A DNA stretch of 64,000 nucleotides from Arthrobacter agilis (GCF_030816075.1 NZ_JAUSXO010000001.1:1054001-1118000); one strand, 5' to 3'. Shown: positions 1-64,000, counted from the first letter of the stretch. Notes: generated from the letters alone by a model not told the origin. Numbers and translations: made by a program.

Positions 1-1
1 C

Positions 2-433
<432 letters not shown>

Positions 434-463
434 TCCTGAAGACTCGGACATAGTCGGAAATCA

Positions 464-507
464 CGAAGAGCCTCGGTGGACGTCGTCTGCCGAGGCTCTT
501 CGTTGTC
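464..507 (+). terminator. Rho-independent terminator after nrdF
   Basis: A perfect 13-bp stem (464-476 CGAAGAGCCTCGG with 490-502 CCGAGGCTCTTCG) encloses a 13-nt loop and is followed by TTGTCGTG. It starts 30 nt after the nrdF stop. Confidence 0.85.
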
Positions 508-861
508 GTGCACCAGGACGGTGGCTCCCGAGACGTGGATGTGCACTTCTGGAAGAGCCCGAGCGTGCAGTCGAAGGACACTTCCAGGAGCCCGAAAACT
601 GCAGAGGAAGCGGGACGCATCATCGGCCACGTTGCTTTCTCTCCCGTGTCCGTGGAGAGCTTTGCGGACGATTGGTTCGGCCCGGTCCTCTCTCCGTCAG
701 CCCTGAGTGCCGGCGTCAGGGCATCGGTCGCAGGCTCGTACGCCGAGGGCTTGGAATTCTTGAAGAAGACGGGGCCGCTGGAGGACTGCCGTGATCGCGG
801 TGGTGGATCGAGGGCCCACCTGGTGGCTTGGTGCGTGGTGCAGGACATCGATTGGAAGTAG
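508..861 (+). CDS. Possible hypothetical protein, doubtful
   Basis: A 117-codon open frame starting at GTG directly behind the nrdF terminator. The translation has no recognisable domain; the middle (GRIIGHVAFSPVSVESFADDWFG shortened here to its start and end) looks protein-like, but the start has no clear ribosome binding site and codon choice is mixed. It is the only plausible content of the 577-nt stretch 434-1010 besides the terminator. It may be a decayed gene or non-coding DNA. Confidence 0.2.
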   Translation: MHQDGGSRDVDVHFWKSPSVQSKDTSRSPKTAEEAGRIIGHVAFSPVSVESFADDWFGPVLSPSALSAGVRASVAGSYAEGLEFLKKTGPLEDCRDRGGGSRAHLVAWCVVQDIDWK

Positions 862-1010
862 GCTTAGCGTGTCGCTCGCCCGGCGCTCTGATCACGGTTG
901 CGTCCTACCGACATCGAGGGGACGGAATCACCGATCCGGGTTCACGGGGGCGTGACTCCGGCTTCACAGGAGCACGCCATCACTTGCACCGCACCATCGA
1001 GGAGCTTCCC

Positions 1011-1694
1011 ATGCAGCGCACCCGACGGATCACCACGGCCCTTCTTGGTACCGCGGCGGGTTTCGCGCTCATCACCGGGTGCACCAGCGGCACCACCCCG
1101 CCCGCGGCCAACGCGCCCACCGGCACTGCCAGCGCCGAGGAGCCGGCCCCCGTGACACCCGAAGGAACCGGGGCACCCTCGACCGCCGGCACCGCATCGG
1201 CCAGTTCAACAGCGGACAGCAGCCCCACCGCCTCGAGCACCTCGTCCGGGTCCACGGGGTCGTCCGCAAGCGGATCAGCAACACCCGAGAGTTCGAACGC
1301 CTCCGCGGCAGCGGTTACTCTCGGGCGCGGCGATGAGCGCAAGGTCACGACCCCCGATACGACCGTCAGCATCACCTGCACCGATGGCGGCGACGTCGAC
1401 GTCGACACCGATGGCACCACGATCGACATCACCGGCGATTGCGAGGACCTCGACATCGACGGCAATGACAACACCGTGACCGGTGAAGGCACCGAAAGCC
1501 TGAACATCGAAGGCACGAACAACACGGTCACGCTCACCACCGCACCCGAGATCGACGTCGACGGGACCGGAAACACTGTGGACGTGGAGGACACCCGGGA
1601 TGTCGACGTCGAAGGAGACTCCAATACCGTCACCTACACCACCGGTGATCCCACCATCGAAACCGAAGGCACCAATTCCATCGCCACCCGATGA
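1011..1694 (+). CDS. DUF3060 lipoprotein
   Basis: A 227-aa exported lipoprotein. The ATG at 1011 is preceded by GAGGAG 6 nt upstream; an in-frame longer reading from 828 has no such site. Residues 1-24 form a signal peptide with lipobox LITGC, followed by a Ser/Thr/Pro/Ala-rich linker to about residue 100. The C-terminal half carries repeated strand-turn units such as DIDGNDNTVTG and NIEGTNNTVTL, the pattern of DUF3060 proteins, probably a small beta-solenoid. Function unknown; surface location is inferred. It is convergent with the next gene. Confidence 0.8.
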   Translation: MQRTRRITTALLGTAAGFALITGCTSGTTPPAANAPTGTASAEEPAPVTPEGTGAPSTAGTASASSTADSSPTASSTSSGSTGSSASGSATPESSNASAAAVTLGRGDERKVTTPDTTVSITCTDGGDVDVDTDGTTIDITGDCEDLDIDGNDNTVTGEGTESLNIEGTNNTVTLTTAPEIDVDGTGNTVDVEDTRDVDVEGDSNTVTYTTGDPTIETEGTNSIATR

Positions 1695-1830
1695 CACGGC
1701 CAAGGCCCGGCACGCCACGAGAAGCCGGGAACTCTCGAAGATCATTGGCTGCTCGGTGGCGCCCCAACGCCGGCAGGCGGCGGCACGCGGGCTTCCGGAT
1801 ACCGTGATCCGCCCGTCGATCCCATAAGGT

Positions 1831-1877
1831 GACCCGGCAGGGGACAGGCCCTGTGAAAGACCATTCCCTACCGGGTC
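1831..1877. terminator. Hairpin between convergent genes
   Basis: GACCCGG at 1831-1837 pairs with CCGGGTC at 1871-1877, extended by GGG/CCC after one mismatch, with a second small ACAGG/CCTGT hairpin in the loop. No T-run is present, so it may act as a bidirectional stem-loop terminator or mRNA end for the genes on either side. Confidence 0.5.
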
Positions 1878-1940
1878 GGAACTGCCTGTCGAGCCACTCA
1901 GGCCAGATGTTCGCGCATGAACTCGGTGGAGTGTGCGCTA

Positions 1941-2369
1941 TCAGCGGCGGTGGTGACCGTGGTCGTCGCAATTGAGCTTGACCACCTCGCTGCTTTCCCG
2001 GCCATCCTTGTGGCTGTAGCTATATGCCTGGTAGTAGTTTCCACACTTGCCTTCGTCCGATGTGAACTTGAAGTCGCCGCGGTCCGTCCAGACGTTGCGG
2101 TCGTCGATGGTTCTTCCGTCGCCGTGGTAGCGGACTTCGACGATCTTCACGTAGACCCTCTGGGAATCGTAATTGTCGCCCCTCACCGTGAGGTCGCCGT
2201 TCCAATTCGTATCGAGGCTCAGACGTGCGTCGTCGCCGTGGTAGTTCCCGTTGGCTGCTACCTGGACGGGGGATGCAACGGCGGGAGCCGAGGCACCCAG
2301 GCCTGCCAGGAGGGCGAACAGGGTTCCTGCGACGAAGATGAACAGGCGCCAGCTAAGAGATTTTTTCAT
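1941..2369 (-). CDS. Small secreted protein, hypothetical
   Basis: A 142-aa protein starting MKKSLSWRLFIFVAGTLF, a clear Sec signal peptide with a likely cleavage after APAVASP. The mature part is about 110 aa, charged and tyrosine-rich, with alternating strand-like segments (DLTVRGDNYDSQRVYVKIVEV) and one Cys pair. GGAAG lies 9 nt before the ATG at 2369. The frame is open further upstream to 2615, but that part is unlike an N-terminus and would bury the signal peptide. No family recognised. Confidence 0.75.
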   Translation of the reverse strand: MKKSLSWRLFIFVAGTLFALLAGLGASAPAVASPVQVAANGNYHGDDARLSLDTNWNGDLTVRGDNYDSQRVYVKIVEVRYHGDGRTIDDRNVWTDRGDFKFTSDEGKCGNYYQAYSYSHKDGRESSEVVKLNCDDHGHHRR

Positions 2370-2708
2370 GATGTTTTTCTTCCACGCATGCCGGGCCGAA
2401 TATGGGGATGGGTGCGTGTCGCGGTCAGCACGCCGCGGGCGGTTGTCCGGCTGAGCCGCCCGTATGTGGCGGAGCAGATGCGCGGAAACGAGGACCGATT
2501 CGGGCAGCCATGCCCGCACGGATGGATTTCCGCTGCTTCCAGTTGCGATCTTCACGTTCGGACTGGTCTTCCCCAGCGGAGCCGTCCCTACACCTTCTCT
2601 GGGTGCACCCCCCATGGTAGATGAACGCCACCTTTGAGAGAAGGGCCAGAGGGCGAGTCTTGGAGCCTCCCTCTACCCTCGCGCGCGGCCGACCCGGAGC
2701 AGGCCCGA
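2370..2708. other. Intergenic stretch, no gene seen
   Basis: These 339 nt lie between the dacB stop and the start of the secreted protein, both on the minus strand. They should hold the promoter of the secreted-protein gene; a CATATT-like -10 occurs near 2400 on the minus strand. No gene or strong repeat is apparent. Confidence 0.4.
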
Positions 2709-4283
2709 TCAGTAGCCCTGCTGGATGACCGCCGCTACCGCCCCGACGTCGTCGTTCGCCTTGAACACCCCTTCGATGCCGTCCGCGAACCCCTGATTCA
2801 TGATGATCGCGAATGCGACCTTGCGGCCGCTATCGGTCTCCATGACCCCTCCGAGCGTCTTGGTGCCGAGCCGGGCGCGCCCGTTGAAGGAATCGCCGCC
2901 GACCAGCGTGCCGGTCTTGGCGAACACCTTCCCCGCAGCGGGGCTGTCGACCTGCACGGTGGAGAGGGAGCCGTCCACGCCCAGGATGGGGAGGGTGTCC
3001 CTCCAGCGCTCGGCGTCCGGGCGCTCCGCCATGATCGTCTGGATCTGGACGGCGTTCTCGGCCGTGATGTAGTTGCCGTCCAGGCCCGACCCGTCGATCA
3101 GGGAGGCTCCGGTGATGTCGAGACCAGCGTCCTTCCAGATCCGTCCGGCCTCGCTCATTCCGGTGCTGCAGTCGTCCTTGCCGGTCTCCACGGCCAGGAG
3201 GCAGATGAACGTCTGGGCGCCACGGTTGTAGCTGATCTTCATCACGTAGGTCGCTTCCTGCGCCAACGGTAGCGACTCGAGCTCCGCGACGGACGGAAGC
3301 GCGTCGAGATCGGCCTGCGGCGCGAGACCCGACGTCGAGTTCACGACGATCGGATCATCGGCCACCGCCACGCCTGCCCGTCCGAGTGCCTCGATGAACG
3401 CCGTGCGGGCGAAGGTCGCGGGGTCGTCCACCGCGAGCACCTTCACCTGCGGGTCGCTGTCGACGGCGACCGTGCCGCTGATCACGATCTCGCCGTCTCC
3501 TGCCGACACCGGATTCGTTACCTCGGCCTTCTCGCCGGCAGCGACGGTCGTGATGTCACTTCTGACGCGCCACGGCTCCACGGCAGGGGTCAGCTCCACC
3601 GTCGCCGGTTCGCCGACCGCTCCAGGCGCGATCTGGAGGTCGAGGATGTTCTGGTTGATGATGATCGGTGTGATCGGTTCTCCGGCCAGCTCACCCGCGA
3701 AGAGCCGGTCGTCGACGACGACGTCCCCGCTGACCGCGCTGATCCCGGCGGCCCTGACCTGCGCGGCGAGATCGTTCAATCCGGTCAGAGGGTCCTCTGT
3801 CGTGAGCGTGGCACCAGGAATCGGATTGGCATCGTTGTGATCGAGATCAGTGAAGTCGACGGTGCCGTCCGGCTTGGTCCGCCCACCCATCGTGAGGTCT
3901 CCCTTGCCGACGAGGACGAGGTCTCCCTGGAGTACCCCGTCGACGACGTCGCCGACCCGTTTCACCGGAGTGGTGATCGTGTGGTCCGGTCCCCAGGTCA
4001 GCCACGCCGCGCCGGCGCTGTAGGTCTTCACGAACGAGCCCGGCTCGGCCATCTTGCCGCCGTCGAGGTCGACCAGCACCTCGCCCGTATCGATATCGGC
4101 GGCCGAGATGTGCCAGCGGCCGTCCGCGTACTCCGGCTGACCCATGACCTCCAGGGCAGCCTCCGGCACCGGCGCCACGGGTCTTTCGTCGGCGGCGGGT
4201 GCGACACTGCAGGACGTCGCCCCTGCTGCAACGAGCATCAGCGCAGCCGTCAATGCTGTCGTTCTCCGAAGGCGTCGGATCAT
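2709..4283 (-). CDS. dacB: D-alanyl-D-alanine carboxypeptidase/endopeptidase, PBP4 (DacB, S13) family
   Basis: A 524-aa low-molecular-mass penicillin-binding protein that trims D-Ala-D-Ala or cross-bridges in peptidoglycan outside the membrane. The three active-site motifs are present: SFVK (Ser83-Lys86), SYN (Ser351-Asn353) and KTG (Lys456), with the large insert between the first two that is typical of the S13 family. The N-terminus is a signal sequence with a weak lipobox ending ATSC (Cys25). Its ATG overlaps the TGA of the upstream serine hydrolase gene (ATGA, 4280-4283), so the two are translationally coupled. Confidence 0.9.
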   Translation of the reverse strand: MIRRLRRTTALTAALMLVAAGATSCSVAPAADERPVAPVPEAALEVMGQPEYADGRWHISAADIDTGEVLVDLDGGKMAEPGSFVKTYSAGAAWLTWGPDHTITTPVKRVGDVVDGVLQGDLVLVGKGDLTMGGRTKPDGTVDFTDLDHNDANPIPGATLTTEDPLTGLNDLAAQVRAAGISAVSGDVVVDDRLFAGELAGEPITPIIINQNILDLQIAPGAVGEPATVELTPAVEPWRVRSDITTVAAGEKAEVTNPVSAGDGEIVISGTVAVDSDPQVKVLAVDDPATFARTAFIEALGRAGVAVADDPIVVNSTSGLAPQADLDALPSVAELESLPLAQEATYVMKISYNRGAQTFICLLAVETGKDDCSTGMSEAGRIWKDAGLDITGASLIDGSGLDGNYITAENAVQIQTIMAERPDAERWRDTLPILGVDGSLSTVQVDSPAAGKVFAKTGTLVGGDSFNGRARLGTKTLGGVMETDSGRKVAFAIIMNQGFADGIEGVFKANDDVGAVAAVIQQGY

Positions 4284-5518
4284 GGCTTTGCCCCACTTTC
4301 GATGACGGCCGCGAGGCGGCGGAAGAGCTGATCGGCGGGATGGGCACCGGATGCCTCGTTGGACAGGTTCATGAAGACCACGATGGATGCACCGGTCTCC
4401 GGCTGGTGGAAGAGGGCGGCCGTGAAGCCGAAGCCCTCACCGTTGTGCCCCCACCAGCCCCCGGTCTCGCCAATGCCGAGCGCGTACAGATCATAGGGCG
4501 GCCCGGCGTCGAGGGGTGCTCCGACGAGGCGTTCCGCTTGCGTCGCTGTCCCGAGCAGGGTGCCGGTGGCGAGAGTCTCCGCCCAGACGCGCCCGTCGTC
4601 GAGCGTGGACACCATCGATCCTGCCGGGCCGAAGACGGACATGTTGGCGGCTTGCGGTGCGGGTCCATCCTCGTCGGGCGCATAGCCCACCGGATGGGCG
4701 GTCTCCCATGTCGCAGCATCGACGATGTACTCGGTGTCGTCCTGGTCGAGCGGTTCGAGGACGAGGTCCTGCAGCACGGCGTCGAACGGCCGGCCGGTGG
4801 CCTGCTCGACGACGGCGCCGAGCAGATTGGTGTTCGCGTTGGTATAGACCTTCCGGGTACCCGGCTCGAACTGGGCGGGCTTGCCCAGCATGAATCCGTT
4901 GAGGTCGTCGAGGGTGAAGATGCGCTCCGGATCCTCGTCGAACGCGTCCACGAAGTCCTGGTTGGTGTAGTCGGCGTTGCCGCTGGCCATACCGGCGAGA
5001 TCGCGGAGGGTGATCCGGTCTCCGTCGGTGACACCCTCGACGTACTCATCGATGGTGTCATCGAGTGAGATCACGCCCTGATCGGCGAGTTGCAGGACGA
5101 GCGTCACGGTGTAGGACTTGGTGATGCTGCGCAGGGGCCACTGCATCGCGGGATCGACTGCTACGCCGTTCTCGAGGTCGGCACTCCCGGACACCGAGGT
5201 CCATGTGCCCTGGCCGGGGATCCAGACCCCGACGGCAGCGCCGGGCACCCCGTACTCGGCCATCGTCTGCTCGACGCTCTCCTGAAGACCGGCCTGCACT
5301 GTCGCGGGCAGTTCTCCTTCCGGTGCGCAGTGGCGTTCGGCAGGCGGGGAGGAACTGGAGGAGGCAGGTGTGGAGGCCGCAGTGGAGGAGGAAGTGAGCG
5401 TGGCGGCGGGCGATGCTGCCGAGCATCCCGTCAGGAGGATCGCCGCGCTGAGGCTGGTGGTCACGCCGACGCCGAGCGCACGAGCGCGGCGGGCCGATGG
5501 TGTGGTGCGTCCCGTCAC
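4280..5518 (-). CDS. Beta-lactamase-fold serine hydrolase lipoprotein (class C/EstB family)
   Basis: A 412-aa lipoprotein (lipobox LLTGC, Cys32) followed by a Ser/Ala/Thr linker to about residue 60 and a beta-lactamase-related domain. Active-site motifs: SITK (Ser131-Lys134), YTN (Tyr225-Asn227) and HNG (358-360), the last replacing KTG as in D-aminopeptidase or DD-peptidase-like members. The start is GTG at 5518 with AAGGAG 6 nt upstream. It is first in a two-gene operon with dacB, suggesting a role in cell-wall peptide turnover; a true beta-lactamase or esterase role is possible. Confidence 0.85.
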   Translation of the reverse strand: MTGRTTPSARRARALGVGVTTSLSAAILLTGCSAASPAATLTSSSTAASTPASSSSSPPAERHCAPEGELPATVQAGLQESVEQTMAEYGVPGAAVGVWIPGQGTWTSVSGSADLENGVAVDPAMQWPLRSITKSYTVTLVLQLADQGVISLDDTIDEYVEGVTDGDRITLRDLAGMASGNADYTNQDFVDAFDEDPERIFTLDDLNGFMLGKPAQFEPGTRKVYTNANTNLLGAVVEQATGRPFDAVLQDLVLEPLDQDDTEYIVDAATWETAHPVGYAPDEDGPAPQAANMSVFGPAGSMVSTLDDGRVWAETLATGTLLGTATQAERLVGAPLDAGPPYDLYALGIGETGGWWGHNGEGFGFTAALFHQPETGASIVVFMNLSNEASGAHPADQLFRRLAAVIESGAKP

Positions 5519-5661
5519 GAAAAGCTCCTTGGGTCATCTGTACCGTGGAACTGGCCAGTGACGCGTGAAGGGCCGTGGCACGGATCGGGTGGGATCTATG
5601 CCCGTAACCTAGCCCTATCCCGGGTGGGCCACTAGCGACCTAGGTCCATGCTTCGTGGTTC

Positions 5662-5702
5662 CCGGGCCAGGGAGGGACGGCGGGCAGAACCGCCCGGCCC
5701 GG
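5662..5702 (-). terminator. Nested hairpin after the AAA ATPase gene
   Basis: CCGGGCC (5662-5668) pairs with GGCCCGG (5696-5702) immediately after the stop codon, and an inner CGGGC/GCCCG stem lies at 5681-5696. No clear U-tract. Confidence 0.4.
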
Positions 5703-6749
5703 TCATCCGCTCGGTGATATCAGCCAGCGCCACCACGAGGTACGTTCGGGTTCCGGCTGGGGCTCCGGCTCCGGTTCCTCGCCCAGAGCCTGCGCAGCCT
5801 CCACGAGATCGTCCGTGGTGAGCATCATGACGTCGTCGCGATCGAGCGCGTCGAGGCTCCGCTCGGTGTCGAGCGAGAGCCTCAGGGCCTGCCGGTTGAG
5901 CGCCTGCTCGAACAGGGTGCGGGCGAAACGCGCGTTGCCGGAATCCTCGCCTGCGTGGACATTGGCAAGGATGCGGCGCAGCATCTGATCGGCACCCGGC
6001 TCCAGGGCGTACTCGTGCTGGACGAGCATCTGGCGGAAGATCGTCTCGAGTGCGTCGACCGAGTAGTCGGGAAAGGTGATCTCCCGGGCGAACCGGGAGC
6101 GCAGGCCCGGATTGGACAGCAGGAAGGACTCCATCAGCCGCGGATAGCCGGCCACGATCACCACTAGACGGTGGCGATGGTCCTCCATCCGCTTGAGCAG
6201 GACCTCGATCGCTTCGGGACCGAAGTCTATGCGGCCCGCCTCGGGGGTCAACGCATAGGCCTCATCGATGAAGAGGACGCCATCCAGCGCCCGGCGGATC
6301 ACCCGGTCCGTCTTGATGGCCGTCTCTCCCACGTACTGACCGACGAGGCCTGATCGGTCGACCTCCACCAGATGGCCCTTCTGCAGCAGCCCGACCGCGC
6401 GGTACATCTCGGCCAGGAGACGCGCCACCGTCGTCTTACCGGTACCGGGATTCCCGAGGAACACCAGATGCTGCGATGTGGCGACTTCCGGCAGGCCGTG
6501 CGCCTTGCGGCGGGCCTGGATCTGCAGCAACGCGACGAGCGCCCGCACCTGTTCCTTCACGGTGTCCAGGCCGACCAGCGCGTCGAGCTCCGCCTGCACT
6601 TCGGAGAGCGGCCGGGCCGGGCCCGGCCGCGCACTGAACAGCTCACTGACCCTGTCATCGATCCGCTCGGAACCGGGGAGCTTGAGCTGCTCGGCCAGAT
6701 GCCCGAGCGTCTCACGCAGTTCGTCGAGCGGATTGCGGCTGGCAGCCAT
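5703..6749 (-). CDS. CbxX/CfxQ-type AAA ATPase
   Basis: A 348-aa protein with one AAA+ domain: Walker A GNPGTGKTT, Walker B GVLFIDEAY, and a sensor/arginine-finger region around PGLRSRF. The short helical N-terminus and C-terminal lid match the CbxX/CfxQ family, which includes rubisco activase-like enzymes and the C-terminal half of EccA. The C-terminus ends in an acidic Pro/Glu stretch then a Trp/Arg-rich tail. ATG at 6749 has AGGAGA 5 nt before it; the frame reads on to 6863 without such a site. No rubisco or ESX genes are nearby, so the client protein is unknown. Confidence 0.85.
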   Translation of the reverse strand: MAASRNPLDELRETLGHLAEQLKLPGSERIDDRVSELFSARPGPARPLSEVQAELDALVGLDTVKEQVRALVALLQIQARRKAHGLPEVATSQHLVFLGNPGTGKTTVARLLAEMYRAVGLLQKGHLVEVDRSGLVGQYVGETAIKTDRVIRRALDGVLFIDEAYALTPEAGRIDFGPEAIEVLLKRMEDHRHRLVVIVAGYPRLMESFLLSNPGLRSRFAREITFPDYSVDALETIFRQMLVQHEYALEPGADQMLRRILANVHAGEDSGNARFARTLFEQALNRQALRLSLDTERSLDALDRDDVMMLTTDDLVEAAQALGEEPEPEPQPEPERTSWWRWLISPSG

Positions 6750-7144
6750 GCGATTCTCCTGTGGCTCGTCGGGCCGCGAGTGCAGGGTCCGCGGTGGTTG
6801 GTGTGCCGTGCTACGTGGGTCCTTCGTGGGTGCGTCCCCACTGTAGTCCTCCGGCAAAACCACCCGCAGGGCTTTGACAATCTGCGCTCCGACGTGGGGG
6901 AGCAGCAGCCCTGTTCGTCCCGCGGCAGGACTCGCGCCGTTCGGTACCCTCGAATTCCCATCCTCAGGCTATTCTTCGGAGAAGTTCGTCCGCGGGACTC
7001 CAGGGTGGTCTTGCCACGGGATGCTGCCATCCCTGCTCGAGAACCCTCGGCATCCGTTCGAGGTCCGCGGCCGACTGCGCTTTCGCTGAGAATCGCCGCA
7101 TCGTTTCATCGTCCGGGCCCGTCCGGATGCTGCAGGGGGACATC
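6750..7144. other. Divergent intergenic stretch, no gene seen
   Basis: These 395 nt separate the divergently transcribed ATPase and SGNH hydrolase genes and must hold both promoters. A TTGACA occurs at about 6873 but lacks a good -10 partner. No inverted repeat of note was found. Confidence 0.4.
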
Positions 7145-8179
7145 ATGAACCGGGCTGGACAGAAATATCTTCGGGTTGCCGTCACCGTGGGCGCGGGCTT
7201 CGCGGTCAGCGTCCTGCTGATGGCGACAACCGTCGACGGCGATCGCTCACCCGCGGCGTCACCACCGACCGCGCCGACGGCGGCCACCGCGCAGCTCCAC
7301 ACCGAGCAGCCCACTCCGGCCCCGACGCCTGCTCCGATGCCGACGGCCACGTCGACCACGTCGACCCCGCCGTCACCGACAACCCCGGCGTCTCCGCCGA
7401 CCCCGACAACCCCGCCGGCTCCGTCGACCCCGACAACCCCGGCGTCTCCACCGGCACCGGTGGGCCCGCCGGCGGACACGCCCACCGAACCACCTGCGCC
7501 CTGCATCGATCCGGTGAGCCATGGCCCTGGTCTACAGCTGGCAGATCCCGCCCGCACGGCCCTGCTGATCGGCGATTCCCAGTCCGTCGGCGCGGTAGGG
7601 GTTCCCGCCGACCGCACCTGGACGCAGGGCGGCTTACGCAGCGCAGGGTACGACGTCCACTTCCTCGGGGCCGGTGGCACCGGATTCGTTGCCGCGAACG
7701 AGACGGGAGCGAGCAACTACCCCACATCACTCACACAGGCGCTCTGGGTCCTGCCCTGTGCGGATCCCGCCCTGATCGTCGTCCAGGGTGGAGGGAACGA
7801 CGCTGCCGACGGTGCGACGGACGCTCAGATCACCGGCGGCGCCGACGTCGTCGTCGACACCCTTCACGGGGCGTACCCCTCATCGACGATCGTCATGATC
7901 GGGACCCTGGCCAGCGGAGCCGCTGCTGGCGGGGGGAGACGCACCGAGGTGGACGCCGTCCTGGGCGCTTCAGCCGTCGGCCGTCATCTCGCCTTCATCG
8001 GGGCGGGCGACTGGTTGACCCGCTATCAGGCCTCGGCCGACATGGCGGATCAGGTGCACCTGACGCAGCTCGGCCACGATCGTCTCGCGCCGGTGCTGCG
8101 GACGCAGCTGGAAGCCCTGCACCTCACGCAGTTCGACCTCGCCCGCGCACGGGAGGTCCGGCCCCACGCGGCACCGTGA
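7145..8179 (+). CDS. Secreted or membrane-anchored SGNH/GDSL hydrolase
   Basis: A 344-aa protein with an N-terminal membrane segment (VAVTVGAGFAVSVLLMA), a Thr/Pro/Ala/Ser linker of about 85 residues, and an SGNH hydrolase domain from about residue 130. Catalytic blocks: GDSQS (nucleophile Ser), GGGND (oxyanion Asn) and the Asp-His pair in DQVHLTQLGHD. Such enzymes are esterases or acetyl-esterases acting on the cell surface. ATG at 7145 has AGGGGGA 4 nt upstream; an in-frame ATG at 7127 lies before that site. Confidence 0.85.
   Translation: MNRAGQKYLRVAVTVGAGFAVSVLLMATTVDGDRSPAASPPTAPTAATAQLHTEQPTPAPTPAPMPTATSTTSTPPSPTTPASPPTPTTPPAPSTPTTPASPPAPVGPPADTPTEPPAPCIDPVSHGPGLQLADPARTALLIGDSQSVGAVGVPADRTWTQGGLRSAGYDVHFLGAGGTGFVAANETGASNYPTSLTQALWVLPCADPALIVVQGGGNDAADGATDAQITGGADVVVDTLHGAYPSSTIVMIGTLASGAAAGGGRRTEVDAVLGASAVGRHLAFIGAGDWLTRYQASADMADQVHLTQLGHDRLAPVLRTQLEALHLTQFDLARAREVRPHAAP
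7377..7449 (+). repeat. Direct repeats coding the Pro/Thr linker
   Basis: The 20-mer CCGACAACCCCGGCGTCTCC occurs at 7377-7396 and 7430-7449 with a diverged partial copy between them, coding the repeated PTTPASPP linker of the SGNH hydrolase. Confidence 0.7.
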
Positions 8180-8205
8180 GGCGGTTCGCTACGAGCGCCG
8201 GCGGG

Positions 8206-8233
8206 GATCCACCGACCTCGTGACCGGTGGATC
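8206..8233 (+). terminator. Hairpin after the SGNH hydrolase
   Basis: GATCCACCG (8206-8214) pairs with CGGTGGATC (8225-8233) across a 10-nt loop, 27 nt after the stop. No T-run follows. Confidence 0.5.
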
Positions 8234-8395
8234 TGGACCACACGAGCCGCGACCGATAGGCTCCACGCCATGATGACCAGTCAGGCTCTACCGAGCCGCT
8301 CCCGGACAGGCGAACTGGTCGCCGCCTGATCCGCGCTCCTCCCTGCGTCGCTGCTCGAAGCCGCGAACGACAATCGACACATCCAGGGAGATCCA

Positions 8396-8776
8396 ATGAC
8401 AGCGCATTTCAACCACACGATCATCGCCTCACACGACAGCGCCGCGATGGGCGCGTACTACACCGATCTGCTCGAAGCGACGGAAGCACCGGCATGGGGG
8501 CCCTTCGTCAACATCCAGCTTCCCGATGGGGTATTGCTGCAGTTCGCCAGCCCGCCGATGGCGTTCCCTCCGCAGCACTACGCCTATCTGCTCGACGACG
8601 ACCACTTCGACCGCGCGTACGCCAAGATCGTCGCTTCAGGCACTGAGCACTGGGCTGATCCGCAGCGAAGCCGCCCGGGGGAGACGAACACCGAGCACGG
8701 GGGACGCGGCGTCTACCTCCTCGACCCCTCCGGCCACTATCTGGAGCTCATCACCCGGCCCTACCTCCAGTCATAG
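8396..8776 (+). CDS. VOC (glyoxalase/bleomycin resistance) family protein
   Basis: A 126-aa single vicinal-oxygen-chelate domain: MTAHFNHTIIASHDSAAMGAY at the start, and the characteristic end GRGVYLLDPSGHYLELITRP with a Glu metal ligand. The first metal ligand (His7) and the final Glu are present. Such proteins bind divalent metal and act as isomerases, dioxygenases or drug-binding proteins; substrate unknown. GGAGATCC precedes the ATG. Confidence 0.85.
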   Translation: MTAHFNHTIIASHDSAAMGAYYTDLLEATEAPAWGPFVNIQLPDGVLLQFASPPMAFPPQHYAYLLDDDHFDRAYAKIVASGTEHWADPQRSRPGETNTEHGGRGVYLLDPSGHYLELITRPYLQS

Positions 8777-8936
8777 GCCCGATCCCGGTGCGGGACATCG
8801 TTCGGCGCCTGGCTGAGTTCTTTGCCGGCCGCCCGAGGAGACGACCCGGCGTGCAGCAGACGGTCGGATCGATCGAGTGTGGCTCGATCCAGCCGCGACC
8901 TCCCCCGACGGCCTGGCGTGCGGCTGGGCCGTCGGT

Positions 8937-10067
8937 TCAGGGCGGGCCCAGCGCCGTTTCGGCGGCAGTCGTGAAGGCGTCGAACAGTTCGGCGGCGGGC
9001 GGCAGCACCTGGGTCATCAGGACGATTGCGGCGTCGTGGTCGGGCCAGTTGTACCAGAGGGTGCCCAACCCGCCGCCCCATCCGTAGCGGCGTCCGGCTG
9101 GTCCGTCGGTCACCCCGACTCCGTACCCCCATCCGCCTCCCTCGAGGAAGGCTTGCGCTGAGGGGCCTGATCGCTGCGCGGCGGTGAGCTGATCGGTCGT
9201 CATGGCGGCAATCGACGCGGGGGACAGCAATCCGTTGCCGTCATCGAGCAGCATGCGGGCGAACCGCAGCATGTCATGGGCTGTGGACACCAGACCGCCG
9301 CGCGCATCCGGAAAGGCCGGTGGTGCCGACCATCGGCTCCCGACGGCACTGTCGAAAAGGACCAGGCCGGTCTCGCTGCGCGCGAAGGACGGCACAAGGC
9401 GGTGCCGCGGAGCGGTGAACCCGGTGTGCGTCATGGCAAGGGGGGCGAAGAGTCGTTCGCGCAGCAGGACGTCGAGCGATGTTCCCGTCGCGCGTGCGAG
9501 CACGACTCCGAGCACCCCGAAGGAGAACTCGTACCTCCAGGCCGTGCCCGGCTGTTCCAGCAGAGGCAGAGGGGCGAGACGGGCCACCCATTCGTCGGGC
9601 GGGGGCACTGCCGCTGGGTCAGGGGGGCCGAACCCCAGCCCGGCCGCCTCAGCCTCGTCCACTGCGGGACAAGCGCTGTCGAAGACGAACCCGTAGCCCA
9701 TCCGCATGGTCAGCAGGTCTTCGATGGTCATCGGCCGGTGCGCCGGCACCGTGTCGTCGAGTCGGCTGTCCAGCTGGCGCAGAACACGGCGGCCGGCCAG
9801 TTCCGGGACGAACGTCTCGACGGCGTCCTCGAGGTCCAGCACGCCGTCCTGCACGAGGAGCAGGGCAACCGCGGCGACCATCGGCTTCGTGTTGGAGCTG
9901 ATGCGCATCACCGCGTCGACGGGCATCGCCGTAGTCCCACCCACCTCGGTGTTTCCCACAGCGGCCATCGAGGTACGGCCGGAATGCACGACGCCCACGA
10001 CGGCGCCCGGAACCGCGCCGTCGTCCACCATCGGTTGGATCGTCCCGACCAGCTGCCGCGCATCCAC
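8937..10067 (-). CDS. Beta-lactamase-fold serine hydrolase (EstB-like), cytoplasmic
   Basis: A 376-aa class C beta-lactamase-related hydrolase with SNTK (Ser58-Lys61) as nucleophile motif, the YxN position changed to YEF, and the third motif region as GWGGGLG. No signal peptide, so probably a cytoplasmic esterase or peptidase. GTG at 10067 gives the family-typical N-terminus VDARQLVGTIQPMV; the frame stays open to an ATG at 10145, which would overlap the upstream gene by 38 nt. The start is therefore uncertain. Confidence 0.8.
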   Translation of the reverse strand: MDARQLVGTIQPMVDDGAVPGAVVGVVHSGRTSMAAVGNTEVGGTTAMPVDAVMRISSNTKPMVAAVALLLVQDGVLDLEDAVETFVPELAGRRVLRQLDSRLDDTVPAHRPMTIEDLLTMRMGYGFVFDSACPAVDEAEAAGLGFGPPDPAAVPPPDEWVARLAPLPLLEQPGTAWRYEFSFGVLGVVLARATGTSLDVLLRERLFAPLAMTHTGFTAPRHRLVPSFARSETGLVLFDSAVGSRWSAPPAFPDARGGLVSTAHDMLRFARMLLDDGNGLLSPASIAAMTTDQLTAAQRSGPSAQAFLEGGGWGYGVGVTDGPAGRRYGWGGGLGTLWYNWPDHDAAIVLMTQVLPPAAELFDAFTTAAETALGPP

Positions 10068-10107
10068 CGCTCGAGCGTAACAGCGGCCGGTCCACCGGTC
10101 TCCGGTG

Positions 10108-10734
10108 TCACCCGCCGGCCGGCCCGGCCGTTCCTGATGGCGCACGCTGACCGTCGGTCGCCGGGACGACCGTGCTCATCACGCAGTTGCCTTTGCCCTT
10201 CGGCCGGTCATAGTCGAAACCGAGGTCCTCGTACATGGTGCGTGTGGCGTTGTAGAGGAATGACGACGAGGTCTTCTTGCCGGCCGGCAGGTCGTGGGGG
10301 TAGGACTCCACGGTCCCGCCTCCGGCTCGGGCGATCAACGACAGGGCACCTCGTACGGCCGTCGCGGCGACTCCCTGGCGTCGGTAGTCGCGGTCGACGA
10401 ACAGGCAGGTGATACGCCAGTCCGGAACACGGACCATGGTCTTCTCCCATTCCTTGCGGTGATGGATGTTCTGGAGCTCACCGACCGACCCGTACTGGGC
10501 CCAGGCCACGGCCCGCTCCCCGTCGAAGACGAGTGCGGCGTGTGCCCGATCGTCGTCGACGAGCTGCCGCTTGAATTCGCGTGAGCCAAGCGTCCTGCGC
10601 TCCGGTGGGTCGGGGTAGAGGTGGAACCAGTTGCACCAGCAGCCGCCCCACACCCCGTTGTGTCGCTCCGCCAATGCGGCGAACGCATCCCACGTCCGCG
10701 TGCTGAGCGGTTCGATCCGAAAACTGTCGTCCAT
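10108..10734 (-). CDS. GNAT family N-acetyltransferase
   Basis: A 208-aa acetyltransferase. The acetyl-CoA binding block reads CLFVDRDYRRQGVAATAVRGAL (motif A, RRQGVA), and the C-terminal YEDLGFDY matches the last strand of the fold. ATG at 10734 has GAAGGA 7 nt upstream and is preferred over GTG at 10749. Two conserved Cys (GCWCNW) near residue 37 are typical of one uncharacterised actinobacterial subgroup. It may share a transcript with the serine hydrolase downstream. Confidence 0.85.
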   Translation of the reverse strand: MDDSFRIEPLSTRTWDAFAALAERHNGVWGGCWCNWFHLYPDPPERRTLGSREFKRQLVDDDRAHAALVFDGERAVAWAQYGSVGELQNIHHRKEWEKTMVRVPDWRITCLFVDRDYRRQGVAATAVRGALSLIARAGGGTVESYPHDLPAGKKTSSSFLYNATRTMYEDLGFDYDRPKGKGNCVMSTVVPATDGQRAPSGTAGPAGG

Positions 10735-10793
10735 GGCTATGTCCTTCACAGATGGCCGGCAACTACCACCGCTCCGCGCTCCGCCGCGCGTGA

Positions 10794-11801
10794 TCAGTCA
10801 CCCAGTAGCTCCGCGATGCCGCGATCGATGAACTGCTGGTCCGTGGGATTGAAGGGGGCCAGATGTCCCCAGACGGTCGGAATGGGCCTGGTACTGGCTC
10901 CGGGGATGTGGCTTGCTTCGTACTCACTGTCGACGGGCGGGAAATACCGGTCCGTCTCGGCGTTCATGATGATCGTTCTCGCCCGGATCGCTCCCAGTGC
11001 CCGGTCGAAGTCACCGCCGAAGTTCGGATGATCGCCGAGGTCGTTGTGCATCCAGGTCCGGATCTGGGCGAGGAGGTCGTTGGCGTCGCACTTGAGGAAG
11101 AAGGGTTCCCAGAAGATCTCGATGAACTCCTCGGCGCTGGTGGCGCCGAAACCGCGGTACAACTCCTCCCGGTAGAACGCCTCGGAAAAACCCCATCCGG
11201 CATAGATGGATGCGAACGTCCTGAGGCCTCGCACAGGCGGTTTGTCGCCGTAGAAGCCGTCGTTCCAGTCGGTATCGGTCGTGATGGCGCGAATGAGGGC
11301 GTGGAGGAACACCCTGTTGTAGTGGGCCGTGCGGGCGGAGCCCGAGATCGGCGCTATGGCCTGCACCATCTCCGGGTGCAGTGCCGCCCAGGCATAGGTC
11401 TGGGCGGCACCCATGGACCAGCTCGAGACGAGGCGGATCTTCTCGATACCGAATTCCTCGGTCACCAGCCGATATTGCGCGTTGATGTTGTCATAGGCGG
11501 TGACGCGCGGAAATGTGCTCCTGCCATAAGGGGGAGGCGTGTTGCTCGGCGAGGAGGAGACAGCCGCGCCGAAGTGGTTCGGCACGATGATGAAGTATCT
11601 GCTCGGTTTCAGCGCACGGTCCTCGCCGGTCATCCACGTTGCGGTATCCGTCGGAGTGGCGGTGAACCAGGTCGGGCAGATGACGACGTTGTCCTTCGCC
11701 TCGTTCAATGCACCCAGGGTGGTGTAGCCCAGTCGGGCGGATGGAAGGACCGAGCCCTTCTGGAGGACGAAATCTCCCAGGTCGAAAAGCCTATGCTCCA
11801 T
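10794..11801 (-). CDS. Alpha/beta hydrolase, homoserine acetyltransferase-like
   Basis: A 335-aa alpha/beta-fold protein. The nucleophile elbow is SWSMGAAQTYAW, in the style of MetX homologues, and a late TVWGHLAPF supplies the catalytic His. The acid is probably in NAETDRYFP. It lacks methionine-pathway neighbours, so it is more likely a general acyltransferase or esterase than true MetX. ATG at 11801 has AAGGGAG 7 nt upstream; the longer reading to 12056 is rejected. Confidence 0.75.
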   Translation of the reverse strand: MEHRLFDLGDFVLQKGSVLPSARLGYTTLGALNEAKDNVVICPTWFTATPTDTATWMTGEDRALKPSRYFIIVPNHFGAAVSSSPSNTPPPYGRSTFPRVTAYDNINAQYRLVTEEFGIEKIRLVSSWSMGAAQTYAWAALHPEMVQAIAPISGSARTAHYNRVFLHALIRAITTDTDWNDGFYGDKPPVRGLRTFASIYAGWGFSEAFYREELYRGFGATSAEEFIEIFWEPFFLKCDANDLLAQIRTWMHNDLGDHPNFGGDFDRALGAIRARTIIMNAETDRYFPPVDSEYEASHIPGASTRPIPTVWGHLAPFNPTDQQFIDRGIAELLGD

Positions 11802-12115
11802 TGCATTGCTCCCTTCAACGAGGCTCCATCGTCGGAGCTCAGCTCGATCGTACAGAGGACCCCGCGCGGGGTACAGGAATGCGGAAGTGGCCGTGGCCCG
11901 ACTCCCGGACCACAGGGGCGGGCAGGCGGGACAGAAAGTGCGGGATCTCCCACGTCGGCCACCGGGATCACTGCTACTCTCTCCGGAGGCCGTGCGAGAG
12001 AACGAGGAGGTGGTACCCGTGAACGATGGAACGTGGGTGCTCCCCTCCGGGGTCATGGTCGGACGATAGGTCGTCCGGGAGCGCCGTTCACCCAGCCCTC
12101 CCGAAAGGCACGACC
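11802..12115. other. Divergent intergenic stretch with a short ORF
   Basis: These 314 nt separate two divergent alpha/beta hydrolase genes. The only structured content seen is a short ORF with its own ribosome binding site (12019-12069). Confidence 0.4.
12019..12069 (+). CDS. Possible 16-aa leader peptide
   Basis: A GTG-started 16-codon frame (VNDGTWVLPSGVMVGR) preceded by GAGGAGG 8 nt upstream and ending 46 nt before the next gene. The strong site suggests it could be translated; there is no comparative evidence here. Confidence 0.25.
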   Translation: MNDGTWVLPSGVMVGR

Positions 12116-12901
12116 ATGCACTTCACCTCTGAGAAGCGACTCAACGACGGCGTCCTCGAACGTGGATTCACCCTCGGCGGGATCCCCGGCATCCTGTGGA
12201 CGACTCCCGCATCCCCACCGGCCCCCTTGATCCTTATCGGCCATCCAGGCGGACTGCGCTCCATGTACCCCCGGCTGGTGGCGCGCGCCCGGCAATCCAC
12301 CGCGGACGGCTTCGCCGCCGCCACCATCGAACTCCCGTGGAGCGGTGACCGGACTCCATCGCCCGACGCCGAACGCGCTCGTGCCGAGCTCCGCCGGGCG
12401 ATCGGGGCAGGTGACCCGGTCGACGACATCGTCGATCGGTTGGTCCTCCCGCTCGTCGAGGAAGCGGTCCCGGAATGGCAGACGGCCCTGGACGAGCTCC
12501 TTGCACTTCCCGACATCAGCGGCCCGGTCGGATACTCGGGCGGGGTGATCGCCATCGGAGTCCGGCTGGCGCTGGTGGAGCCGCGCATCGAGGCCGCCGG
12601 ATTCTTCGCCGGGAGTTTCGTGCCCCGCGCCATGGTCGACGAGGCCCGCCGGATCACGATTCCGGTGCACGTCCTGCTGCAGTGGGACGACGAGGGGAAC
12701 GATCGGCAGCTCGCACTGGATCTGTTCGACGCTCTCGGTTCCGAGGAGAAGACACTGCAGGCCAACATGGGCGGGCACACCGGGGTCCCGCCGTACGCGG
12801 CGGACGACGCGGCCCGGTTCTTCGCCCGGCATCTGAACGCCGATAGGGCGACGCGGGTTCCGCCGGCCGCGGGCAGGGGCCGCTTGTCTTCAAGTACTTG
12901 A
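12116..12901 (+). CDS. Alpha/beta hydrolase (dienelactone hydrolase-like)
   Basis: A 261-aa alpha/beta hydrolase with HPGG oxyanion region, nucleophile elbow GYSGGV (a Gly-Tyr-Ser-Gly-Gly variant), acid in QWDDEGN and His in GGHTG. GAAAGG precedes ATG at 12116. Similar proteins occur across actinobacteria without assigned substrate. The stop codon lies inside the MerR operator palindrome, so its 3' end doubles as the promoter of the next gene. Confidence 0.8.
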   Translation: MHFTSEKRLNDGVLERGFTLGGIPGILWTTPASPPAPLILIGHPGGLRSMYPRLVARARQSTADGFAAATIELPWSGDRTPSPDAERARAELRRAIGAGDPVDDIVDRLVLPLVEEAVPEWQTALDELLALPDISGPVGYSGGVIAIGVRLALVEPRIEAAGFFAGSFVPRAMVDEARRITIPVHVLLQWDDEGNDRQLALDLFDALGSEEKTLQANMGGHTGVPPYAADDAARFFARHLNADRATRVPPAAGRGRLSSST

Positions 12902-12903
12902 AG
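12888..12903 (+). promoter_or_regulatory. MerR-type operator, perfect 16-bp palindrome
   Basis: CTTCAAGTACTTGAAG is a perfect palindrome ending 17 nt before the merR GTG. A TATCGT -10 candidate at 12908-12913 and TTGTCT at 12884-12889 give an 18-bp spacer containing most of the palindrome, the layout used by MerR regulators. The -10 lies 7 nt before the GTG, implying a leaderless transcript. Confidence 0.7.
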
Positions 12904-12920
12904 TTCCTATCGTTGATGAT

Positions 12921-13382
12921 GTGAGCGCACCGAGCATCCGGAAAACGTACACGATCAAGGAAGCGGCCGCCCTGACCGGGCTGCCGGCCAGCACGCTGCG
13001 CTACTACGAGTCGATCGGCGTGATCACACCGATCGGTCGCGGCGCCAGCAGCAAGCACCGCGTCTATACGCCGGAAGATCTGGATCTGCTGACCTGGGTG
13101 TCCTGCCTGAGCGCGACGGGCATGTCCGTGAGTGACATGCGCCGCTACGTTGCGAACGGAGCACTCGGGGCGGGCGCTGCCCGGGAGCAGATCGACCTGT
13201 TGACGTCCCAGCAGGAACTGCTGGCCGTGGAAGCGAGGTCCATCGCCCTGCGGAGGCGCTACGTCGCATTGAAGATCGACTATTGGCAGGCGGTCCAGGC
13301 CGGCGACGACACGCGGGCCGTCGAGCTGTCGGACGAAGCACGATCCCTGGCCGACGAGCTCCAGAAGACCAAGAAGCGGTAG
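12921..13382 (+). CDS. MerR family transcriptional regulator
   Basis: A 153-aa regulator with an N-terminal MerR winged helix (YTIKEAAALTGLPASTLRYYE, then GRGASSKHRVYTPEDLDLL) and a C-terminal coiled-coil dimer helix from about residue 75. No metal-binding Cys cluster is present, so it probably senses an organic or electrophilic signal like the NmlR/AdhR group. It starts at GTG with no ribosome binding site, matching the leaderless promoter. It heads a MerR-cupin-alcohol dehydrogenase unit. Confidence 0.9.
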   Translation: MSAPSIRKTYTIKEAAALTGLPASTLRYYESIGVITPIGRGASSKHRVYTPEDLDLLTWVSCLSATGMSVSDMRRYVANGALGAGAAREQIDLLTSQQELLAVEARSIALRRRYVALKIDYWQAVQAGDDTRAVELSDEARSLADELQKTKKR

Positions 13383-13451
13383 AGAACATGCGCCGCCACG
13401 GATCCGACGGTCCGTCGGTCGGGCGTGCCCGAAAGAAGGAAGGTACCGACG

Positions 13452-13865
13452 ATGAAGTACACCCGAAGTGGCGGTCAGAGCGCGGTAGGACCCGACGACT
13501 GGTTCACGGGCACCGTCTACATCGACGGTGTGCGCAACCCCGACGAGCAGTCCGCCGTCGGCTGCGCCCACGTGCGGTTCAGCCCGGGCGCCCGCACCGC
13601 CTGGCACACGCACCCCAAGGGTCAGACGCTCTACGTCACCGACGGCATCGGCTACGTCGCCCGCCGCGGCGGTGAGGTGCAGGAGATCCGCCCAGGCGAC
13701 GTCGTCTACATCGAACCCCACGAGGAGCACTGGCACGGCGCCACCGCCGACCGCTTCATGGCGCACGTCGCCATCCAGGAAGCGGACGGCGCGGGTGAGG
13801 TCGTGACATGGGGCGAGCACGTCACCGACAGCGACTACGGCCGGCCGGCCCCAACCACCCACTGA
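13452..13865 (+). CDS. Cupin protein, hydroxynitrile lyase-like
   Basis: A 137-aa single-domain cupin. Metal-site motif 1 reads [17 protein letters not shown] (His, His, Gln) and motif 2 has HEEHWHG. From memory, the whole length resembles the manganese cupins of the bacterial (R)-selective hydroxynitrile lyase group ([22 protein letters not shown]). It may instead be a detoxifying cupin acting with the dehydrogenase. AAGGAAGG precedes ATG at 13452. Lies 23 nt upstream of the ADH gene. Confidence 0.85.
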
Positions 13866-13888
13866 ACGCAACCAGAAGGAGACACCAC

Positions 13889-14935
13889 ATGACCACCACG
13901 GTCCACGCCTACGCATCCCCCTCCGCCGATGGGGACCTTGTTCCCACCACCATCGAACGACGCGACCTCGGGCCTCACGACGTCCTGATCGAGATCAAGT
14001 ACGCCGGCATCTGCCACTCCGACATCCACACCGTGCGCGGCGACTGGGGGCCGCAGCCCTACCCGCTGGTACCCGGACACGAGATCGCGGGCATCGTGGC
14101 GGACGTCGGTCCCGAGGTGACGAAGCACACCGTCGGCGACCGCGTCGGCGTCGGGTGCATGGTGAACTCCTGCGGGGAGTGCAAGAACTGCGCGGTGGGC
14201 GACGAGCAGTACTGCGTCAACGGGATGGTCGGCACCTACGGCGTCACCGACCGCGACGGGACCATCACCCAGGGCGGCTACTCCACGCACGTCGTCGTCA
14301 CCGAGGACTTCGTGCTGAGGATCCCCGAGGGCATCGGGCTCGACGTCGCCGCACCCCTGCTCTGCGCCGGGATCACCACCTACTCGCCGCTGCACCGCTG
14401 GGGCGCCGGCCCCGGCAGGAAGGTCGCCGTCGTCGGACTCGGCGGGCTCGGCCACATGGCCGTCAAGATCGCCCACGCGATGGGCGCCGAGGTCACCGTC
14501 CTCTCGCAGTCCCTCAAGAAGCAGGAGGACGGCCTGCGCCTGGGAGCGGACCACTACTACGCCACCAGTGACGAAGCGACGTTCACCGATCTGGCCGGTT
14601 CGTTCGACCTCATCATCAACACGGTCAGCGCCCGGATCGACATCAGCGCCTTCCTGGGGCTGCTGACGGTCGGCGGCGCCCTGGTCAATGTCGGCGCACC
14701 CGCCGAACCGCTCCCGGTGAACGCCATGGCGCTCATCGGCGGGCGCCGGTCGTTCGCCGGTTCCATGATCGGTGGCATCGCCGAAACGCAGGAGATGCTC
14801 GACTTCTGCGCCGAGAACGGCATCGGCGCGGAGATCGAGGTCATTCCGGCCGAGAAGATCAATGACGCCTACGAGCGTGTCCTCGCCTCGGACGTCCGCT
14901 ACCGCTTCGTCATCGACGCAGCCACCTTCGCCTAG
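13889..14935 (+). CDS. Zinc alcohol dehydrogenase, cinnamyl/YahK type
   Basis: A 348-aa NADP(H)-linked medium-chain dehydrogenase of the aldehyde-reductase (CAD/YahK) group. Catalytic zinc ligands lie in GICHSD and GHE, structural zinc in [15 protein letters not shown], and the Rossmann motif is [20 protein letters not shown] stands before ATG at 13889. It is last in the MerR-cupin-ADH unit and probably reduces reactive aldehydes in response to the MerR signal. A strong hairpin follows. Confidence 0.9.
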
Positions 14936-14944
14936 CGGGCGCGG

Positions 14945-14985
14945 CCGGCACACCGACCAGCGCTGCGCGCGTGGCGGTGTGCCGG
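14945..14985. terminator. Bidirectional terminator hairpin
   Basis: CCGGCACACCG (14945-14955) pairs perfectly with CGGTGTGCCGG (14975-14985) around a 19-nt loop, between convergent genes. Confidence 0.75.
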
Positions 14986-14995
14986 GTCCGTGTCT

Positions 14996-15385
14996 TCAGG
15001 GCCGCGAGGACCGACCGAAGGTCGCCGGGTCGACGGGACGGTCCCTTCCGGGCAGCTTGTCGACGACGAGGAGATACGACTCGGTCACGAGGTCGTCGAC
15101 GAGCTCGGCGTCCAGTCGACCGTGCGGGTTGAGGGTGATCCAGTGCTTCTTGTTCATGTGATAGCCGGGTGTGATGTCCTCGTAGGCCTCGCGCAGCAGG
15201 CGTGCGTCGTCCGGGGCCGCCTTGAGGATGACGACGGGTTCGCCTGGAACCTCGGTGAGCAGCATGAAGACCTTGCCCCGCACCTTGTAGACGTCCCACT
15301 CGGCCCCGAACGGGTGCGTGAGTTCGGCATCCGGGAGCTCACGCACCCGTTCGGCAGCGCGCTGTTGCAGCTTCATTCCGTCCAT
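14996..15385 (-). CDS. MmcQ/YjbR family DNA-binding-like protein
   Basis: A 129-aa MmcQ/YjbR domain protein: early LPDAELTHPFG, then WDVYKVRGKVFMLL, and PGYHMNKKHWITL at the centre. The fold is a CyaY-like alpha/beta sandwich; function not established. ATG at 15385 (MDGMKLQQ) matches the usual family start; the second ATG at 15376 is an alternative. It is 26 nt downstream of the oxidoreductase and likely co-transcribed. Confidence 0.8.
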   Translation of the reverse strand: MDGMKLQQRAAERVRELPDAELTHPFGAEWDVYKVRGKVFMLLTEVPGEPVVILKAAPDDARLLREAYEDITPGYHMNKKHWITLNPHGRLDAELVDDLVTESYLLVVDKLPGRDRPVDPATFGRSSRP

Positions 15386-15411
15386 GATGATCGCTGGATT
15401 CCTCGGACCGG

Positions 15412-16308
15412 TCAGGGTGTGACGACCAGTTTGCCGACCGTGTGACCGTTCTCGGCGTGCCGGTGGGCATCGGCGATGTCGGCGAGGGCGAATCGGCGTT
15501 CGACGGCGAGGGCGAAGTGCGGCAGGGCTACTGCCTCTGCGAACCCGTCCCGGGGCTCGGTGGTGCGCGTGACCCCTGTGGACACCCTGGCACCGTGGGA
15601 GGGGGCGGTGAAGTCGGCGATCGAGATCACCTGGGCGGGGTCTCCGACGAGGGCGATCAGGTCGGGGATCACTCCTGCCCCCGAGAGGTCGAGCGCACCG
15701 TCGATGCCCTGTGGCGCAACCTCCGACACCCGGTCCACGAGCCCGTCTCCGTAGGAGAGGGGGATGGCCCCGAGGCGGGCGAGATAGTCGTGGTTCTTCG
15801 CACTGGCGGTGCCGACGACGGTCAGGCCACGCGCGACGGCGAACTGGATGAGCGCCGACCCGACACCGCCGGAGGCGCCACTGAGAAGGAGCGTCCCTTC
15901 GACCAGGCCCAGTTCGGAGAGCAGGCGCCCGGCGGTCTCGGTGGCGACTCCCCACCCGCCGGCCTCGACGGGGTCGACCCCTGCGGGCACCCTCGCCCAC
16001 TGGGTCAGGATCGCCTGCTCGGCCATGGTGCTGCGGCCGGTGCCGAAGACGATGTCGCCCACGGCGACGTCGTCGACGCCCGGCCCGATCCCGATCACGG
16101 TGCCCGCGGCGTCGAGGCCGGTTCCCAGGGGGAAGGGAGCCGGCTTCCCCGTCGGCATCGCGCCGGAGCGGATCTTCGCGTCGAGTTGGTTGACGCCGGC
16201 GCCGGCGACCCGGACGAGGATCTCACCCGGGCCCGGGTGCGGGGCCTCGACGTCGACGACGTGGAGGACCTCGGGTCCGCCGAATGATGTGAACTGCACT
16301 GCCTTCAT
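15412..16308 (-). CDS. Zinc-independent NADP quinone oxidoreductase (MDR family)
   Basis: A 298-aa medium-chain reductase of the quinone oxidoreductase type: GroES-like start MKAVQFTSFGGPEVL, no zinc Cys cluster, and nucleotide motif SGASGGVGSALIQ. Probably reduces quinones or enones with NADPH. AAGGAGA lies 6 nt before ATG at 16308. It follows the NmrA-like gene by 44 nt in one operon facing away from marR. Confidence 0.85.
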   Translation of the reverse strand: MKAVQFTSFGGPEVLHVVDVEAPHPGPGEILVRVAGAGVNQLDAKIRSGAMPTGKPAPFPLGTGLDAAGTVIGIGPGVDDVAVGDIVFGTGRSTMAEQAILTQWARVPAGVDPVEAGGWGVATETAGRLLSELGLVEGTLLLSGASGGVGSALIQFAVARGLTVVGTASAKNHDYLARLGAIPLSYGDGLVDRVSEVAPQGIDGALDLSGAGVIPDLIALVGDPAQVISIADFTAPSHGARVSTGVTRTTEPRDGFAEAVALPHFALAVERRFALADIADAHRHAENGHTVGKLVVTP

Positions 16309-16352
16309 GGTGTTCTCCTTGCTGCTCGGATAGGTCGAGGGGGTGGGATGGT

Positions 16353-17231
16353 TCAGCGGGCGGCGGGAGCCTGGCCGGCGTCGAGCCAGGTGCGCAGGGT
16401 CGCGATGCCGGGATGGATGCGCCGGACCTGCTCGAGGTCGGCCTGGTATGCGGGGGTCTCGGCGAACCACCGGAACATCGCCTGCATGTCGTCCTGTCCG
16501 TCGAGGACGCTGACGGGCAGCGCCTCGTAGCGGGCCGGGAGACCGGCCTTGTCGCCGTGGACCGACGCGATCTCGCCGCCGGTGAGTTCGTCGCCGGCGA
16601 TCTCGATGGTGGCCGGGACCGACGCCTGGTCGAGGAGGGCCCGCGCCGCGATGATGCCGACATCGCGCACCGCGATCATCTGCAACGGAACACCGGCAGG
16701 AATCGGAAGGCGCAGAACGAGCGTGCCGTCCTCGACGGTCGGCGCCATCCAGGTGAAGTTCTCGGCGAAGAAGACCGGACGCACGATGGTGGTGTTCAGT
16801 CCGAGGCTCTTCAGATGGAGTTCGACGAGGTACTTCGAGTCGAAATGGGGGACACCTGACGCGCGCTCGGCGCCACCGACCGAGTTGAACACGACATGGG
16901 GCACCCGGGCGGCCGCTGCGGCGTCGGCCAGGGCGATGCCCTGCTTCGTCTCACCCGCGGTGTCCGCGTTCTGCATGCCGCCGGGAGGGGTGGTCATGAA
17001 CCAGAAGGCGTCGACACCCTCGAGCGCGGACACGAGGGTGTCGGGCTCGTCGACATCGACCCGCACCAGTTCGGCTCCGCGTTCCGCGAGTGCCTTGGCC
17101 CTGTCGGACTCCGGCGTGCGGATCAGGGCACGCACGTGGGCCCCGGCGTCGAGCAGCGCATCGGCGACCGCCCCGCCCTGGCTCCCGGTGGCGGCGAAAA
17201 CGGCGATGGTCTTCGTGGGTCCTGCAGTCAT
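16353..17231 (-). CDS. NmrA-like SDR / NAD(P)H azoreductase-type protein
   Basis: A 292-aa atypical short-chain dehydrogenase. The Rossmann motif is AVFAATGSQGGAVADALL (GxxGxxG variant) and there is no classical YxxxK catalytic pair, as in NmrA redox sensors; HFDSKYLVE is a partial version. ATG at 17231 is set by GAAGGAG with 6-nt spacing. First gene of the minus-strand operon that diverges from marR, and probably the main target of that regulator. Confidence 0.85.
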   Translation of the reverse strand: MTAGPTKTIAVFAATGSQGGAVADALLDAGAHVRALIRTPESDRAKALAERGAELVRVDVDEPDTLVSALEGVDAFWFMTTPPGGMQNADTAGETKQGIALADAAAAARVPHVVFNSVGGAERASGVPHFDSKYLVELHLKSLGLNTTIVRPVFFAENFTWMAPTVEDGTLVLRLPIPAGVPLQMIAVRDVGIIAARALLDQASVPATIEIAGDELTGGEIASVHGDKAGLPARYEALPVSVLDGQDDMQAMFRWFAETPAYQADLEQVRRIHPGIATLRTWLDAGQAPAAR

Positions 17232-17267
17232 GATTGACTCCTTCATAGTCGGTATCCCATACAAGCA

Positions 17268-17279
17268 TTAGCCGGCTAA
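17268..17279. promoter_or_regulatory. MarR operator candidate
   Basis: TTAGCCGGCTAA is a perfect 12-bp palindrome in the 69-nt spacer between nmrA-like and marR, flanked on the right by CTAATAT, a possible -10 for marR. The position fits repression of both promoters. Confidence 0.65.
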
Positions 17280-17300
17280 CTAATATTCCCGAGGAGCATC

Positions 17301-17792
17301 ATGACTTCCAGCGCCCACACCTCAGGGGATGGTGCCGGCCTCGACGACGGATCCATCAGCTCCCTGATCCCCAGTGTGTCGAAGGCCCACCGCAACCTCG
17401 CGGGCTCGCTACTCGCGGATCTCGGCCTCGCGGCGGGTCAGCAGTTCGTCCTGATGCTGCTCTGGAAGGTGTCCCCGCAATCGCAGTCGGACCTCACCCG
17501 GCAGTTGCTGATCGAGCCGCCGACCACGGCGAAGATGCTGGCACGCCTGGAAAGTGCCGGTTTCATCGAGCGGCGACGGTCAGGGGCTGATCGTCGGGTG
17601 GTGCTGGTGTCCCTCACGGAGTCGGGCCGTGCCCTGGAGGGACCTGTGACCTCCGTCTGGCACAGGCTCGAGCAGCAGACGACCCGTGATCTGACCCCTG
17701 TGGAGCAGGGGCAGCTCCGAGACCTCCTGGCGCGGGTTGCGCAGTCACTGACGACGGAGGCCGACGCCGGGTCCTCCGAAGACGGGGCCTGA
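17301..17792 (+). CDS. MarR family transcriptional regulator
   Basis: A 163-aa winged-helix regulator: recognition helix region LLIEPPTTAKMLARLESAGFIERRR and wing RRSGADRRVVLVSLT, the DxRxxxV signature of MarR proteins. GAGGAG lies 5 nt before the ATG. Divergent from an NmrA-quinone reductase-MmcQ operon, suggesting a redox- or quinone-responsive switch; no obvious sensing Cys is present. Confidence 0.9.
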   Translation: MTSSAHTSGDGAGLDDGSISSLIPSVSKAHRNLAGSLLADLGLAAGQQFVLMLLWKVSPQSQSDLTRQLLIEPPTTAKMLARLESAGFIERRRSGADRRVVLVSLTESGRALEGPVTSVWHRLEQQTTRDLTPVEQGQLRDLLARVAQSLTTEADAGSSEDGA

Positions 17793-17876
17793 CCGGCCAC
17801 GCGCCGAGGGATGCCTCGCCCTGCAGGCGGAACGGGTGAGACGGACGGTCGACGGATGGTGCCGGGCCCGGTTCGG

Positions 17877-18560
17877 CTAGGGCTCGCGGGATGTGCTCAC
17901 CAACCCTCTGCACACGGCGAGGACGGCCCGATCGAACAGGGTCTCCGGGGCAGGGGAGCCACCGGGCTCGACCAGGGCAGCTGTCAGGTGCGGGTGGCGC
18001 TCGGCGGAGAGCAGGTCGAAGGCAGGCGTGGCGCGTGCGGTCTGCCGACCCTGCTGTGCGAACAGCGAGACAAGCCCCGTCACGAGCCCGATGAGTTCCA
18101 GCTTGGCCCGAGCGGGCGCTTCCACCTCCTCCATCGCCAGAAGATAGCTCTCGAACCACGCGAGCGTATTCGGGCCGAAGTTCCGGACGTCCAGGGATGC
18201 GCTGATGAGCCACGCATGCGTCCGGTGGTGCAGCAGCTGAGCGGTGGCAAGGGCGATCATCGCCTCCGTCCACGCGGGCCCGGGTTCGACGACCGGCGGG
18301 GTGCCGATGGCCGCATCCACCATCAGGTCGAGGATTTCCTCGCGTGACGTCACGTATCTGTAGAGGGACGGAGCGCTGGTTCCCAGCGAACGTGCAATCG
18401 CCCGCATCGTCAGCCCTTCGAGCCCCTCGTCGTCGGCGATCCTGATGCCCGTCGCCGCAATACTCTCCCTGGAGTAGAGGGGCGCAGGTCCACGAGCGCC
18501 CCGAAGGGGGCGTGACCAGAGATTCCCGGAAGCTTCGTCGTCCCTGCTGTCACCCGGCAT
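17877..18560 (-). CDS. TetR family transcriptional regulator
   Basis: A 227-aa regulator. The helix-turn-helix is at about residues 30-77 (LTMRAIARSLGTSAPSLYRYV) after a short charged N-terminus; the C-terminal ligand domain (TetR_C type) runs to the end. ATG at 18560 has GGGAG close by; the frame reads on to 18785 across the operator and into the neighbour, which is rejected. Divergent from an alpha/beta hydrolase across a 58-nt spacer with a 21-bp inverted repeat. Confidence 0.85.
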   Translation of the reverse strand: MPGDSRDDEASGNLWSRPLRGARGPAPLYSRESIAATGIRIADDEGLEGLTMRAIARSLGTSAPSLYRYVTSREEILDLMVDAAIGTPPVVEPGPAWTEAMIALATAQLLHHRTHAWLISASLDVRNFGPNTLAWFESYLLAMEEVEAPARAKLELIGLVTGLVSLFAQQGRQTARATPAFDLLSAERHPHLTAALVEPGGSPAPETLFDRAVLAVCRGLVSTSREP

Positions 18561-18573
18561 GCTCCCACGATAT

Positions 18574-18594
18574 ACTGCGAACATTGTTAGCAGT
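18574..18594. promoter_or_regulatory. TetR operator candidate
   Basis: ACTGCGAACA-T-TGTTAGCAGT: two 10-bp arms with one mismatched pair around a central T, in the middle of the divergent tetR/hydrolase spacer. Confidence 0.75.
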
Positions 18595-18618
18595 AGAACT
18601 GCGGCCCGGGAGGCGACC

Positions 18619-19500
18619 ATGGCACGGCAGAGTCCGGAACCGACGATGTGGCAGCTGATCGTGGCCGGCGCCCAGGTGCCTGTCGTCACTCTCGGCGCAG
18701 GGGCAGGTGTTGTGCTGCTGCATGGTGGAGGCACGTCCGCCACCGAGTACATGAGACTCGCGACCAGGCTCTCACGGCGTTTCACGGTCCACCTCTACAA
18801 TCGGCGCGGGCGGCCCCGGGCGGAGCCGATGCACGAGAGCGACACCGTCGGGACGGACATCGAGGACCTCGCCGCAGTGCTGGAGGCAACGGGTTCCTCC
18901 CGCGTGTTCGCCCACAGCGGCGGAGGGTTCGTCGCGTTCCAGGCGGCCCGCTCTCTCCCGATCAGCCACCTCGCGACGTATGACGCGGCGATCGCCATCG
19001 AGGGGACGGACATCCCGAAGGGCTACCTCGGAGCCTTCCAGGACGCCCTCGACGGCGGGGACCTCGTCACCGCGATGTCCATCGTGGCGACGGCCGCCAA
19101 TCCCGACGAGACGCCCAGGAACATGCCGCCCTGGCTGCAGAGATCCCTGACGGCGGCCTTCCTGAAGAGCACGTACGGGCAGAGGATGAAGGATCTCATC
19201 CACACCTTCAGACCGGAGATCGGCCGCATCCTCGACAACGAGGAGCCGGCGTCCTTCTACTCGACCATCACGGCGAAGGTGCTTCTGGCCACCGGCTCGC
19301 ACAGTTCGGCCTATTTCGCCCAGACGTGCGAGGCACTGGCCGAGGAGCTTCCGCATGGCCGACGTCTCGTTGTTCCGAGGGCTCGCCACAACACGGCCAA
19401 CAGTGCTCCGGAGCGCCTGGTTCAGCCGCTGATCGATTTCTTCGGCGACGAGAGCGGCTCGACGGACGCGGTCAGGCCGGCGCGGGAGACTGGACGGTGA
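18619..19500 (+). CDS. Alpha/beta hydrolase
   Basis: A 293-aa alpha/beta hydrolase: oxyanion motif LLHGGG, nucleophile elbow AHSGGG (Ser), and the terminal RARHNTAN region with His. Typical length for the family; substrate unknown, perhaps an ester that also serves as inducer for the adjacent TetR. GGGAGG lies 6 nt before ATG at 18619; longer in-frame reading crosses the operator. Confidence 0.85.
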   Translation: MARQSPEPTMWQLIVAGAQVPVVTLGAGAGVVLLHGGGTSATEYMRLATRLSRRFTVHLYNRRGRPRAEPMHESDTVGTDIEDLAAVLEATGSSRVFAHSGGGFVAFQAARSLPISHLATYDAAIAIEGTDIPKGYLGAFQDALDGGDLVTAMSIVATAANPDETPRNMPPWLQRSLTAAFLKSTYGQRMKDLIHTFRPEIGRILDNEEPASFYSTITAKVLLATGSHSSAYFAQTCEALAEELPHGRRLVVPRARHNTANSAPERLVQPLIDFFGDESGSTDAVRPARETGR

Positions 19501-19584
19501 CACGCCGGTGACCGCGCGAGGGGCCGCGCTCGACGAACCTTGGGGCTCTCGGCAGCCGGGAATGCGATAGGTGCAGGACGGCGA

Positions 19585-20148
19585 TCACGGTCTACCCGGA
19601 GGTCGGCCCTGCCCCTCGAGGGGGGAGGGCTTCGTCCCCAGAAGCATGTTCAGTCCCCAGCCGAGGACGGTGATGAAGACGATGGCCCCCGCCATGGCCA
19701 GCAGCTGTTCGACGCCGGTCAGGATGCCGAGACTCACGATGAGGGTTGTCGCACCGGCCGGCGGGTGGGGCCGCCTGGCCCAGGTCAGCACCAGGGTGGT
19801 CACGGCGACCGACAGTGCTCCCGCCAGGAGGTGGGCGGCCGTCAGGCCGCCGACGGGAACCGACGGGTCGTCCTGCAGACCGAACCCGTAGAGGCATGCC
19901 ACCCCGGCCAGGAGCCCGACGCCGTGGCCGATCAGGGCATTGGACGGTCGGGAGGACTGCTCCCGTGGCGATTCGAAGAACAGCATCACCGTCGGACCGA
20001 GGCTCGGGAACAACCACGGGGCGTGGAGGGCGAGACCGATGGCCCCACTGGCCGCCAGGACGACGAGCGACAGTATCGCCGCGTACAGACTCCCGCCGAG
20101 GCGGCCGCCCGAGTCGGCGAGACGGGCGTGGAGCGATTTCTTCGTCAT
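19585..20148 (-). CDS. HPP family integral membrane protein
   Basis: A 187-aa membrane protein with about four transmembrane segments and the HPP family landmarks LGPTVMLFFESP and RRPHPPAGATTLI (the His-Pro-Pro motif). Characterised relatives have been linked to nitrite transport, but in this setting the substrate is open. AAGGGAGA precedes ATG at 20148. It follows the molybdoenzyme genes by 128 nt on the same strand. Confidence 0.85.
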   Translation of the reverse strand: MTKKSLHARLADSGGRLGGSLYAAILSLVVLAASGAIGLALHAPWLFPSLGPTVMLFFESPREQSSRPSNALIGHGVGLLAGVACLYGFGLQDDPSVPVGGLTAAHLLAGALSVAVTTLVLTWARRPHPPAGATTLIVSLGILTGVEQLLAMAGAIVFITVLGWGLNMLLGTKPSPLEGQGRPPGRP

Positions 20149-20276
20149 CAGGTCTCCCTTCGATCCGGTGGGCCCGGAGGACCCGACCCGCGAGCTGCGG
20201 ACCGCGGGGCGGGCGCTCGGTGCTGGAACGGCAGGCCGGGGTGAGGGCGCCGCCGGCAGCACAGGCCCCCGACCCT

Positions 20277-20738
20277 TCAGTCCGCGACGATCAGGGCCTG
20301 TGGTGCTGCCTGTTTCATGCGGGTCTGCAGCCATCGGAGCTGGGTCGCGGTCTGCCCGTCGCAGTCGGTCACGACGTCCAGCAGGTCGGTGTCCCTCAGT
20401 CCCTGGGCGGCCTGCTTGACCATGGTCCACGTGATGTCGACAAGGCTCGCGAGGAGGTAGAGGTCCTGCAGGTCCCGCAGGAGGCCGATAGGCCCGGACC
20501 GCGTCTCGGCCAGCCCGTCCGCGTGGAGCCGCTCCGGTCCACCGTCGTCGTCGACCTCGCCGTACCGCTCGATGATCGGGGCGAGGGCCCGTTGGTGCTC
20601 ATCACACTGTGCGGCAAGGGCCTGACAGAGGAAGTACACGTCCGGTTCGTGGCCGTGCCCGTCGGACACCTGGCGGAAGGACGCGGCGAGAGTGCCTTCG
20701 GATCTGTGCAGCAGCCCGAGGTAGACGGGAAGTTTCAC
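20277..20738 (-). CDS. Small helical protein coupled to the molybdoenzyme
   Basis: A 153-aa, largely helical soluble protein without a family I can name. Glu14, His28/His30/Glu31 and Glu47-His48 are spaced as in ferritin- or hemerythrin-like bundles, but this is only suggestive. Three Cys (38, 45, 129) are present. GTG at 20738 has AGGAGG upstream and overlaps the TGA of the oxidoreductase (GTGA), so the two proteins are made together; a chaperone or electron-transfer partner role is a reasonable guess. Confidence 0.7.
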   Translation of the reverse strand: MKLPVYLGLLHRSEGTLAASFRQVSDGHGHEPDVYFLCQALAAQCDEHQRALAPIIERYGEVDDDGGPERLHADGLAETRSGPIGLLRDLQDLYLLASLVDITWTMVKQAAQGLRDTDLLDVVTDCDGQTATQLRWLQTRMKQAAPQALIVAD

Positions 20739-23215
20739 GAGTGTTCCTCCTGCGACGCGACCATCGGCGGATCGACCGGAGCGATGGTCTCCTCGGCCTG
20801 GGCTGCACGCCCACCGACCGTGGGCAGCACGGGTCCGCGTCGTCCTGACCGCCCGACGGGGCGCGAGGCCGTGGTGGTGGGCGCCGGGGACGGGGCGACG
20901 CCGTCGGCGACCTTCCGGACCCGGACGGCCGCGTTCTTCAGGACGGGCTGTTTCGAGACGGGATCCCAGTCGGTGAGGGTGAGCTCGTTCGCGGCCCGGT
21001 CCTCGCTCCGGTCGTCGTCCCAGTAGCCGTAGTGGAACGGGGCGAAGATGCTGCCGTCACGGATCCCGCTGACCCGCACGGGAGCGGTGATGTAGCCGCG
21101 CCGGGATTCGACCCGCACGATGTCGCCTTCACCGAGGTCGTGGGCCTCGGCGTCCTTGACGGACATCTCCACCCACACATCGGGCGCCGCTCCGTCGAGC
21201 TGCGGGGACCTGCCGGTCTTGGTGCGGGTATGGAAGTGGTAGACCGTCCTTCCCGTCGTCAGGCGGAAGGGGTAGTCATCATCCGGGGTCTCGTGCGCCG
21301 GGTGATAGGCGGCGGTCTTGAAGATCGCCCGCCCCGCCGGGTTGTTGGCCCTGTAGGTCTCCGGGCCCACCGTGGCGCCGGTCAGCAGGTCATGCCCGTA
21401 GGTCTCGCAGTACTCGGGGTCGGTGGGAAACACCCCGTCCCGGTACAGGCGCACCACCCCGTCGGGGTGGTCCTCGTTGCAGGGCCACGGAACACCGCTG
21501 CCGCCGCGGAGCTTCTCATAGGTGAGGCCCGTGTAGTCGCAGGGCCGGCCGCGCGTGCAGTCCTTCCACGCGGCGAACGCGTCCTCGGGTCCGCTCCAGT
21601 CCAGCAGCGGTGTCCCGTCGCGCCGGGTGAAACCCATGCGTGCGGAGTAGTCCAGGAAGGTGTCGAGATCGCTGCGGGCCTGGCCGGGTGGGTCCACCGC
21701 CTTCTCGGACAGGTGGACGGTGCGGTTCACATTGGTGAAGGTCCCGGTCTTCTCTCCCCATGCGGCGGCGGGCAGGACGACGTCGGCGTACTGGGCGGTC
21801 TCGGTCAGATAGAGGTCCTGCACCACCAGGAACAGGCCGTCGGTGTCGAGGATCTCCCGGATGCGCGGCAGTTGGGGCATGGACACCGCAGGGTTCGTCG
21901 CGGAGATCCACAGGAACTCGATGGAGCCCTGTTCGACGTACCGGAAGATCTGCAGGGCGTGGGTGGGTGGGGCCCAGTGCGGGATGACCACCGGATCGAC
22001 GTTCCAGAGGTCCGCGAGCTCCTGGATATGCGCGGGGTTCTCCCAGTTCCGGAAGCCCGACAGGTCGCCGTCGGCCCCGCATTCGCGGTTGTTCTGCGCC
22101 GTGGGTTGCCCGTTCATCTGCAGGATCCCGCATCCGGGCCTGCCGATGAGGCCCCGGAGCAGGTGCAGGTTGTTCACCGCGCAGGCGGACGCCGTGGCCT
22201 GGGAGGACTGGTAGAAGCCCTGCAGGACGGTCGACAGGACCCGGTCCGATGTCCCGAAGATCTCTGCCGCGCGGCGCACGTCGTCGGCGTCCACGCCGCA
22301 TGTCTCCGCGACGGCCTCGGGCGTCCACGGCTCGACCGCGGCGCGCAGTCCGTCGACGTTCACGGTGTGCTGTTCGATGTAGTCCTCGTCGATCCAGCCG
22401 TTGCGGAACAGTTCGCGGACCAGTCCGTGCATCAGTGCCAGGTTCGTGCCCGGTTTCACCGGCAGGTGCACCTCGGCATGGCGGGCGACCTCGGTGGATC
22501 GCGGGTCCACGCACACGAGCCTGGGCCTGTCCGGCCCGGCGAGGCGGTCCAGGACCCGCATCCACAGCACGGTCTGGGTCTCGGCCATGTTGTGGCCGAA
22601 CAGGAACATCGCATCGCACTCGTCGATGTCGACGTAGCTGCCCGGCTGGCCGTCCGATCCGAAGGACTCCTTCATGGCGGTGGCCGCGGTCGCCGTGCAC
22701 AGCCGGGTGTTGCCGTCCATGTGCGGGGTGCCGATGCCGGCCTTCCCGACGATGGCCTGGGCGTAGTACTCCTCGAGGAACAGCTGCCCGCTCGTGTAGA
22801 AGCCGTGGGACAACGGACCTCGCTCGTCGAGGAGCTCCTTGCTCCGGGAGACGATCCGCTCCATGGCGGTGTCCCAGTCCGACTCCACCAGCACACCGTC
22901 CTCCCGGACCAGGGGTCTCGTGAGGCGGTCCTTGTTGTCCACGCCCTGCCAGCTCGCGAACAGGCCCTTCGGTCCCAGCCGGCCGTGGTTCACGACATCC
23001 ACGGACCGGCCACGGACCCCGACCATGGATCCGTCCTTGACGGCGATGTCGATACCGCACCCGTTGCTGCACAGCACGCACGCCGACTGCACCCACCGGT
23101 CCACCGCGGATTCCTGGACGCCCTCGGCAAGAACCTGGTCCACCCGCACCGGCCACCGCTCGTCACGCGCGTAGGGGGTCCGGGTCCCCCAGATCTCAGC
23201 GATACGGTCGACCAT
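20735..23215 (-). CDS. Molybdopterin oxidoreductase (formate dehydrogenase/nitrate reductase-like)
   Basis: An 826-aa member of the DMSO-reductase superfamily. An N-terminal iron-sulfur segment has Cys46, Cys49 and Cys53 (CVLCSNGC), but the position of the usual fourth ligand is Gly81 in NHGRLGPKG. Cys173 in NTRLCTATAATA is the probable molybdenum ligand. The cofactor domains and C-terminal beta-barrel (residues about 640-760) are complete; the last 65 residues are an Ala/Pro-rich tail. GAGGGG precedes ATG at 23215. No membrane or diaphorase subunit is nearby. Divergent from a formaldehyde dehydrogenase-like gene, which fits formate oxidation. Confidence 0.85.
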   Translation of the reverse strand: MVDRIAEIWGTRTPYARDERWPVRVDQVLAEGVQESAVDRWVQSACVLCSNGCGIDIAVKDGSMVGVRGRSVDVVNHGRLGPKGLFASWQGVDNKDRLTRPLVREDGVLVESDWDTAMERIVSRSKELLDERGPLSHGFYTSGQLFLEEYYAQAIVGKAGIGTPHMDGNTRLCTATAATAMKESFGSDGQPGSYVDIDECDAMFLFGHNMAETQTVLWMRVLDRLAGPDRPRLVCVDPRSTEVARHAEVHLPVKPGTNLALMHGLVRELFRNGWIDEDYIEQHTVNVDGLRAAVEPWTPEAVAETCGVDADDVRRAAEIFGTSDRVLSTVLQGFYQSSQATASACAVNNLHLLRGLIGRPGCGILQMNGQPTAQNNRECGADGDLSGFRNWENPAHIQELADLWNVDPVVIPHWAPPTHALQIFRYVEQGSIEFLWISATNPAVSMPQLPRIREILDTDGLFLVVQDLYLTETAQYADVVLPAAAWGEKTGTFTNVNRTVHLSEKAVDPPGQARSDLDTFLDYSARMGFTRRDGTPLLDWSGPEDAFAAWKDCTRGRPCDYTGLTYEKLRGGSGVPWPCNEDHPDGVVRLYRDGVFPTDPEYCETYGHDLLTGATVGPETYRANNPAGRAIFKTAAYHPAHETPDDDYPFRLTTGRTVYHFHTRTKTGRSPQLDGAAPDVWVEMSVKDAEAHDLGEGDIVRVESRRGYITAPVRVSGIRDGSIFAPFHYGYWDDDRSEDRAANELTLTDWDPVSKQPVLKNAAVRVRKVADGVAPSPAPTTTASRPVGRSGRRGPVLPTVGGRAAQAEETIAPVDPPMVASQEEHS

Positions 23216-23588
23216 GATCAATCCCCTCCGTCGCAGAATGCTCGAACGTGGTGCGTCAGGCTCCACGCTCCCGGACCGCCGCAGCACACGGGAACCGGCA
23301 GCAGCGGCACCGGCCCTGGACGCCAAGGTAGACCCGGTGGTCCCACCCCGACAACTGATCTTTTCCGGGCCGATGGTCCTGCCGCCGGCAGGAAGCTCCT
23401 GTAGGCAGGGGCGTCCCGGTACGGCGAGGGGCCGGGCGAGAGGGCATCCATCCGGGGCACCCGGTGGTCGACGAACCGTCCCGGCGGCGGGATCGCATAC
23501 CCGGATCCGGCGGGCGCCACAACGGGCACGCCCCGCCCCGCTCATGGTTGCCGGTCGTTGCCGGGACTCCTAGCGTTCGAGGAGGTCG
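23216..23588. other. Divergent intergenic stretch, no gene seen
   Basis: These 373 nt lie between the divergent molybdoenzyme and zinc dehydrogenase genes and should contain both promoters. No copy of the palindrome found further along was seen here, and no clear -35/-10 pair stands out. Confidence 0.4.
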
Positions 23589-24848
23589 ATGACCACGGCA
23601 CCCTACCCGCAGCCTCGGGCTGCTGAAGGAGTATGCATCGTGAAGGCTCTCGTATGGCACGGCGAAGGCGACATCCGGTTGGACACCGTCGATGATCCGA
23701 CGATCCTCGATCCGAACGATGCCATCGTGCGGATCACGCGTAGCGCGATCTGCGGCACCGATCTGCACTTCATCCGCGGCACCATGGCGGGCATGAAGGA
23801 GGGGACCATCCTCGGCCATGAAGCGGTGGGGGAGGTCACGGCCGTGGGCGCGGCTGTCCGCCGGTTCGCACCGGGCGACCGCGTGGTGGTGTCCTCGACC
23901 ATGTCCTGCGGCGTGTGCTGGCAGTGCCGGGCCGGCCACACCGCGCAGTGTGACACGGCGAATCCGAACGGGCCGCAGGCCGGCACCTGCTTCTTCGGCG
24001 GCCCGGAGACCACCGGGCCCGTCAACGGGCTCCAGGCCGAGTACGCGCGCATCCCGTGGGCCTCGAACACCTTGACGGCGCTGCCGGAGAACGTCAGTGA
24101 CGAGCAGGCCATCCTGCTGTCGGACATCTTCCCGACGGCCTGGTTCGGCGCCGAACTGGCAGGGGTCCGCCGCGGCGACACGGTCGCGGTGTACGGCGCC
24201 GGCGTCGTCGGGCAGTTCGCGATCGCCTCCGCTTTCCGCCAGGGTTCCTCACGGGTCTTCGCGATCGACGGCGTGGAGACCCGCCTCGTCCAGGCGCTGG
24301 ACCAGAACGCGGACGTCGTCGACTTCAACCGCGAGGATCCGGTGCAGGCGCTGATGGATGCCACGCTGGGCGTCGGCGTGGACGCGGTGATCGACGCCGT
24401 CGGAGTGGACGCGCAGCGCCCGTCCTCGGGGCCCGCGGCGGCGGACAGCGAGCAGCAGGCCGAGCAGTTCGCGCGGGAGGTCGCCGAGGTGGCCCCGAGG
24501 ACGAACATCCAGGGGGAGAACTGGGTACCGGGTGACGCGCCGTCCCAGGTGTCCCAGTGGAGTGTGCAGACCGTCCGGAAGTACGGCCGCATCGGCATCA
24601 TCGGGGTCTACAGCCCCGCGATGATGTCCTACCCGATCGGGCAGGCGATGAATAAGAACCTGACCATCCGGATGGGCAACTGCGACCACCGGTCCGTGAC
24701 CCCGCCGCTGCTGGACCTCGTCGCATCCGGCGTCTTCGACCCGACCCGGTTCATCACCCAGCACGAGCCGATCACCGATGTCGTCGACGCCTACCTGACC
24801 TTCGACCGGCGCGAGGAGGGCTGGCTCAAGACGGTCCTGACCACGTAG
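23589..24848 (+). CDS. Zinc alcohol dehydrogenase, formaldehyde dehydrogenase-like
   Basis: A 419-aa class III-like medium-chain dehydrogenase. Catalytic zinc ligands in ICGTDLH and GHE; structural zinc in CGVCWQCRAGHTAQC; Rossmann GAGVVGQFA. The insert at about residues 275-330 is the hallmark of glutathione-independent formaldehyde dehydrogenases. Two starts are possible: ATG 23589 behind GAGGAGG, or GTG 23640 behind GAAGGAG, the latter giving the family-typical start VKALVWHGEGDIRL. With the divergent formate dehydrogenase-like enzyme it could carry formaldehyde to CO2. Confidence 0.85.
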   Translation: MTTAPYPQPRAAEGVCIVKALVWHGEGDIRLDTVDDPTILDPNDAIVRITRSAICGTDLHFIRGTMAGMKEGTILGHEAVGEVTAVGAAVRRFAPGDRVVVSSTMSCGVCWQCRAGHTAQCDTANPNGPQAGTCFFGGPETTGPVNGLQAEYARIPWASNTLTALPENVSDEQAILLSDIFPTAWFGAELAGVRRGDTVAVYGAGVVGQFAIASAFRQGSSRVFAIDGVETRLVQALDQNADVVDFNREDPVQALMDATLGVGVDAVIDAVGVDAQRPSSGPAAADSEQQAEQFAREVAEVAPRTNIQGENWVPGDAPSQVSQWSVQTVRKYGRIGIIGVYSPAMMSYPIGQAMNKNLTIRMGNCDHRSVTPPLLDLVASGVFDPTRFITQHEPITDVVDAYLTFDRREEGWLKTVLTT

Positions 24849-24870
24849 GGTTTCCCGGCCCGGGCGGGTA

Positions 24871-24885
24871 CCCCCCCCCCCCCCC
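24871..24885. repeat. Homopolymer of 15 C
   Basis: Fifteen consecutive C between two convergent genes, 22 nt after the dehydrogenase stop. It is the longest homopolymer noticed in the window. Confidence 0.9.
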
Positions 24886-24907
24886 GCGACCCGCCGTGAA
24901 CCCGTGC

Positions 24908-25573
24908 TCAGAGCCGTGCGACGCTCAAGCCGGCGACGAACAGCCCGACCAGCAGCAGGGTGACGCCGGTGATCGTGCGGCTGTGCCGTCGCATCCACCG
25001 GTCCAGGCCGGTCAGCATCGCGTCGGCACGCTCCGGCCGGCGCATCCGCAGGACGATCGGCACCAGGATCTCCGACTGGGCGGCGAGGACGTAGCCCAGG
25101 ACGAACAGCGTCCCCGCGAGGAGCTGGAGATCCTGCAGCCCGATGAGGGCGCCCGCGGTCAGCGAGAGCAGGACCGCCTTCGGCCGCAGGTTCACGGCCA
25201 GTCCGAGGACCAGGAACTCCCACGGGCGGGCCGAGGCGACCCGGGTGCGCAACCCGCCCAGTACTGCGCTGTCGGTCGTCCGGGTGCGTGACAGGACGTA
25301 GACGGCGTAGGCGATCACGAGGGCCGCGACGAAGAGGCCGAGCACGGCCAGTTGCGTGTTCTGGTCGGCCCCCGCGCGCACGGGCAGGAAGCGCAGCCCC
25401 ACGGTCGCACCACCCACCAGCAGGACGGCGCCGGCGATACTCCCGATGAGGAAGGACAGGGCGCCGCGGTGGGCGTTGGGGGAGAGCAGGATGATGATGG
25501 TCACGCTGACCGGTACCGTGCTCATGGCGCCGGCCAGCGCGATGGGTATCAGGCTGACCAGCAGGCTCAGCAT
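24908..25573 (-). CDS. GAP family (sulfolipid-addressing-like) membrane protein
   Basis: A 221-aa protein with six predicted transmembrane segments, starting MLSLLVSLIPIALAGAMSTVP. The pattern, including LGLAVNLRPKAVLLSLTAG, matches the GAP/Sap family related to LysE-type exporters, members of which help export cell-wall lipids in mycobacteria. Substrate here unknown. It starts 39 nt after the AI-2E family gene and is probably its operon partner. Confidence 0.8.
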   Translation of the reverse strand: MLSLLVSLIPIALAGAMSTVPVSVTIIILLSPNAHRGALSFLIGSIAGAVLLVGGATVGLRFLPVRAGADQNTQLAVLGLFVAALVIAYAVYVLSRTRTTDSAVLGGLRTRVASARPWEFLVLGLAVNLRPKAVLLSLTAGALIGLQDLQLLAGTLFVLGYVLAAQSEILVPIVLRMRRPERADAMLTGLDRWMRRHSRTITGVTLLLVGLFVAGLSVARL

Positions 25574-25612
25574 GCTGCACTCACCCGGTACCGACGGCGC
25601 GGACGCGGGACG

Positions 25613-26764
25613 TCATGCCTGTCCCTCGCGGGGTGAGGGGCGTCTCGGTCCCCACCGGGCACGCCGGGTCCGGATCTCGTCGTCCTCGTCCCTGAGGATC
25701 TCCTCCAGGTTCGCCCTGTCCCCGGTCAGGGCCCTCCGCCACGTGGTCGACGGGTCCGCATCGAGGAGGACCGCACGGACCAGGAGCGTCAGCGGGACCG
25801 CCAGCACGGCACCGACCGGCCCGAGGACCAGCGCCCAGAAGAGGACGGAGACGAAGGTCAGGGTCTCGCTGAGGGACACCGCGTTACCGATGTACCGGGG
25901 CTGGATGACGGACTGGATGGCGCTGTTGATCACCCCGTACACGATGATGACGCCGATCGCCGTGGGCCAGCCTCCGCTGAGGAATCCGAAGAACAGCGGG
26001 GGGATGATCGCGATGAAGTAGCCGACGTTCGGGATGAAGCTGCAGATGAAGGAGAGCAGGCCCCACAGGAGGGCGCCTGGGACCTGGAGCAGGACGAGCA
26101 CCAGCCAGTTGAAAGCTCCCTGGGCGACGCCGAGCACCGTCGTGGCGACCATGTAGCGTCGCACCCCGCGCCCGAAACCCACGAGTGCGGCGACGAGCTC
26201 GGGCCGGTGGGGGTTCAGGTAGGTGAGCAGCGCCGGCACCCTGGATCCGTCCACCGCCATGAGTATCAGCATCGTCAGGACGACCACGAGAGAGCTCACC
26301 ATGCTCGTGATACTGCCCAGCAGACCGTTGATGAACTCGAGGATGCGCCCCGGGGTGAACCCTTCCTGGACCGCATCCGTCTGGTCGGTGCCGAAACCCA
26401 CCGAGGCCAGCAGCTCGGAGACAGCCACTCCCGCCCGGTCCAGTTGAGGGGCGAACTGGGGGAGGAGCGAGGAGAACTGCGCAAGGGCCAGGACGAGGAC
26501 GGCTGCGAAGGCGACGAGGAGGGCGAACACGGCAGCGATCGAGGTACCGGTGGCCAGTCCCCGCTGGACCCCGTGGCTGTGCAGCCGGCTCCTGAGCGGG
26601 TGCACGCAGAGCGTGAGGACGAACGCCAGGAACACCGGGGTGAAGACCCCCCTGATGGCGGCGATCCCGAAAGCGGTCACGGTCGCCCCGCCCAGCGCGA
26701 GCAGGAGGGTGGTGCTGCGGGGGAGAGCGGGCCGCGGATCGGTATGGAGCGGTTCCGTCGTCAT
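25613..26764 (-). CDS. AI-2E family transporter
   Basis: A 383-aa membrane protein of the AI-2E (TqsA/PerM) family with about eight transmembrane segments and the conserved block LSFICSFIPNVGYFIAIIPP, plus IQPRYIGNAVSLSETLTF near the end. Family members export small molecules or act as Na+/H+ antiporters; an autoinducer role should not be assumed. AAGGAGA lies 6 nt before the ATG. A copy of the shared palindrome lies 164 nt upstream. Confidence 0.9.
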   Translation of the reverse strand: MTTEPLHTDPRPALPRSTTLLLALGGATVTAFGIAAIRGVFTPVFLAFVLTLCVHPLRSRLHSHGVQRGLATGTSIAAVFALLVAFAAVLVLALAQFSSLLPQFAPQLDRAGVAVSELLASVGFGTDQTDAVQEGFTPGRILEFINGLLGSITSMVSSLVVVLTMLILMAVDGSRVPALLTYLNPHRPELVAALVGFGRGVRRYMVATTVLGVAQGAFNWLVLVLLQVPGALLWGLLSFICSFIPNVGYFIAIIPPLFFGFLSGGWPTAIGVIIVYGVINSAIQSVIQPRYIGNAVSLSETLTFVSVLFWALVLGPVGAVLAVPLTLLVRAVLLDADPSTTWRRALTGDRANLEEILRDEDDEIRTRRARWGPRRPSPREGQA

Positions 26765-26927
26765 CGGATTCTCCTTCTACTGCAGGCAGGCAGGCACGGG
26801 CAGGGCTACCCGCTCGGGATCCCGGCTGGAGGCGAGCACCGAAACACCCCGAATCTGACGACGGGTGGCACCCCATCGGGCGGCACGCAACGCTGCCTTC
26901 ATTCTCTACGCGGTGGAAGGCGAGGGT

Positions 26928-26946
26928 CTCACCCCTTAAGGATGAG
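26928..26946. promoter_or_regulatory. Shared palindrome, copy A
   Basis: CTCACCCCTTAAGGATGAG, in the divergent spacer between the AI-2E transporter and the K+ channel, 97 nt before the channel ATG. Arms are CTCACCC and GGATGAG. Confidence 0.6.
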
Positions 26947-27042
26947 ACAGGGGATCGGGCAGCGACCTTCCTGGGTGCCGGCCTAGCGGGCCGGACCTAC
27001 AGCGCCCGCGTGCAGCGGGGAATCGAGGCGCTACCATGGCTC

Positions 27043-27603
27043 ATGATCCGGCGGCAGGACCTGAGGCGCCCGGCGCTGTTCCTCCACATCGACCGTGGCA
27101 CGCAACGGCGACTCCTCGTTGCCGCGGTGGCGCGCACGGCCTCCGCGGTGGGCCTGACCCTGCTGGTCTACGCGGTGATGCCGATCGACGGGTTCACGAG
27201 GGACGATCCCGCGGCCGCCTGGTTCTGGCTCGTCGTCGTCGGCGCGGTGTTCCTCACGGCCATGACGTTCCAGGTCCGCCTCGTCGCCCGCGCGGACGCT
27301 CCCCAGATCCGCGCGGTCGAAGCCGTGGTGCACAGCGTCGTCCTGTTCCTCTGCCTCTTCTCGATGCTCTACACGGCCATGTCGGCAACGGATCCGGCGT
27401 CCTTCAGCGAACCGCTCAGCAAGGTGGACGGCCTGTATTTCACGAGCACCACCCTGTCCACGGTGGGATTCGGCGACATCACACCGGCGAGCGACCTGGC
27501 CCGCGCCGTGGTGACGGTCCAGCTGATCGCGGGTCTCGGAGTCCTGGCGCTCATCGCCGAGGTGTTCTTCTTCGCGGCGCGGCAGCCGCGCGGCGAGGCC
27601 TGA
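27043..27603 (+). CDS. Potassium channel family protein
   Basis: A 186-aa ion channel. Three hydrophobic segments precede a pore loop with selectivity filter TVGFGDI (within STTLSTVGFGDITP) and a final pore-lining helix (VVTVQLIAGLGVLALIAEVF). No cytosolic regulatory (RCK) domain. ATG at 27043 chosen; an in-frame GTG at 27010 would add 11 residues. It stands alone between a spacer with the shared palindrome and a strong terminator. Confidence 0.88.
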   Translation: MIRRQDLRRPALFLHIDRGTQRRLLVAAVARTASAVGLTLLVYAVMPIDGFTRDDPAAAWFWLVVVGAVFLTAMTFQVRLVARADAPQIRAVEAVVHSVVLFLCLFSMLYTAMSATDPASFSEPLSKVDGLYFTSTTLSTVGFGDITPASDLARAVVTVQLIAGLGVLALIAEVFFFAARQPRGEA

Positions 27604-27660
27604 GCGCCCGCGGCACGACCGGACCCCGGGGCCGCCGTCGTCGGTCGCCCGGACATGAGC

Positions 27661-27690
27661 GTGCCTCCCGCCCCGAGGAGCGGGAGGCAC
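27661..27690. terminator. Bidirectional terminator
   Basis: GTGCCTCCCGC (27661-27671) pairs perfectly with GCGGGAGGCAC (27680-27690) across an 8-nt loop, between convergent genes. Confidence 0.8.
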
Positions 27691-27703
27691 CCTGTCGGGG
27701 AGA

Positions 27704-28090
27704 TCAGACAGCGACCTTCGACTTGATGGCGTCGAACTCGCTCGCGGTGATGGTTCCGGAGTCGAGGAGGCCCTTCGCCTTCGTGATCTCGTCGCTGGGG
27801 CTCGAGATCGCGATGCGGCGGATGTACGCCTCGTTCGCCTCCTGCCGTTGGCGGTTGCTCGCCTGGCTCCGTTCCGTGATCCCCTGGCCGCGCGCGATCA
27901 GGTAGACCAGGACGGTCAGGAAGGGTACGAGCACCAGGGCGAGGAGCCAGACGGCCTTCCCCCAGCCGTTGAGTTCCCGATCACGGAAGACATCGCCGAT
28001 CACGGTGAACAGCGCGAACAGATAGCCGAAGAAGGCGTACAGGCAGATGAGCCACCAGACGATGTCCCAGAAGTTCTCAAAAAAGCTCAT
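27704..28090 (-). CDS. PLDc_N and SHOCT domain membrane protein
   Basis: A 128-aa protein with two transmembrane helices in a phospholipase D-nuclease N-terminal (PLDc_N) type domain (MSFFENFWDIVWWLICLYAF, then AVWLLALVLVPFLTVLVYLIA) and a C-terminal SHOCT motif (EITKAKGLLDSGTITASEFD). Such proteins are common in actinobacterial stress loci, with unknown function. ATG 28090 gives the usual MSFF start; ATG 28102 would add four residues. Confidence 0.85.
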   Translation of the reverse strand: MSFFENFWDIVWWLICLYAFFGYLFALFTVIGDVFRDRELNGWGKAVWLLALVLVPFLTVLVYLIARGQGITERSQASNRQRQEANEAYIRRIAISSPSDEITKAKGLLDSGTITASEFDAIKSKVAV

Positions 28091-28197
28091 GATGATTCCC
28101 ATGCTCGCAGTGATGCGGCGGTGTTCTGCTCGAACGGGGCCGCGGTGATGATGAGGTCAGCCCTCGATTGGTAGTCGTCTCCCGGATCATCTGGAGT

Positions 28198-28680
28198 TCA
28201 GCACTCGACCTCCTTCGCGAGATCGGTGACCGCGGTCTGGAGATCCGAGGCTTCATTGCGCAGTGATTCGACGGCTTCGGGCACCGTGGCCTGCTCGCGG
28301 ACGTCGTCGACGGCCTTCTCGAGCTTCCGTTCGGCCGCAGCGACGGCGGTCATCCGCTCCTCCGCGACATCCATGGCGGCCCGGTCCATCTCCCTGTAGG
28401 TCTTCACGACCTCGTCCCGCGCCGAGCGGAGCTCCTCGATGGTGGCCTCGGGGGTGACGGTGTCCCTGAAGCCCGTCACCGCGCCGCTGAAGGCCGTTGC
28501 GGCTTCGCACAGACGCGCGGCGCCGGCCTCTTCCGGCGTACTGCTCGGACTGCTGGAGCTGCTCGGGCTGCTGGTGCTGGTCGACGCCTCGGTCGTCCCG
28601 CTGGAGCCGCAACCCGCCAGCACCACGATCATCACCCCCATCGCCACGGGTCCGGCCAGGATTCGATGTGATGTTGACAC
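28198..28680 (-). CDS. Lipoprotein, hypothetical
   Basis: A 160-aa lipoprotein with lipobox VLAGC (Cys24), a Ser/Thr-rich spacer to about residue 48, and a long charged helical region (residues 55-155) with coiled-coil character and two further Cys (58 and the C-terminal residue) that could form a disulfide. GTG at 28680 is preceded by AGGAG with 8-nt spacing. Role unknown; it diverges from a large membrane protein across a spacer holding two copies of the shared palindrome. Confidence 0.78.
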   Translation of the reverse strand: MSTSHRILAGPVAMGVMIVVLAGCGSSGTTEASTSTSSPSSSSSPSSTPEEAGAARLCEAATAFSGAVTGFRDTVTPEATIEELRSARDEVVKTYREMDRAAMDVAEERMTAVAAAERKLEKAVDDVREQATVPEAVESLRNEASDLQTAVTDLAKEVEC

Positions 28681-28766
28681 TGGAGGCTCCTTCGTAGGCT
28701 GACGACCGCTGCGCTGCCCGTCCCACGGCTGCTGCAGTCATTCTTGCCCCGGCACCCGGCGAGGGC

Positions 28767-28785
28767 CTCACCCCTTCCGGATGAG
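28767..28785. promoter_or_regulatory. Shared palindrome, copy B
   Basis: CTCACCCCTTCCGGATGAG. It is preceded by GGCGAGGG exactly as copy A is, so similarity to copy A extends over about 29 nt with only three differences. Confidence 0.6.
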
Positions 28786-28815
28786 AACCGGGCATCGGAC
28801 GCAGCAGGTCATCAG

Positions 28816-28834
28816 TTCATCCTGCGCGGGTGAG
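28816..28834. promoter_or_regulatory. Shared palindrome, copy C (inverted)
   Basis: Read on the minus strand: CTCACCCGCGCAGGATGAA, one base off the consensus, 30 nt from copy B. Confidence 0.5.
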
Positions 28835-28982
28835 GCCGGAGCGTCCCGCTGGGGGGGAGTATTCAAGGGCCGCAGTTCCGGGACCGGAGGGAGTGTCACA
28901 TGAGGATCGGACCAGGACTACCGGCAGGCACCCCGTTCTTCGGCGGGCCGTCGGGTGGAGCGGTCATCGGGACGGAGCTGCC

Positions 28983-30344
28983 ATGAGCACGGAGGGCGAG
29001 GAGCTCACCCGGCTGCGGTACCAGGTGGCCGAGCTCGAGCGGGAACGGGATGCGGCCCAGGAGTCCGCGGGTGCTCGGCGGGAAGGCTCCTCGGCGCGGG
29101 TGTGGCGGAGGGCTGCGGCTCTCGTCCTCGTCATCCTCACCGCGGTGTCGGCCCTCGTCGCCGTTCCCGCCATGTACCTGCGCGCGGAACTGCTCGACAC
29201 CGACCGCTACGTGGCGACCGTCGCGCCGCTCGCCGTCGAACCGGCGGTCCAGCGCGAGATCGCCGCCAAGGTCACCGAACAGATCACCGTTGCGGCGGAC
29301 ATCGAGGCGACCACCCGTGACGCCCTGACCGAACTCACCCGTGGGACACCCCGCGCGGCTCCCGTCATCACCGGTCTCGCGCCGGCGGTCGCCCAGCAGT
29401 TCGAATCCCTGGTCGGTACGGCGGTGACGGGGTTCGTGGAGAGCCCCCGGTTCGAGGACCTGTGGATCCGGGCGAACCGGGCCGCCCACCAGGCCCTGGT
29501 GAATCTGGCCGGAGGCCGGACCGATGGCGCCATCACGATCGACGAGAGCGGTACCGTGGCCATCTCCTCGCGGGAGATCGTCGCCGAGGTGAAGGACCGG
29601 CTGCTCCAGCAGGGCGTCGGTATCGCGTCGAGGATCCCGGACACCGACGCGCAGATCACTCTCTTCCAGTCACCCGAACTCGTCAGGGCCGCGCAGGCCC
29701 TCAACGCCCTCGACCGCGCCGCGCCCCTCCTCGTCGGGTTCTCGATCCTGAGCGCGGTCGGCGCCGTCGTCGTCGCACCCCGGGGGCGACGACGGCGCAC
29801 CACCGGCTCGGTGGGCCTGGCCTTCGCCGTGGCGATGGCCGTTCTCGCACTCGGACTGACGGTAGGCCGCGGGATCTACCTCACGGCGGTCCCGCCGGAC
29901 GTGGTGTCACCGGCAGCGGCCGAGAGCCTCAGCGACACCCTCATCTCACCGCTGAGGACCAGCCTGCGGCTGGTCCTCGTCGTCGGGCTGGTGATCGCGC
30001 TCGTCGCGTTCCTCGCCGGCCCGTCGCGGACCGCCACGCAGCTCCGCCGCGGTCTGGCACGTGCCGGAGGGGCCGTGACCGGACGGATCGGCACCGGGAG
30101 TGCCCGACCATGGCAGCACACACTGGCACGGCACCGACGCAGCATCGAAGGAGCCGTCGTGGGCGGTGCTGTGCTCCTGCTCGTCTTCTGGCCGGATCCG
30201 ACAGCCGCAGTGGCCCTCTGGACACTCGCCGCCGTCGCGCTGCTGGTCCTGCTCGTCGAGCTCGCCTCCGGGCCCGCCGTACGGCGCACCGCGGACCCAC
30301 CGCTCGGCGCCGTGCCCCGGGTCCAGGGACAGGAGTCCGGCTGA
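28983..30344 (+). CDS. Large integral membrane protein, hypothetical
   Basis: A 453-aa membrane protein. A short N-terminal coiled coil (EELTRLRYQVAELERERDA) precedes one transmembrane helix (about residues 42-62), a 180-residue extracytoplasmic region (ELLDTDRYVATVAPLAVEP onward), then a cluster of five or so helices in the C-terminal half. The layout matches a recurrent actinobacterial family of unknown function. GGAGC precedes ATG at 28983. Followed after 44 nt by a ClC-type channel, likely in one operon. Confidence 0.8.
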   Translation: MSTEGEELTRLRYQVAELERERDAAQESAGARREGSSARVWRRAAALVLVILTAVSALVAVPAMYLRAELLDTDRYVATVAPLAVEPAVQREIAAKVTEQITVAADIEATTRDALTELTRGTPRAAPVITGLAPAVAQQFESLVGTAVTGFVESPRFEDLWIRANRAAHQALVNLAGGRTDGAITIDESGTVAISSREIVAEVKDRLLQQGVGIASRIPDTDAQITLFQSPELVRAAQALNALDRAAPLLVGFSILSAVGAVVVAPRGRRRRTTGSVGLAFAVAMAVLALGLTVGRGIYLTAVPPDVVSPAAAESLSDTLISPLRTSLRLVLVVGLVIALVAFLAGPSRTATQLRRGLARAGGAVTGRIGTGSARPWQHTLARHRRSIEGAVVGGAVLLLVFWPDPTAAVALWTLAAVALLVLLVELASGPAVRRTADPPLGAVPRVQGQESG

Positions 30345-30388
30345 GATGAACAGGATCGCACCGGGAACGGATCGGCAGGGTGACGACC

Positions 30389-31681
30389 ATGGCCACTGAC
30401 ACCTCCCACGAGGCTCCTCCACTGCGGACCCACCTCACCCTCTGCATCCCCGCGATCCTCGTGGGTGCCGTCTCCGCCGTCGGGTTGTACGCCGTCGAAG
30501 AGCTCGCGCACGCCGTCGAACACCTGCTGTGGGAGACCCTGCCGGCCGCCTGGAAGATCGATCCCGCGTCCGGCTGGTGGATCTTCGGTGTCCTCACGCT
30601 CGCGGGCGTGGTGATCGGCCTGGTGGTGCAGTTCGCCCCCGGCCACGGTGGGACGGACTCGGCGACGACCGAGCTCATCGCCCCGCCGCTCCGGCTGTCC
30701 GCCGTGCCGAGCCTGCTCGCGGTCACGGTGCTCGGACTGGCAGGGGGCGTCAGCCTGGGGCCGGAGATCCCCATCATCGCGTTCAACACGGCCATCCTCG
30801 TGGCACTCGTCGCCCGGCTCTGGCCGGGGATCGGCACCGAACTCGTCGTCATCATCACAGCGGCCGGAACGATCGGCGCACTCTTCGGGACACCCGTTGC
30901 GGCCGCCCTCGTCTTCACGGGTGTCGTCGCCGGGTTCAAGGGTGGTGGCGCGCTGTGGGACCGGCTCTTCATCCCGCTGGTGGCGGCGGGTGCGGGGACG
31001 ATCACGATGCGGTGGCTCGACGGCCCCCAATTGCCCGAGGCCGGGTTCTCCCAGCTCGGCACCCCGGGTGCGGCGGATCTCGTGGCCGGCCTCGGAGTGA
31101 CCATCGCCGCCACACTGATCGGGCTCGCCGCGGTCTACGTGTTCCCGCACGCGCACCGGTTCTTCCACGGGCTGAGGAATCCCGCGGTCTACATCGCACT
31201 CGGCGGCGCGGTCCTCGGTGTCCTCGGGGTCCTCGGCGGTCCCGTGACCCTCTTCAAGGGTGCGAGCCAGATGGGCGAGCTGATCCGGAACCAGGGGGAC
31301 TACTCGGCCGCGGATCTGGTCTTCATCATCGCGGTCAAGCTCGCGGCGCTCGTGGTGGCCGCCGCGGCCGGTTTCCGGGGCGGGCGCATCTTCCCGGCGG
31401 TCTTCATCGGGACGGCTGCGGGCCTGGTGGCCTGCGCGATCTTCCCCACGATCCCGCTCGGGCTGGCGCTGGGCTGCGGCATCCTCGGCGTCGTCCTGCC
31501 GGTGGCACGCGACGGCTGGATCGCCCTGTTCATCGCCGTCGTGGTGGTCGGCGATGCCGGCGTGCTGCCCGTCCTCTGCATAGCGATCCTGCCGGCCTGG
31601 CTCCTGGTGTCCCGGGCGCCCGAGATGCTCATCCATGCCCCGTCACCCACGGCGGCGAAGGGGTCGCCGGTCGGGCCGTAG
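30389..31681 (+). CDS. ClC-type chloride/ion channel (YfeO-like)
   Basis: A 430-aa ClC family protein with about ten hydrophobic helices. Recognisable family blocks: GHGGTDSATT at the first ion-site loop, GGVSLGPEIPI (the GxEGP region in the YfeO style), and RGGRIFPAVFIG (GxFxP). ClC proteins move Cl- or exchange it for H+. ATG 30389 is taken with AGGGTGA upstream; GTG 30380 is in frame too. It ends 17 nt from a convergent gene. Confidence 0.88.
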   Translation: MATDTSHEAPPLRTHLTLCIPAILVGAVSAVGLYAVEELAHAVEHLLWETLPAAWKIDPASGWWIFGVLTLAGVVIGLVVQFAPGHGGTDSATTELIAPPLRLSAVPSLLAVTVLGLAGGVSLGPEIPIIAFNTAILVALVARLWPGIGTELVVIITAAGTIGALFGTPVAAALVFTGVVAGFKGGGALWDRLFIPLVAAGAGTITMRWLDGPQLPEAGFSQLGTPGAADLVAGLGVTIAATLIGLAAVYVFPHAHRFFHGLRNPAVYIALGGAVLGVLGVLGGPVTLFKGASQMGELIRNQGDYSAADLVFIIAVKLAALVVAAAAGFRGGRIFPAVFIGTAAGLVACAIFPTIPLGLALGCGILGVVLPVARDGWIALFIAVVVVGDAGVLPVLCIAILPAWLLVSRAPEMLIHAPSPTAAKGSPVGP

Positions 31682-31698
31682 GCGGACGGACTCCCGGC

Positions 31699-32295
31699 TC
31701 AGGGGGCGGGGGTGCAGCCGGGTGGTTCCGAGTTGCCGCTGATGGTGAAGTCCTCGCAGGTCAGGAATGCGGCGTGGTTCCGGCCCAGAAGGAAGCAGGT
31801 GGCCGCGATGGCCAGCACAGCCGCGACGACGATGATGCGCCACATCAGGGGCAGGTCCTCCCCGAACTCGGGCCAGATGATGCGCGCCAGCACCCAGATG
31901 GTCGCCGGAATACCGAGAATGGCGACCGTACCCCCGAGGGTGTCGACCACCGGTCCTAGGAAACCCCGGTCTCCCCTGAACGCGATCGCCAGCACCAGCC
32001 ACACCGTGGGGACGGACAGGGCCACCGCCTTGGCAAGACGATGCCGGTCGTCCTGGCGTCGGATCAGGACGACGAGGAGGGCCGCCGTCGCGGCAGCCCA
32101 CACGCTCAGGATCTGTTCGAAGAACAGGACCCCCCAGGCGCCCAGGGTGAAGGACGGCCACCAGACGGCGATACTCATGCCCACCGCCACGACGGCTGTC
32201 GGTCGGGACGGGCTCCGCACCGGCACGGCCGGCTCGGCCGACGGCGAGGGCATCACGGGCCCCTTGGCGAAGGTGTTGCGGATGTTTCGGATCAT
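31699..32295 (-). CDS. Small membrane protein, hypothetical
   Basis: A 198-aa protein with four probable transmembrane segments (from VVAVGMSIAVWWPSF to IIVVAAVLAIAATCFLL) and a short C-terminal domain with two Cys (LTCEDFT ... GCTPAP). GGGAGG 5 nt before the ATG at 32295 decides the start; in-frame ATGs further up lie across the palindrome. No family recognised. Copy D of the shared palindrome is 59 nt upstream. Confidence 0.75.
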   Translation of the reverse strand: MIRNIRNTFAKGPVMPSPSAEPAVPVRSPSRPTAVVAVGMSIAVWWPSFTLGAWGVLFFEQILSVWAAATAALLVVLIRRQDDRHRLAKAVALSVPTVWLVLAIAFRGDRGFLGPVVDTLGGTVAILGIPATIWVLARIIWPEFGEDLPLMWRIIVVAAVLAIAATCFLLGRNHAAFLTCEDFTISGNSEPPGCTPAP

Positions 32296-32353
32296 GGAAC
32301 CTCCCGGTGCCTGAGCCTTCGCGCCCATCATGACGTCCTGCTCCTTCCCCGTC

Positions 32354-32372
32354 CTCATCCCCAGGGGATGAG
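32354..32372. promoter_or_regulatory. Shared palindrome, copy D
   Basis: CTCATCCCCAGGGGATGAG, a perfect palindrome around a central A, 59 nt before the small membrane protein gene. Confidence 0.65.
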
Positions 32373-32436
32373 CCGGCCGGTGGGAGCCCACCGGATCCTG
32401 CAGGCCTCGTCCGGCGCCTTCCGGGGAGGGCCGTGC

Positions 32437-32943
32437 TCAGAACTCCCTGAGGTAGCACAGCATCCGGTACTCGCCGCCGGGTTCGATGTTGGTGAAACCG
32501 TGGCGCTCGTAGAACCGTCGGGTGTCGACGTCGACCTCGTCCACATCGATGTGCATCTCACGGGCGCCGCGCGTGCGCACGCCGTCGACCGCCACCGTCA
32601 GCAGGGCCGTACCGATGCCCTGGTCCCGCAGCCCCGGACGGACGTACAGCTCCTCGAGCTGCGCGAGGGGCCCGTCGTCGTAAGGCGTGGGACGCAGGGT
32701 GAGGAACGCGAAGCCCGCCGGTGCGTCGTCGTCCTCGGCCAGGACCACGAGCACCTCCGGCATGGCCAGGAGCCGGCGGAACCGCTGCCCGAGGGCGTCC
32801 GCCGTCGGCGTCGCGGCCCCGAACTCCGTGTTGAAGTCGTGGAGGAGTCGGCCGACGGTGTCCGCGTCGCGGTGCGTGGCCGTCCTCGCCCGGAGGGTCG
32901 GCCGTCCGGTCGTCGGACCGGGGCCGGGCGCCGGAGGGCCCAT
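32437..32943 (-). CDS. GNAT family N-acetyltransferase
   Basis: A 168-aa acetyltransferase with a complete fold: LEELYVRPGLRDQGIGTALL (acetyl-CoA motif) and FYERHGFTNIEPGGEYRM at the end. The ATG at 32943 is only 3 nt from the stop of the exporter gene, so they form an operon; the enzyme might modify the exported compound, which is inference. Confidence 0.88.
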   Translation of the reverse strand: MGPPAPGPGPTTGRPTLRARTATHRDADTVGRLLHDFNTEFGAATPTADALGQRFRRLLAMPEVLVVLAEDDDAPAGFAFLTLRPTPYDDGPLAQLEELYVRPGLRDQGIGTALLTVAVDGVRTRGAREMHIDVDEVDVDTRRFYERHGFTNIEPGGEYRMLCYLREF

Positions 32944-32946
32944 CTG

Positions 32947-34425
32947 CTATCGATCCGGGCCGGCAGGACCGGCGGAGGCCGCGGCGGTCCGGGCATAGGT
33001 GGCCGACACCTGACGGTAGACCGGCGTGAAGAACGCAGCGACAGCGGCCAGGATCATGATGATGCCCGCGATCAGGAACACGAGGGCGATCCCGCGGGAC
33101 GTACCCTCGCCCAGCAGCGGGGCAAGCCGAGCGGCGCCCTCCGAGGACCGCGCGTACGGGATGATCCAGAACTGGGCGATCGGCGCGATGAGGAACGCGG
33201 TGATCGGTGCCGCCGCGGACTCGAAGGCCAGGGCGAAGCCGAACACGCGGCCCTGGCGCTCCAGGGGCACCGTCTGCTGGATGACCGTCTGCTCCGCGGC
33301 CTCCACGAAGGGGATCAGGGTCAGGTAGAGCCAGATCCCCGCGATGTAGAGCCAGGCCCACTCCCGGAGGGTGAATACCGCCCCGATGGCGCCCATCGCG
33401 ATCACGGCGAGCAGCAGCGTGCGCAGCGGGTTGGCGCCGAGTCCGAACTTGCCGATCAGGGCCCCACCGACGATGAACCCCGTGGCCCCGACGGCGAACA
33501 GCGTCCCCCACATCTCCACGGAGAACAGCTCCAGGCCGTAGGGGTCCATGAGCGCCATGTAGACGCCGCCGATGAAGTTGTTGAAGGTGGAGAAGATGAT
33601 CAGCGCGAACAGGCCCTGGATGGCGAGCACAGCCGCGAGGGAGCCCCGGAGGTCGAAGGCGCCGTGGGCGTCGGTGGGCACCGGCTGCGCCTCCTCCGGC
33701 ATGCGCAGCGTGAGCAGGTGCGCGAACGACAGCGCGGTGAGGACGACGGCGACGACGACCGTCCAGCCCATACCGACGAGGCCGACCGAGAGGCCGGAGA
33801 GGACGGAGGTGACGATGAACATCAGCCCCTGCACCATGCCCACCAGGCCGTTGGCGTTGGCGCGCCGATCGGGCTCGATCAGGATGGTCACCGCCGTGGA
33901 CAGGGCGATGTTGCGCATGTTCTCGACGACGGCACCCACCAGGATGATGAGGGAGAACACCCAGAACCAGGGCTGGGTCAGATCCAGCAGCCACGCGGTG
34001 GGCGTCAGGAGGAACAGGGCGCCGGACAGCAGGAACATCACCAGTGTGAAGGTCGCGGCGAAGCGCATGACCGTCAGTTTGCGGAAGCGGTCCACGAACG
34101 TGCCGAAGCTGATGCTGGAGAGGGCCATCAGCAGCATGTAGGCGCCGCCGATGACCCCGGTGGCGATGACGTTGCGCGTCTCCAGGTACACCCAGAAGGT
34201 GAGGGCGAACCACAGGTAGCTGGTGGTGATGTTCGCGAGGGCCGTGTTGACGAGGATCCCGGCGAAGGTCCGCGAGCGCTGCTTCGGATCGCGTGCCCGC
34301 CCGTCGATCGTCCCGACGGCACCCTCCTCGGCCCGGGCGGCGGGGTCAGCGGCTTCCCCGGAGGTGTCCGGGCCGCCACGGGAGGCCGCAGCAGTCGGAG
34401 GCGGGGGCGGATCCTGCCCGGTCAT
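32947..34425 (-). CDS. MFS transporter
   Basis: A 492-aa major facilitator with a 50-residue hydrophilic N-terminus, 12 transmembrane segments, and a motif A-like loop FGTFVDRFRKLTVMR between helices 2 and 3. The overall pattern is that of the macrolide-efflux/EntS-like exporters. There is no ribosome binding site before ATG 34425; a promoter placed to give a leaderless mRNA is described separately. Confidence 0.88.
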   Translation of the reverse strand: MTGQDPPPPPTAAASRGGPDTSGEAADPAARAEEGAVGTIDGRARDPKQRSRTFAGILVNTALANITTSYLWFALTFWVYLETRNVIATGVIGGAYMLLMALSSISFGTFVDRFRKLTVMRFAATFTLVMFLLSGALFLLTPTAWLLDLTQPWFWVFSLIILVGAVVENMRNIALSTAVTILIEPDRRANANGLVGMVQGLMFIVTSVLSGLSVGLVGMGWTVVVAVVLTALSFAHLLTLRMPEEAQPVPTDAHGAFDLRGSLAAVLAIQGLFALIIFSTFNNFIGGVYMALMDPYGLELFSVEMWGTLFAVGATGFIVGGALIGKFGLGANPLRTLLLAVIAMGAIGAVFTLREWAWLYIAGIWLYLTLIPFVEAAEQTVIQQTVPLERQGRVFGFALAFESAAAPITAFLIAPIAQFWIIPYARSSEGAARLAPLLGEGTSRGIALVFLIAGIIMILAAVAAFFTPVYRQVSATYARTAAASAGPAGPDR

Positions 34426-34432
34426 GCCGATC

Positions 34433-34461
34433 AGTGTACTGGCGACCTGCGGGCGCGGGAA
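34433..34461 (-). promoter_or_regulatory. Probable leaderless promoter of the MFS gene
   Basis: On the minus strand TTCCCG (34461-34456), a 17-nt spacer and TACACT (34438-34433) end 7 nt before the ATG, so transcription would start at or near the start codon. Confidence 0.45.
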
Positions 34462-34620
34462 GGACCGGGGCCCGGACAGGGCCGTGCGGATCCTGCGGGT
34501 GCGGGGCCAGGGCATCCCGGGATGTGGAGGCGGCATGCGACGGCGCGCCGTTGTCCTGTCGGAACGGCGCCCGCCGGCTCACACTGGTACCACCAGGAGT
34601 CCTCTCGAGGTAGGCGCGTC

Positions 34621-35829
34621 ATGGTGATCGAGTGCGTGGTGATCGGAGCCGGCCCCGCCGGGCTCGCCGCAAGCGCCTCGTTGTCGGGAGCCGGCATCCA
34701 GCACGTCGTCCTGGAGCGGGCCAGGCCGGGCGAGACCTGGCGGACGCAGCGCTGGGATTCGCTGCACCTGAACAACCCCGGCTTCATGAACTCCATGTTG
34801 GGCGAGCAGGATCCGGGCACGTACCTGACACGGGTGGAGGTGGTGCAGCGCCTCGAGACGTTGGCCTCGACGTCACCCGTGCTCTGTGGAGTCGCCGTGA
34901 TCGGGCTGTCGAGGCGTGACCGTTCCTGGCTCATCCAGACCAGTGACGGCCCGTACGAGACCCGTACCATCGTGGTGGCAAGCGGGGGTGAGAACGTGCC
35001 CCGTGTACTCGCTCTGGGAGGTCGGCTACCGGCTCGGATCGTCCAGCGCCATGCCGCGACCTACAGGCATGCGGACGAGCTCCCCGACGGCGCTGTGCTC
35101 GTCGTCGGCAGTGCACAGTCGGGAACACAGATCACCCAGGAGCTGATGGCGGCGGGCAGACGGGTCTGGCTGGCGACCTGCCCGATCGGCCGCGCCTCGG
35201 CGGTGTATCGCGGGAAGGACACCGTCCGGTGGCTGGACGAAGCCGGATTCTTCGAGCACCGCCCCGAGGACCTGCCGGACCGCCGGGCGATCAGGGCCGT
35301 GCCGGCCCTGCTGGCGCCAGGAGGGCACGACATCAGCCTCCAGATGCTGGCCAGGGCCGGAGCAACACTGACCGGTCGCCTCACAGGGGTCGACGACGAA
35401 ACACTGACCTTCGACGACAGTACGGCGGCCAACGTCGCCTACGGGGACCGCTCCGCGGAGAGCATCCGGGCCCTCGTCGATGCACACATCCGACGCCACG
35501 GGATCGACGCTCCCGCGGCCACCCCGGACGGAGCGGGGGAGCCGATCGCGCTCGATCCTCCTCCTCGTCTGCGCCTGGGAAGCACCGGGATCGGCAGCGT
35601 CATCTGGTGCACCGGGTACACGGGCGCCTTCCACTGGCTCCCGGACGACCTCACCGATAGCGCCGGGGCTCCCCTGCACCAGGGGACCGCTTCGCCGGCG
35701 CCAGGAATCTGGTTCATCGGCCTGCGGTGGTTGGTTCGCCGCACCTCGGGCAATTTCATCGGTTTCCCCAGAGACGCGGAGGCCGTCACGAACTCCGTGA
35801 GGACCTTCCTGGGGGCCGTGACTCCCTGA
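34621..35829 (+). CDS. Flavin-containing monooxygenase-like NAD(P)-binding protein
   Basis: A 402-aa FAD/NAD(P)-dependent oxidoreductase. FAD motif GAGPAGLAASASLSGAG at the N-terminus, then WRTQRWDSLHLNNP, a second dinucleotide motif VVGSAQSGTQITQEL at about residue 160, and the late ATG-like motif VIWCTGYTG. Typical of CzcO/flavin monooxygenase relatives. ATG at 34621 follows GAGGTAGG. The open frame continues 860 codons upstream, but that is antisense to the MFS gene. Followed after 41 nt by an SDR gene. Confidence 0.85.
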   Translation: MVIECVVIGAGPAGLAASASLSGAGIQHVVLERARPGETWRTQRWDSLHLNNPGFMNSMLGEQDPGTYLTRVEVVQRLETLASTSPVLCGVAVIGLSRRDRSWLIQTSDGPYETRTIVVASGGENVPRVLALGGRLPARIVQRHAATYRHADELPDGAVLVVGSAQSGTQITQELMAAGRRVWLATCPIGRASAVYRGKDTVRWLDEAGFFEHRPEDLPDRRAIRAVPALLAPGGHDISLQMLARAGATLTGRLTGVDDETLTFDDSTAANVAYGDRSAESIRALVDAHIRRHGIDAPAATPDGAGEPIALDPPPRLRLGSTGIGSVIWCTGYTGAFHWLPDDLTDSAGAPLHQGTASPAPGIWFIGLRWLVRRTSGNFIGFPRDAEAVTNSVRTFLGAVTP

Positions 35830-35870
35830 CAGCCCTGCCCGAGCCCGACGATCCCCATGGAGGCAACACC

Positions 35871-36635
35871 ATGACCAGTGAACGTACCGTCCTTGTCACG
35901 GGTGGCGCACGAGGGATCGGCCGGGCCATTGCCGAACACCTTGCAGAGCAGGGCTGGATGGTCGTGGCGACCTACAACGCCAGTGCCGACGAGGCGATGG
36001 TTCTGCACCATACCCACGGAGTGGAGGTACGTCGTCTCGACCTGGCCGACAGGGCCGCAGTGCTGGACTTCGCCCGCTCCATCCGTGAGGAGTATGTCCT
36101 CGATGCGCTGGTGAACAATGCGGGGGTTCTGGAGAAGGAACCGATGGCGTCACTCACGCTCGAGGCCTGGGACAGATCCTTCGCCGTGAACGTCACGGCG
36201 CCCCTCATGCTCGCCCGGGAGATCGGCCTCCACATGTCGCCCGGCGGGAGCATCGTCAATATCGCCAGCACCGACGCTTCGACGGGGTCCTTCCGCGGCA
36301 TCGCCTACTCCGCCAGCAAGGCGGCCCTCTTGTCGGTCACCCGCAGTCTGGGGAACGTGTTGGGGCCCCACGGTGTCCGGGTCAACGCCGTCAGCCCGGG
36401 CTGGATCGACTCCGGCACGATGGACGAGCCCTACGAAGCGGCCGGCCTGACCCCACTGGGACGTAACGGGCGTCCCGACGACATCGCCGACGTCGTCGCC
36501 TTCCTGCTCAGCGACTCCGCATCCTTCATCACCGGGGCGAGCCTCGTCGTCGACGGGGGCTACACAGGGGTGGACTACTTCATGAAGAAGGAGAACGACG
36601 CCCTCGACCGCGCCACCCCTAGTCGAAGTGCGTGA
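35871..36635 (+). CDS. Short-chain dehydrogenase/reductase
   Basis: A 254-aa classical SDR: cofactor motif TGGARGIG, NNAG, catalytic Ser in NIASTD and YSASK, then PGWIDSGTMDE and the C-terminal FITGASLVVDGG. Substrate unknown; co-transcription with the monooxygenase suggests successive steps on one compound. GGAGG with 7-nt spacing sets ATG 35871. Its last 17 nt overlap the end of the convergent GAF-ANTAR gene. Confidence 0.9.
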   Translation: MTSERTVLVTGGARGIGRAIAEHLAEQGWMVVATYNASADEAMVLHHTHGVEVRRLDLADRAAVLDFARSIREEYVLDALVNNAGVLEKEPMASLTLEAWDRSFAVNVTAPLMLAREIGLHMSPGGSIVNIASTDASTGSFRGIAYSASKAALLSVTRSLGNVLGPHGVRVNAVSPGWIDSGTMDEPYEAAGLTPLGRNGRPDDIADVVAFLLSDSASFITGASLVVDGGYTGVDYFMKKENDALDRATPSRSA

Positions 36636-37419
36636 CGGGCACGTCGTCCGTGACCGAGGCGACCACCTCGGCGGCCACGTCGCGGAGCCTGACCTGCCGG
36701 CGGCCCGCCGCCGATTTGAGGATGACGATCGCCGCTGTCTGGCTGCACTTGTTCTGCCCCATGACGATCCCGGCGGCGAGATCGGTGGTGGTCCGTGATT
36801 CCAGCGCGGAGGTGAGGTGATCCGCCTTCTCCGAGAGGTGGGCGATCCGCACGGCCAGGCGCAGCGACTTCGACGCCTCGCGGGCGAACACCTCGGCGGC
36901 CCGGACGGCCTCGGGCGTGAAGCCGTCGACGATGTCGGAGTACAGGTTCAGTCCGCAGTTCGCCTCACCCTCGAGCGGGATGGGTACACCCAGGATGGAC
37001 AGCATCCCCTGCCGCGCGACGGCGGCGTGGTACTCCGGCCAGCGCCCGTCGGCCCGCGTGTCGCGGACCTGGACGATCTGCTGGGTCCGGGTGGCCGCCA
37101 GGCAGGGCCCGTCACCGAAGGAGTGCTGGATCCGGTCGAGTGCCAGCGCGGCGGGGCTGCTGCTCGCGAGGGTCTCGGCGTGGCGCGGACGGATGAGGGT
37201 CACTCCGCAGAGCACCACGCGCTCCGGCGTGGAGAGGTAGCCGGCGGCCACCTGGGCCAGATCGTCGAGGAACTGGGTGACGTCCCTGCTGTCCAGCACG
37301 AGGTTCTGGAGGAAGATCGCGGTGTGCGCCGGCGAACCCGGGACCGGGTCCTCCGACCCGGAGTGGGCCGGGGCGGCGGGGGAGTTCCGGAGTGCGAAGG
37401 AGGGGGAGTGGTCGTTCAA
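36619..37419 (-). CDS. GAF and ANTAR domain regulator
   Basis: A 266-aa cytoplasmic regulator: a GAF sensor domain (about residues 40-185) and a C-terminal ANTAR domain (about 200-255; LTSALESRTTTDLAAGIVMGQN, then AIVILKSAAGRRQVRLRDVAAEV). ANTAR proteins bind paired hairpins in nascent mRNA and prevent termination; no such target was identified here. The start is a TTG at 37419 close behind AGGAGC and remains uncertain. Confidence 0.85.
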   Translation of the reverse strand: MNDHSPSFALRNSPAAPAHSGSEDPVPGSPAHTAIFLQNLVLDSRDVTQFLDDLAQVAAGYLSTPERVVLCGVTLIRPRHAETLASSSPAALALDRIQHSFGDGPCLAATRTQQIVQVRDTRADGRWPEYHAAVARQGMLSILGVPIPLEGEANCGLNLYSDIVDGFTPEAVRAAEVFAREASKSLRLAVRIAHLSEKADHLTSALESRTTTDLAAGIVMGQNKCSQTAAIVILKSAAGRRQVRLRDVAAEVVASVTDDVPVTHFD

Positions 37420-37536
37420 GGGCTCCTACCGAGGCGATCTGCTCCACGGGGCGACCTTGCACCCGGGATGCGGCGACCGAGAGACGCGCACCGCCCGCTG
37501 CTGAACGACAGTCCCATGATACGCACGGGCCCCAGA

Positions 37537-38451
37537 TCACCGCGCTGGCGAACGGGGAGGCGCATGAGGTGCGCCGCGCTGCGGGAAGGGGATACGGTCC
37601 AGGTCGGACGCCGCGATCACCCGGGTGGAACCGGCCTCCGCCCGCGCCTGTGCGGCGAGCACCGCGACGTCGTCGTACCGCGACGAGAAGTGCGTGAGCA
37701 CGAGCGTCCCCACGTCGCCGCGGGCGGCCATCGTACCCGCCTGACCCGCCGTGAGGTGCCGGTACCGCTCGGCGAGACCGGCGTCCTCGTCACTGAACGT
37801 CGCCTCCGAGACGAGGAGGTCGGCGCGATCCGCGAGCGCCGATGCGCCGTCGCAGACCGCGGTGTCCATGACGAACGCGAACCGGCGTCCGGCCCGGTGC
37901 TCGCTGACGTCCTCGAGCCGGACGGCCCCGAGGGATCCCTCGCGGTGCAGGCGGCCGACGTCGGGTCCCGAGATGCCCGCGGCGGCGAGCCGCTCGGGCA
38001 GGAAGGTGCGCCCGTCCGGTTCCGTGACGCGGTAGCCGTACGCCTCGATGCGGTGGCGGAGCGGTTCCACCTCGATGTCCGGGGCGATCCCGCCGGCCGC
38101 GCCATGGGGGTGCAGGTGCAGGTCGAGTCCGGGCGTCGCGAGGCCGACCAGGGCGCGCACCACGTCCGCACCGGACACCGGGAAGTGCAGGTGGACGGGG
38201 TGCGCGACGCCGTCGAGCACCATGCGGGACAGCACACCGGGCAGGCCGAAGCAGTGGTCGCCATGGACGTGCGTCAGGCAGATCCGCGTGATCTTCGACG
38301 CCGACACGCCGGCCAGCAGCATCTGCCGCTGGGTGCCCTCGCCGGGGTCGAACAGGATGCCCTCACGTTCCCAGCGGAGGAAGTAGCCGTTGTGGTTGCG
38401 GGTGCGGGTGGGCACCTGCGACGCCGTGCCGAGGATGACGAGCTCACGCAT
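37537..38451 (-). CDS. rnz: Ribonuclease Z
   Basis: A 304-aa metallo-beta-lactamase-fold nuclease that matures tRNA 3' ends. Metal motif LTHVHGDHCFGLPG, then ligands in FVMDTAVCDG, EATF and VLTHFSSRY near the end, plus the exosite-like insertion. Length fits bacterial RNase Z. ATG 38451 (MRELVILGTASQVPT) is the family start; the frame runs 12 codons further. Confidence 0.9.
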   Translation of the reverse strand: MRELVILGTASQVPTRTRNHNGYFLRWEREGILFDPGEGTQRQMLLAGVSASKITRICLTHVHGDHCFGLPGVLSRMVLDGVAHPVHLHFPVSGADVVRALVGLATPGLDLHLHPHGAAGGIAPDIEVEPLRHRIEAYGYRVTEPDGRTFLPERLAAAGISGPDVGRLHREGSLGAVRLEDVSEHRAGRRFAFVMDTAVCDGASALADRADLLVSEATFSDEDAGLAERYRHLTAGQAGTMAARGDVGTLVLTHFSSRYDDVAVLAAQARAEAGSTRVIAASDLDRIPFPQRGAPHAPPRSPAR

Positions 38452-38620
38452 GGCCCCAGTCTTGCACCGGGCGTGCGGATCGGGCATGCATCGCGCCCGC
38501 CTCGTACTGTCCGGGCGGAGGCAGTGGACCGCCCGGCCGGCAGGCGAAACAATGGGGAGCCTCCGCCGACGGCGGCGACGGCGGGGACGGCGGTGACGGC
38601 GCGGTCAGGAGTGTGATCGG

Positions 38621-39487
38621 GTGGAGCGACGAGCACAGCCCTCGGCCCCCGGGCCGATCGAGGCGATGCGGCAGGCGGCCTGGAAGCAGGGCCGCTGGAG
38701 CACGCCGTCGCCGGCCCTGGTCCCGGCTGCCCTGGTGTCCCTCGCGGGCGTCGCCCTGTTCGTGCTGCACCAGCCGCTGATCGGGTACCCGCTCCTCGTG
38801 GTCGCGCTCGCGACGGCGGCGGTCCTCGACAGGGCGCTGTTCCGGGACCTGCTGCTGGTGGCCTTCGGTCTCTCGGTCATGAGCTCCGTGCCCATCACCA
38901 CCGACATCAGCCCTGGGCACATGGCGGTCATGGGCACGGCCATGATCCTCGCCGTCGGGGTGCCCTACGCGGTGTCGCGCTTCGTCTACCGCGATCATGC
39001 CGTCACCTTCCCCGTGCGGACCGGCGCACCCTGGACGCGCGCGGAGAAGTGGTACCTGCCCGCCGTCGTCGGGATCGGGTATGCGCTGCTGCCCGTCTAC
39101 ATGATGCGCACCGGTGTCTATGCGAACTGGCCGGCGGCGTCGGAACCGGCGGAGATCGTCCGCCTGTTCGTCGGCACCAACGGGCTCGGCATCTGGGACG
39201 AGCTCTTCTTCATCTGCACCGTCTTCGCCCTGCTGCGGCGGCACCTGCCCATGGCGCAGGCCAACGTGCTGCAGGCCGTGCTCTTCACGTCCTTCCTGTG
39301 GGAGCTGGGGTTCCAGGCCTGGGCGCCGCTGTTCATCTTCCCCTTCGCGCTCCTGCAGGCGTTCATCTTCACCCGCACGCGCTCGCTGTCCTACATCATC
39401 TGCGTCCATCTCCTGTTCGACTTCGTCCTGTTCCTCGTCCTGATCCACGCGCACAACCGCGCGTGGATCGACATCTTCCTCTACTGA
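38621..39487 (+). CDS. CPBP family intramembrane metalloprotease
   Basis: A 288-aa membrane protein with about seven transmembrane helices. The family sites are visible as WDELFFICTVFALLRRHLP (an acidic pair in the D-E form), FLWELGFQ and HLLFDFVLF (His). Such proteins (CAAX/ABI type) process peptides or confer bacteriocin immunity. GTG at 38621 has AGGAG 9 nt upstream; ATG 38666 is an alternative. Confidence 0.82.
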   Translation: MERRAQPSAPGPIEAMRQAAWKQGRWSTPSPALVPAALVSLAGVALFVLHQPLIGYPLLVVALATAAVLDRALFRDLLLVAFGLSVMSSVPITTDISPGHMAVMGTAMILAVGVPYAVSRFVYRDHAVTFPVRTGAPWTRAEKWYLPAVVGIGYALLPVYMMRTGVYANWPAASEPAEIVRLFVGTNGLGIWDELFFICTVFALLRRHLPMAQANVLQAVLFTSFLWELGFQAWAPLFIFPFALLQAFIFTRTRSLSYIICVHLLFDFVLFLVLIHAHNRAWIDIFLY

Positions 39488-39495
39488 ACGGACTC

Positions 39496-39537
39496 TTGAC
39501 GCTTCTGTGCTATCACGGTTCACTAGTAGGGTAACTA
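39496..39537 (+). promoter_or_regulatory. Promoter and operator of the GntR operon
   Basis: TTGACG (39496-39501), a 17-nt spacer and TTCACT (39519-39524) form a promoter; TAGT-AGGGTA-ACTA (39524-39537) just downstream is an inverted repeat suited to autorepression by the small GntR protein. Confidence 0.45.
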
Positions 39538-39559
39538 ACCAGGCAACCCGGAGGCAGCG

Positions 39560-39928
39560 GTGATCGAGGAAGGCAAGCCACTGTTCGTGCAGATCGCCGA
39601 ACAGGTCGAGGACTCGATCGTCGACGGATCGATCGCCGAGGAGGCGCAGGCGCCGTCGACCAATGAACTCGCCGCCTTCTACCGCATCAATCCGGCCACC
39701 GCGGCGAAGGGGGTGAACATGCTCGTCGACAAGGGAGTGCTCTACAAGCGCCGGGGGATCGGCATGTTCGTCGCGACCGGCGCCCGCGAGCTGCTGCTGA
39801 CGGAGCGTCGGAACGGGTTCGCCCTCCGCTATGTGCAACCGCTCCTCGTCGAGGCGCGCAAGATCGGGCTCGGGCCCGACGACGTCGCCAACCTCATCCG
39901 TGCCGGTGCAGAACCGGCGACTCCGTAA
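39560..39928 (+). CDS. YtrA-type GntR transcriptional regulator
   Basis: A 122-aa GntR protein of the short YtrA class: N-terminal winged helix (PLFVQIAEQVEDSIVDGSI, then PSTNELAAFYRINPATAAKGVNML) and only a small dimerisation tail. YtrA-class regulators usually repress their adjacent ABC transporter, as the context here suggests. GTG start behind GGAGG. First gene of a four-gene operon. Confidence 0.9.
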   Translation: MIEEGKPLFVQIAEQVEDSIVDGSIAEEAQAPSTNELAAFYRINPATAAKGVNMLVDKGVLYKRRGIGMFVATGARELLLTERRNGFALRYVQPLLVEARKIGLGPDDVANLIRAGAEPATP

Positions 39929-39951
39929 GGTCAGTCGAATCGAAGGACACC

Positions 39952-40872
39952 ATGGACTCTGTCATCGAGGTCCGAAACCTCACGAAACGCTACAAGGACG
40001 TGCTCGCCCTCGACGACGTCGGGTTCGACATCCGGAGGGACACCATCTACGGCTTCCTCGGCCGCAACGGCGCCGGCAAGACGACAGCGATGTCGATCCT
40101 CACGGCGCAGAACCTCCCCACGAGCGGACAGGTCCGCGTGTTCGGTGAGGACCCCTACGAGAACGCACGGGTCCTGAGCCGCATGTGCTTCGTGCGCGAG
40201 AGCCAGAAGTACCCTGACGACGCCACACCGCGCCACGCCTTCACCTCCGCACGGCTGTTCTTCCCGCGGTGGGACCAGGACCTCGCCGACGACCTGGTGG
40301 AGGAGTTCCAGGTACCCCTGAAGCGCAGGATCAGGAAGCTCTCGCGCGGGCAGCTCTCGGCCGTCGGCGTGATCATCGGCCTGGCATCCCGCGCGGAGAT
40401 CACCTTCTTCGACGAGCCGTACCTCGGCCTCGACGCCGTCGCGCGCCAGATCTTCTACGACCGGCTGCTGACCGACTACGCCGAGTACCCGCGGACGGTC
40501 CTCCTCTCCAGCCACCTCATCGACGAGGTCTCGAACCTGATCGAGCGCGTCCTCGTGATCGACGCCGGGCGCATCATCATGGACCGGTCCACGGAGGATG
40601 CCCGCGCGCAGGCCACCAACATCGTCGGCGACGCGGCCACGGTCGAGCGCGCGCTGAAGGGCCGGGAGGTCATCCACCGCGAAAGCCTCGGCCGCGTCAC
40701 CTCCGTCACGTTCCTGGGACGGCTCGACGACGGCGAGCGCTCCGACCTCGCCGCGGCAGGACTCGACCTGGCGCCCGTCTCACTGCAGCAGCTCATCGTG
40801 CGCCTCACCCAGCAGAGAACGCCCGGCCCCGACACGTTCGCCGCGGCCGCGCAGGAAGGAAGTCTCCGATGA
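39952..40872 (+). CDS. ABC transporter ATP-binding protein
   Basis: A 306-aa ATPase with Walker A GRNGAGKTT, a signature loop LSRGQ (Arg in place of the first Gly of LSGGQ), Walker B ITFFDEPYLGLD and switch His in LLSSHL. A C-terminal extension of about 80 residues follows the ABC domain. GAAGGA precedes the ATG. It overlaps the permease gene (ATGA) and is 23 nt behind the GntR gene. Confidence 0.92.
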   Translation: MDSVIEVRNLTKRYKDVLALDDVGFDIRRDTIYGFLGRNGAGKTTAMSILTAQNLPTSGQVRVFGEDPYENARVLSRMCFVRESQKYPDDATPRHAFTSARLFFPRWDQDLADDLVEEFQVPLKRRIRKLSRGQLSAVGVIIGLASRAEITFFDEPYLGLDAVARQIFYDRLLTDYAEYPRTVLLSSHLIDEVSNLIERVLVIDAGRIIMDRSTEDARAQATNIVGDAATVERALKGREVIHRESLGRVTSVTFLGRLDDGERSDLAAAGLDLAPVSLQQLIVRLTQQRTPGPDTFAAAAQEGSLR

Positions 40873-41618
40873 CCGCCCTCGATTCCGGGAGCCTGGTACG
40901 CCCGGCGCCCGTCCGCAACCGGACCCTCAACGTGGTGCGCCTGCAGTTCGTGAACAGGCAGACCTTCATCTGGGTGCCGGCCCTCATCCTCGGCGGCGCC
41001 TGGGTCCTGACGATGCTCATCGCCCTGATCGTCCGCGGTGCGGGCGGTGGGCCCGGCATGGACGTCCAGGCGAGCGGGGCCTCGCAGGCACCGCTGTGGT
41101 ATTTCCTCGCCGTCGGTATCCAGGCGATGACGCTGACCTTCCCCTTCTCGCAGGCGATGAGCCTCACGCGCAGGGAGTTCTACATCGGCTCACTCGCCGC
41201 CGCGGCGGTGAGCGGACTCGGGATGTCGCTGGCGTTCGTGCTGCTCGGGCTTCTCGAGCAGGCGACGGACGGGTACGGGGTGAACGGCTACTTCGCCTAC
41301 CTCGGGTGGGTGTGGGAGGCCGGGCCGTTCGCCGCGGGCCTCACGTACTTCGTGTCCACCATGCTGTTCTTCATCATCGGCTTCTGGTTCGCCACGATCT
41401 ACAAGCGGTACGGGACGGCGGTGCTCACCATCGTCATGATCGGCATCGGCCTGGTGCTCGTGGGCCTCGTCGCGCTGGCCACCTGGCAGCAGGCCTGGCC
41501 CGAGGTGTGGCGGTGGATCGTGGACACCGGCTCGCTGGGCCTGGCCCTGTGGGCCGTTGTCCTGGGCGCGGTGCTCGCCGTCGGCTCCTACTTCACCCTG
41601 CGCAGGATGCCCGCCTGA
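40869..41618 (+). CDS. ABC transporter permease
   Basis: A 249-aa membrane protein with six probable helices (from FIWVPALILGGAWVLTMLIAL to LALWAVVLGAVLAVGSYF), partner of the preceding ATPase. The pair resembles YtrA-regulated exporters involved in envelope stress or antibiotic response; the cargo is unknown. It overlaps both neighbours (ATGA upstream, TGATG downstream). Confidence 0.85.
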   Translation: MTALDSGSLVRPAPVRNRTLNVVRLQFVNRQTFIWVPALILGGAWVLTMLIALIVRGAGGGPGMDVQASGASQAPLWYFLAVGIQAMTLTFPFSQAMSLTRREFYIGSLAAAAVSGLGMSLAFVLLGLLEQATDGYGVNGYFAYLGWVWEAGPFAAGLTYFVSTMLFFIIGFWFATIYKRYGTAVLTIVMIGIGLVLVGLVALATWQQAWPEVWRWIVDTGSLGLALWAVVLGAVLAVGSYFTLRRMPA

Positions 41619-42247
41619 TGACCGAGGACGCAGACGGGCCTGCCGGGTTCATCGACGAATCCCTGCAGTACGAGAGCTCATGGGAGCGGGCGGAGGACTT
41701 CGAGCGGCGGTACGGCGGGCACCTCGAGTACTACGGGGCGTCCGTCGGCGCGATCCGCGGCACCATCCGCAACGCCGCCCGCCGATACCCTGGCCTCGAC
41801 CACGACCACGACGACGTCACGGCCCTCGCCTCGGAGCTGTGGTCCCGCCCGGTCTTCGAGCGGCGGCTGGCCGCCGCGGTGCTCCTGCAGTCCTCCGTCC
41901 GGCTCCTGCGCTCCTCGGACCTCACGCGGATCGAGGGCTTCCTCCGGTCGGCGCACCTGCCCGAACTCGTGGACCCGCTCGCCGTCGACGTCGTCGGGCC
42001 GCTGCTCCTCCGCCTGCCGGGACCCGAGGCCGTCCGCGCCCAGGCGGTCCTGCACCGCTGGGCGGCCGCGGACGACCCGTGGCTCCGCCGCGCCGCCGTC
42101 CTCGCGCACCTGCCGGCGTTCCGGGCAGGGGAGGGTGACGACGCCTCGTTCCGCCGGACCGTCCGCCTCGTCTCGGGCGCGCAGCAGGGCAGGGTGTCCG
42201 CCGTGGAGGAGGCCGTGGACCTGGTGCGTGCGAGCGGGGCGGGCTAG
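41618..42247 (+). CDS. AlkD-like DNA alkylation repair / HEAT protein
   Basis: A 209-aa alpha-helical protein with the AlkD pattern: YYGASVGAIRGTIRN early, VDPLAVDVVGPLL, then DDPWLRRAAVLAHL. AlkD removes bulky alkylated bases. Only remote similarity is visible by eye, so a general HEAT-repeat scaffold is possible. It shares one base with the permease stop and ends flush with the convergent glycosyltransferase. Confidence 0.65.
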   Translation: MTEDADGPAGFIDESLQYESSWERAEDFERRYGGHLEYYGASVGAIRGTIRNAARRYPGLDHDHDDVTALASELWSRPVFERRLAAAVLLQSSVRLLRSSDLTRIEGFLRSAHLPELVDPLAVDVVGPLLLRLPGPEAVRAQAVLHRWAAADDPWLRRAAVLAHLPAFRAGEGDDASFRRTVRLVSGAQQGRVSAVEEAVDLVRASGAG

Positions 42248-43009
42248 TCAGCGGACGTCGATGGTCCGGATGAGCCGTCCCCGCAGGGCCGGCACCAGGT
42301 GGTGGATGCCCATCAGGCTGAGCCCGTAGCGCCGCACGCGGCGCATGGAGGTGGCCACCCGGAGCCGTGGGTCGATCAGGACGGCCGCGAAGCCCAGGTG
42401 GTGGACGACCCGCGCGGAGAAGTCGATGTCCTCGTCGCGCGTGTCGATCGCGGTCCGCGCGAAGCCACCGGTCTCGAGGTAGGCCGACGCCCGGACGGCC
42501 ATGTTGTGGCCCGCGACGAACCGGAGGTACGCCGCGTCGAGGCGGCTCACGGCGATCATGATCCGCAGGAGTCTCAGGGCGCCCGGCATGAGGAGGCCGT
42601 CGCCCCAGCGGTAGTGCCTGTCGCGCAGCGGAACACTGGTACCGCCGATCAGTGCGACCTCCGGGCGGCGGGCGAACAGCTCGCGGATGCGCCCGGCCCA
42701 GTCCTCCTCGGGCTCGCTGTCGCCGTCGGTCCGTGCGACGAGAGCGAATCCGTCGTCGATCGCCCGGCGGAAGCCGGTGTCACTCGCCGCGCCGGTGCCC
42801 TTCTCCAGCTCGCTGAGGAGCGTGATGCCGAGGGCCGGACGGGCCGCGGCGAAGCGCCGGACGCGCTGCGCGGTGTCGTCGGTGGACCCGTTGTCCACCA
42901 CGTAGACGTGCAGGCCGTCCCGGTCCCGCTGCCGGTGGAGCGCCTCGAGGGTACGCGCGACACCGGGCTCGTTGAAGACGGGGACGACGACGGCGAGCCG
43001 GTCGGTCAT
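42248..43009 (-). CDS. Family 2 glycosyltransferase
   Basis: A 253-aa GT-A fold enzyme: VVVPVFNEPGVARTLEAL, VDNGSTDDTA, and metal motif RTDGDSEPEEDW; an acceptor-side DEDIDFS provides the catalytic acid. No transmembrane segment is clear. AAGGA precedes the ATG. Acceptor unknown. It lies 11 nt downstream of the zinc peptidase gene. Confidence 0.88.
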   Translation of the reverse strand: MTDRLAVVVPVFNEPGVARTLEALHRQRDRDGLHVYVVDNGSTDDTAQRVRRFAAARPALGITLLSELEKGTGAASDTGFRRAIDDGFALVARTDGDSEPEEDWAGRIRELFARRPEVALIGGTSVPLRDRHYRWGDGLLMPGALRLLRIMIAVSRLDAAYLRFVAGHNMAVRASAYLETGGFARTAIDTRDEDIDFSARVVHHLGFAAVLIDPRLRVATSMRRVRRYGLSLMGIHHLVPALRGRLIRTIDVR

Positions 43010-43020
43010 GGGGAGGTCCT

Positions 43021-43926
43021 TCAGGGGGTGTCGAGGTCGCGTGCGGCGAACGTGTCGCAGGAGGCGAGGTCACCGGTCTCGAAGCCCTGGGAGAACCAGG
43101 CCTGGCGCTGGCTGCTCGAGCCGTGGGTCCAGCCCTCGGGGTTGACCTGTCCCGTCGCCGCCTCCTGGATGCGGTCGTCGCCCACGGAGGAGGCCGCGGA
43201 CAGCGCGTCCTGGAGGTCCGTGTCCGAGAACGGCCGGAGGAACGGCTCGCCGGACTCCGGGTCCGCGACGGAGGTGGCGTGCGCCGCCCACATCCCCGCG
43301 AAACAGTCCGCCTGCAGCTCGACGCGCACGCCGCCGGACTCCGCGCCCTGCGGGTCCTGCTGGGCGGCGCCCAGGGTGCCGATCAGGTTCTGGATGTGGT
43401 GGCCGAACTCGTGGGCCACCACGTACTCCTGCGCCAGCGGTCCGCTGGACGAGCCGAACCGCGTGACGAGCTCGTCGAAGAACTCCGTGTCGTAGTAGGT
43501 CTGCTCGTCGGTGGGGCAGTAGAACGGGCCGACGGCGCTCGTCGCCGTACCGCAGCCGGTATCGGTCTGCCCGGTGAAGAGGACGACGCCCGGCTGCGTG
43601 TAGGCGGTGCCGACCCCGTCGAGGTAGGGGGTCCAGAAGCTGTCGAGGCTCTCCGCGGTACCGAGGATGCGGCAGTCGAGCTGCTCATTGGCCTGGACCC
43701 CGGTGAGGCACTCGTTGATGGCCGGCTCCGCACCGGTGCCCTGCTCCTGCGGGGTCGCGGTCCCCTCCTCGAGCCCCAGCTGGTCCACGACGCCGGGCCC
43801 GAAGATCAGTGCGAGGATCAGGAGGAGCCCGCCGCCCACTCCGCCGCCCACCGCGGCACCCCGGCCGCGTCCACGGCGGTCGCTGACCCGGGACGGGTCG
43901 AATCGGGCGTTGTCGTTGAAACTCAT
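43021..43926 (-). CDS. Neutral zinc metallopeptidase (YpfJ family)
   Basis: A 301-aa membrane-anchored peptidase: one transmembrane helix (about residues 25-45, Gly/Leu-rich), and a zincin domain with HEFGHHIQN and a downstream ELQADCFAG carrying the third ligand. Four Cys in the outer domain suggest disulfides. The ATG at 43926 has little ribosome binding site; a TTATTG box 7-12 nt before it hints at leaderless expression. Confidence 0.88.
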   Translation of the reverse strand: MSFNDNARFDPSRVSDRRGRGRGAAVGGGVGGGLLLILALIFGPGVVDQLGLEEGTATPQEQGTGAEPAINECLTGVQANEQLDCRILGTAESLDSFWTPYLDGVGTAYTQPGVVLFTGQTDTGCGTATSAVGPFYCPTDEQTYYDTEFFDELVTRFGSSSGPLAQEYVVAHEFGHHIQNLIGTLGAAQQDPQGAESGGVRVELQADCFAGMWAAHATSVADPESGEPFLRPFSDTDLQDALSAASSVGDDRIQEAATGQVNPEGWTHGSSSQRQAWFSQGFETGDLASCDTFAARDLDTP

Positions 43927-44017
43927 GACCCAACAATAAGCCGACTTAGCGTTTCCGCGGGACACAACCCGCCGGGCACACGCTCCGCCGGCGGGCGCAG
44001 GGCCACCGTCCGTCCGG

Positions 44018-44878
44018 TCAGGCGCGCCAGTGCGCCGGCGGCTCGATCCGCTCGGGGAGACGCGTCCGCCGGTCGCCCGAGGCGGCTGCGACCTGCATGG
44101 GGGTGAGGAACAGGGCGTGCGAGAGGTCCGCACCGTGCAGCCGGGCGTCCCGCAGGTCGGCGCCGAGCAGGTCCACCCAGCGCAGGTCCGCGCCCGTGAG
44201 GTCGGCGGCGATGAGGTAGGCGCCCCGGAGGTTCGCCCCCTGCAGCGCCCGGCCCGCGAGGTCGGCGCCGAGGAGGTCCGCGCCCGGGACGAGCCGCCGC
44301 GGCACGCCCCTGCCGCCGGCGGCCGTCCGGACGGCGACGCTCACGTCCTTCAGCGCCGTGCCGACCCGCCCGCGGAGCTCCTCCAGGTCGACACCATCGA
44401 GCTGCGCCGGTTCCAGCCGGGTCAGCGCGACCGTCTCCTCGACCAGGGAGGCGACGGCGGCGGCTGCTGCGTCAGGGACGGCGGGCGAGGACAGGCCGAG
44501 CCGCTGGGCCTCGTCGAGGTACCAGAGCACCTCGTGGAGCTGCCGCACGATCGGGAAGGCCGCGAACATCGATGCCCGCACCTCCGGGTGCGCCGTCCAG
44601 CTCCGTCCGCCGAACAGGTCCTGGGCCACGTGCTGGCCGGCGCCGAAACAGTCGAAGGCGGTGCAGCCCCTGTAACCCTCGCTTCGCAGCCGGGCGTGGA
44701 TGGTGCAGGAGAAGTCCGCCGCGAGGTTGTGGCATGCCGTCCCGGCGGGCTTGTCGTGGCCGAAGTCCGACGACCGCTCGAAGCCCAGCGCCGAGCAGCA
44801 GAGGGCGAAGCAGTTCCCGCAGTCCGCGGTCAGTGCGACGTCCGGGTGACCGGAGAGGTGCAGCGGGACGGCGGGCAT
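44018..44878 (-). CDS. Pentapeptide-repeat protein with Cys-rich N-terminus
   Basis: A 286-aa protein. The first 80 residues carry eight Cys in a CxxC...CC...C arrangement (DCGNCFALCCSALGF, FSCTIH, CTAFDC), possibly a metal site. The C-terminal third has 9-10 pentapeptide repeats (GADLAGRALQGANLRGAYL), forming a right-handed beta-helix. AGGAGG precedes ATG 44878. The combination is found in a family of unknown function in actinobacteria. Confidence 0.85.
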   Translation of the reverse strand: MPAVPLHLSGHPDVALTADCGNCFALCCSALGFERSSDFGHDKPAGTACHNLAADFSCTIHARLRSEGYRGCTAFDCFGAGQHVAQDLFGGRSWTAHPEVRASMFAAFPIVRQLHEVLWYLDEAQRLGLSSPAVPDAAAAAVASLVEETVALTRLEPAQLDGVDLEELRGRVGTALKDVSVAVRTAAGGRGVPRRLVPGADLLGADLAGRALQGANLRGAYLIAADLTGADLRWVDLLGADLRDARLHGADLSHALFLTPMQVAAASGDRRTRLPERIEPPAHWRA

Positions 44879-45120
44879 GGGCGCTCCTCCTGGGCAGGGA
44901 CGGTGGGTCGGGTGAGCCGATGCCGGCGGAGCGTGGCCGCGGACGATGGACGGGACCACCCCGGGGATTCTCGCACCGATCCCCACGCCCGCCAAGTGGA
45001 ACTTCGCCGCGCCGGGTCGGGTTGTCAGGCCGGATACGTGCTGTAACGGTGGGTCTCGGGCGGCACCGCGGCCACCCGCTGGACCGGCGAGACGCCGTCC
45101 CGGATCTGAAGGAGCAACGG

Positions 45121-45978
45121 ATGAACATCGTGCACGCGATGCTGGACGGACTCGAGCAGGCCAAGGTGCTGGACCGGATCGCCGACCCCCTTGCCGCGGT
45201 GGTCGCCAGGGCGGTGAAGCCCCGGACGATCCGGAACGTGCTCAGCGGCACCGCCATCGGCCACCACCTCCACCCCATGCTGATCGTCGTCCCCTCGGGT
45301 GCCTGGAGCATGGGCTCCTTCCTGGACCTCACCGGCGGGAAGGACTCGCGCAAGGCGGCGGACATCCTCGTGATCGTCGGGATCCTCTCGGCCGTCCCGA
45401 CCGCCGTCGCGGGCCTACACGACTGGTCGGACACGCAGAAGGAGGAACGCCGCGTCGGGATCGTCCATGCTGCGGGCAACTCCCTGGCACTGACCCTCTA
45501 CACCGCGTCGGCCGTGGCGCGGGCGAAGGACCGGCGGGCCCTCGGTGTGCTGCTCGGCCTCGGCGGCCTGGGGGCCATGCTGTTCAGCGCGTTCCTCGGC
45601 GGCCACCTGAGCTACGCGAACGGTGTGAACGTCAACCGCACGGCCTGGCACGAGGCGCCGACGGACTGGACGCGCGTGGCGAGCGACGCCGACGTCGTCG
45701 AGGGCGGGCGGCACACCGTGAGGACGAACGGCGTGCCGATCCTCCTGCTGCGGCACGAGGGGAAGCTGACCGCGATGGACAGCGTCTGCAACCACCTCGG
45801 CGGTCCCCTCGAGGAGGGCACCATTGAGGACGGCTGCATCACGTGCCCGTGGCACCAGAGCATGTTCCGGCTCGACGACGGCAAGAACTATCGTGGACCG
45901 GCTGCCGTGCCCCAGCCCGTGTACGAGACCCGGGTGACGGCCGACGGCTTCATCGAGCTGCGCCAGCCGGCGTCCTGA
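45121..45978 (+). CDS. DUF2231 membrane domain fused to a Rieske 2Fe-2S domain
   Basis: A 285-aa fusion. Residues 40-170 are a DUF2231-like membrane module with about four helices (GTAIGHHLHPMLIVVPSGAW, with a conserved His pair possibly for heme). Residues 185-285 are a Rieske domain with CNHLGG and CPWH binding the cluster. Probably a membrane-anchored electron carrier. AGGAG precedes ATG 45121. Confidence 0.88.
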   Translation: MNIVHAMLDGLEQAKVLDRIADPLAAVVARAVKPRTIRNVLSGTAIGHHLHPMLIVVPSGAWSMGSFLDLTGGKDSRKAADILVIVGILSAVPTAVAGLHDWSDTQKEERRVGIVHAAGNSLALTLYTASAVARAKDRRALGVLLGLGGLGAMLFSAFLGGHLSYANGVNVNRTAWHEAPTDWTRVASDADVVEGGRHTVRTNGVPILLLRHEGKLTAMDSVCNHLGGPLEEGTIEDGCITCPWHQSMFRLDDGKNYRGPAAVPQPVYETRVTADGFIELRQPAS

Positions 45979-45984
45979 CCGCTC

Positions 45985-47535
45985 CTAGTGCAGGGGAGCG
46001 GGGGAGTCCCCGGCCTCCTCCGGTGCGCGCACGAAGAACGAGGCGACGACGGCGAGCAGGAAGATGACCGCGCCGTACAGGAACGCGGCGCGGATGCCGC
46101 CGGCGAGCGCGGCCTGCTCGGCGACGCCGTCCCCGAGCAGGGACGTGCTGCGGATGGTCATCACCGAGATGAACAGCGCGGTCCCCGCGGCGCCGGCCAG
46201 TTGCTGGGCGGTCCCGAACACGGCGCTGCCATGGGAGTACAGCCGCGGCTTCACGGACCCCAGCGCCGACGTCAGCAGCGGGGTGAACATCAGGGCGAGG
46301 CCCACGCTGAGGAGCACGTGCGCCACGAGGACCAGCGAGACCGGAGTGGTCTCGGTCACCCGGGTCATGAACCAGAAGACCGCGCTGACCAGGAAGGCGC
46401 CGGGTACCAGGAGCACCCGGGGCCCACGCCGGTCGTAGATGCGTCCGACCACGGGACCGAGCAGTCCCATGGCGAGGCCGCCGGGCAGGAGCAGCAGGCC
46501 GGAGACCAGCGGATCCATGCCGAGCACCGTCTGCACGTAGATGGGGATCAGGATGATGGTCCCGAAGAGCGCCATCATGCTGACCGCGATCGCCACGATC
46601 GAGATGGTGAAGTTCCGGGAGGAGAACACCCTGAGGTCGAGCAGGGCGGCGTCCCTGCGCTGCAGCATCAGCTGGCGTACGACGAAGAGGGCGAGCGCCA
46701 CGATGCCGACGGCGAGCGGGAGCCACGCGGGGACGGCGCTGCCGGTGGAGGCCTCACCCAACTGGCTGAGGCCGTAGATGATGCCGCCGAAGGCGAGGGC
46801 GGACAGGACGACGGAGACGACATCGATCGCGGACCTGCGCGGCGTCGTCACGTTCTGCATCTTCGCCGAACCGAAACCGAGGGCCGCGAGGGAGATCGGC
46901 AGGACGAGCCAGAACATCCAGCGCCAGTCCAGCACGCTGAGGATGGCGCCCGAGATGGTGGGGCCGAGCGCGGGCGCCACGGAGATGACGATCGAGATGT
47001 TGCCCATGATCTTGCCGCGTGAGGCGGGCGGCACGAGGGTCATGACGGTCGTCATGAGCAGGGGCATCATGATCGCGGTGCCGCTGGCCTGGACGACCCG
47101 CCCGACCACCAGGACCTCGAAGCCGGGGGCGAGGGCGGCGATCAGCGTCCCCAGGCTGAACAGGCCCATGGCGGCCATGAACACCGGCCGCGTATTGAAG
47201 CGCTGGAGCAGGAACCCGGTCACGGGGATCACCACGGCCATGGTGAGCATGAACGCGGTGCTCAGCCACTGCCCCGCACTCACGGTGATGCCGAGATCAG
47301 CGACGAGGCGGGGGATCGCCACGCCCATGATGGTCTCGTTCAGGATCACCACGAAGGCAGAGATGAGCAGGAGCGTGATGACGAGCTTGTCGCGCGCCGG
47401 CAGGGCGTCCTGGACACCCCCGAGGGACGACCGTTCGGGGGAGACGGCGTCGGGTGATGCTGCCGTGCCGGGAAGCACGACGGCGTCCGGGCTGGGAAGC
47501 GCGTCGGAGACGCGGGACGGGGGACTCTGGGCCAT
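45985..47535 (-). CDS. MFS drug exporter, DHA2 (14-TM) family
   Basis: A 516-aa transporter with 14 predicted helices and DHA2 landmarks: LNETIMGVAIPRLVADLG (motif D1) and GRVVQASGTAIMMPLLM, LGPTISGAIL (motif C). These are H+-coupled multidrug exporters such as LmrB/EmrB. The Ser/Pro/Ala N-terminus of about 50 residues is cytosolic. ATG 47535 is used. It ends 6 nt from the convergent Rieske gene. Confidence 0.9.
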   Translation of the reverse strand: MAQSPPSRVSDALPSPDAVVLPGTAASPDAVSPERSSLGGVQDALPARDKLVITLLLISAFVVILNETIMGVAIPRLVADLGITVSAGQWLSTAFMLTMAVVIPVTGFLLQRFNTRPVFMAAMGLFSLGTLIAALAPGFEVLVVGRVVQASGTAIMMPLLMTTVMTLVPPASRGKIMGNISIVISVAPALGPTISGAILSVLDWRWMFWLVLPISLAALGFGSAKMQNVTTPRRSAIDVVSVVLSALAFGGIIYGLSQLGEASTGSAVPAWLPLAVGIVALALFVVRQLMLQRRDAALLDLRVFSSRNFTISIVAIAVSMMALFGTIILIPIYVQTVLGMDPLVSGLLLLPGGLAMGLLGPVVGRIYDRRGPRVLLVPGAFLVSAVFWFMTRVTETTPVSLVLVAHVLLSVGLALMFTPLLTSALGSVKPRLYSHGSAVFGTAQQLAGAAGTALFISVMTIRSTSLLGDGVAEQAALAGGIRAAFLYGAVIFLLAVVASFFVRAPEEAGDSPAPLH

Positions 47536-47846
47536 GGTGATCCGCTCGGTTCGATCTGCTGCCGCTCCACGCAGGGGAGCTCTTTCTGGATGCCGGATCG
47601 GAGGACGGGACCCGGCTGGGTGACGGGAGCTGTTGGTCCGGTCAATCAACTGAACCGCGGCCGCCGGAAGTCTATTCCGTCGCCCTGCTTCCCGCTACCG
47701 GATCGCGGACACCGGGGGCGCCGGACGCGCCGGCCCTCCGTTAGCATGGGGCGGGTGCGCCGCCCCGGATCCTTCCGGCCGGGCGCCCGTCCCGGCGGCA
47801 GGCCCTCCGGCGCACCCCCCTGGTACCACCGACGAAGGAGTTCTCC
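47536..47846. other. Divergent intergenic stretch, no gene seen
   Basis: A 311-nt spacer between the drug exporter and thioesterase genes. No regulator is encoded next to the exporter and no convincing inverted repeat was found. Confidence 0.4.
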
Positions 47847-48623
47847 GTGCCTGATTCTTTCTACCGCGACCTCGGCGGCGGAAGATTCGAATCGACGCTC
47901 CATGCACAGGGTGCCTGGAACCCGGAGGAGCAGCACATGGCTCCCATCTCGGGACTCCTCACGCAGTGCCTCCTGGACTGTGCGCCCCGTGACGGGATGC
48001 AGCTCAGCCGCCTCAGCTTCGACATCTACGGGATGATCCCGGCCGGCGCGTTCGAGGTGACCACCGCCGTCGTCCGGCCGGGCCGCACCATCGAACTCCT
48101 CGAGGCCCGGATGGAGGCCGCCGGGCGGACCGCGATCGTCGCGAAGGCGTGGCGGCTCGGCACCCAGGACACCGCCGAGGTCGCCGCGGTCGAGGACCCG
48201 CGTATCCCCGGACCGGAGGAGGCCGGACCGCACGAGGGCATGACGGCGTGGCCCGGCGGCTTCATCAGGTCCCTCGAGGTGCGCGTGGTCCCGGGACACC
48301 GGCCGGGGCGCGGCCAGGTGTGGCTGAGGAATCCCCACGCGATGGTCGCGGGGCAGCAGACCCCCGACGTCGTGCGGCTCGTCGGCATGATGGACGCGGC
48401 CAACGGCATCGCGACCAGGGTGGCGCCCGGCGGCGACAGCTGGATGTACCCCAACGTCGACCTGCAGATCCACCTCCACCGCCTACCGCGGGGAGAGTGG
48501 CTGGGCCTCGACACCCGCGTGACCTTCGGCGAGCACGGCGTGGGCCTGACCTCCAGCGTGGCGCATGACGTCGACGGGCCCTTCGGCCGGGTGGAGCAGA
48601 TCCTCACGGTGCGGAAACTCTGA
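47847..48623 (+). CDS. Thioesterase family protein (TesB-like double hotdog)
   Basis: A 258-aa protein with two hotdog-like halves: FESTLHAQGAWNPEEQHMAPISGLL at the start, QLSRLSFDIYGMIPAGAFEV, and in the second half PDVVRLVGMMDAANGIATRV then LGLDTRVTFGEHGVGLT. It likely hydrolyses acyl-CoA. GTG start with GAAGGAG upstream. Confidence 0.82.
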   Translation: MPDSFYRDLGGGRFESTLHAQGAWNPEEQHMAPISGLLTQCLLDCAPRDGMQLSRLSFDIYGMIPAGAFEVTTAVVRPGRTIELLEARMEAAGRTAIVAKAWRLGTQDTAEVAAVEDPRIPGPEEAGPHEGMTAWPGGFIRSLEVRVVPGHRPGRGQVWLRNPHAMVAGQQTPDVVRLVGMMDAANGIATRVAPGGDSWMYPNVDLQIHLHRLPRGEWLGLDTRVTFGEHGVGLTSSVAHDVDGPFGRVEQILTVRKL

Positions 48624-48741
48624 CCCGACGTCCCACACCGGAATGGGACGGCCGCTCCGACGGTTGCACCGCGTGGAACCGTCGCCGCACCGGCGAGCGG
48701 TCGCCACGCCCACACGCCCGTGGGACCGAGGAGGAGGAAGC

Positions 48742-49026
48742 ATGCCGAAAGCAGTGTGGAGGAACAGGGTCATCGCCGAGTCGGCGGACACCGTCATGGT
48801 GGAGGGCAACCACTACTTCCCGCCGGAGTCGATCGCGCAGGAGTACTTCGTCCCCTCCGAGCAGCACACCGTCTGCCACTGGAAGGGGACTGCGGACTAC
48901 TTCAGCCTCGAGGTCGACGGTGAGCGGAACCAGGACGCCGCCTGGACCTACCCCGACCCGAAAGAAGCAGCGGAGAACATCCGCGGTCACTACGCTTTCT
49001 GGAAGGGCGTCACGATCAGCGACTGA
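48742..49026 (+). CDS. DUF427 domain protein
   Basis: A 94-aa complete DUF427 protein: AVWRNRVIAESADTVMVEGN, YFPPESI, CHWKGTADYFSL and WTYPDPKEAAENIRGHYAFW. The fold is known, the function is not. GAGGAGGA sits just before ATG 48742. A very strong hairpin follows. Confidence 0.92.
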   Translation: MPKAVWRNRVIAESADTVMVEGNHYFPPESIAQEYFVPSEQHTVCHWKGTADYFSLEVDGERNQDAAWTYPDPKEAAENIRGHYAFWKGVTISD

Positions 49027-49036
49027 TCACCGCAGA

Positions 49037-49071
49037 GGGCGGGCCGCCGTCCTGCGGACGGCGGCCCGCCC
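49037..49071 (+). terminator. Terminator hairpin after DUF427 gene
   Basis: A perfect 16-bp stem (49037-49052 with 49056-49071) with a 3-nt TGC loop, beginning 10 nt after the stop. No T-tract, as is common in high-GC actinobacteria. Confidence 0.8.
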
Positions 49072-49153
49072 GTGTCGGCGCCGCTCGCGTGCCGCCGGCA
49101 CGAGCACCATCCCACCCGACTGCGCCTCCGGGCGCAGATGCGAAGGAGCATTC

Positions 49154-50185
49154 ATGGAGTACCGGAAACTCGGCAACAGCGGCACCTCGGTGTCCCACCT
49201 GGCCCTCGGCACGATGACCTTCGGCGCGGAGTCCGACGAGGCGGCGTCGCACGCCATCCTCTCCGACTACGCGGCGGCCGGCGGCAACCTGATCGATACG
49301 GCGGACGTCTACACCGCCGGTACCTCCGAGCAGATCATCGGCCGGTGGCTCGCGAAGAACCCCGCCGAACGGGACCGCATGGTCCTGGCGTCCAAGGGAC
49401 GGTTCCCGATGGGCACGGGACCCAACGACGTCGGGCTGTCCCGCCGCCACCTGCGCCTGGCCCTCGACGCCTCCCTGACGCGCCTCGGCGTCGATCACCT
49501 CGACCTGTACCAGGTGCACTCGTGGGATCCGCTGACGCCGCTCGAGGAGACGCTCGGCTTCCTGAACGAGGCCGTGGTGCAGGGCAAGATCGGCTACTAC
49601 GGATTCTCCAACTACACGGGCTGGCAGCTCACGAAGGCCGTGATGATCGCCCGGCAGCGCGGCTACTCGCTGCCGGTCACCCTGCAGCCGCAGTACTCGC
49701 TGCTGGTGCGGGAGATCGAGGCGGAGATCGTCCCGGCCGTGCTCGACGCCGGGATGGGCATGCTCCCGTGGTCCCCGCTGGGCGGTGGCTGGCTGACCGG
49801 CAAGTACACCCGGGACACCGAACCCACGGGTGCCACCCGGCTCGGCGAGAACCCGCAGCGCGGCATGGAGGCCTGGGAGAAGCGCAACGCGCAGGACCGG
49901 ACCTGGCGCATCATCGACACCGTGACCGGCATCGCCGGGGAGCGCGGCGTCAGCGCCTCGCACGTCGCGCTGGCCTGGGTCGCGGCGCAGCCGGCCGTGA
50001 CATCGGTGATCCTCGGTGCCCGCACGCAGGAGCAGCTGGCCGACAACCTCGCCTCGGCGGACCTCCAGCTCACACCCGAGGAACTCGCCCGTCTCGACGA
50101 GGTGAGCACGCCCACCTTCAGCGACTACCCCTACGGGACCCCCGGTATCGAGCAGCGTAGCCGCAGGATCGAGGGCGGCCGGTAG
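49154..50185 (+). CDS. Aldo/keto reductase
   Basis: A 343-aa NADPH-dependent TIM-barrel reductase: MEYRKLGNSGTSVSHLALGTM, catalytic Asp-Tyr in NLIDTADVYTAG, Lys in LASKGRF, His in YQVHSWD, and coenzyme-binding VTSVILGARTQEQL. Probably detoxifies carbonyls. GAAGGAG precedes the ATG. Confidence 0.93.
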   Translation: MEYRKLGNSGTSVSHLALGTMTFGAESDEAASHAILSDYAAAGGNLIDTADVYTAGTSEQIIGRWLAKNPAERDRMVLASKGRFPMGTGPNDVGLSRRHLRLALDASLTRLGVDHLDLYQVHSWDPLTPLEETLGFLNEAVVQGKIGYYGFSNYTGWQLTKAVMIARQRGYSLPVTLQPQYSLLVREIEAEIVPAVLDAGMGMLPWSPLGGGWLTGKYTRDTEPTGATRLGENPQRGMEAWEKRNAQDRTWRIIDTVTGIAGERGVSASHVALAWVAAQPAVTSVILGARTQEQLADNLASADLQLTPEELARLDEVSTPTFSDYPYGTPGIEQRSRRIEGGR

Positions 50186-50204
50186 CAGGACCCGCGCGGG
50201 AGCC

Positions 50205-50234
50205 CACCGGGATCGGCCTCGGCCGGTCCCGGTG
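50205..50234 (+). terminator. Terminator hairpin after aldo/keto reductase
   Basis: CACCGGGATCGGCC pairs with GGCCGGTCCCGGTG (one G-T pair) in a near-perfect 14-bp stem 19 nt after the stop. Confidence 0.7.
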
Positions 50235-50433
50235 CGTCTGCATCCGGGAGTCCTCCTCCGTGCAGGCCGGCGTCCCGTTCCGCGCCCGCTACCGGAGTCC
50301 GCGGCTCATGGCAACCGGGAGTGCAGGGGTCGGTGAAACCTAGACTCCGAGGTGTGGCCACGAGGGGCTGCGGGTCCGCCGACCAGCGGATGGGCAGACC
50401 CCCGGGGCAAGGACGGCCTGCGGAGGAGAGCTG

Positions 50434-51150
50434 ATGGACACCACTCGATCCAGGAACGCGGCGGAGGACCCGGCGGTGCTGGCGGCGCGCCCAGGGGAAC
50501 CGGACAGCGGATCGCCGGCGCCTCCCGGCGTGCACGCCCTCGGCGTGGCGGGGTCCCGGGACCCGATCGTCTTCGTCCCCGAATCCCTGGCCACGGACGA
50601 GCCGGTCCCCCTCCTCGTGGCACTCCACGGAGCGGGCGGCGACGCGCAGGGCGGGCTGTCCGTGCTGCGCGCCGCGGCCGAGGCACTGGGGATCGTCATC
50701 CTCGCGCCGGCCTCCCGTGCCGCGACGTGGGACGCCGTCCGCGGGGGGTTCGGACCGGACACCGTGGTCATCGACCGGGCCCTGGAGGAGGTGTTCTCCT
50801 TCGTCCCGGTGGACCCACAGCGCATCGGCGTCACCGGATTCTCCGACGGCGCGTCCTATGCCCTGGGGCTCGGCCTTGCCAATGGCGACCTGTTCCGCAG
50901 GGTGGTCGCGTTCTCGCCGGGCTTCGTCCCGCCGGGTCCGCAGAACGGGCTGCCGACGCTCTTCATCGCGCACGGGACACAGGACGCCGTCCTGCCCATC
51001 GACGCCACGAGCAGGCGCGTGGTCCCCGCCCTGAAGCGCCGCGGGTACGACGTCACCTACCGCGAGTTCGACGGGCCGCACACCGTCCCGCCGACGATCG
51101 CGCTCGAAGCGGGGCTCTGGCTCGACTGGACGGCGCCGCCGGCGCCCTGA
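50434..51150 (+). CDS. Alpha/beta hydrolase, phospholipase/carboxylesterase-like
   Basis: A 238-aa hydrolase: LLVALHGAGGDAQGGL oxyanion region, GFSDGAS nucleophile elbow, HGTQDAVLPI acid loop, and His in DGPHTVPP. Resembles YpfH/carboxylesterase and PHB-depolymerase-type enzymes. GAGGAG precedes the ATG. The first 35 residues are a disordered extension. Confidence 0.85.
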   Translation: MDTTRSRNAAEDPAVLAARPGEPDSGSPAPPGVHALGVAGSRDPIVFVPESLATDEPVPLLVALHGAGGDAQGGLSVLRAAAEALGIVILAPASRAATWDAVRGGFGPDTVVIDRALEEVFSFVPVDPQRIGVTGFSDGASYALGLGLANGDLFRRVVAFSPGFVPPGPQNGLPTLFIAHGTQDAVLPIDATSRRVVPALKRRGYDVTYREFDGPHTVPPTIALEAGLWLDWTAPPAP

Positions 51151-51276
51151 GGGCCCGCTCCGACCCGTCGCGTCGGCCGCCCGCTCCGGCCACCCCGGAC
51201 CTCCCGGACCACCGCGCGCCTACACTGGTGCCGATCCGCGCACCGCTGCGCCGGACGTCGGCGAAAGGCGCACACC

Positions 51277-51819
51277 ATGGCCAGGGTCCTCTACTCCGCC
51301 TCCATGTCCCTCGACGGCTACATCGCCGGGCCCGGCGGTGACATGTCCTGGCTCGCCCCCTACCTGCAGCACAATCCGGAGGCGGACGCGCTCGCCGAGC
51401 AGGTCGGCGCCCTCCTGATCGGCCACCGGACGTTCACCGGTGACGATCCGAACAGCGGCACCGACGCCGAAGGCGCCTTCGGCGGCACCTGGTCTGGGCC
51501 GCAGTTCGTCGTGACGCACCACCCGCCCGCCGACGGCGGACCCGAGGGCGTCGAGTTCGTGGCCGACGTCGCCGTCGGCCTCGACCGCGCCGAGGAGGCC
51601 GCGAAGCACCGCTACGTCGCGATCCTCGGTGCTGACATCGCGCGGCAGTGCCTGGCTCTCGGGCGCCTCCACGAGGTCCTCGTGTTCATCGAGCCCGTGC
51701 TGCTGGGGGCGGGCACGCGCCTCCTCGACATCCCGGGCGGCACGAACATCGCCCTCCGGCGGCGTGCCGCCTCGCACCACGGGCACGAGACCGCCCTCTG
51801 GATGGACATCCTCCCCTGA
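51277..51819 (+). CDS. Dihydrofolate reductase/RibD C-terminal family protein
   Basis: A 180-aa stand-alone RibD C-terminal domain: MARVLYSASMSLDGYIAGPGG, IGHRTF, VVTHHPP, and LHEVLVFIEPVLLGAGTRLL. NADPH-dependent reductase, substrate unknown. GAAAGG lies 7 nt before the ATG. Confidence 0.9.
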   Translation: MARVLYSASMSLDGYIAGPGGDMSWLAPYLQHNPEADALAEQVGALLIGHRTFTGDDPNSGTDAEGAFGGTWSGPQFVVTHHPPADGGPEGVEFVADVAVGLDRAEEAAKHRYVAILGADIARQCLALGRLHEVLVFIEPVLLGAGTRLLDIPGGTNIALRRRAASHHGHETALWMDILP

Positions 51820-51881
51820 ACGGTCGTGCGAGTGATGCGGTAGGCGACCGCGCACCGGCTCCTGCTGCCTACCATGGAGGG

Positions 51882-52622
51882 ATGAGCACTCCGTGGACCG
51901 GCGCCGCCGGGCTGGCACTCGTCGTCGACCCTGCCTCGGACGACGCCGCCCGCGAGCTCGACCGGAGCATCGGGCTGCTGCGCGAGGTCGCGGCCGGGAC
52001 CCGCCCCCCGACACTGCGCCTCTACCGTCCCAGCCCCACCGTCGCGTTCGGACAGCGGGACGCGCGCCTGCCCGGCTTCCCCGCGGCGAGCCGGTCCGCC
52101 GCCGCGCGCGGGTTCGCACCCCTCGTCCGCAGGGCGGGCGGTCGCGCGGCGGCCTACCACCGGGGCTGCCTGGTCGTCGACCACATCGAGCCCGCCGAGG
52201 ACGCCGTGGCGGGCACGCGGGCACGCTTCGCCGCGTTCGGGAACTTCTTCGCGCACGTCCTCACCGGCCTGGGCCTCGACGCCCACGTGGGCGAGGTGCC
52301 GGGGGAGTACTGCCCGGGCGAGTTCAGCGTGCACGGGCGGCGCGACGGCGTGCCCGCGGTCAAGCTCGTCGGGACCGCGCAGCGCGTGGTCGCCGGGGCA
52401 TGGCTGTTCTCGTCCGTCGTCGTCGTCGAGGACTCGGAGCCCCTGCGGGAGGTCCTCACCGATGTCTATGCGGCCCTCGGCCTCGCGTGGCGGCCTGCCA
52501 CGGCGGGCGCCGCCCGCGACCTCGAGCCCGGCGTGACGGTCGACGATGTCGAGGCCGCACTGCTGGCCGCCTACGCCGCCGTCGTGCGCCTGGACGAGCG
52601 CGGAGCAACCCGCCCCGCCTGA
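51882..52622 (+). CDS. Lipoate-protein ligase A family protein
   Basis: A 246-aa BPL/LplA-fold protein that attaches lipoate or octanoate to lysines of dehydrogenase subunits. Seen: RRAGGRAAAYHRGCLVV (substrate loop), CPGEFSVHG, and KLVGTAQR with the family Lys. ATG at 51882 has GGAGGG directly against it and a TACCAT box 6 nt upstream, so the transcript may be leaderless. Its last 48 nt are part of a tandem repeat that continues past the stop. Confidence 0.82.
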   Translation: MSTPWTGAAGLALVVDPASDDAARELDRSIGLLREVAAGTRPPTLRLYRPSPTVAFGQRDARLPGFPAASRSAAARGFAPLVRRAGGRAAAYHRGCLVVDHIEPAEDAVAGTRARFAAFGNFFAHVLTGLGLDAHVGEVPGEYCPGEFSVHGRRDGVPAVKLVGTAQRVVAGAWLFSSVVVVEDSEPLREVLTDVYAALGLAWRPATAGAARDLEPGVTVDDVEAALLAAYAAVVRLDERGATRPA

Positions 52623-52850
52623 CGGCCGTAGCCTCCCGGAGTGCCGACGGCACCCAGCGCCGCCGTCGTGGGTCGTCATGGGTCTGAAGGGGCAGTGAGC
52701 ACTCCGGCCTGCCTGACGGCCGGAGCCTCCCGGAGTGCCGTCGGCACCCTAGGCCGCCGTCGTGCGCCTGGACGAGCGCGGAGCAGCCCGGCCTGCCTGA
52801 CGGCCGGAGCCTCCCGGAGTGCCGACGGCACCCTGCGCCGCCGTGGTGGA
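52575..52850 (+). repeat. Tandem repeat, about 84-nt unit, overlapping a gene end
   Basis: Copies begin with GCCGCCGTCGTG at 52575, 52659, 52753 and (partial, GCCGCCGTGGTG) 52837; periods 84, 94 and 84. Each full copy holds TGACGGCCG, CCTCCCGGAGTGCCG and a GTGCCG-CGGCAC inverted repeat. Copy 1 contains the last 48 nt and stop of the lipoate-ligase gene; copy 3 still carries the coding part at near identity. This accounts for most of the 345-nt stretch 52623-52967. Confidence 0.85.
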
Positions 52851-52967
52851 CCGCCGTGCATCACGGATGGTCGGCCGACGACAGGCGAGGGCACACGGCC
52901 GGCTCCCCACACCGGCGTCGTGCGCCCTCGATCTGCTGCGATTTGCTGCTACCTGCGCCGCGGGGTG

Positions 52968-53597
52968 TCAGTGCCCGCGGCGGATCCATTCCTCGAGGTG
53001 CGGAGCCTCGTCGCCGATGGTCGTGCTGTCCCCGTGTCCGGGGCGGGCGATGGTCTCCGGCGGCAGGGTCAGGAGCCGTGTCCGGACGGAGTCGATGATG
53101 GTCGGGAAGTCGCTGTAGGAACGCCCCGTGGCGCCCGGTCCGCCCTGGAACAGCGTGTCACCGGTGAAGACGGTGCCGGCTTCCTCCAGGTAGTAGCAGA
53201 CCGACCCGGGCGAATGGCCGGGCGTGTGCAGCGCCGTGAGGGTCACCCCGGCGACTTCGATCGTGTCCCCGTCGCCGATCGACTGGTCCGGGCTCAGGGC
53301 GGGGAACACCATGTCCCAGAGTTCGCGGTCGCCGTCGTGCAGGTAGATCGGCGCGTGGACGGCGTCGAAGAGGTCGGCGACGGCCCGGATGTGGTCGTCG
53401 TGCGCGTGGGTGAGGAGGATGGCGCGGACAGTGCGCCCGTTGACCTGCTCCACGATGGCGGCGGCGTCGTGCGGTGCGTCGATGATGACGCATTCCTCGT
53501 CGTCGCCCACGATCCACACGTTGTTCTCCACGTCCCACGTGCCGCCGTCGAGCGAGAACGTGCCCGAGGTGACGAGGTGCTCCACGCTCGCGGCCAT
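52968..53597 (-). CDS. MBL-fold hydrolase of the mycothiol pathway
   Basis: A 209-aa glyoxalase II-like metallo-hydrolase: LLTHAHDDHIRAV, LHTPGHSPGSV, FTGDTLF and RPGHGD, all metal ligands present. Its ATG shares a base with the stop of mscR (TGATG). In mycobacteria a similar gene follows mscR, so the likely role is hydrolysis of S-formylmycothiol; this is by context. Confidence 0.88.
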   Translation of the reverse strand: MAASVEHLVTSGTFSLDGGTWDVENNVWIVGDDEECVIIDAPHDAAAIVEQVNGRTVRAILLTHAHDDHIRAVADLFDAVHAPIYLHDGDRELWDMVFPALSPDQSIGDGDTIEVAGVTLTALHTPGHSPGSVCYYLEEAGTVFTGDTLFQGGPGATGRSYSDFPTIIDSVRTRLLTLPPETIARPGHGDSTTIGDEAPHLEEWIRRGH

Positions 53598-54682
53598 CAG
53601 AGTTCCACCACCGAGCGGAGGACCGCGCCGCCGTGCATCTTGTCGAAGGCCTCCTCGACCTGATCGAGGCGGATCCGCTCGGTCACGAAGGCGTCCAGGT
53701 CGAGATTGCCCTGCAGGTAGTGGCTGACGAGCATGGGGAAGTCGCGGCTGGGCAGGCAGTCGCCGTACCAGGAGGACTTCAGCGACCCGCCGCGCCCGAA
53801 GACGTCGAGCAGCGGCAGTTCGATGGTCATGTCCGGCGTGGGCACGCCGACCAGCACCACGGTCCCGGCGAGGTCACGCGCGTAGAACGCCTGCCTGTAC
53901 GTCTCGGGGCGGCCCACGGCGTCGATCACCACGTCGGCCCCGTTGCCGTCGGTCAGCGCGCGGATGGCCTCCACCGGGTCCTCGTCCTTCGAGTTGAGGA
54001 CGTGCGTGGCGCCGAGGCCCCTGGCGAGCTCGAGTTTCCGGTCGTCGATGTCGACGGCGATGATCGTGGTGGCTCCTGCGAGCTTCGCTCCGGCGACGGC
54101 CGCGATCCCCACGCCACCGCACCCGATCACCGCGACGGAGTCGCCGCGGGAGACGTTGCCCGTGTTGATCGCCGCGCCGATACCGGCCATGACGCCGCAA
54201 CCGAGGAGGCCCACGGCGGCGGCGTCCGCGGCCGGGTCCACCTTGGTGCACTGGCCTGCGGCCACGAGGGTCTTCTCCGCGAAGGCACCGATGCCGAGCG
54301 CGGGGGACAGGACGGTGCCGTCCTCGAGGGTCATCTTCTGCGTGGCATTGTGCGTGTTGAAGCAGTACTGGGGTTCACCCCGGCGGCAGGCGCGGCACTC
54401 GCCGCAGACGGCGCGCCAGTTGAGGATCACCCGGTCGCCGGGAGCCACGGTGGTGACGTCGTCGCCCACCGCGCTGACCACGCCGGTGGCCTCGTGCCCC
54501 AGCAGGAACGGGAACTCGTCATTGATGCCGCCCTGCTTGTAGTGCAGGTCGGTGTGGCAGACGCCGCAGGTGAGGATGTCGACGAGCGCCTCGCCGGGCC
54601 CCGGATCCGGCACCAGGATGGTCTCGATGGCGGCGGGGGCATCCTTCGCCCGCACCACGACGCCTTGAACTCTGTGCACCAT
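53597..54682 (-). CDS. mscR: S-(hydroxymethyl)mycothiol dehydrogenase
   Basis: A 361-aa zinc dehydrogenase that oxidises the formaldehyde-mycothiol adduct and can reduce S-nitrosomycothiol. Catalytic zinc: CGVCHTDLH and GHEATG; structural zinc: [15 protein letters not shown]; Rossmann: [12 protein letters not shown]. Sequence start [16 protein letters not shown] is characteristic of the mycothiol-dependent class. First gene of the mscR-hydrolase operon; a mycoredoxin gene lies just upstream on the same strand. Confidence 0.92.
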
Positions 54683-54790
54683 GTTCTCGCTGTCCTTCCG
54701 CTGGGAGCGGCCGCCCGGCTGACGGGCGCACCGCTTCCAGCATATGGGGGACGGCTGGGGCGCGGGAAAGGCGTTCGGGGGAGGCGGGGA

Positions 54791-55048
54791 CTAGGCGGCG
54801 AGCCTGGTCCTGACGTCCGCCACGGAGGGGTTCGTCGCGGTGGTGCCGTCCGGGAAGATCACGGTGGGAACCGTCTGGTTGCCGCCGTTGAGCGACGCCA
54901 CGAGCTCCGCGGTCCCCTCGACCTCCTCGATGTTGACCTCGGTGTAGCCGATGCCCTGCGCGTCGAGCTGCGACTTCAGGCGACGGCAGTATCCGCACCA
55001 CGAGGTGGAGAACATGGTGATGGATCCGGCTTCTGGCGTGTAGTCCAC
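54791..55048 (-). CDS. Mycoredoxin-like glutaredoxin
   Basis: An 85-aa thioredoxin-fold protein with active site CGYC (STSWCGYCRRL), cis-Pro in QTVPTVIF, and GGTT-like end region. Matches mycoredoxin-1, which reduces mycothiol-protein mixed disulfides. GTG at 55048 with AGGAG 5 nt upstream. Adjacent to the mycothiol-dependent dehydrogenase. Confidence 0.9.
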   Translation of the reverse strand: MDYTPEAGSITMFSTSWCGYCRRLKSQLDAQGIGYTEVNIEEVEGTAELVASLNGGNQTVPTVIFPDGTTATNPSVADVRTRLAA

Positions 55049-55172
55049 GGTGCTCCTCAGGTCCGGGCACGGGTCCGCCGTGCCCTGTCGATACGCGGGC
55101 CGCTCCTTGCGCCCGCACCTCCATCAACACCGATGGCCGCCGCGCCATTCCTCGCACCGGTAGGCTCACGCC

Positions 55173-55475
55173 ATGGCTGAAGCAGACGAAGAGCAGAACG
55201 CGAAGCAGTTGGCGGCGGTCCGGGTGGCCATCGACGAGGTGGACGAGCAGATCGTCGCCCTGATCTCCCGCCGGGAACGGCTCGTCCGTCGGGCGGGTTC
55301 GCTCAAGCGCGACGACGCCTCGGTGCGCGCCCCGGCACGGGTGGAGCGGGTCATCACCAATGTGCGCGAGTACGCGTCGAAGCAGGGTGTGGATCCCACC
55401 GTCGTCGAGCAGACCTACCGGGCGATGATCTCGGCGTTCATCGAGTTCGAGCTGCGGGTGCGGCGGGAGCCCTGA
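55173..55475 (+). CDS. Chorismate mutase, AroQ type
   Basis: A 100-aa helical AroQ-fold enzyme converting chorismate to prephenate: VRVAIDEVDEQIVALISRRERL, SLKRDDASVRAPARVERVI, and the C-terminal helix TYRAMISAFIEFEL. No signal peptide, so cytoplasmic. A TAGGCT box lies 8 nt before the ATG and no ribosome binding site is seen, suggesting a leaderless mRNA. Confidence 0.85.
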   Translation: MAEADEEQNAKQLAAVRVAIDEVDEQIVALISRRERLVRRAGSLKRDDASVRAPARVERVITNVREYASKQGVDPTVVEQTYRAMISAFIEFELRVRREP

Positions 55476-55519
55476 ACCCGGCCCTGCCCCTCTCCCCGTC
55501 ACCTTCCCCGGCGAGCTTG

Positions 55520-55549
55520 TTGGTCGGTCCTCCACCCACCCGATACGAT
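55520..55549 (+). promoter_or_regulatory. Promoter candidate for thrS
   Basis: TTGGTC (55520-55525), 18-nt spacer, TACGAT (55544-55549), 79 nt before the thrS GTG. The leader shows only a small GCCCG/CGGGC hairpin and no T-box features. Confidence 0.45.
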
Positions 55550-55628
55550 CAGGACGGCGGTCCAAGCCCTCACCGGGTCCCGTCGAGCCCGTTCGGGCAC
55601 CTATTTCCCAGCACCGAGGAGTCTGCCT

Positions 55629-57640
<2,012 letters not shown>

Positions 57641-57641
<1 letters not shown>

Positions 57642-58258
57642 TGGCGGACGGGGGCGGTCTGGACGGAGGCCCTGCCACGGCGTATCCGGGGGACGCGGAG
57701 GTGACCGACGGGTTCGAGCTCGCGGGCGTGCCCGACGCCTTCCAGCGCCTGTGGACCCCGCACCGCCTCGCCTACATCAAGGGCGGGCAGGAGCAGGTGA
57801 CCTCCGAGCAGACCTGCCCGTTCTGCCGGGCGCCCCAGCTCGGCGACGAGGAGTCGCTGATCGTCCATCGCGGCACGCACGCCTTCGTGCTGCTCAACCT
57901 GTTCCCGTACAACGCCGGCCACCTCCTCGTCTGCCCGTACCGGCACGTGCCCGACTACACGGACATCGACGAGGCCGAGACCGCCGAGATCGCAGCCCTC
58001 ACCCAGACAGCGATGCGCGTGCTGCGCAGCGTCTCGAATCCGTCCGGCTTCAACCTCGGCATGAACCAGGGGGTCACCGGCGGTGCGGGCATCGCAGCCC
58101 ACCTCCACCAGCACGTGGTGCCGCGGTGGGGTGGAGACGGCAACTTCCTGCCGATCATCGCGCAGACCAAGGCCATCACCCAGACGCTCGGCGAGGTCCG
58201 CGAGCAGGTTGCGCATGCCTGGCCCTCGGCCGGCGACACCCCGGGACCGGTCGCCTGA
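57641..58258 (+). CDS. HIT family hydrolase
   Basis: A 205-aa histidine-triad protein with HLHQHVVPRW, and a CPFC pair (residues 59-62) that with downstream His may bind zinc. Related actinobacterial proteins are diadenosine-polyphosphate (AP4A) phosphorylases or hydrolases. The ATG shares one base with the thrS stop and its own stop shares one with pgsA. Confidence 0.92.
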
Positions 58259-58917
58259 TGCTGAACAGATACGCCCGGGGCTTCTTCACCCGCCTCTTCA
58301 CGCCGCTGGCCCGCATGCTGCTCGGCTGGGGTGTCACGCCGGACGCCGTGACCATCATCGGCACCCTCGGTGTGGCCGGCGGTGCGCTGGTGTTCTACCC
58401 GCTGGGACAGCTGTTCTGGGGCACGGTCTTCATCACGCTCTTCGTGTTCTCCGACGTGATCGACGGCATCATGGCACGCATCAAGGGCCATGGCGGCCCC
58501 TGGGGTAGCTTCCTCGATTCGACACTCGACCGCATCGCCGACGGTGCGCTGTTCGCCGGCGTCGCCGTGTGGTTCTTCACCGGCGGGCAGAACACCGCGA
58601 TCGCTGTTGCCGCCCTCGCCTGCCTCGTGCTCGGCATGATCGTCTCCTACGCACGGGCCAAGGCCGAATCGCTCGGCTTCACAGCCAATGTGGGCGTCGC
58701 CGAGCGGGCCGAGCGCCTCGTCTCCGTCCTCGTGGTGACCGGGCTGACGGGACTGGGCCTGCCGCAGGGCTTCCTGCTGGCGGTCCTCGTCATCCTCGCG
58801 CTGGCCAGTCTCGTCACGGTGTTCCAGCGGATCAGGGCCGTGCGGCGGCAGTCCCTGGATGCACCACGCGCGCCGTCGGACACGTCCGGAGCGTCGCGGG
58901 ACGCCTCCGGCGAGTAG
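58258..58917 (+). CDS. pgsA: Phosphatidylinositol phosphate synthase (CDP-alcohol phosphotransferase)
   Basis: A 219-aa membrane enzyme with six helices and the full CDP-alcohol phosphotransferase motif (DVIDGIMAR, then GSFLDSTLD). The position behind thrS and the HIT gene is the standard actinobacterial location of the PIP synthase that starts phosphatidylinositol synthesis, which feeds mannosylated inositol lipids. The C-terminal 25 residues are a polar tail. Confidence 0.92.
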   Translation: MLNRYARGFFTRLFTPLARMLLGWGVTPDAVTIIGTLGVAGGALVFYPLGQLFWGTVFITLFVFSDVIDGIMARIKGHGGPWGSFLDSTLDRIADGALFAGVAVWFFTGGQNTAIAVAALACLVLGMIVSYARAKAESLGFTANVGVAERAERLVSVLVVTGLTGLGLPQGFLLAVLVILALASLVTVFQRIRAVRRQSLDAPRAPSDTSGASRDASGE

Positions 58918-59007
58918 CTATCCGGGGCGCGGCCGGCGCTGACGTCCGCGGCGCGGGAGCGTCTGCACCTGCGGTCGTTTGCCTCGCGCACCCGTCCGCG
59001 CACGGCC

Positions 59008-59041
59008 CCCTATTCTGTCAGTGGTGCGCGAGAAAATAGGG
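59008..59041 (+). promoter_or_regulatory. Hairpin at the start of the DUF222/HNH gene
   Basis: CCCTATT (59008-59014) pairs with AATAGGG (59035-59041), ending 1 nt before the ATG. In mRNA it would hide the start region, which lacks a ribosome binding site. Confidence 0.4.
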
Positions 59042-59042
59042 T

Positions 59043-60371
59043 ATGGCGACGGCGGCGCAGCACCTGGAGGAAGCCCTGGTCGAGCTCGCCCGCCTGGAGG
59101 CGGAGAAGGCGCGATTGCAGGCCTCGGTCGTGACGGCGGTGGAGCGGGTCCGGTCGCTGATGGAGCACAGCGCGCACGAACGGGACCTGCCGGGCCGACC
59201 GCAGCGCGGCGGGAACCTGGGCGACACGCTCGCGGCAGCCGAGGTGGCGTGCCTCCTGCGCATCTCTGAGCGCAGCGCCTTCCTGCTGGTGCAGCAGGCG
59301 CGGGTGCTGTGCGCGTACCACCCGGACACCCTCGCCGCCCTCCGCTCGGGCCGGATCTCGTGGGCCCACGCCGCAGCCCTGGTCCGCGAGTACGCAGGCG
59401 TGCCTGCGGCCACCGCATCAGCCGTGGAGGCAGCCCTGCTGCCCGTGGCGATCGACACGACGACGACGAAGCTGGCCTACCAGGCCCGGCGGCTGCGGGA
59501 CCGGTACCACCCGGAGGTCCTGGATGATCGCGCCCGCCACGCAGAAGCGCGGCGCCGGGTGGACATGGAGCCGGCGGACGACGCGATGGCGTGGCTCAGC
59601 GTGTACCTGCCTGCGACCTCCGCAAGCGCCATCGATGCCCAGCTGACCGCGGCCGCCCGCCATCTGCAGCGTCCGGCGGAGCGGCGCACCCTCACGCAGC
59701 TGCGCACGGACGTGCTCGTCGACCTCCTCCTGCCCGGCGTAGGGTTCCCGGCCAAGGTGTCCGACGGAGCCGGTGTCGGAATGCGCGCTGCGTCTGTCGC
59801 CGGGTATGCCGCCGGCCCTGATGCCGGGACCGATCCTGGTCCGGACCCCGATCGGCCCGAACGCACCGCCGGACCGACTCCGCTTCCGGACGGGCTGCGG
59901 GCGCACATCAATGTCACAGTGCCGGTCCTGTCCCTGCTCGGTGTCGACGACGCCCCCGCGCTGCTCGAGGGCTACGGGCCCATCCCGGCCGAACTCGCCC
60001 GCCGCCTCGCCGCCCACGCACCGTCCTTCACCCGGCTCCTGACCCATCCGGAGACCGGGGTGGTGCTCAGCGTGGGACGCACCACCTACGCAGTTCCGGC
60101 CGACCTGAAGAAATGGCTGCGCGTCCGGGACCGGACCTGCCGGCACCCCGGCTGCAACATCCCCGCCGCACGCTGCGAACTGGATCATACGAGACCCTGG
60201 GCACACGACGGCCCCACCAGCCACGACAACCTCGCGCACCTGTGCCGCAAGCACCACGCCTTCAAGAGCGAGGGCCTCTGGCACTACGACCAACCCCGGC
60301 CGGGCGTGCTCACGGCGATCTCCGCCGGCGGACGCACCTACACCACCGAGAACGATGAACCGCCGTTCTGA
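59043..60371 (+). CDS. DUF222 and HNH endonuclease domain protein (13E12 repeat family)
   Basis: A 442-aa protein of the family known as 13E12 repeats in mycobacteria. DUF222 occupies roughly residues 30-300 (with GRISWAHAAALVREYAG), interrupted near 255-285 by a low-complexity Gly/Pro/Asp stretch; the C-terminal HNH nuclease has RDRTCRHPGC, CELDHTRPWAHDGPTSHDNL and LCRKHHAFK, all zinc and catalytic residues intact. Members are multicopy in these genomes; role unresolved. Partial copies of its 3' end follow. Confidence 0.92.
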   Translation: MATAAQHLEEALVELARLEAEKARLQASVVTAVERVRSLMEHSAHERDLPGRPQRGGNLGDTLAAAEVACLLRISERSAFLLVQQARVLCAYHPDTLAALRSGRISWAHAAALVREYAGVPAATASAVEAALLPVAIDTTTTKLAYQARRLRDRYHPEVLDDRARHAEARRRVDMEPADDAMAWLSVYLPATSASAIDAQLTAAARHLQRPAERRTLTQLRTDVLVDLLLPGVGFPAKVSDGAGVGMRAASVAGYAAGPDAGTDPGPDPDRPERTAGPTPLPDGLRAHINVTVPVLSLLGVDDAPALLEGYGPIPAELARRLAAHAPSFTRLLTHPETGVVLSVGRTTYAVPADLKKWLRVRDRTCRHPGCNIPAARCELDHTRPWAHDGPTSHDNLAHLCRKHHAFKSEGLWHYDQPRPGVLTAISAGGRTYTTENDEPPF

Positions 60372-60500
60372 TGGCCGGCCTGGTTGAGGGTGATCGGCGG
60401 CAGGCGCACCGTCGAGACCGACGGCGAATCGCCGTTCTGACGACCGGCCTGGTTGGTCGTGACCGACCGCCTCACCGACGGTCTGCCGTTCTGCCGGTTG
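60372..60500 (+). repeat. Remnant 3' ends of DUF222/HNH paralogues
   Basis: After the stop, GCCGTTCTGA and CCGGCCTGGTTG recur at about 60431-60455, and the sequence before them still translates as VIGGRRTVETDGESPF, parallel to the gene's own AISAGGRTYTTENDEPPF end. A third, weaker remnant (DRLTDGLPF) ends near 60493. Confidence 0.6.
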
Positions 60501-60556
60501 CTCTACCCGACAGCGATCGCCGGCGGATCAGTGCAGCCGGTACTGCGGGCCGTGGC

Positions 60557-61384
60557 TCAGGACGCGGAGGCGAAGGCCGCGCGGGCCGTGGTGAGCGACA
60601 CCGTGGTCTCGCGCAGGGGACTGAGCGCGGTACCGAGGGCGGAGAGGTACTCAGCGCGACGCTTCGGCGAGATCCTGGACACCGGCGCGGAGGGGGTCTC
60701 CGCGGCGTCTGCGTAGTGGGTCGCGAGTCCGTCCTGCAGCAGCCGCAAGGCCTCCGACTTCTGCTGCGACACGGCCGAGTGCGTGGTGCCGAGCTCCACC
60801 GCGACCTCGGTCACGGACCGGCCCTCGAAGAAGACCTGCTCGATGATGTGGCGCATGCGCGCCGGGAGATGGGTGACCGCCGTCCGCAGGTGGCGCACCT
60901 GCTCGTCGGCGAGCAGCGAGGCCTCGGGCAGCTGATCGGCAGCGGCAGGAACGATGTCCAGCACGGTTTCGTCGAGTGTCTGCACGGAACGGCCGGCGTC
61001 GTCGAGCGCCGCATGGACCTCCTGGCGGCTGACACCGAGTGTCATCGAGAGCTCGTCGACGGTCGGGGTGCGTCCGAGCGACGCCGCCAGCGCGTCCTGC
61101 GCCGCCAGTGTCTCGCCGATACGGCGCCGGACGGATCGGGGCGCCCAGTCGTTGGACCGCATCTCGTCCGCGAACGCGCCGGTGATGCGGCGCCGTGCGT
61201 AGGCGCCGAAGGGCACGCCGAGTGTGGGGTCGAACGAATCCGCCGATGTGATGAGCGCGATCGCACCCACCGACGCGAGGTCATCCCTCGAGAGGTGCGT
61301 GGCGCGGGCACACAGGGCGGAGACGAGATATCCGACCAGAGGCAGGTTGTCGACAATGAGTTTTTCGCGGTCGCGTGAGTACAT
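60557..61384 (-). CDS. Sigma-70 family factor, FliA/WhiG type
   Basis: A 275-aa alternative sigma factor with region 2 (KLIVDNLPLVGYLVSALCARA, DLASVGAIALITSADSFDP, PFGAYARRRITGAFADEMR), region 3 (LGRTPTVDELSMTLGVS) and region 4 helix-turn-helix (RSVTEVAVELGTTHSAVSQQ), the architecture of FliA/WhiG. The C-terminal 45 residues are an extension. GGGAG with 8-nt spacing supports ATG 61384 over ATG 61414. No flagellar, sporulation or anti-sigma gene is nearby. Confidence 0.88.
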   Translation of the reverse strand: MYSRDREKLIVDNLPLVGYLVSALCARATHLSRDDLASVGAIALITSADSFDPTLGVPFGAYARRRITGAFADEMRSNDWAPRSVRRRIGETLAAQDALAASLGRTPTVDELSMTLGVSRQEVHAALDDAGRSVQTLDETVLDIVPAAADQLPEASLLADEQVRHLRTAVTHLPARMRHIIEQVFFEGRSVTEVAVELGTTHSAVSQQKSEALRLLQDGLATHYADAAETPSAPVSRISPKRRAEYLSALGTALSPLRETTVSLTTARAAFASAS

Positions 61385-61722
61385 GAGCAAGCTCCCCAGC
61401 TGCTTCGGTGGCATCGCTGTCCGCTGGTGTCCGGCAAGGGTCTGCCGCGGCGGCAGGATGTCGCTTTGAAGCTATCAGCGGGGTTTCGCAGGAGCGGAGC
61501 ACTGAGGCAATCCTGCTCAAAGGCTGAGCTTCAGCTGCTTACATGCTGCGGTGTGCGCCTGCACCTGCGGATTACAGCTCGTCGGAGCCGACGGCGGGCG
61601 GTCATGTCCGAGCCTGCGGGGCCGCTCCGGACGGTGCGGGCGCACCCGACGGGCGGCCCGATGAATCGGCTCATTCCGGCCCGTCTAACCAGCAGCGGAC
61701 GACGACATCGGAAGGACACACC
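61385..61722. other. Divergent intergenic stretch, no gene seen
   Basis: A 338-nt spacer between the sigma factor and a small ORF. A GTCC-GAGC/GCTC-CGGAC stem with a bulge at about 61605-61631 is the only structure noticed. Confidence 0.4.
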
Positions 61723-61944
61723 ATGACTCATCACGCCGGGTGGCTGCCGGTCGACCTGCACATCGTCTCCGAGCAGGACCTGATGCTGCTGCAACGCGGG
61801 GCTGTGCCTCCGTACAGACCAGGACCCGGCGGGCGGGTCTACTCCTCGCCCTGGTCGGACGGCCTGGACCGGGTGCTGGACGAACTCGAGCGCCGGGAAT
61901 CGGCCACTGCAAGGCCTCCGACGGCGCATCGGTGGACGTACTGA
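61723..61944 (+). CDS. Small hypothetical protein
   Basis: A 73-aa protein with GAAGGA 6 nt before its ATG, starting MTHHAGWLPVDLHIVSEQDL. No family recognised. A different frame stays open and protein-like beyond its stop (VDVLIPVAPGTPRTVARSM, to 62033), so a frameshift or a second small ORF is possible. Confidence 0.55.
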   Translation: MTHHAGWLPVDLHIVSEQDLMLLQRGAVPPYRPGPGGRVYSSPWSDGLDRVLDELERRESATARPPTAHRWTY

Positions 61945-62069
61945 TCCCCGTCGCCCCGGGGACGCCGCGGACCGTGGCCCGGTCGATGCGAGCGGCTGTT
62001 CGCGCCATGGTGCGGCGCGGGGGTGTCGCCTAGCCTTGGAGACCTACCGACAGCCAGGAGGGGAAACCG

Positions 62070-62768
62070 ATGCCGACGCCGTTCTTCGAGGAGCAGCAGG
62101 CTCGCCCTTTCGACGACGACGATCGCCTTCCGCCGTTCGAGACGCCGGCATGGACAGGGCCGCCCTGGCACGAGAAGTACGGCTCCGTGCTCCTCGGGGT
62201 GGAGATCGGCCGATCCACGACCACCGTCGTCTCCCTCGGTGCCGCCCGATGCTATCAGGAGGGCCTGGCGGTGGAACTCCTGGTGCGCGTGCGCGAGACC
62301 GGTCGGCAGGCTCGGCACCGCATCTTCTCCTATCTCGAGCGCGCCCACGGCAGGGGCCATCTGGACGAACGCTTGAAGCCCGGTGGCCTCCGGTGGGGTG
62401 TCGCCTTCAGCGACGGACGGAAGGTCACGACGCAGGACGAGTCGCCGTGGGCTCGTGTCGGGTCCATGGAGGACCTCGTCGAGGGCCCCGTCATCGAGGG
62501 ACTCTCGCGGCCCGTCGTCGACATGGACTCCTGGGCCCGCTACTACTGGCTCTGGCCGACTCCACCTCCCGCCACGATGCTCGTGGGTTTCGAATGGGAG
62601 GAACGGGGGATCGGCGAGACGCTGACGGTGGTCGACGTCGCACCCCTGATCGCGGCCGGCGCCGCCTCGGAGCCGTTGTGGCAGGGCCAGCAAGACGCGC
62701 AGGGGCAGGAGGCCGCTCGGCCGGACGACGACGAGGCGACGGCAGTGAGTGACGACGGCAGTGAGTGA
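62070..62768 (+). CDS. Hypothetical protein
   Basis: A 232-aa soluble protein with AGGAGGGG 6 nt before the ATG. It is acidic at both ends, with a structured centre (YGSVLLGVEIGRSTTTVVSL, MLVGFEWEERGIGETLTV) that looks like an alpha/beta domain; I do not recognise the family. The last residues are encoded by a 16-nt tandem repeat, so the C-terminus depends on repeat number. Confidence 0.75.
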   Translation: MPTPFFEEQQARPFDDDDRLPPFETPAWTGPPWHEKYGSVLLGVEIGRSTTTVVSLGAARCYQEGLAVELLVRVRETGRQARHRIFSYLERAHGRGHLDERLKPGGLRWGVAFSDGRKVTTQDESPWARVGSMEDLVEGPVIEGLSRPVVDMDSWARYYWLWPTPPPATMLVGFEWEERGIGETLTVVDVAPLIAAGAASEPLWQGQQDAQGQEAARPDDDEATAVSDDGSE

Positions 62769-62810
62769 CGACGGCAAGGCGACGACCTGGCGACGAGGCG
62801 ACGACCTGGC
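62738..62810 (+). repeat. Tandem 16-nt repeat across a stop codon, plus a second repeat
   Basis: GACGGCAGTGAGTGAC occurs at 62738-62753 and 62754-62769 with a partial third copy; GGCGACGACCTGGC follows at 62778-62791 and 62797-62810. The stop of the preceding gene lies in the second copy. Confidence 0.85.
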
Positions 62811-62939
62811 AACGGTGCGTAACGACGACGTGGTGACGGCGCGTGACGGCCGGTGACGCTGCGCGGGAGGCGATCAGGACGGGGCCGCGCTGCGACGTAT
62901 CATGGAGGGTCAGCTTTTATCTACCTTTAGGGGCAAATC

Positions 62940-63854
<915 letters not shown>

Positions 63855-63869
63855 CAGCACCGGATCCGC

Positions 63870-63911
63870 CGACGGAAGGACCGCAGCCCTCGGGTTGCGG
63901 TCCTTCCGTCG
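63870..63911 (+). terminator. Terminator after pdxS
   Basis: A perfect 16-bp stem (63870-63885 with 63896-63911) with a 10-nt loop, 15 nt after the stop, followed by TTCC. It also faces the convergent gene at the window end. Confidence 0.85.
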
Positions 63912-63927
63912 TTCCGCCGGTCGCGTC

Positions 63928-64000
63928 CTATCGGTGGAACGGGACGGCGATGTCGCACACCTCGGCCTCGGGGTGCGCATCGTCGAACGGGGCGAAGTAG
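63928..64000 (-). CDS. C-terminal end of an unidentified protein
   Basis: The minus strand carries a 24-codon open end, YFAPFDDAHPEAEVCDIAVPFH then Arg and TAG at 63930-63928, entering the window from the right. It looks like a genuine protein C-terminus placed just beyond the pdxS terminator in convergent orientation. Too short to assign. Confidence 0.5.
   Translation of the reverse strand, partial: YFAPFDDAHPEAEVCDIAVPFHR

Follow-up and report, generated by a model that had tools for sequence, protein, structure and literature searches.

In this work, we are describing a lineage of molybdoenzymes in which the cysteines of the N-terminal Fe-S site disappear stepwise, from four in nitrate reductases and formate dehydrogenases (CCCC) to three and a glycine (CCCG), then to none, until finally the Mo site is lost too, and whose members are almost always encoded next to a small protein of predicted ferritin-like fold. 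The pair studied lies in a 64,000-nucleotide stretch of Arthrobacter agilis DNA (GCF_030816075.1, NZ_JAUSXO010000001.1:1054001-1118000; hereafter the window), which sits in a 3.86-Mb actinobacterial genome whose nearest relatives (Arthrobacter agilis, 87%) place it in the family Micrococcaceae. We consider it probable that the pair represents a two-subunit cytoplasmic Mo oxidoreductase, carrying a [3Fe-4S] cluster in the type to which the window enzyme belongs (type A) and no cluster in its sister type (type B), with the small partner as a subunit. In most enzymes of the superfamily an N-terminal Fe-S cluster links the Mo site to the cell; within this one lineage, this Fe-S "wire" has been removed in ordered steps in living, selected genes.

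The enzyme gene (20735..23215, minus strand) runs from an ATG at 23215 to a TGA ending at 20735 and encodes 826 amino acids. The frame is open upstream as far as 23545, with relatives conserved only from the ATG at 23215, and a GGAGG-type ribosome site stands upstream of both the enzyme and the partner starts. The product is a molybdoenzyme, predicted to bind bis-MGD, of the MopB/DMSO reductase superfamily, NapA/Nas/Fdh clade, with the common fold and with Pfam matches above the cut-off to Molybdopterin (1.5e-50), Molydop_binding (1.7e-27) and Molybdop_Fe4S4 (2.3e-10). Desulfovibrio NapA (2jim, 1.4e-116 in a PDB sequence search) was the best solved relative, and formate dehydrogenases came next in Pfam, PDB sequence and fold searches. 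The AF2 model (pLDDT 80.5, good overall, poor in the cofactor loop 368-390) matched NapA 2v45 with a TM score of 0.79-0.90 and gave a Foldseek E-value of 1e-63 to NapA. No twin-arginine signal was seen in the N-terminus MVDRIAEIWGTRTPYARDERWPVR, and the best reading of the sequence is a cytoplasmic oxidoreductase with a predicted bis-MGD cofactor and a permanent helical subunit. The genome of the window encodes only one other protein with a Molybdop_Fe4S4 domain.

The codons of the altered Fe-S site, Cys46, Cys49, Cys53 and, at the fourth ligand position, Gly81, occupy 22973..23080 on the minus strand (VQSACVLCSNGCG...NHGRLGPKG), with Lys83 and Gly84 just downstream. Position 81 is a cysteine in the outgroup and in the PDB relatives of the enzyme. 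The original prediction, drawn from the window alone, had pointed to these three cysteines and to the glycine in RLGPKG, and the alignment bears it out, C46, C49, C53, G81 and G84 being invariant across 77 type-A relatives. Another conserved cysteine near residue 81, named in advance as a finding that would count against that prediction, was not seen in the alignment of the 77; the only conserved Cys, Ser or acidic residue up to 10 positions away from 81 is Asp73. A substitute ligand near position 81 was consequently rejected, with no conserved Cys or Ser there and with Asp73 conserved to the same degree in type B. Cys306 is invariant but distant in sequence from position 81.

The comparison of this site covered 149 sequences, including four CCCC outgroup enzymes, and the family counts derived from it are not independent, since two routes led, for some of the sequences, to nearly identical genomes. 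Type A (CCCG with Gly84) accounts for 77 of them. Another 62 form type B, a large actinobacterial sister clade without any cluster cysteine and with intact Mo-site residues, in which position 46 is Ser, Ala or Thr, position 81 is Gly, Asp or Glu, and H49, D53 and D84 are invariant. A small branch of five sequences (type C, SGDD-type; loci L203-L207 in genomes G329, G347, G479, G212 and G280, about 50% identity) has S, G, D/E, D and E at positions 46, 49, 53, 81 and 84, and the single remaining sequence, a Gloeothece copy, is broken ahead of the motif. Mixed cysteine states were not found among the 149: the three cysteines are either all kept or all gone. K83, C173, GQP and R377 are retained in types A and B. 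Type C has lost GQP and Arg377 and is disturbed at the Cys173 position, so its five members are probably not ordinary Mo enzymes any more; they may be cofactor-free descendants. The partner is retained in all three types, in type C with insertions.

The family is spread through Streptomyces, Mycobacterium, Micromonospora and Arthrobacter and extends to other phyla, under the database label of nitrate reductase. Beyond Actinomycetota, type A occurs in Hymenobacter, Deinococcus and Halomonas (60-64% identity) and on a plasmid of Staphylococcus saprophyticus (42%); the Gloeothece copy (61%), also carried on a plasmid, retains Gly81, its cysteine region not being recovered in frame. Some genomes, e.g. 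Arthrobacter ISL-85, hold types A and B together, which makes the two comparable in one organism.

For the order of the losses, trees were built with the motif columns excluded and were rooted on the CCCC enzymes. The number of state changes on the tree is the minimum, with Gly at the base, the cysteine-less clade arising once and type C nested within type B. Support for the cysteine-less clade is SH-aLRT 85 and 91, below 95, and the exact base of the tree is less sure because S. saprophyticus and the outgroup rows form long branches. As the minimum of state changes suffices, polyphyletic loss of the cysteines was rejected, at that level of clade support.

At the Mo site, Cys173 (codon 22697..22699, minus strand) aligns with the Mo-ligating cysteine of NapA (RLCMAS) and of HDCR FdhF (RLCHAP) and is conserved in all type-A and type-B sequences. 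The residue that follows it is Thr174, in place of the Met of nitrate reductases or the His of formate dehydrogenases, and at position 368 an Asn stands instead of the Thr found in nitrate reductases or the Arg found in formate dehydrogenases. The GQP motif and Arg377 match nitrate reductases. Judged by these residues, the enzyme is nitrate-reductase-like with neither signature complete, since Thr174 and Asn368 are altered while GQP and Arg377 are of the nitrate reductase type. Classical formate dehydrogenase was rejected as an identity, the catalytic His and Arg of HDCR FdhF being absent and Thr174 and Asn368 standing in their places; the formate dehydrogenase model TIGR01591 gave 441 bits against a cut-off of 666, and that of arsenite oxidase, TIGR02693, 138.6 against 359. 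Our best guess for the substrate is an oxyanion or an oxo-transfer substrate.

The partner gene (20277..20738, minus strand; 153 amino acids) begins with a GTG that, as had been noted before, overlaps the TGA of the enzyme gene, by 4 nucleotides, and the same -4 overlap is found in most loci. In the genome collection the partner directly follows the enzyme in 73 of 80 loci. Among 395 class-level genomes the enzyme is present in 61 and the partner in 68, with both in 59 (Fisher 7e-58, a value that ignores phylogeny). Fusions of the partner to the C-terminus of the enzyme occur in Halomonas KO116 and Streptomyces BHT-5-2. With such adjacency, fusions and co-occurrence we rejected the reading of the partner as a mere neighbour. 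The original prediction had asked whether Gly81 and the partner gene always go together, and would have been undone by absence of the partner from most enzyme genomes; Gly81 holds in 77 of 77 type-A sequences and the partner is found in 59 of 61 enzyme genomes. The compact two-component protein that it proposed is credible, because the partner almost always co-occurs and is sometimes fused, and fusion and synteny support association of the two proteins without showing a complex. Considered as a whole, the earlier interpretation is partly supported; the cysteine-less sister clade, the adjoining HPP gene described below and the alteration of both active-site signatures had not been part of it.

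The association has exceptions. The two genes are not adjacent in several Cryobacterium, in one Kocuria and in A. agilis UMCV2, where the partner lies far off, at G010:C1:2774927. The plasmid-borne relative of Staphylococcus saprophyticus (L145, 5434-8409) is CCCG, has an unrelated 181-aa protein upstream and no ferritin-like partner. Since the partner is missing from the Kocuria, several Cryobacterium and S. saprophyticus enzymes, it is not universally required. Conversely, nine genomes have the partner only: in four a truncated or broken piece of the enzyme lies beside it, and in five, of the 68 with a partner, it is an orphan with no enzyme adjoining (L209, L210, L213, L214 and L216). In A. 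agilis UMCV2 (L040 and L083) the end of the enzyme sequence differs, with Ns in L083, possibly because the 3' end of the gene has been rearranged.

The partner is predicted with confidence to be a four-helix bundle (AF2 pLDDT 92.5), in keeping with the ferritin-like spread of residues that had first drawn attention to it. Its topology is that of ferritins, and Foldseek returned XCC3681 (3hiu, TM 0.81), YciE (3ogh, TM 0.76) and bacterioferritins; all partner E-values were 0.007 and above (>0.001), so the fold class is clear and homology is not proven by this search. No named family was found for it in NCBIfam; in Pfam some members give weak, sub-threshold matches to DUF2383 (2e-5), Ferritin (7e-4) and DUF892. 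E14, H48, D89 and Q133 are conserved. In the alignment the two ExxH motifs of a di-iron set, which go with two further acids, are replaced by C/S45xxH48 and Q133xxW136, and a full ferritin di-iron centre is unlikely because QxxW stands in place of the second ExxH and the Glu of the first is absent. The conserved residues may form a single-metal site. The partner thus resembles YciE/DUF892, DUF2383 proteins and bacterioferritin in predicted fold, and differs from them in having no pair of ExxH motifs.

The explanation that we favour is as follows. The pair would be a conserved two-subunit lineage beside nitrate reductases, its proteins forming a stable soluble complex. In the first subunit Cys173 would be the ligand of Mo-bis-MGD, within a pocket like that of nitrate reductases, and a single loss at the root of the lineage would have removed the fourth cysteine of the N-terminal Fe-S site. 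In type A the three remaining cysteines would bind a [3Fe-4S] cluster, most likely by analogy with AioA, and single electrons would be relayed between Mo and a carrier via the conserved Lys83 and the pterin. In type B the three would have been replaced together and electrons would pass to Mo directly; since the replacements (S/A/T, His and Asp) are joint, type-B enzymes very probably work without a cluster. The second subunit, a ferritin-like bundle, would stay bound in a structural or donor-docking role, shaping or docking at the electron-entry face; the sequences, their conservation, the co-occurrence, the fusions and the order of the losses are observed, whereas this role, the electron path and the [3Fe-4S] cluster are inferred. 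Because cluster-less members still carry the partner, its role is not Fe-S assembly or repair. A bolder version, which we hold to be very unlikely, makes type B an active, Cys-liganded, cluster-free enzyme whose ferritin-like subunit is itself the electron entry, via the residual E14/H48/D89/Q133 site or a bound cofactor; if true, this would add a previously undescribed architecture to the molybdoenzymes, with the three-Cys protein of the window as an intermediate stage.

As to the cluster itself, the best reading of the sequences predicts [3Fe-4S], or an open-site cluster, for type A and none for type B. Four cysteines for a [4Fe-4S] cluster, as in NapA, NasA and NarB, are present in neither, with Gly81 in 77 of 77 type-A sequences and none of the four cysteines in type B. 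AioA carries [3Fe-4S] with a Cys-X2-Cys-X3-Cys-X70-Ser arrangement (PMC3758308), and such a cluster is known in AioA and IdrA (PMC3758308, PMC10100899); our enzyme shares with AioA and iodate reductase IdrA the CxxCxxxC motif and a non-Cys fourth position. AioA differs in having no protein ligand to Mo and a Rieske partner, where our enzyme keeps Cys173 and a four-helix partner. An ordinary relay through a [4Fe-4S] cluster with one iron on water or a non-Cys group, as in the open site of aconitase, would fit the strict retention of the three cysteines in native spacing and of the relay Lys83. It is nevertheless doubtful, given that [3Fe-4S] is the cluster of the AioA/IdrA lineages, whose fourth position is likewise not a cysteine, and that Asp73, the one conserved candidate ligand close to 81, is no less conserved in type B. 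That the losses mark decay of a gene losing its function is the least probable reading of all, and for types A and B it is largely refuted. The loss of the Mo-site motif in type C speaks for it, as do a few frameshifted copies, in genome G026 and in Vreelandella; against it stand dN/dS values indicating purifying selection in every type (about 0.1 in A, 0.04-0.18 in B, 0.15-0.27 in C) and the invariance of the replacements H49, D53 and D84. For the window enzyme against its relatives dN/dS is about 0.10, on which ground a pseudogene was rejected, and this value, together with the invariance in 77 type-A relatives and the recurrent -4 overlap, shows that the altered Fe-S site is not a matter of chance.

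Databases name the enzyme as a nitrate reductase, and an additional one, detoxifying or respiratory for example, would be consistent with NapA as nearest solved structure in both sequence and fold, with the shared Cys ligand, GQP and Arg377, and with HPP neighbours whose family includes nitrite transporters (PMC4137279). We consider this unlikely, as the nitrate-reductase-typical Met beside the Mo-Cys and the Thr at 368 are both changed and the curated equivalog cut-offs are missed by far (NasC, 398 of 1100 bits; NAPA, 340 of 930). Moreover, a separate four-Cys NasC adjoins a nitrate-type MFS transporter and NirB elsewhere in the genome; the enzyme was rejected as the assimilatory nitrate reductase, and with this canonical cluster present it is not needed for nitrate assimilation. 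The partner could instead be a dedicated maturation chaperone for cofactor insertion, with a role like that of NarJ, TorD or NapD: it is small and all-helical, it is encoded directly with the enzyme like many redox-enzyme maturation proteins, and no other chaperone gene is near. To this, too, we give a minor chance, since in two lineages partner and enzyme form one fused protein, the fold search for the partner points to ferritin-like and not TorD-like proteins, and type C, despite the loss of its Mo-site motif, retains the partner.

Among known systems, NapA, NasA/NasC and NarB share with our enzyme the fold, domain set, Mo Cys ligand, GQP and Arg377; the family departs from them in its three (type A) or no (type B) Fe-S cysteines, in Met to Thr beside the Mo-Cys and Thr to Asn368, in the helical partner and in a conserved N-terminal extension. 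The Mo/W formate dehydrogenases (FdhF, HDCR FdhF, ForC) belong to the same clade and have the same fold and Cys ligand to Mo, whereas their His beside the Mo-Cys and Arg before GQ are Thr174 and Asn368 here. ForCE combines a catalytic MopB protein with a small non-cofactor helper subunit and lacks both a classical FeS subunit and a membrane subunit (PMC8808070), a composition that our pair recalls; its helper is, however, a DUF1641 subunit, ForC keeps its Fe-S clusters and oxidises formate, and none of 44 partner members matched DUF1641. In DorA-type enzymes, which are Ser-liganded, the Fe-S cluster has been lost (PMC10100899).

TorA and BisC are likewise Ser-liganded Mo-bis-MGD enzymes without an Fe-S cluster, on another branch. 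DorA, TorA and BisC thus work without an N-terminal cluster, as predicted for type B, which is Cys-liganded and not Ser-liganded. In the open-licence literature we found no description of the enzyme-partner pair, nor of any Cys-liganded lineage combining stepwise cluster loss with a ferritin-like subunit; papers that treat M. smegmatis nitrate reductases and the GlnR regulon name other molybdoenzymes, and a Helios Arthrobacter drought transcriptome holds nothing on the enzyme gene. If our reading is true, the way in which a Cys-liganded Mo enzyme works without a cluster becomes directly testable, an unnamed ferritin-like family gains a function and a frequent nitrate reductase annotation is corrected.

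Directly after the pair lies a gene for an HPP-family membrane protein (19590..20160, minus strand; PF04982, 6.8e-20, 71.7 bits against a cut-off of 27.2), probably in the same operon. Of 95 loci scanned, 33 have an HPP profile match close to the pair, among them loci of Halomonas, Gloeothece, Curtobacterium and type-B Micromonospora; it recurs across phyla (loci L061-L149), at times upstream of the pair (Micromonospora), at times downstream. For a plant HPP protein, a role as candidate nitrite transporter has been reported (PMC4137279). A conserved multi-gene operon was rejected: the partner alone is constant, HPP is frequent and other neighbours vary, often being of stress type (catalase, DUF3618, GAF-ANTAR, named from sequence).

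Several further observations concern single loci. In two copies, L056 (G026:C44) and L148 (a Vreelandella sulfidaeris plasmid), the enzyme is interrupted by stops or frameshifts, these being either pseudogenes or sequencing errors. On the Curtobacterium plasmid D40 (L149, 8481-11487) the enzyme, partner, HPP, an NTP transferase, DUF6457 and a molybdopterin-binding protein stand in a row, so that by annotation the pair there looks to travel with genes resembling those of Mo-cofactor synthesis. In the window a divergent gene (23589-24848, plus strand) encodes a zinc-dependent alcohol dehydrogenase that resembles glutathione-independent formaldehyde dehydrogenase, a relative of which is present, in no fixed position, in 14 of 81 loci.
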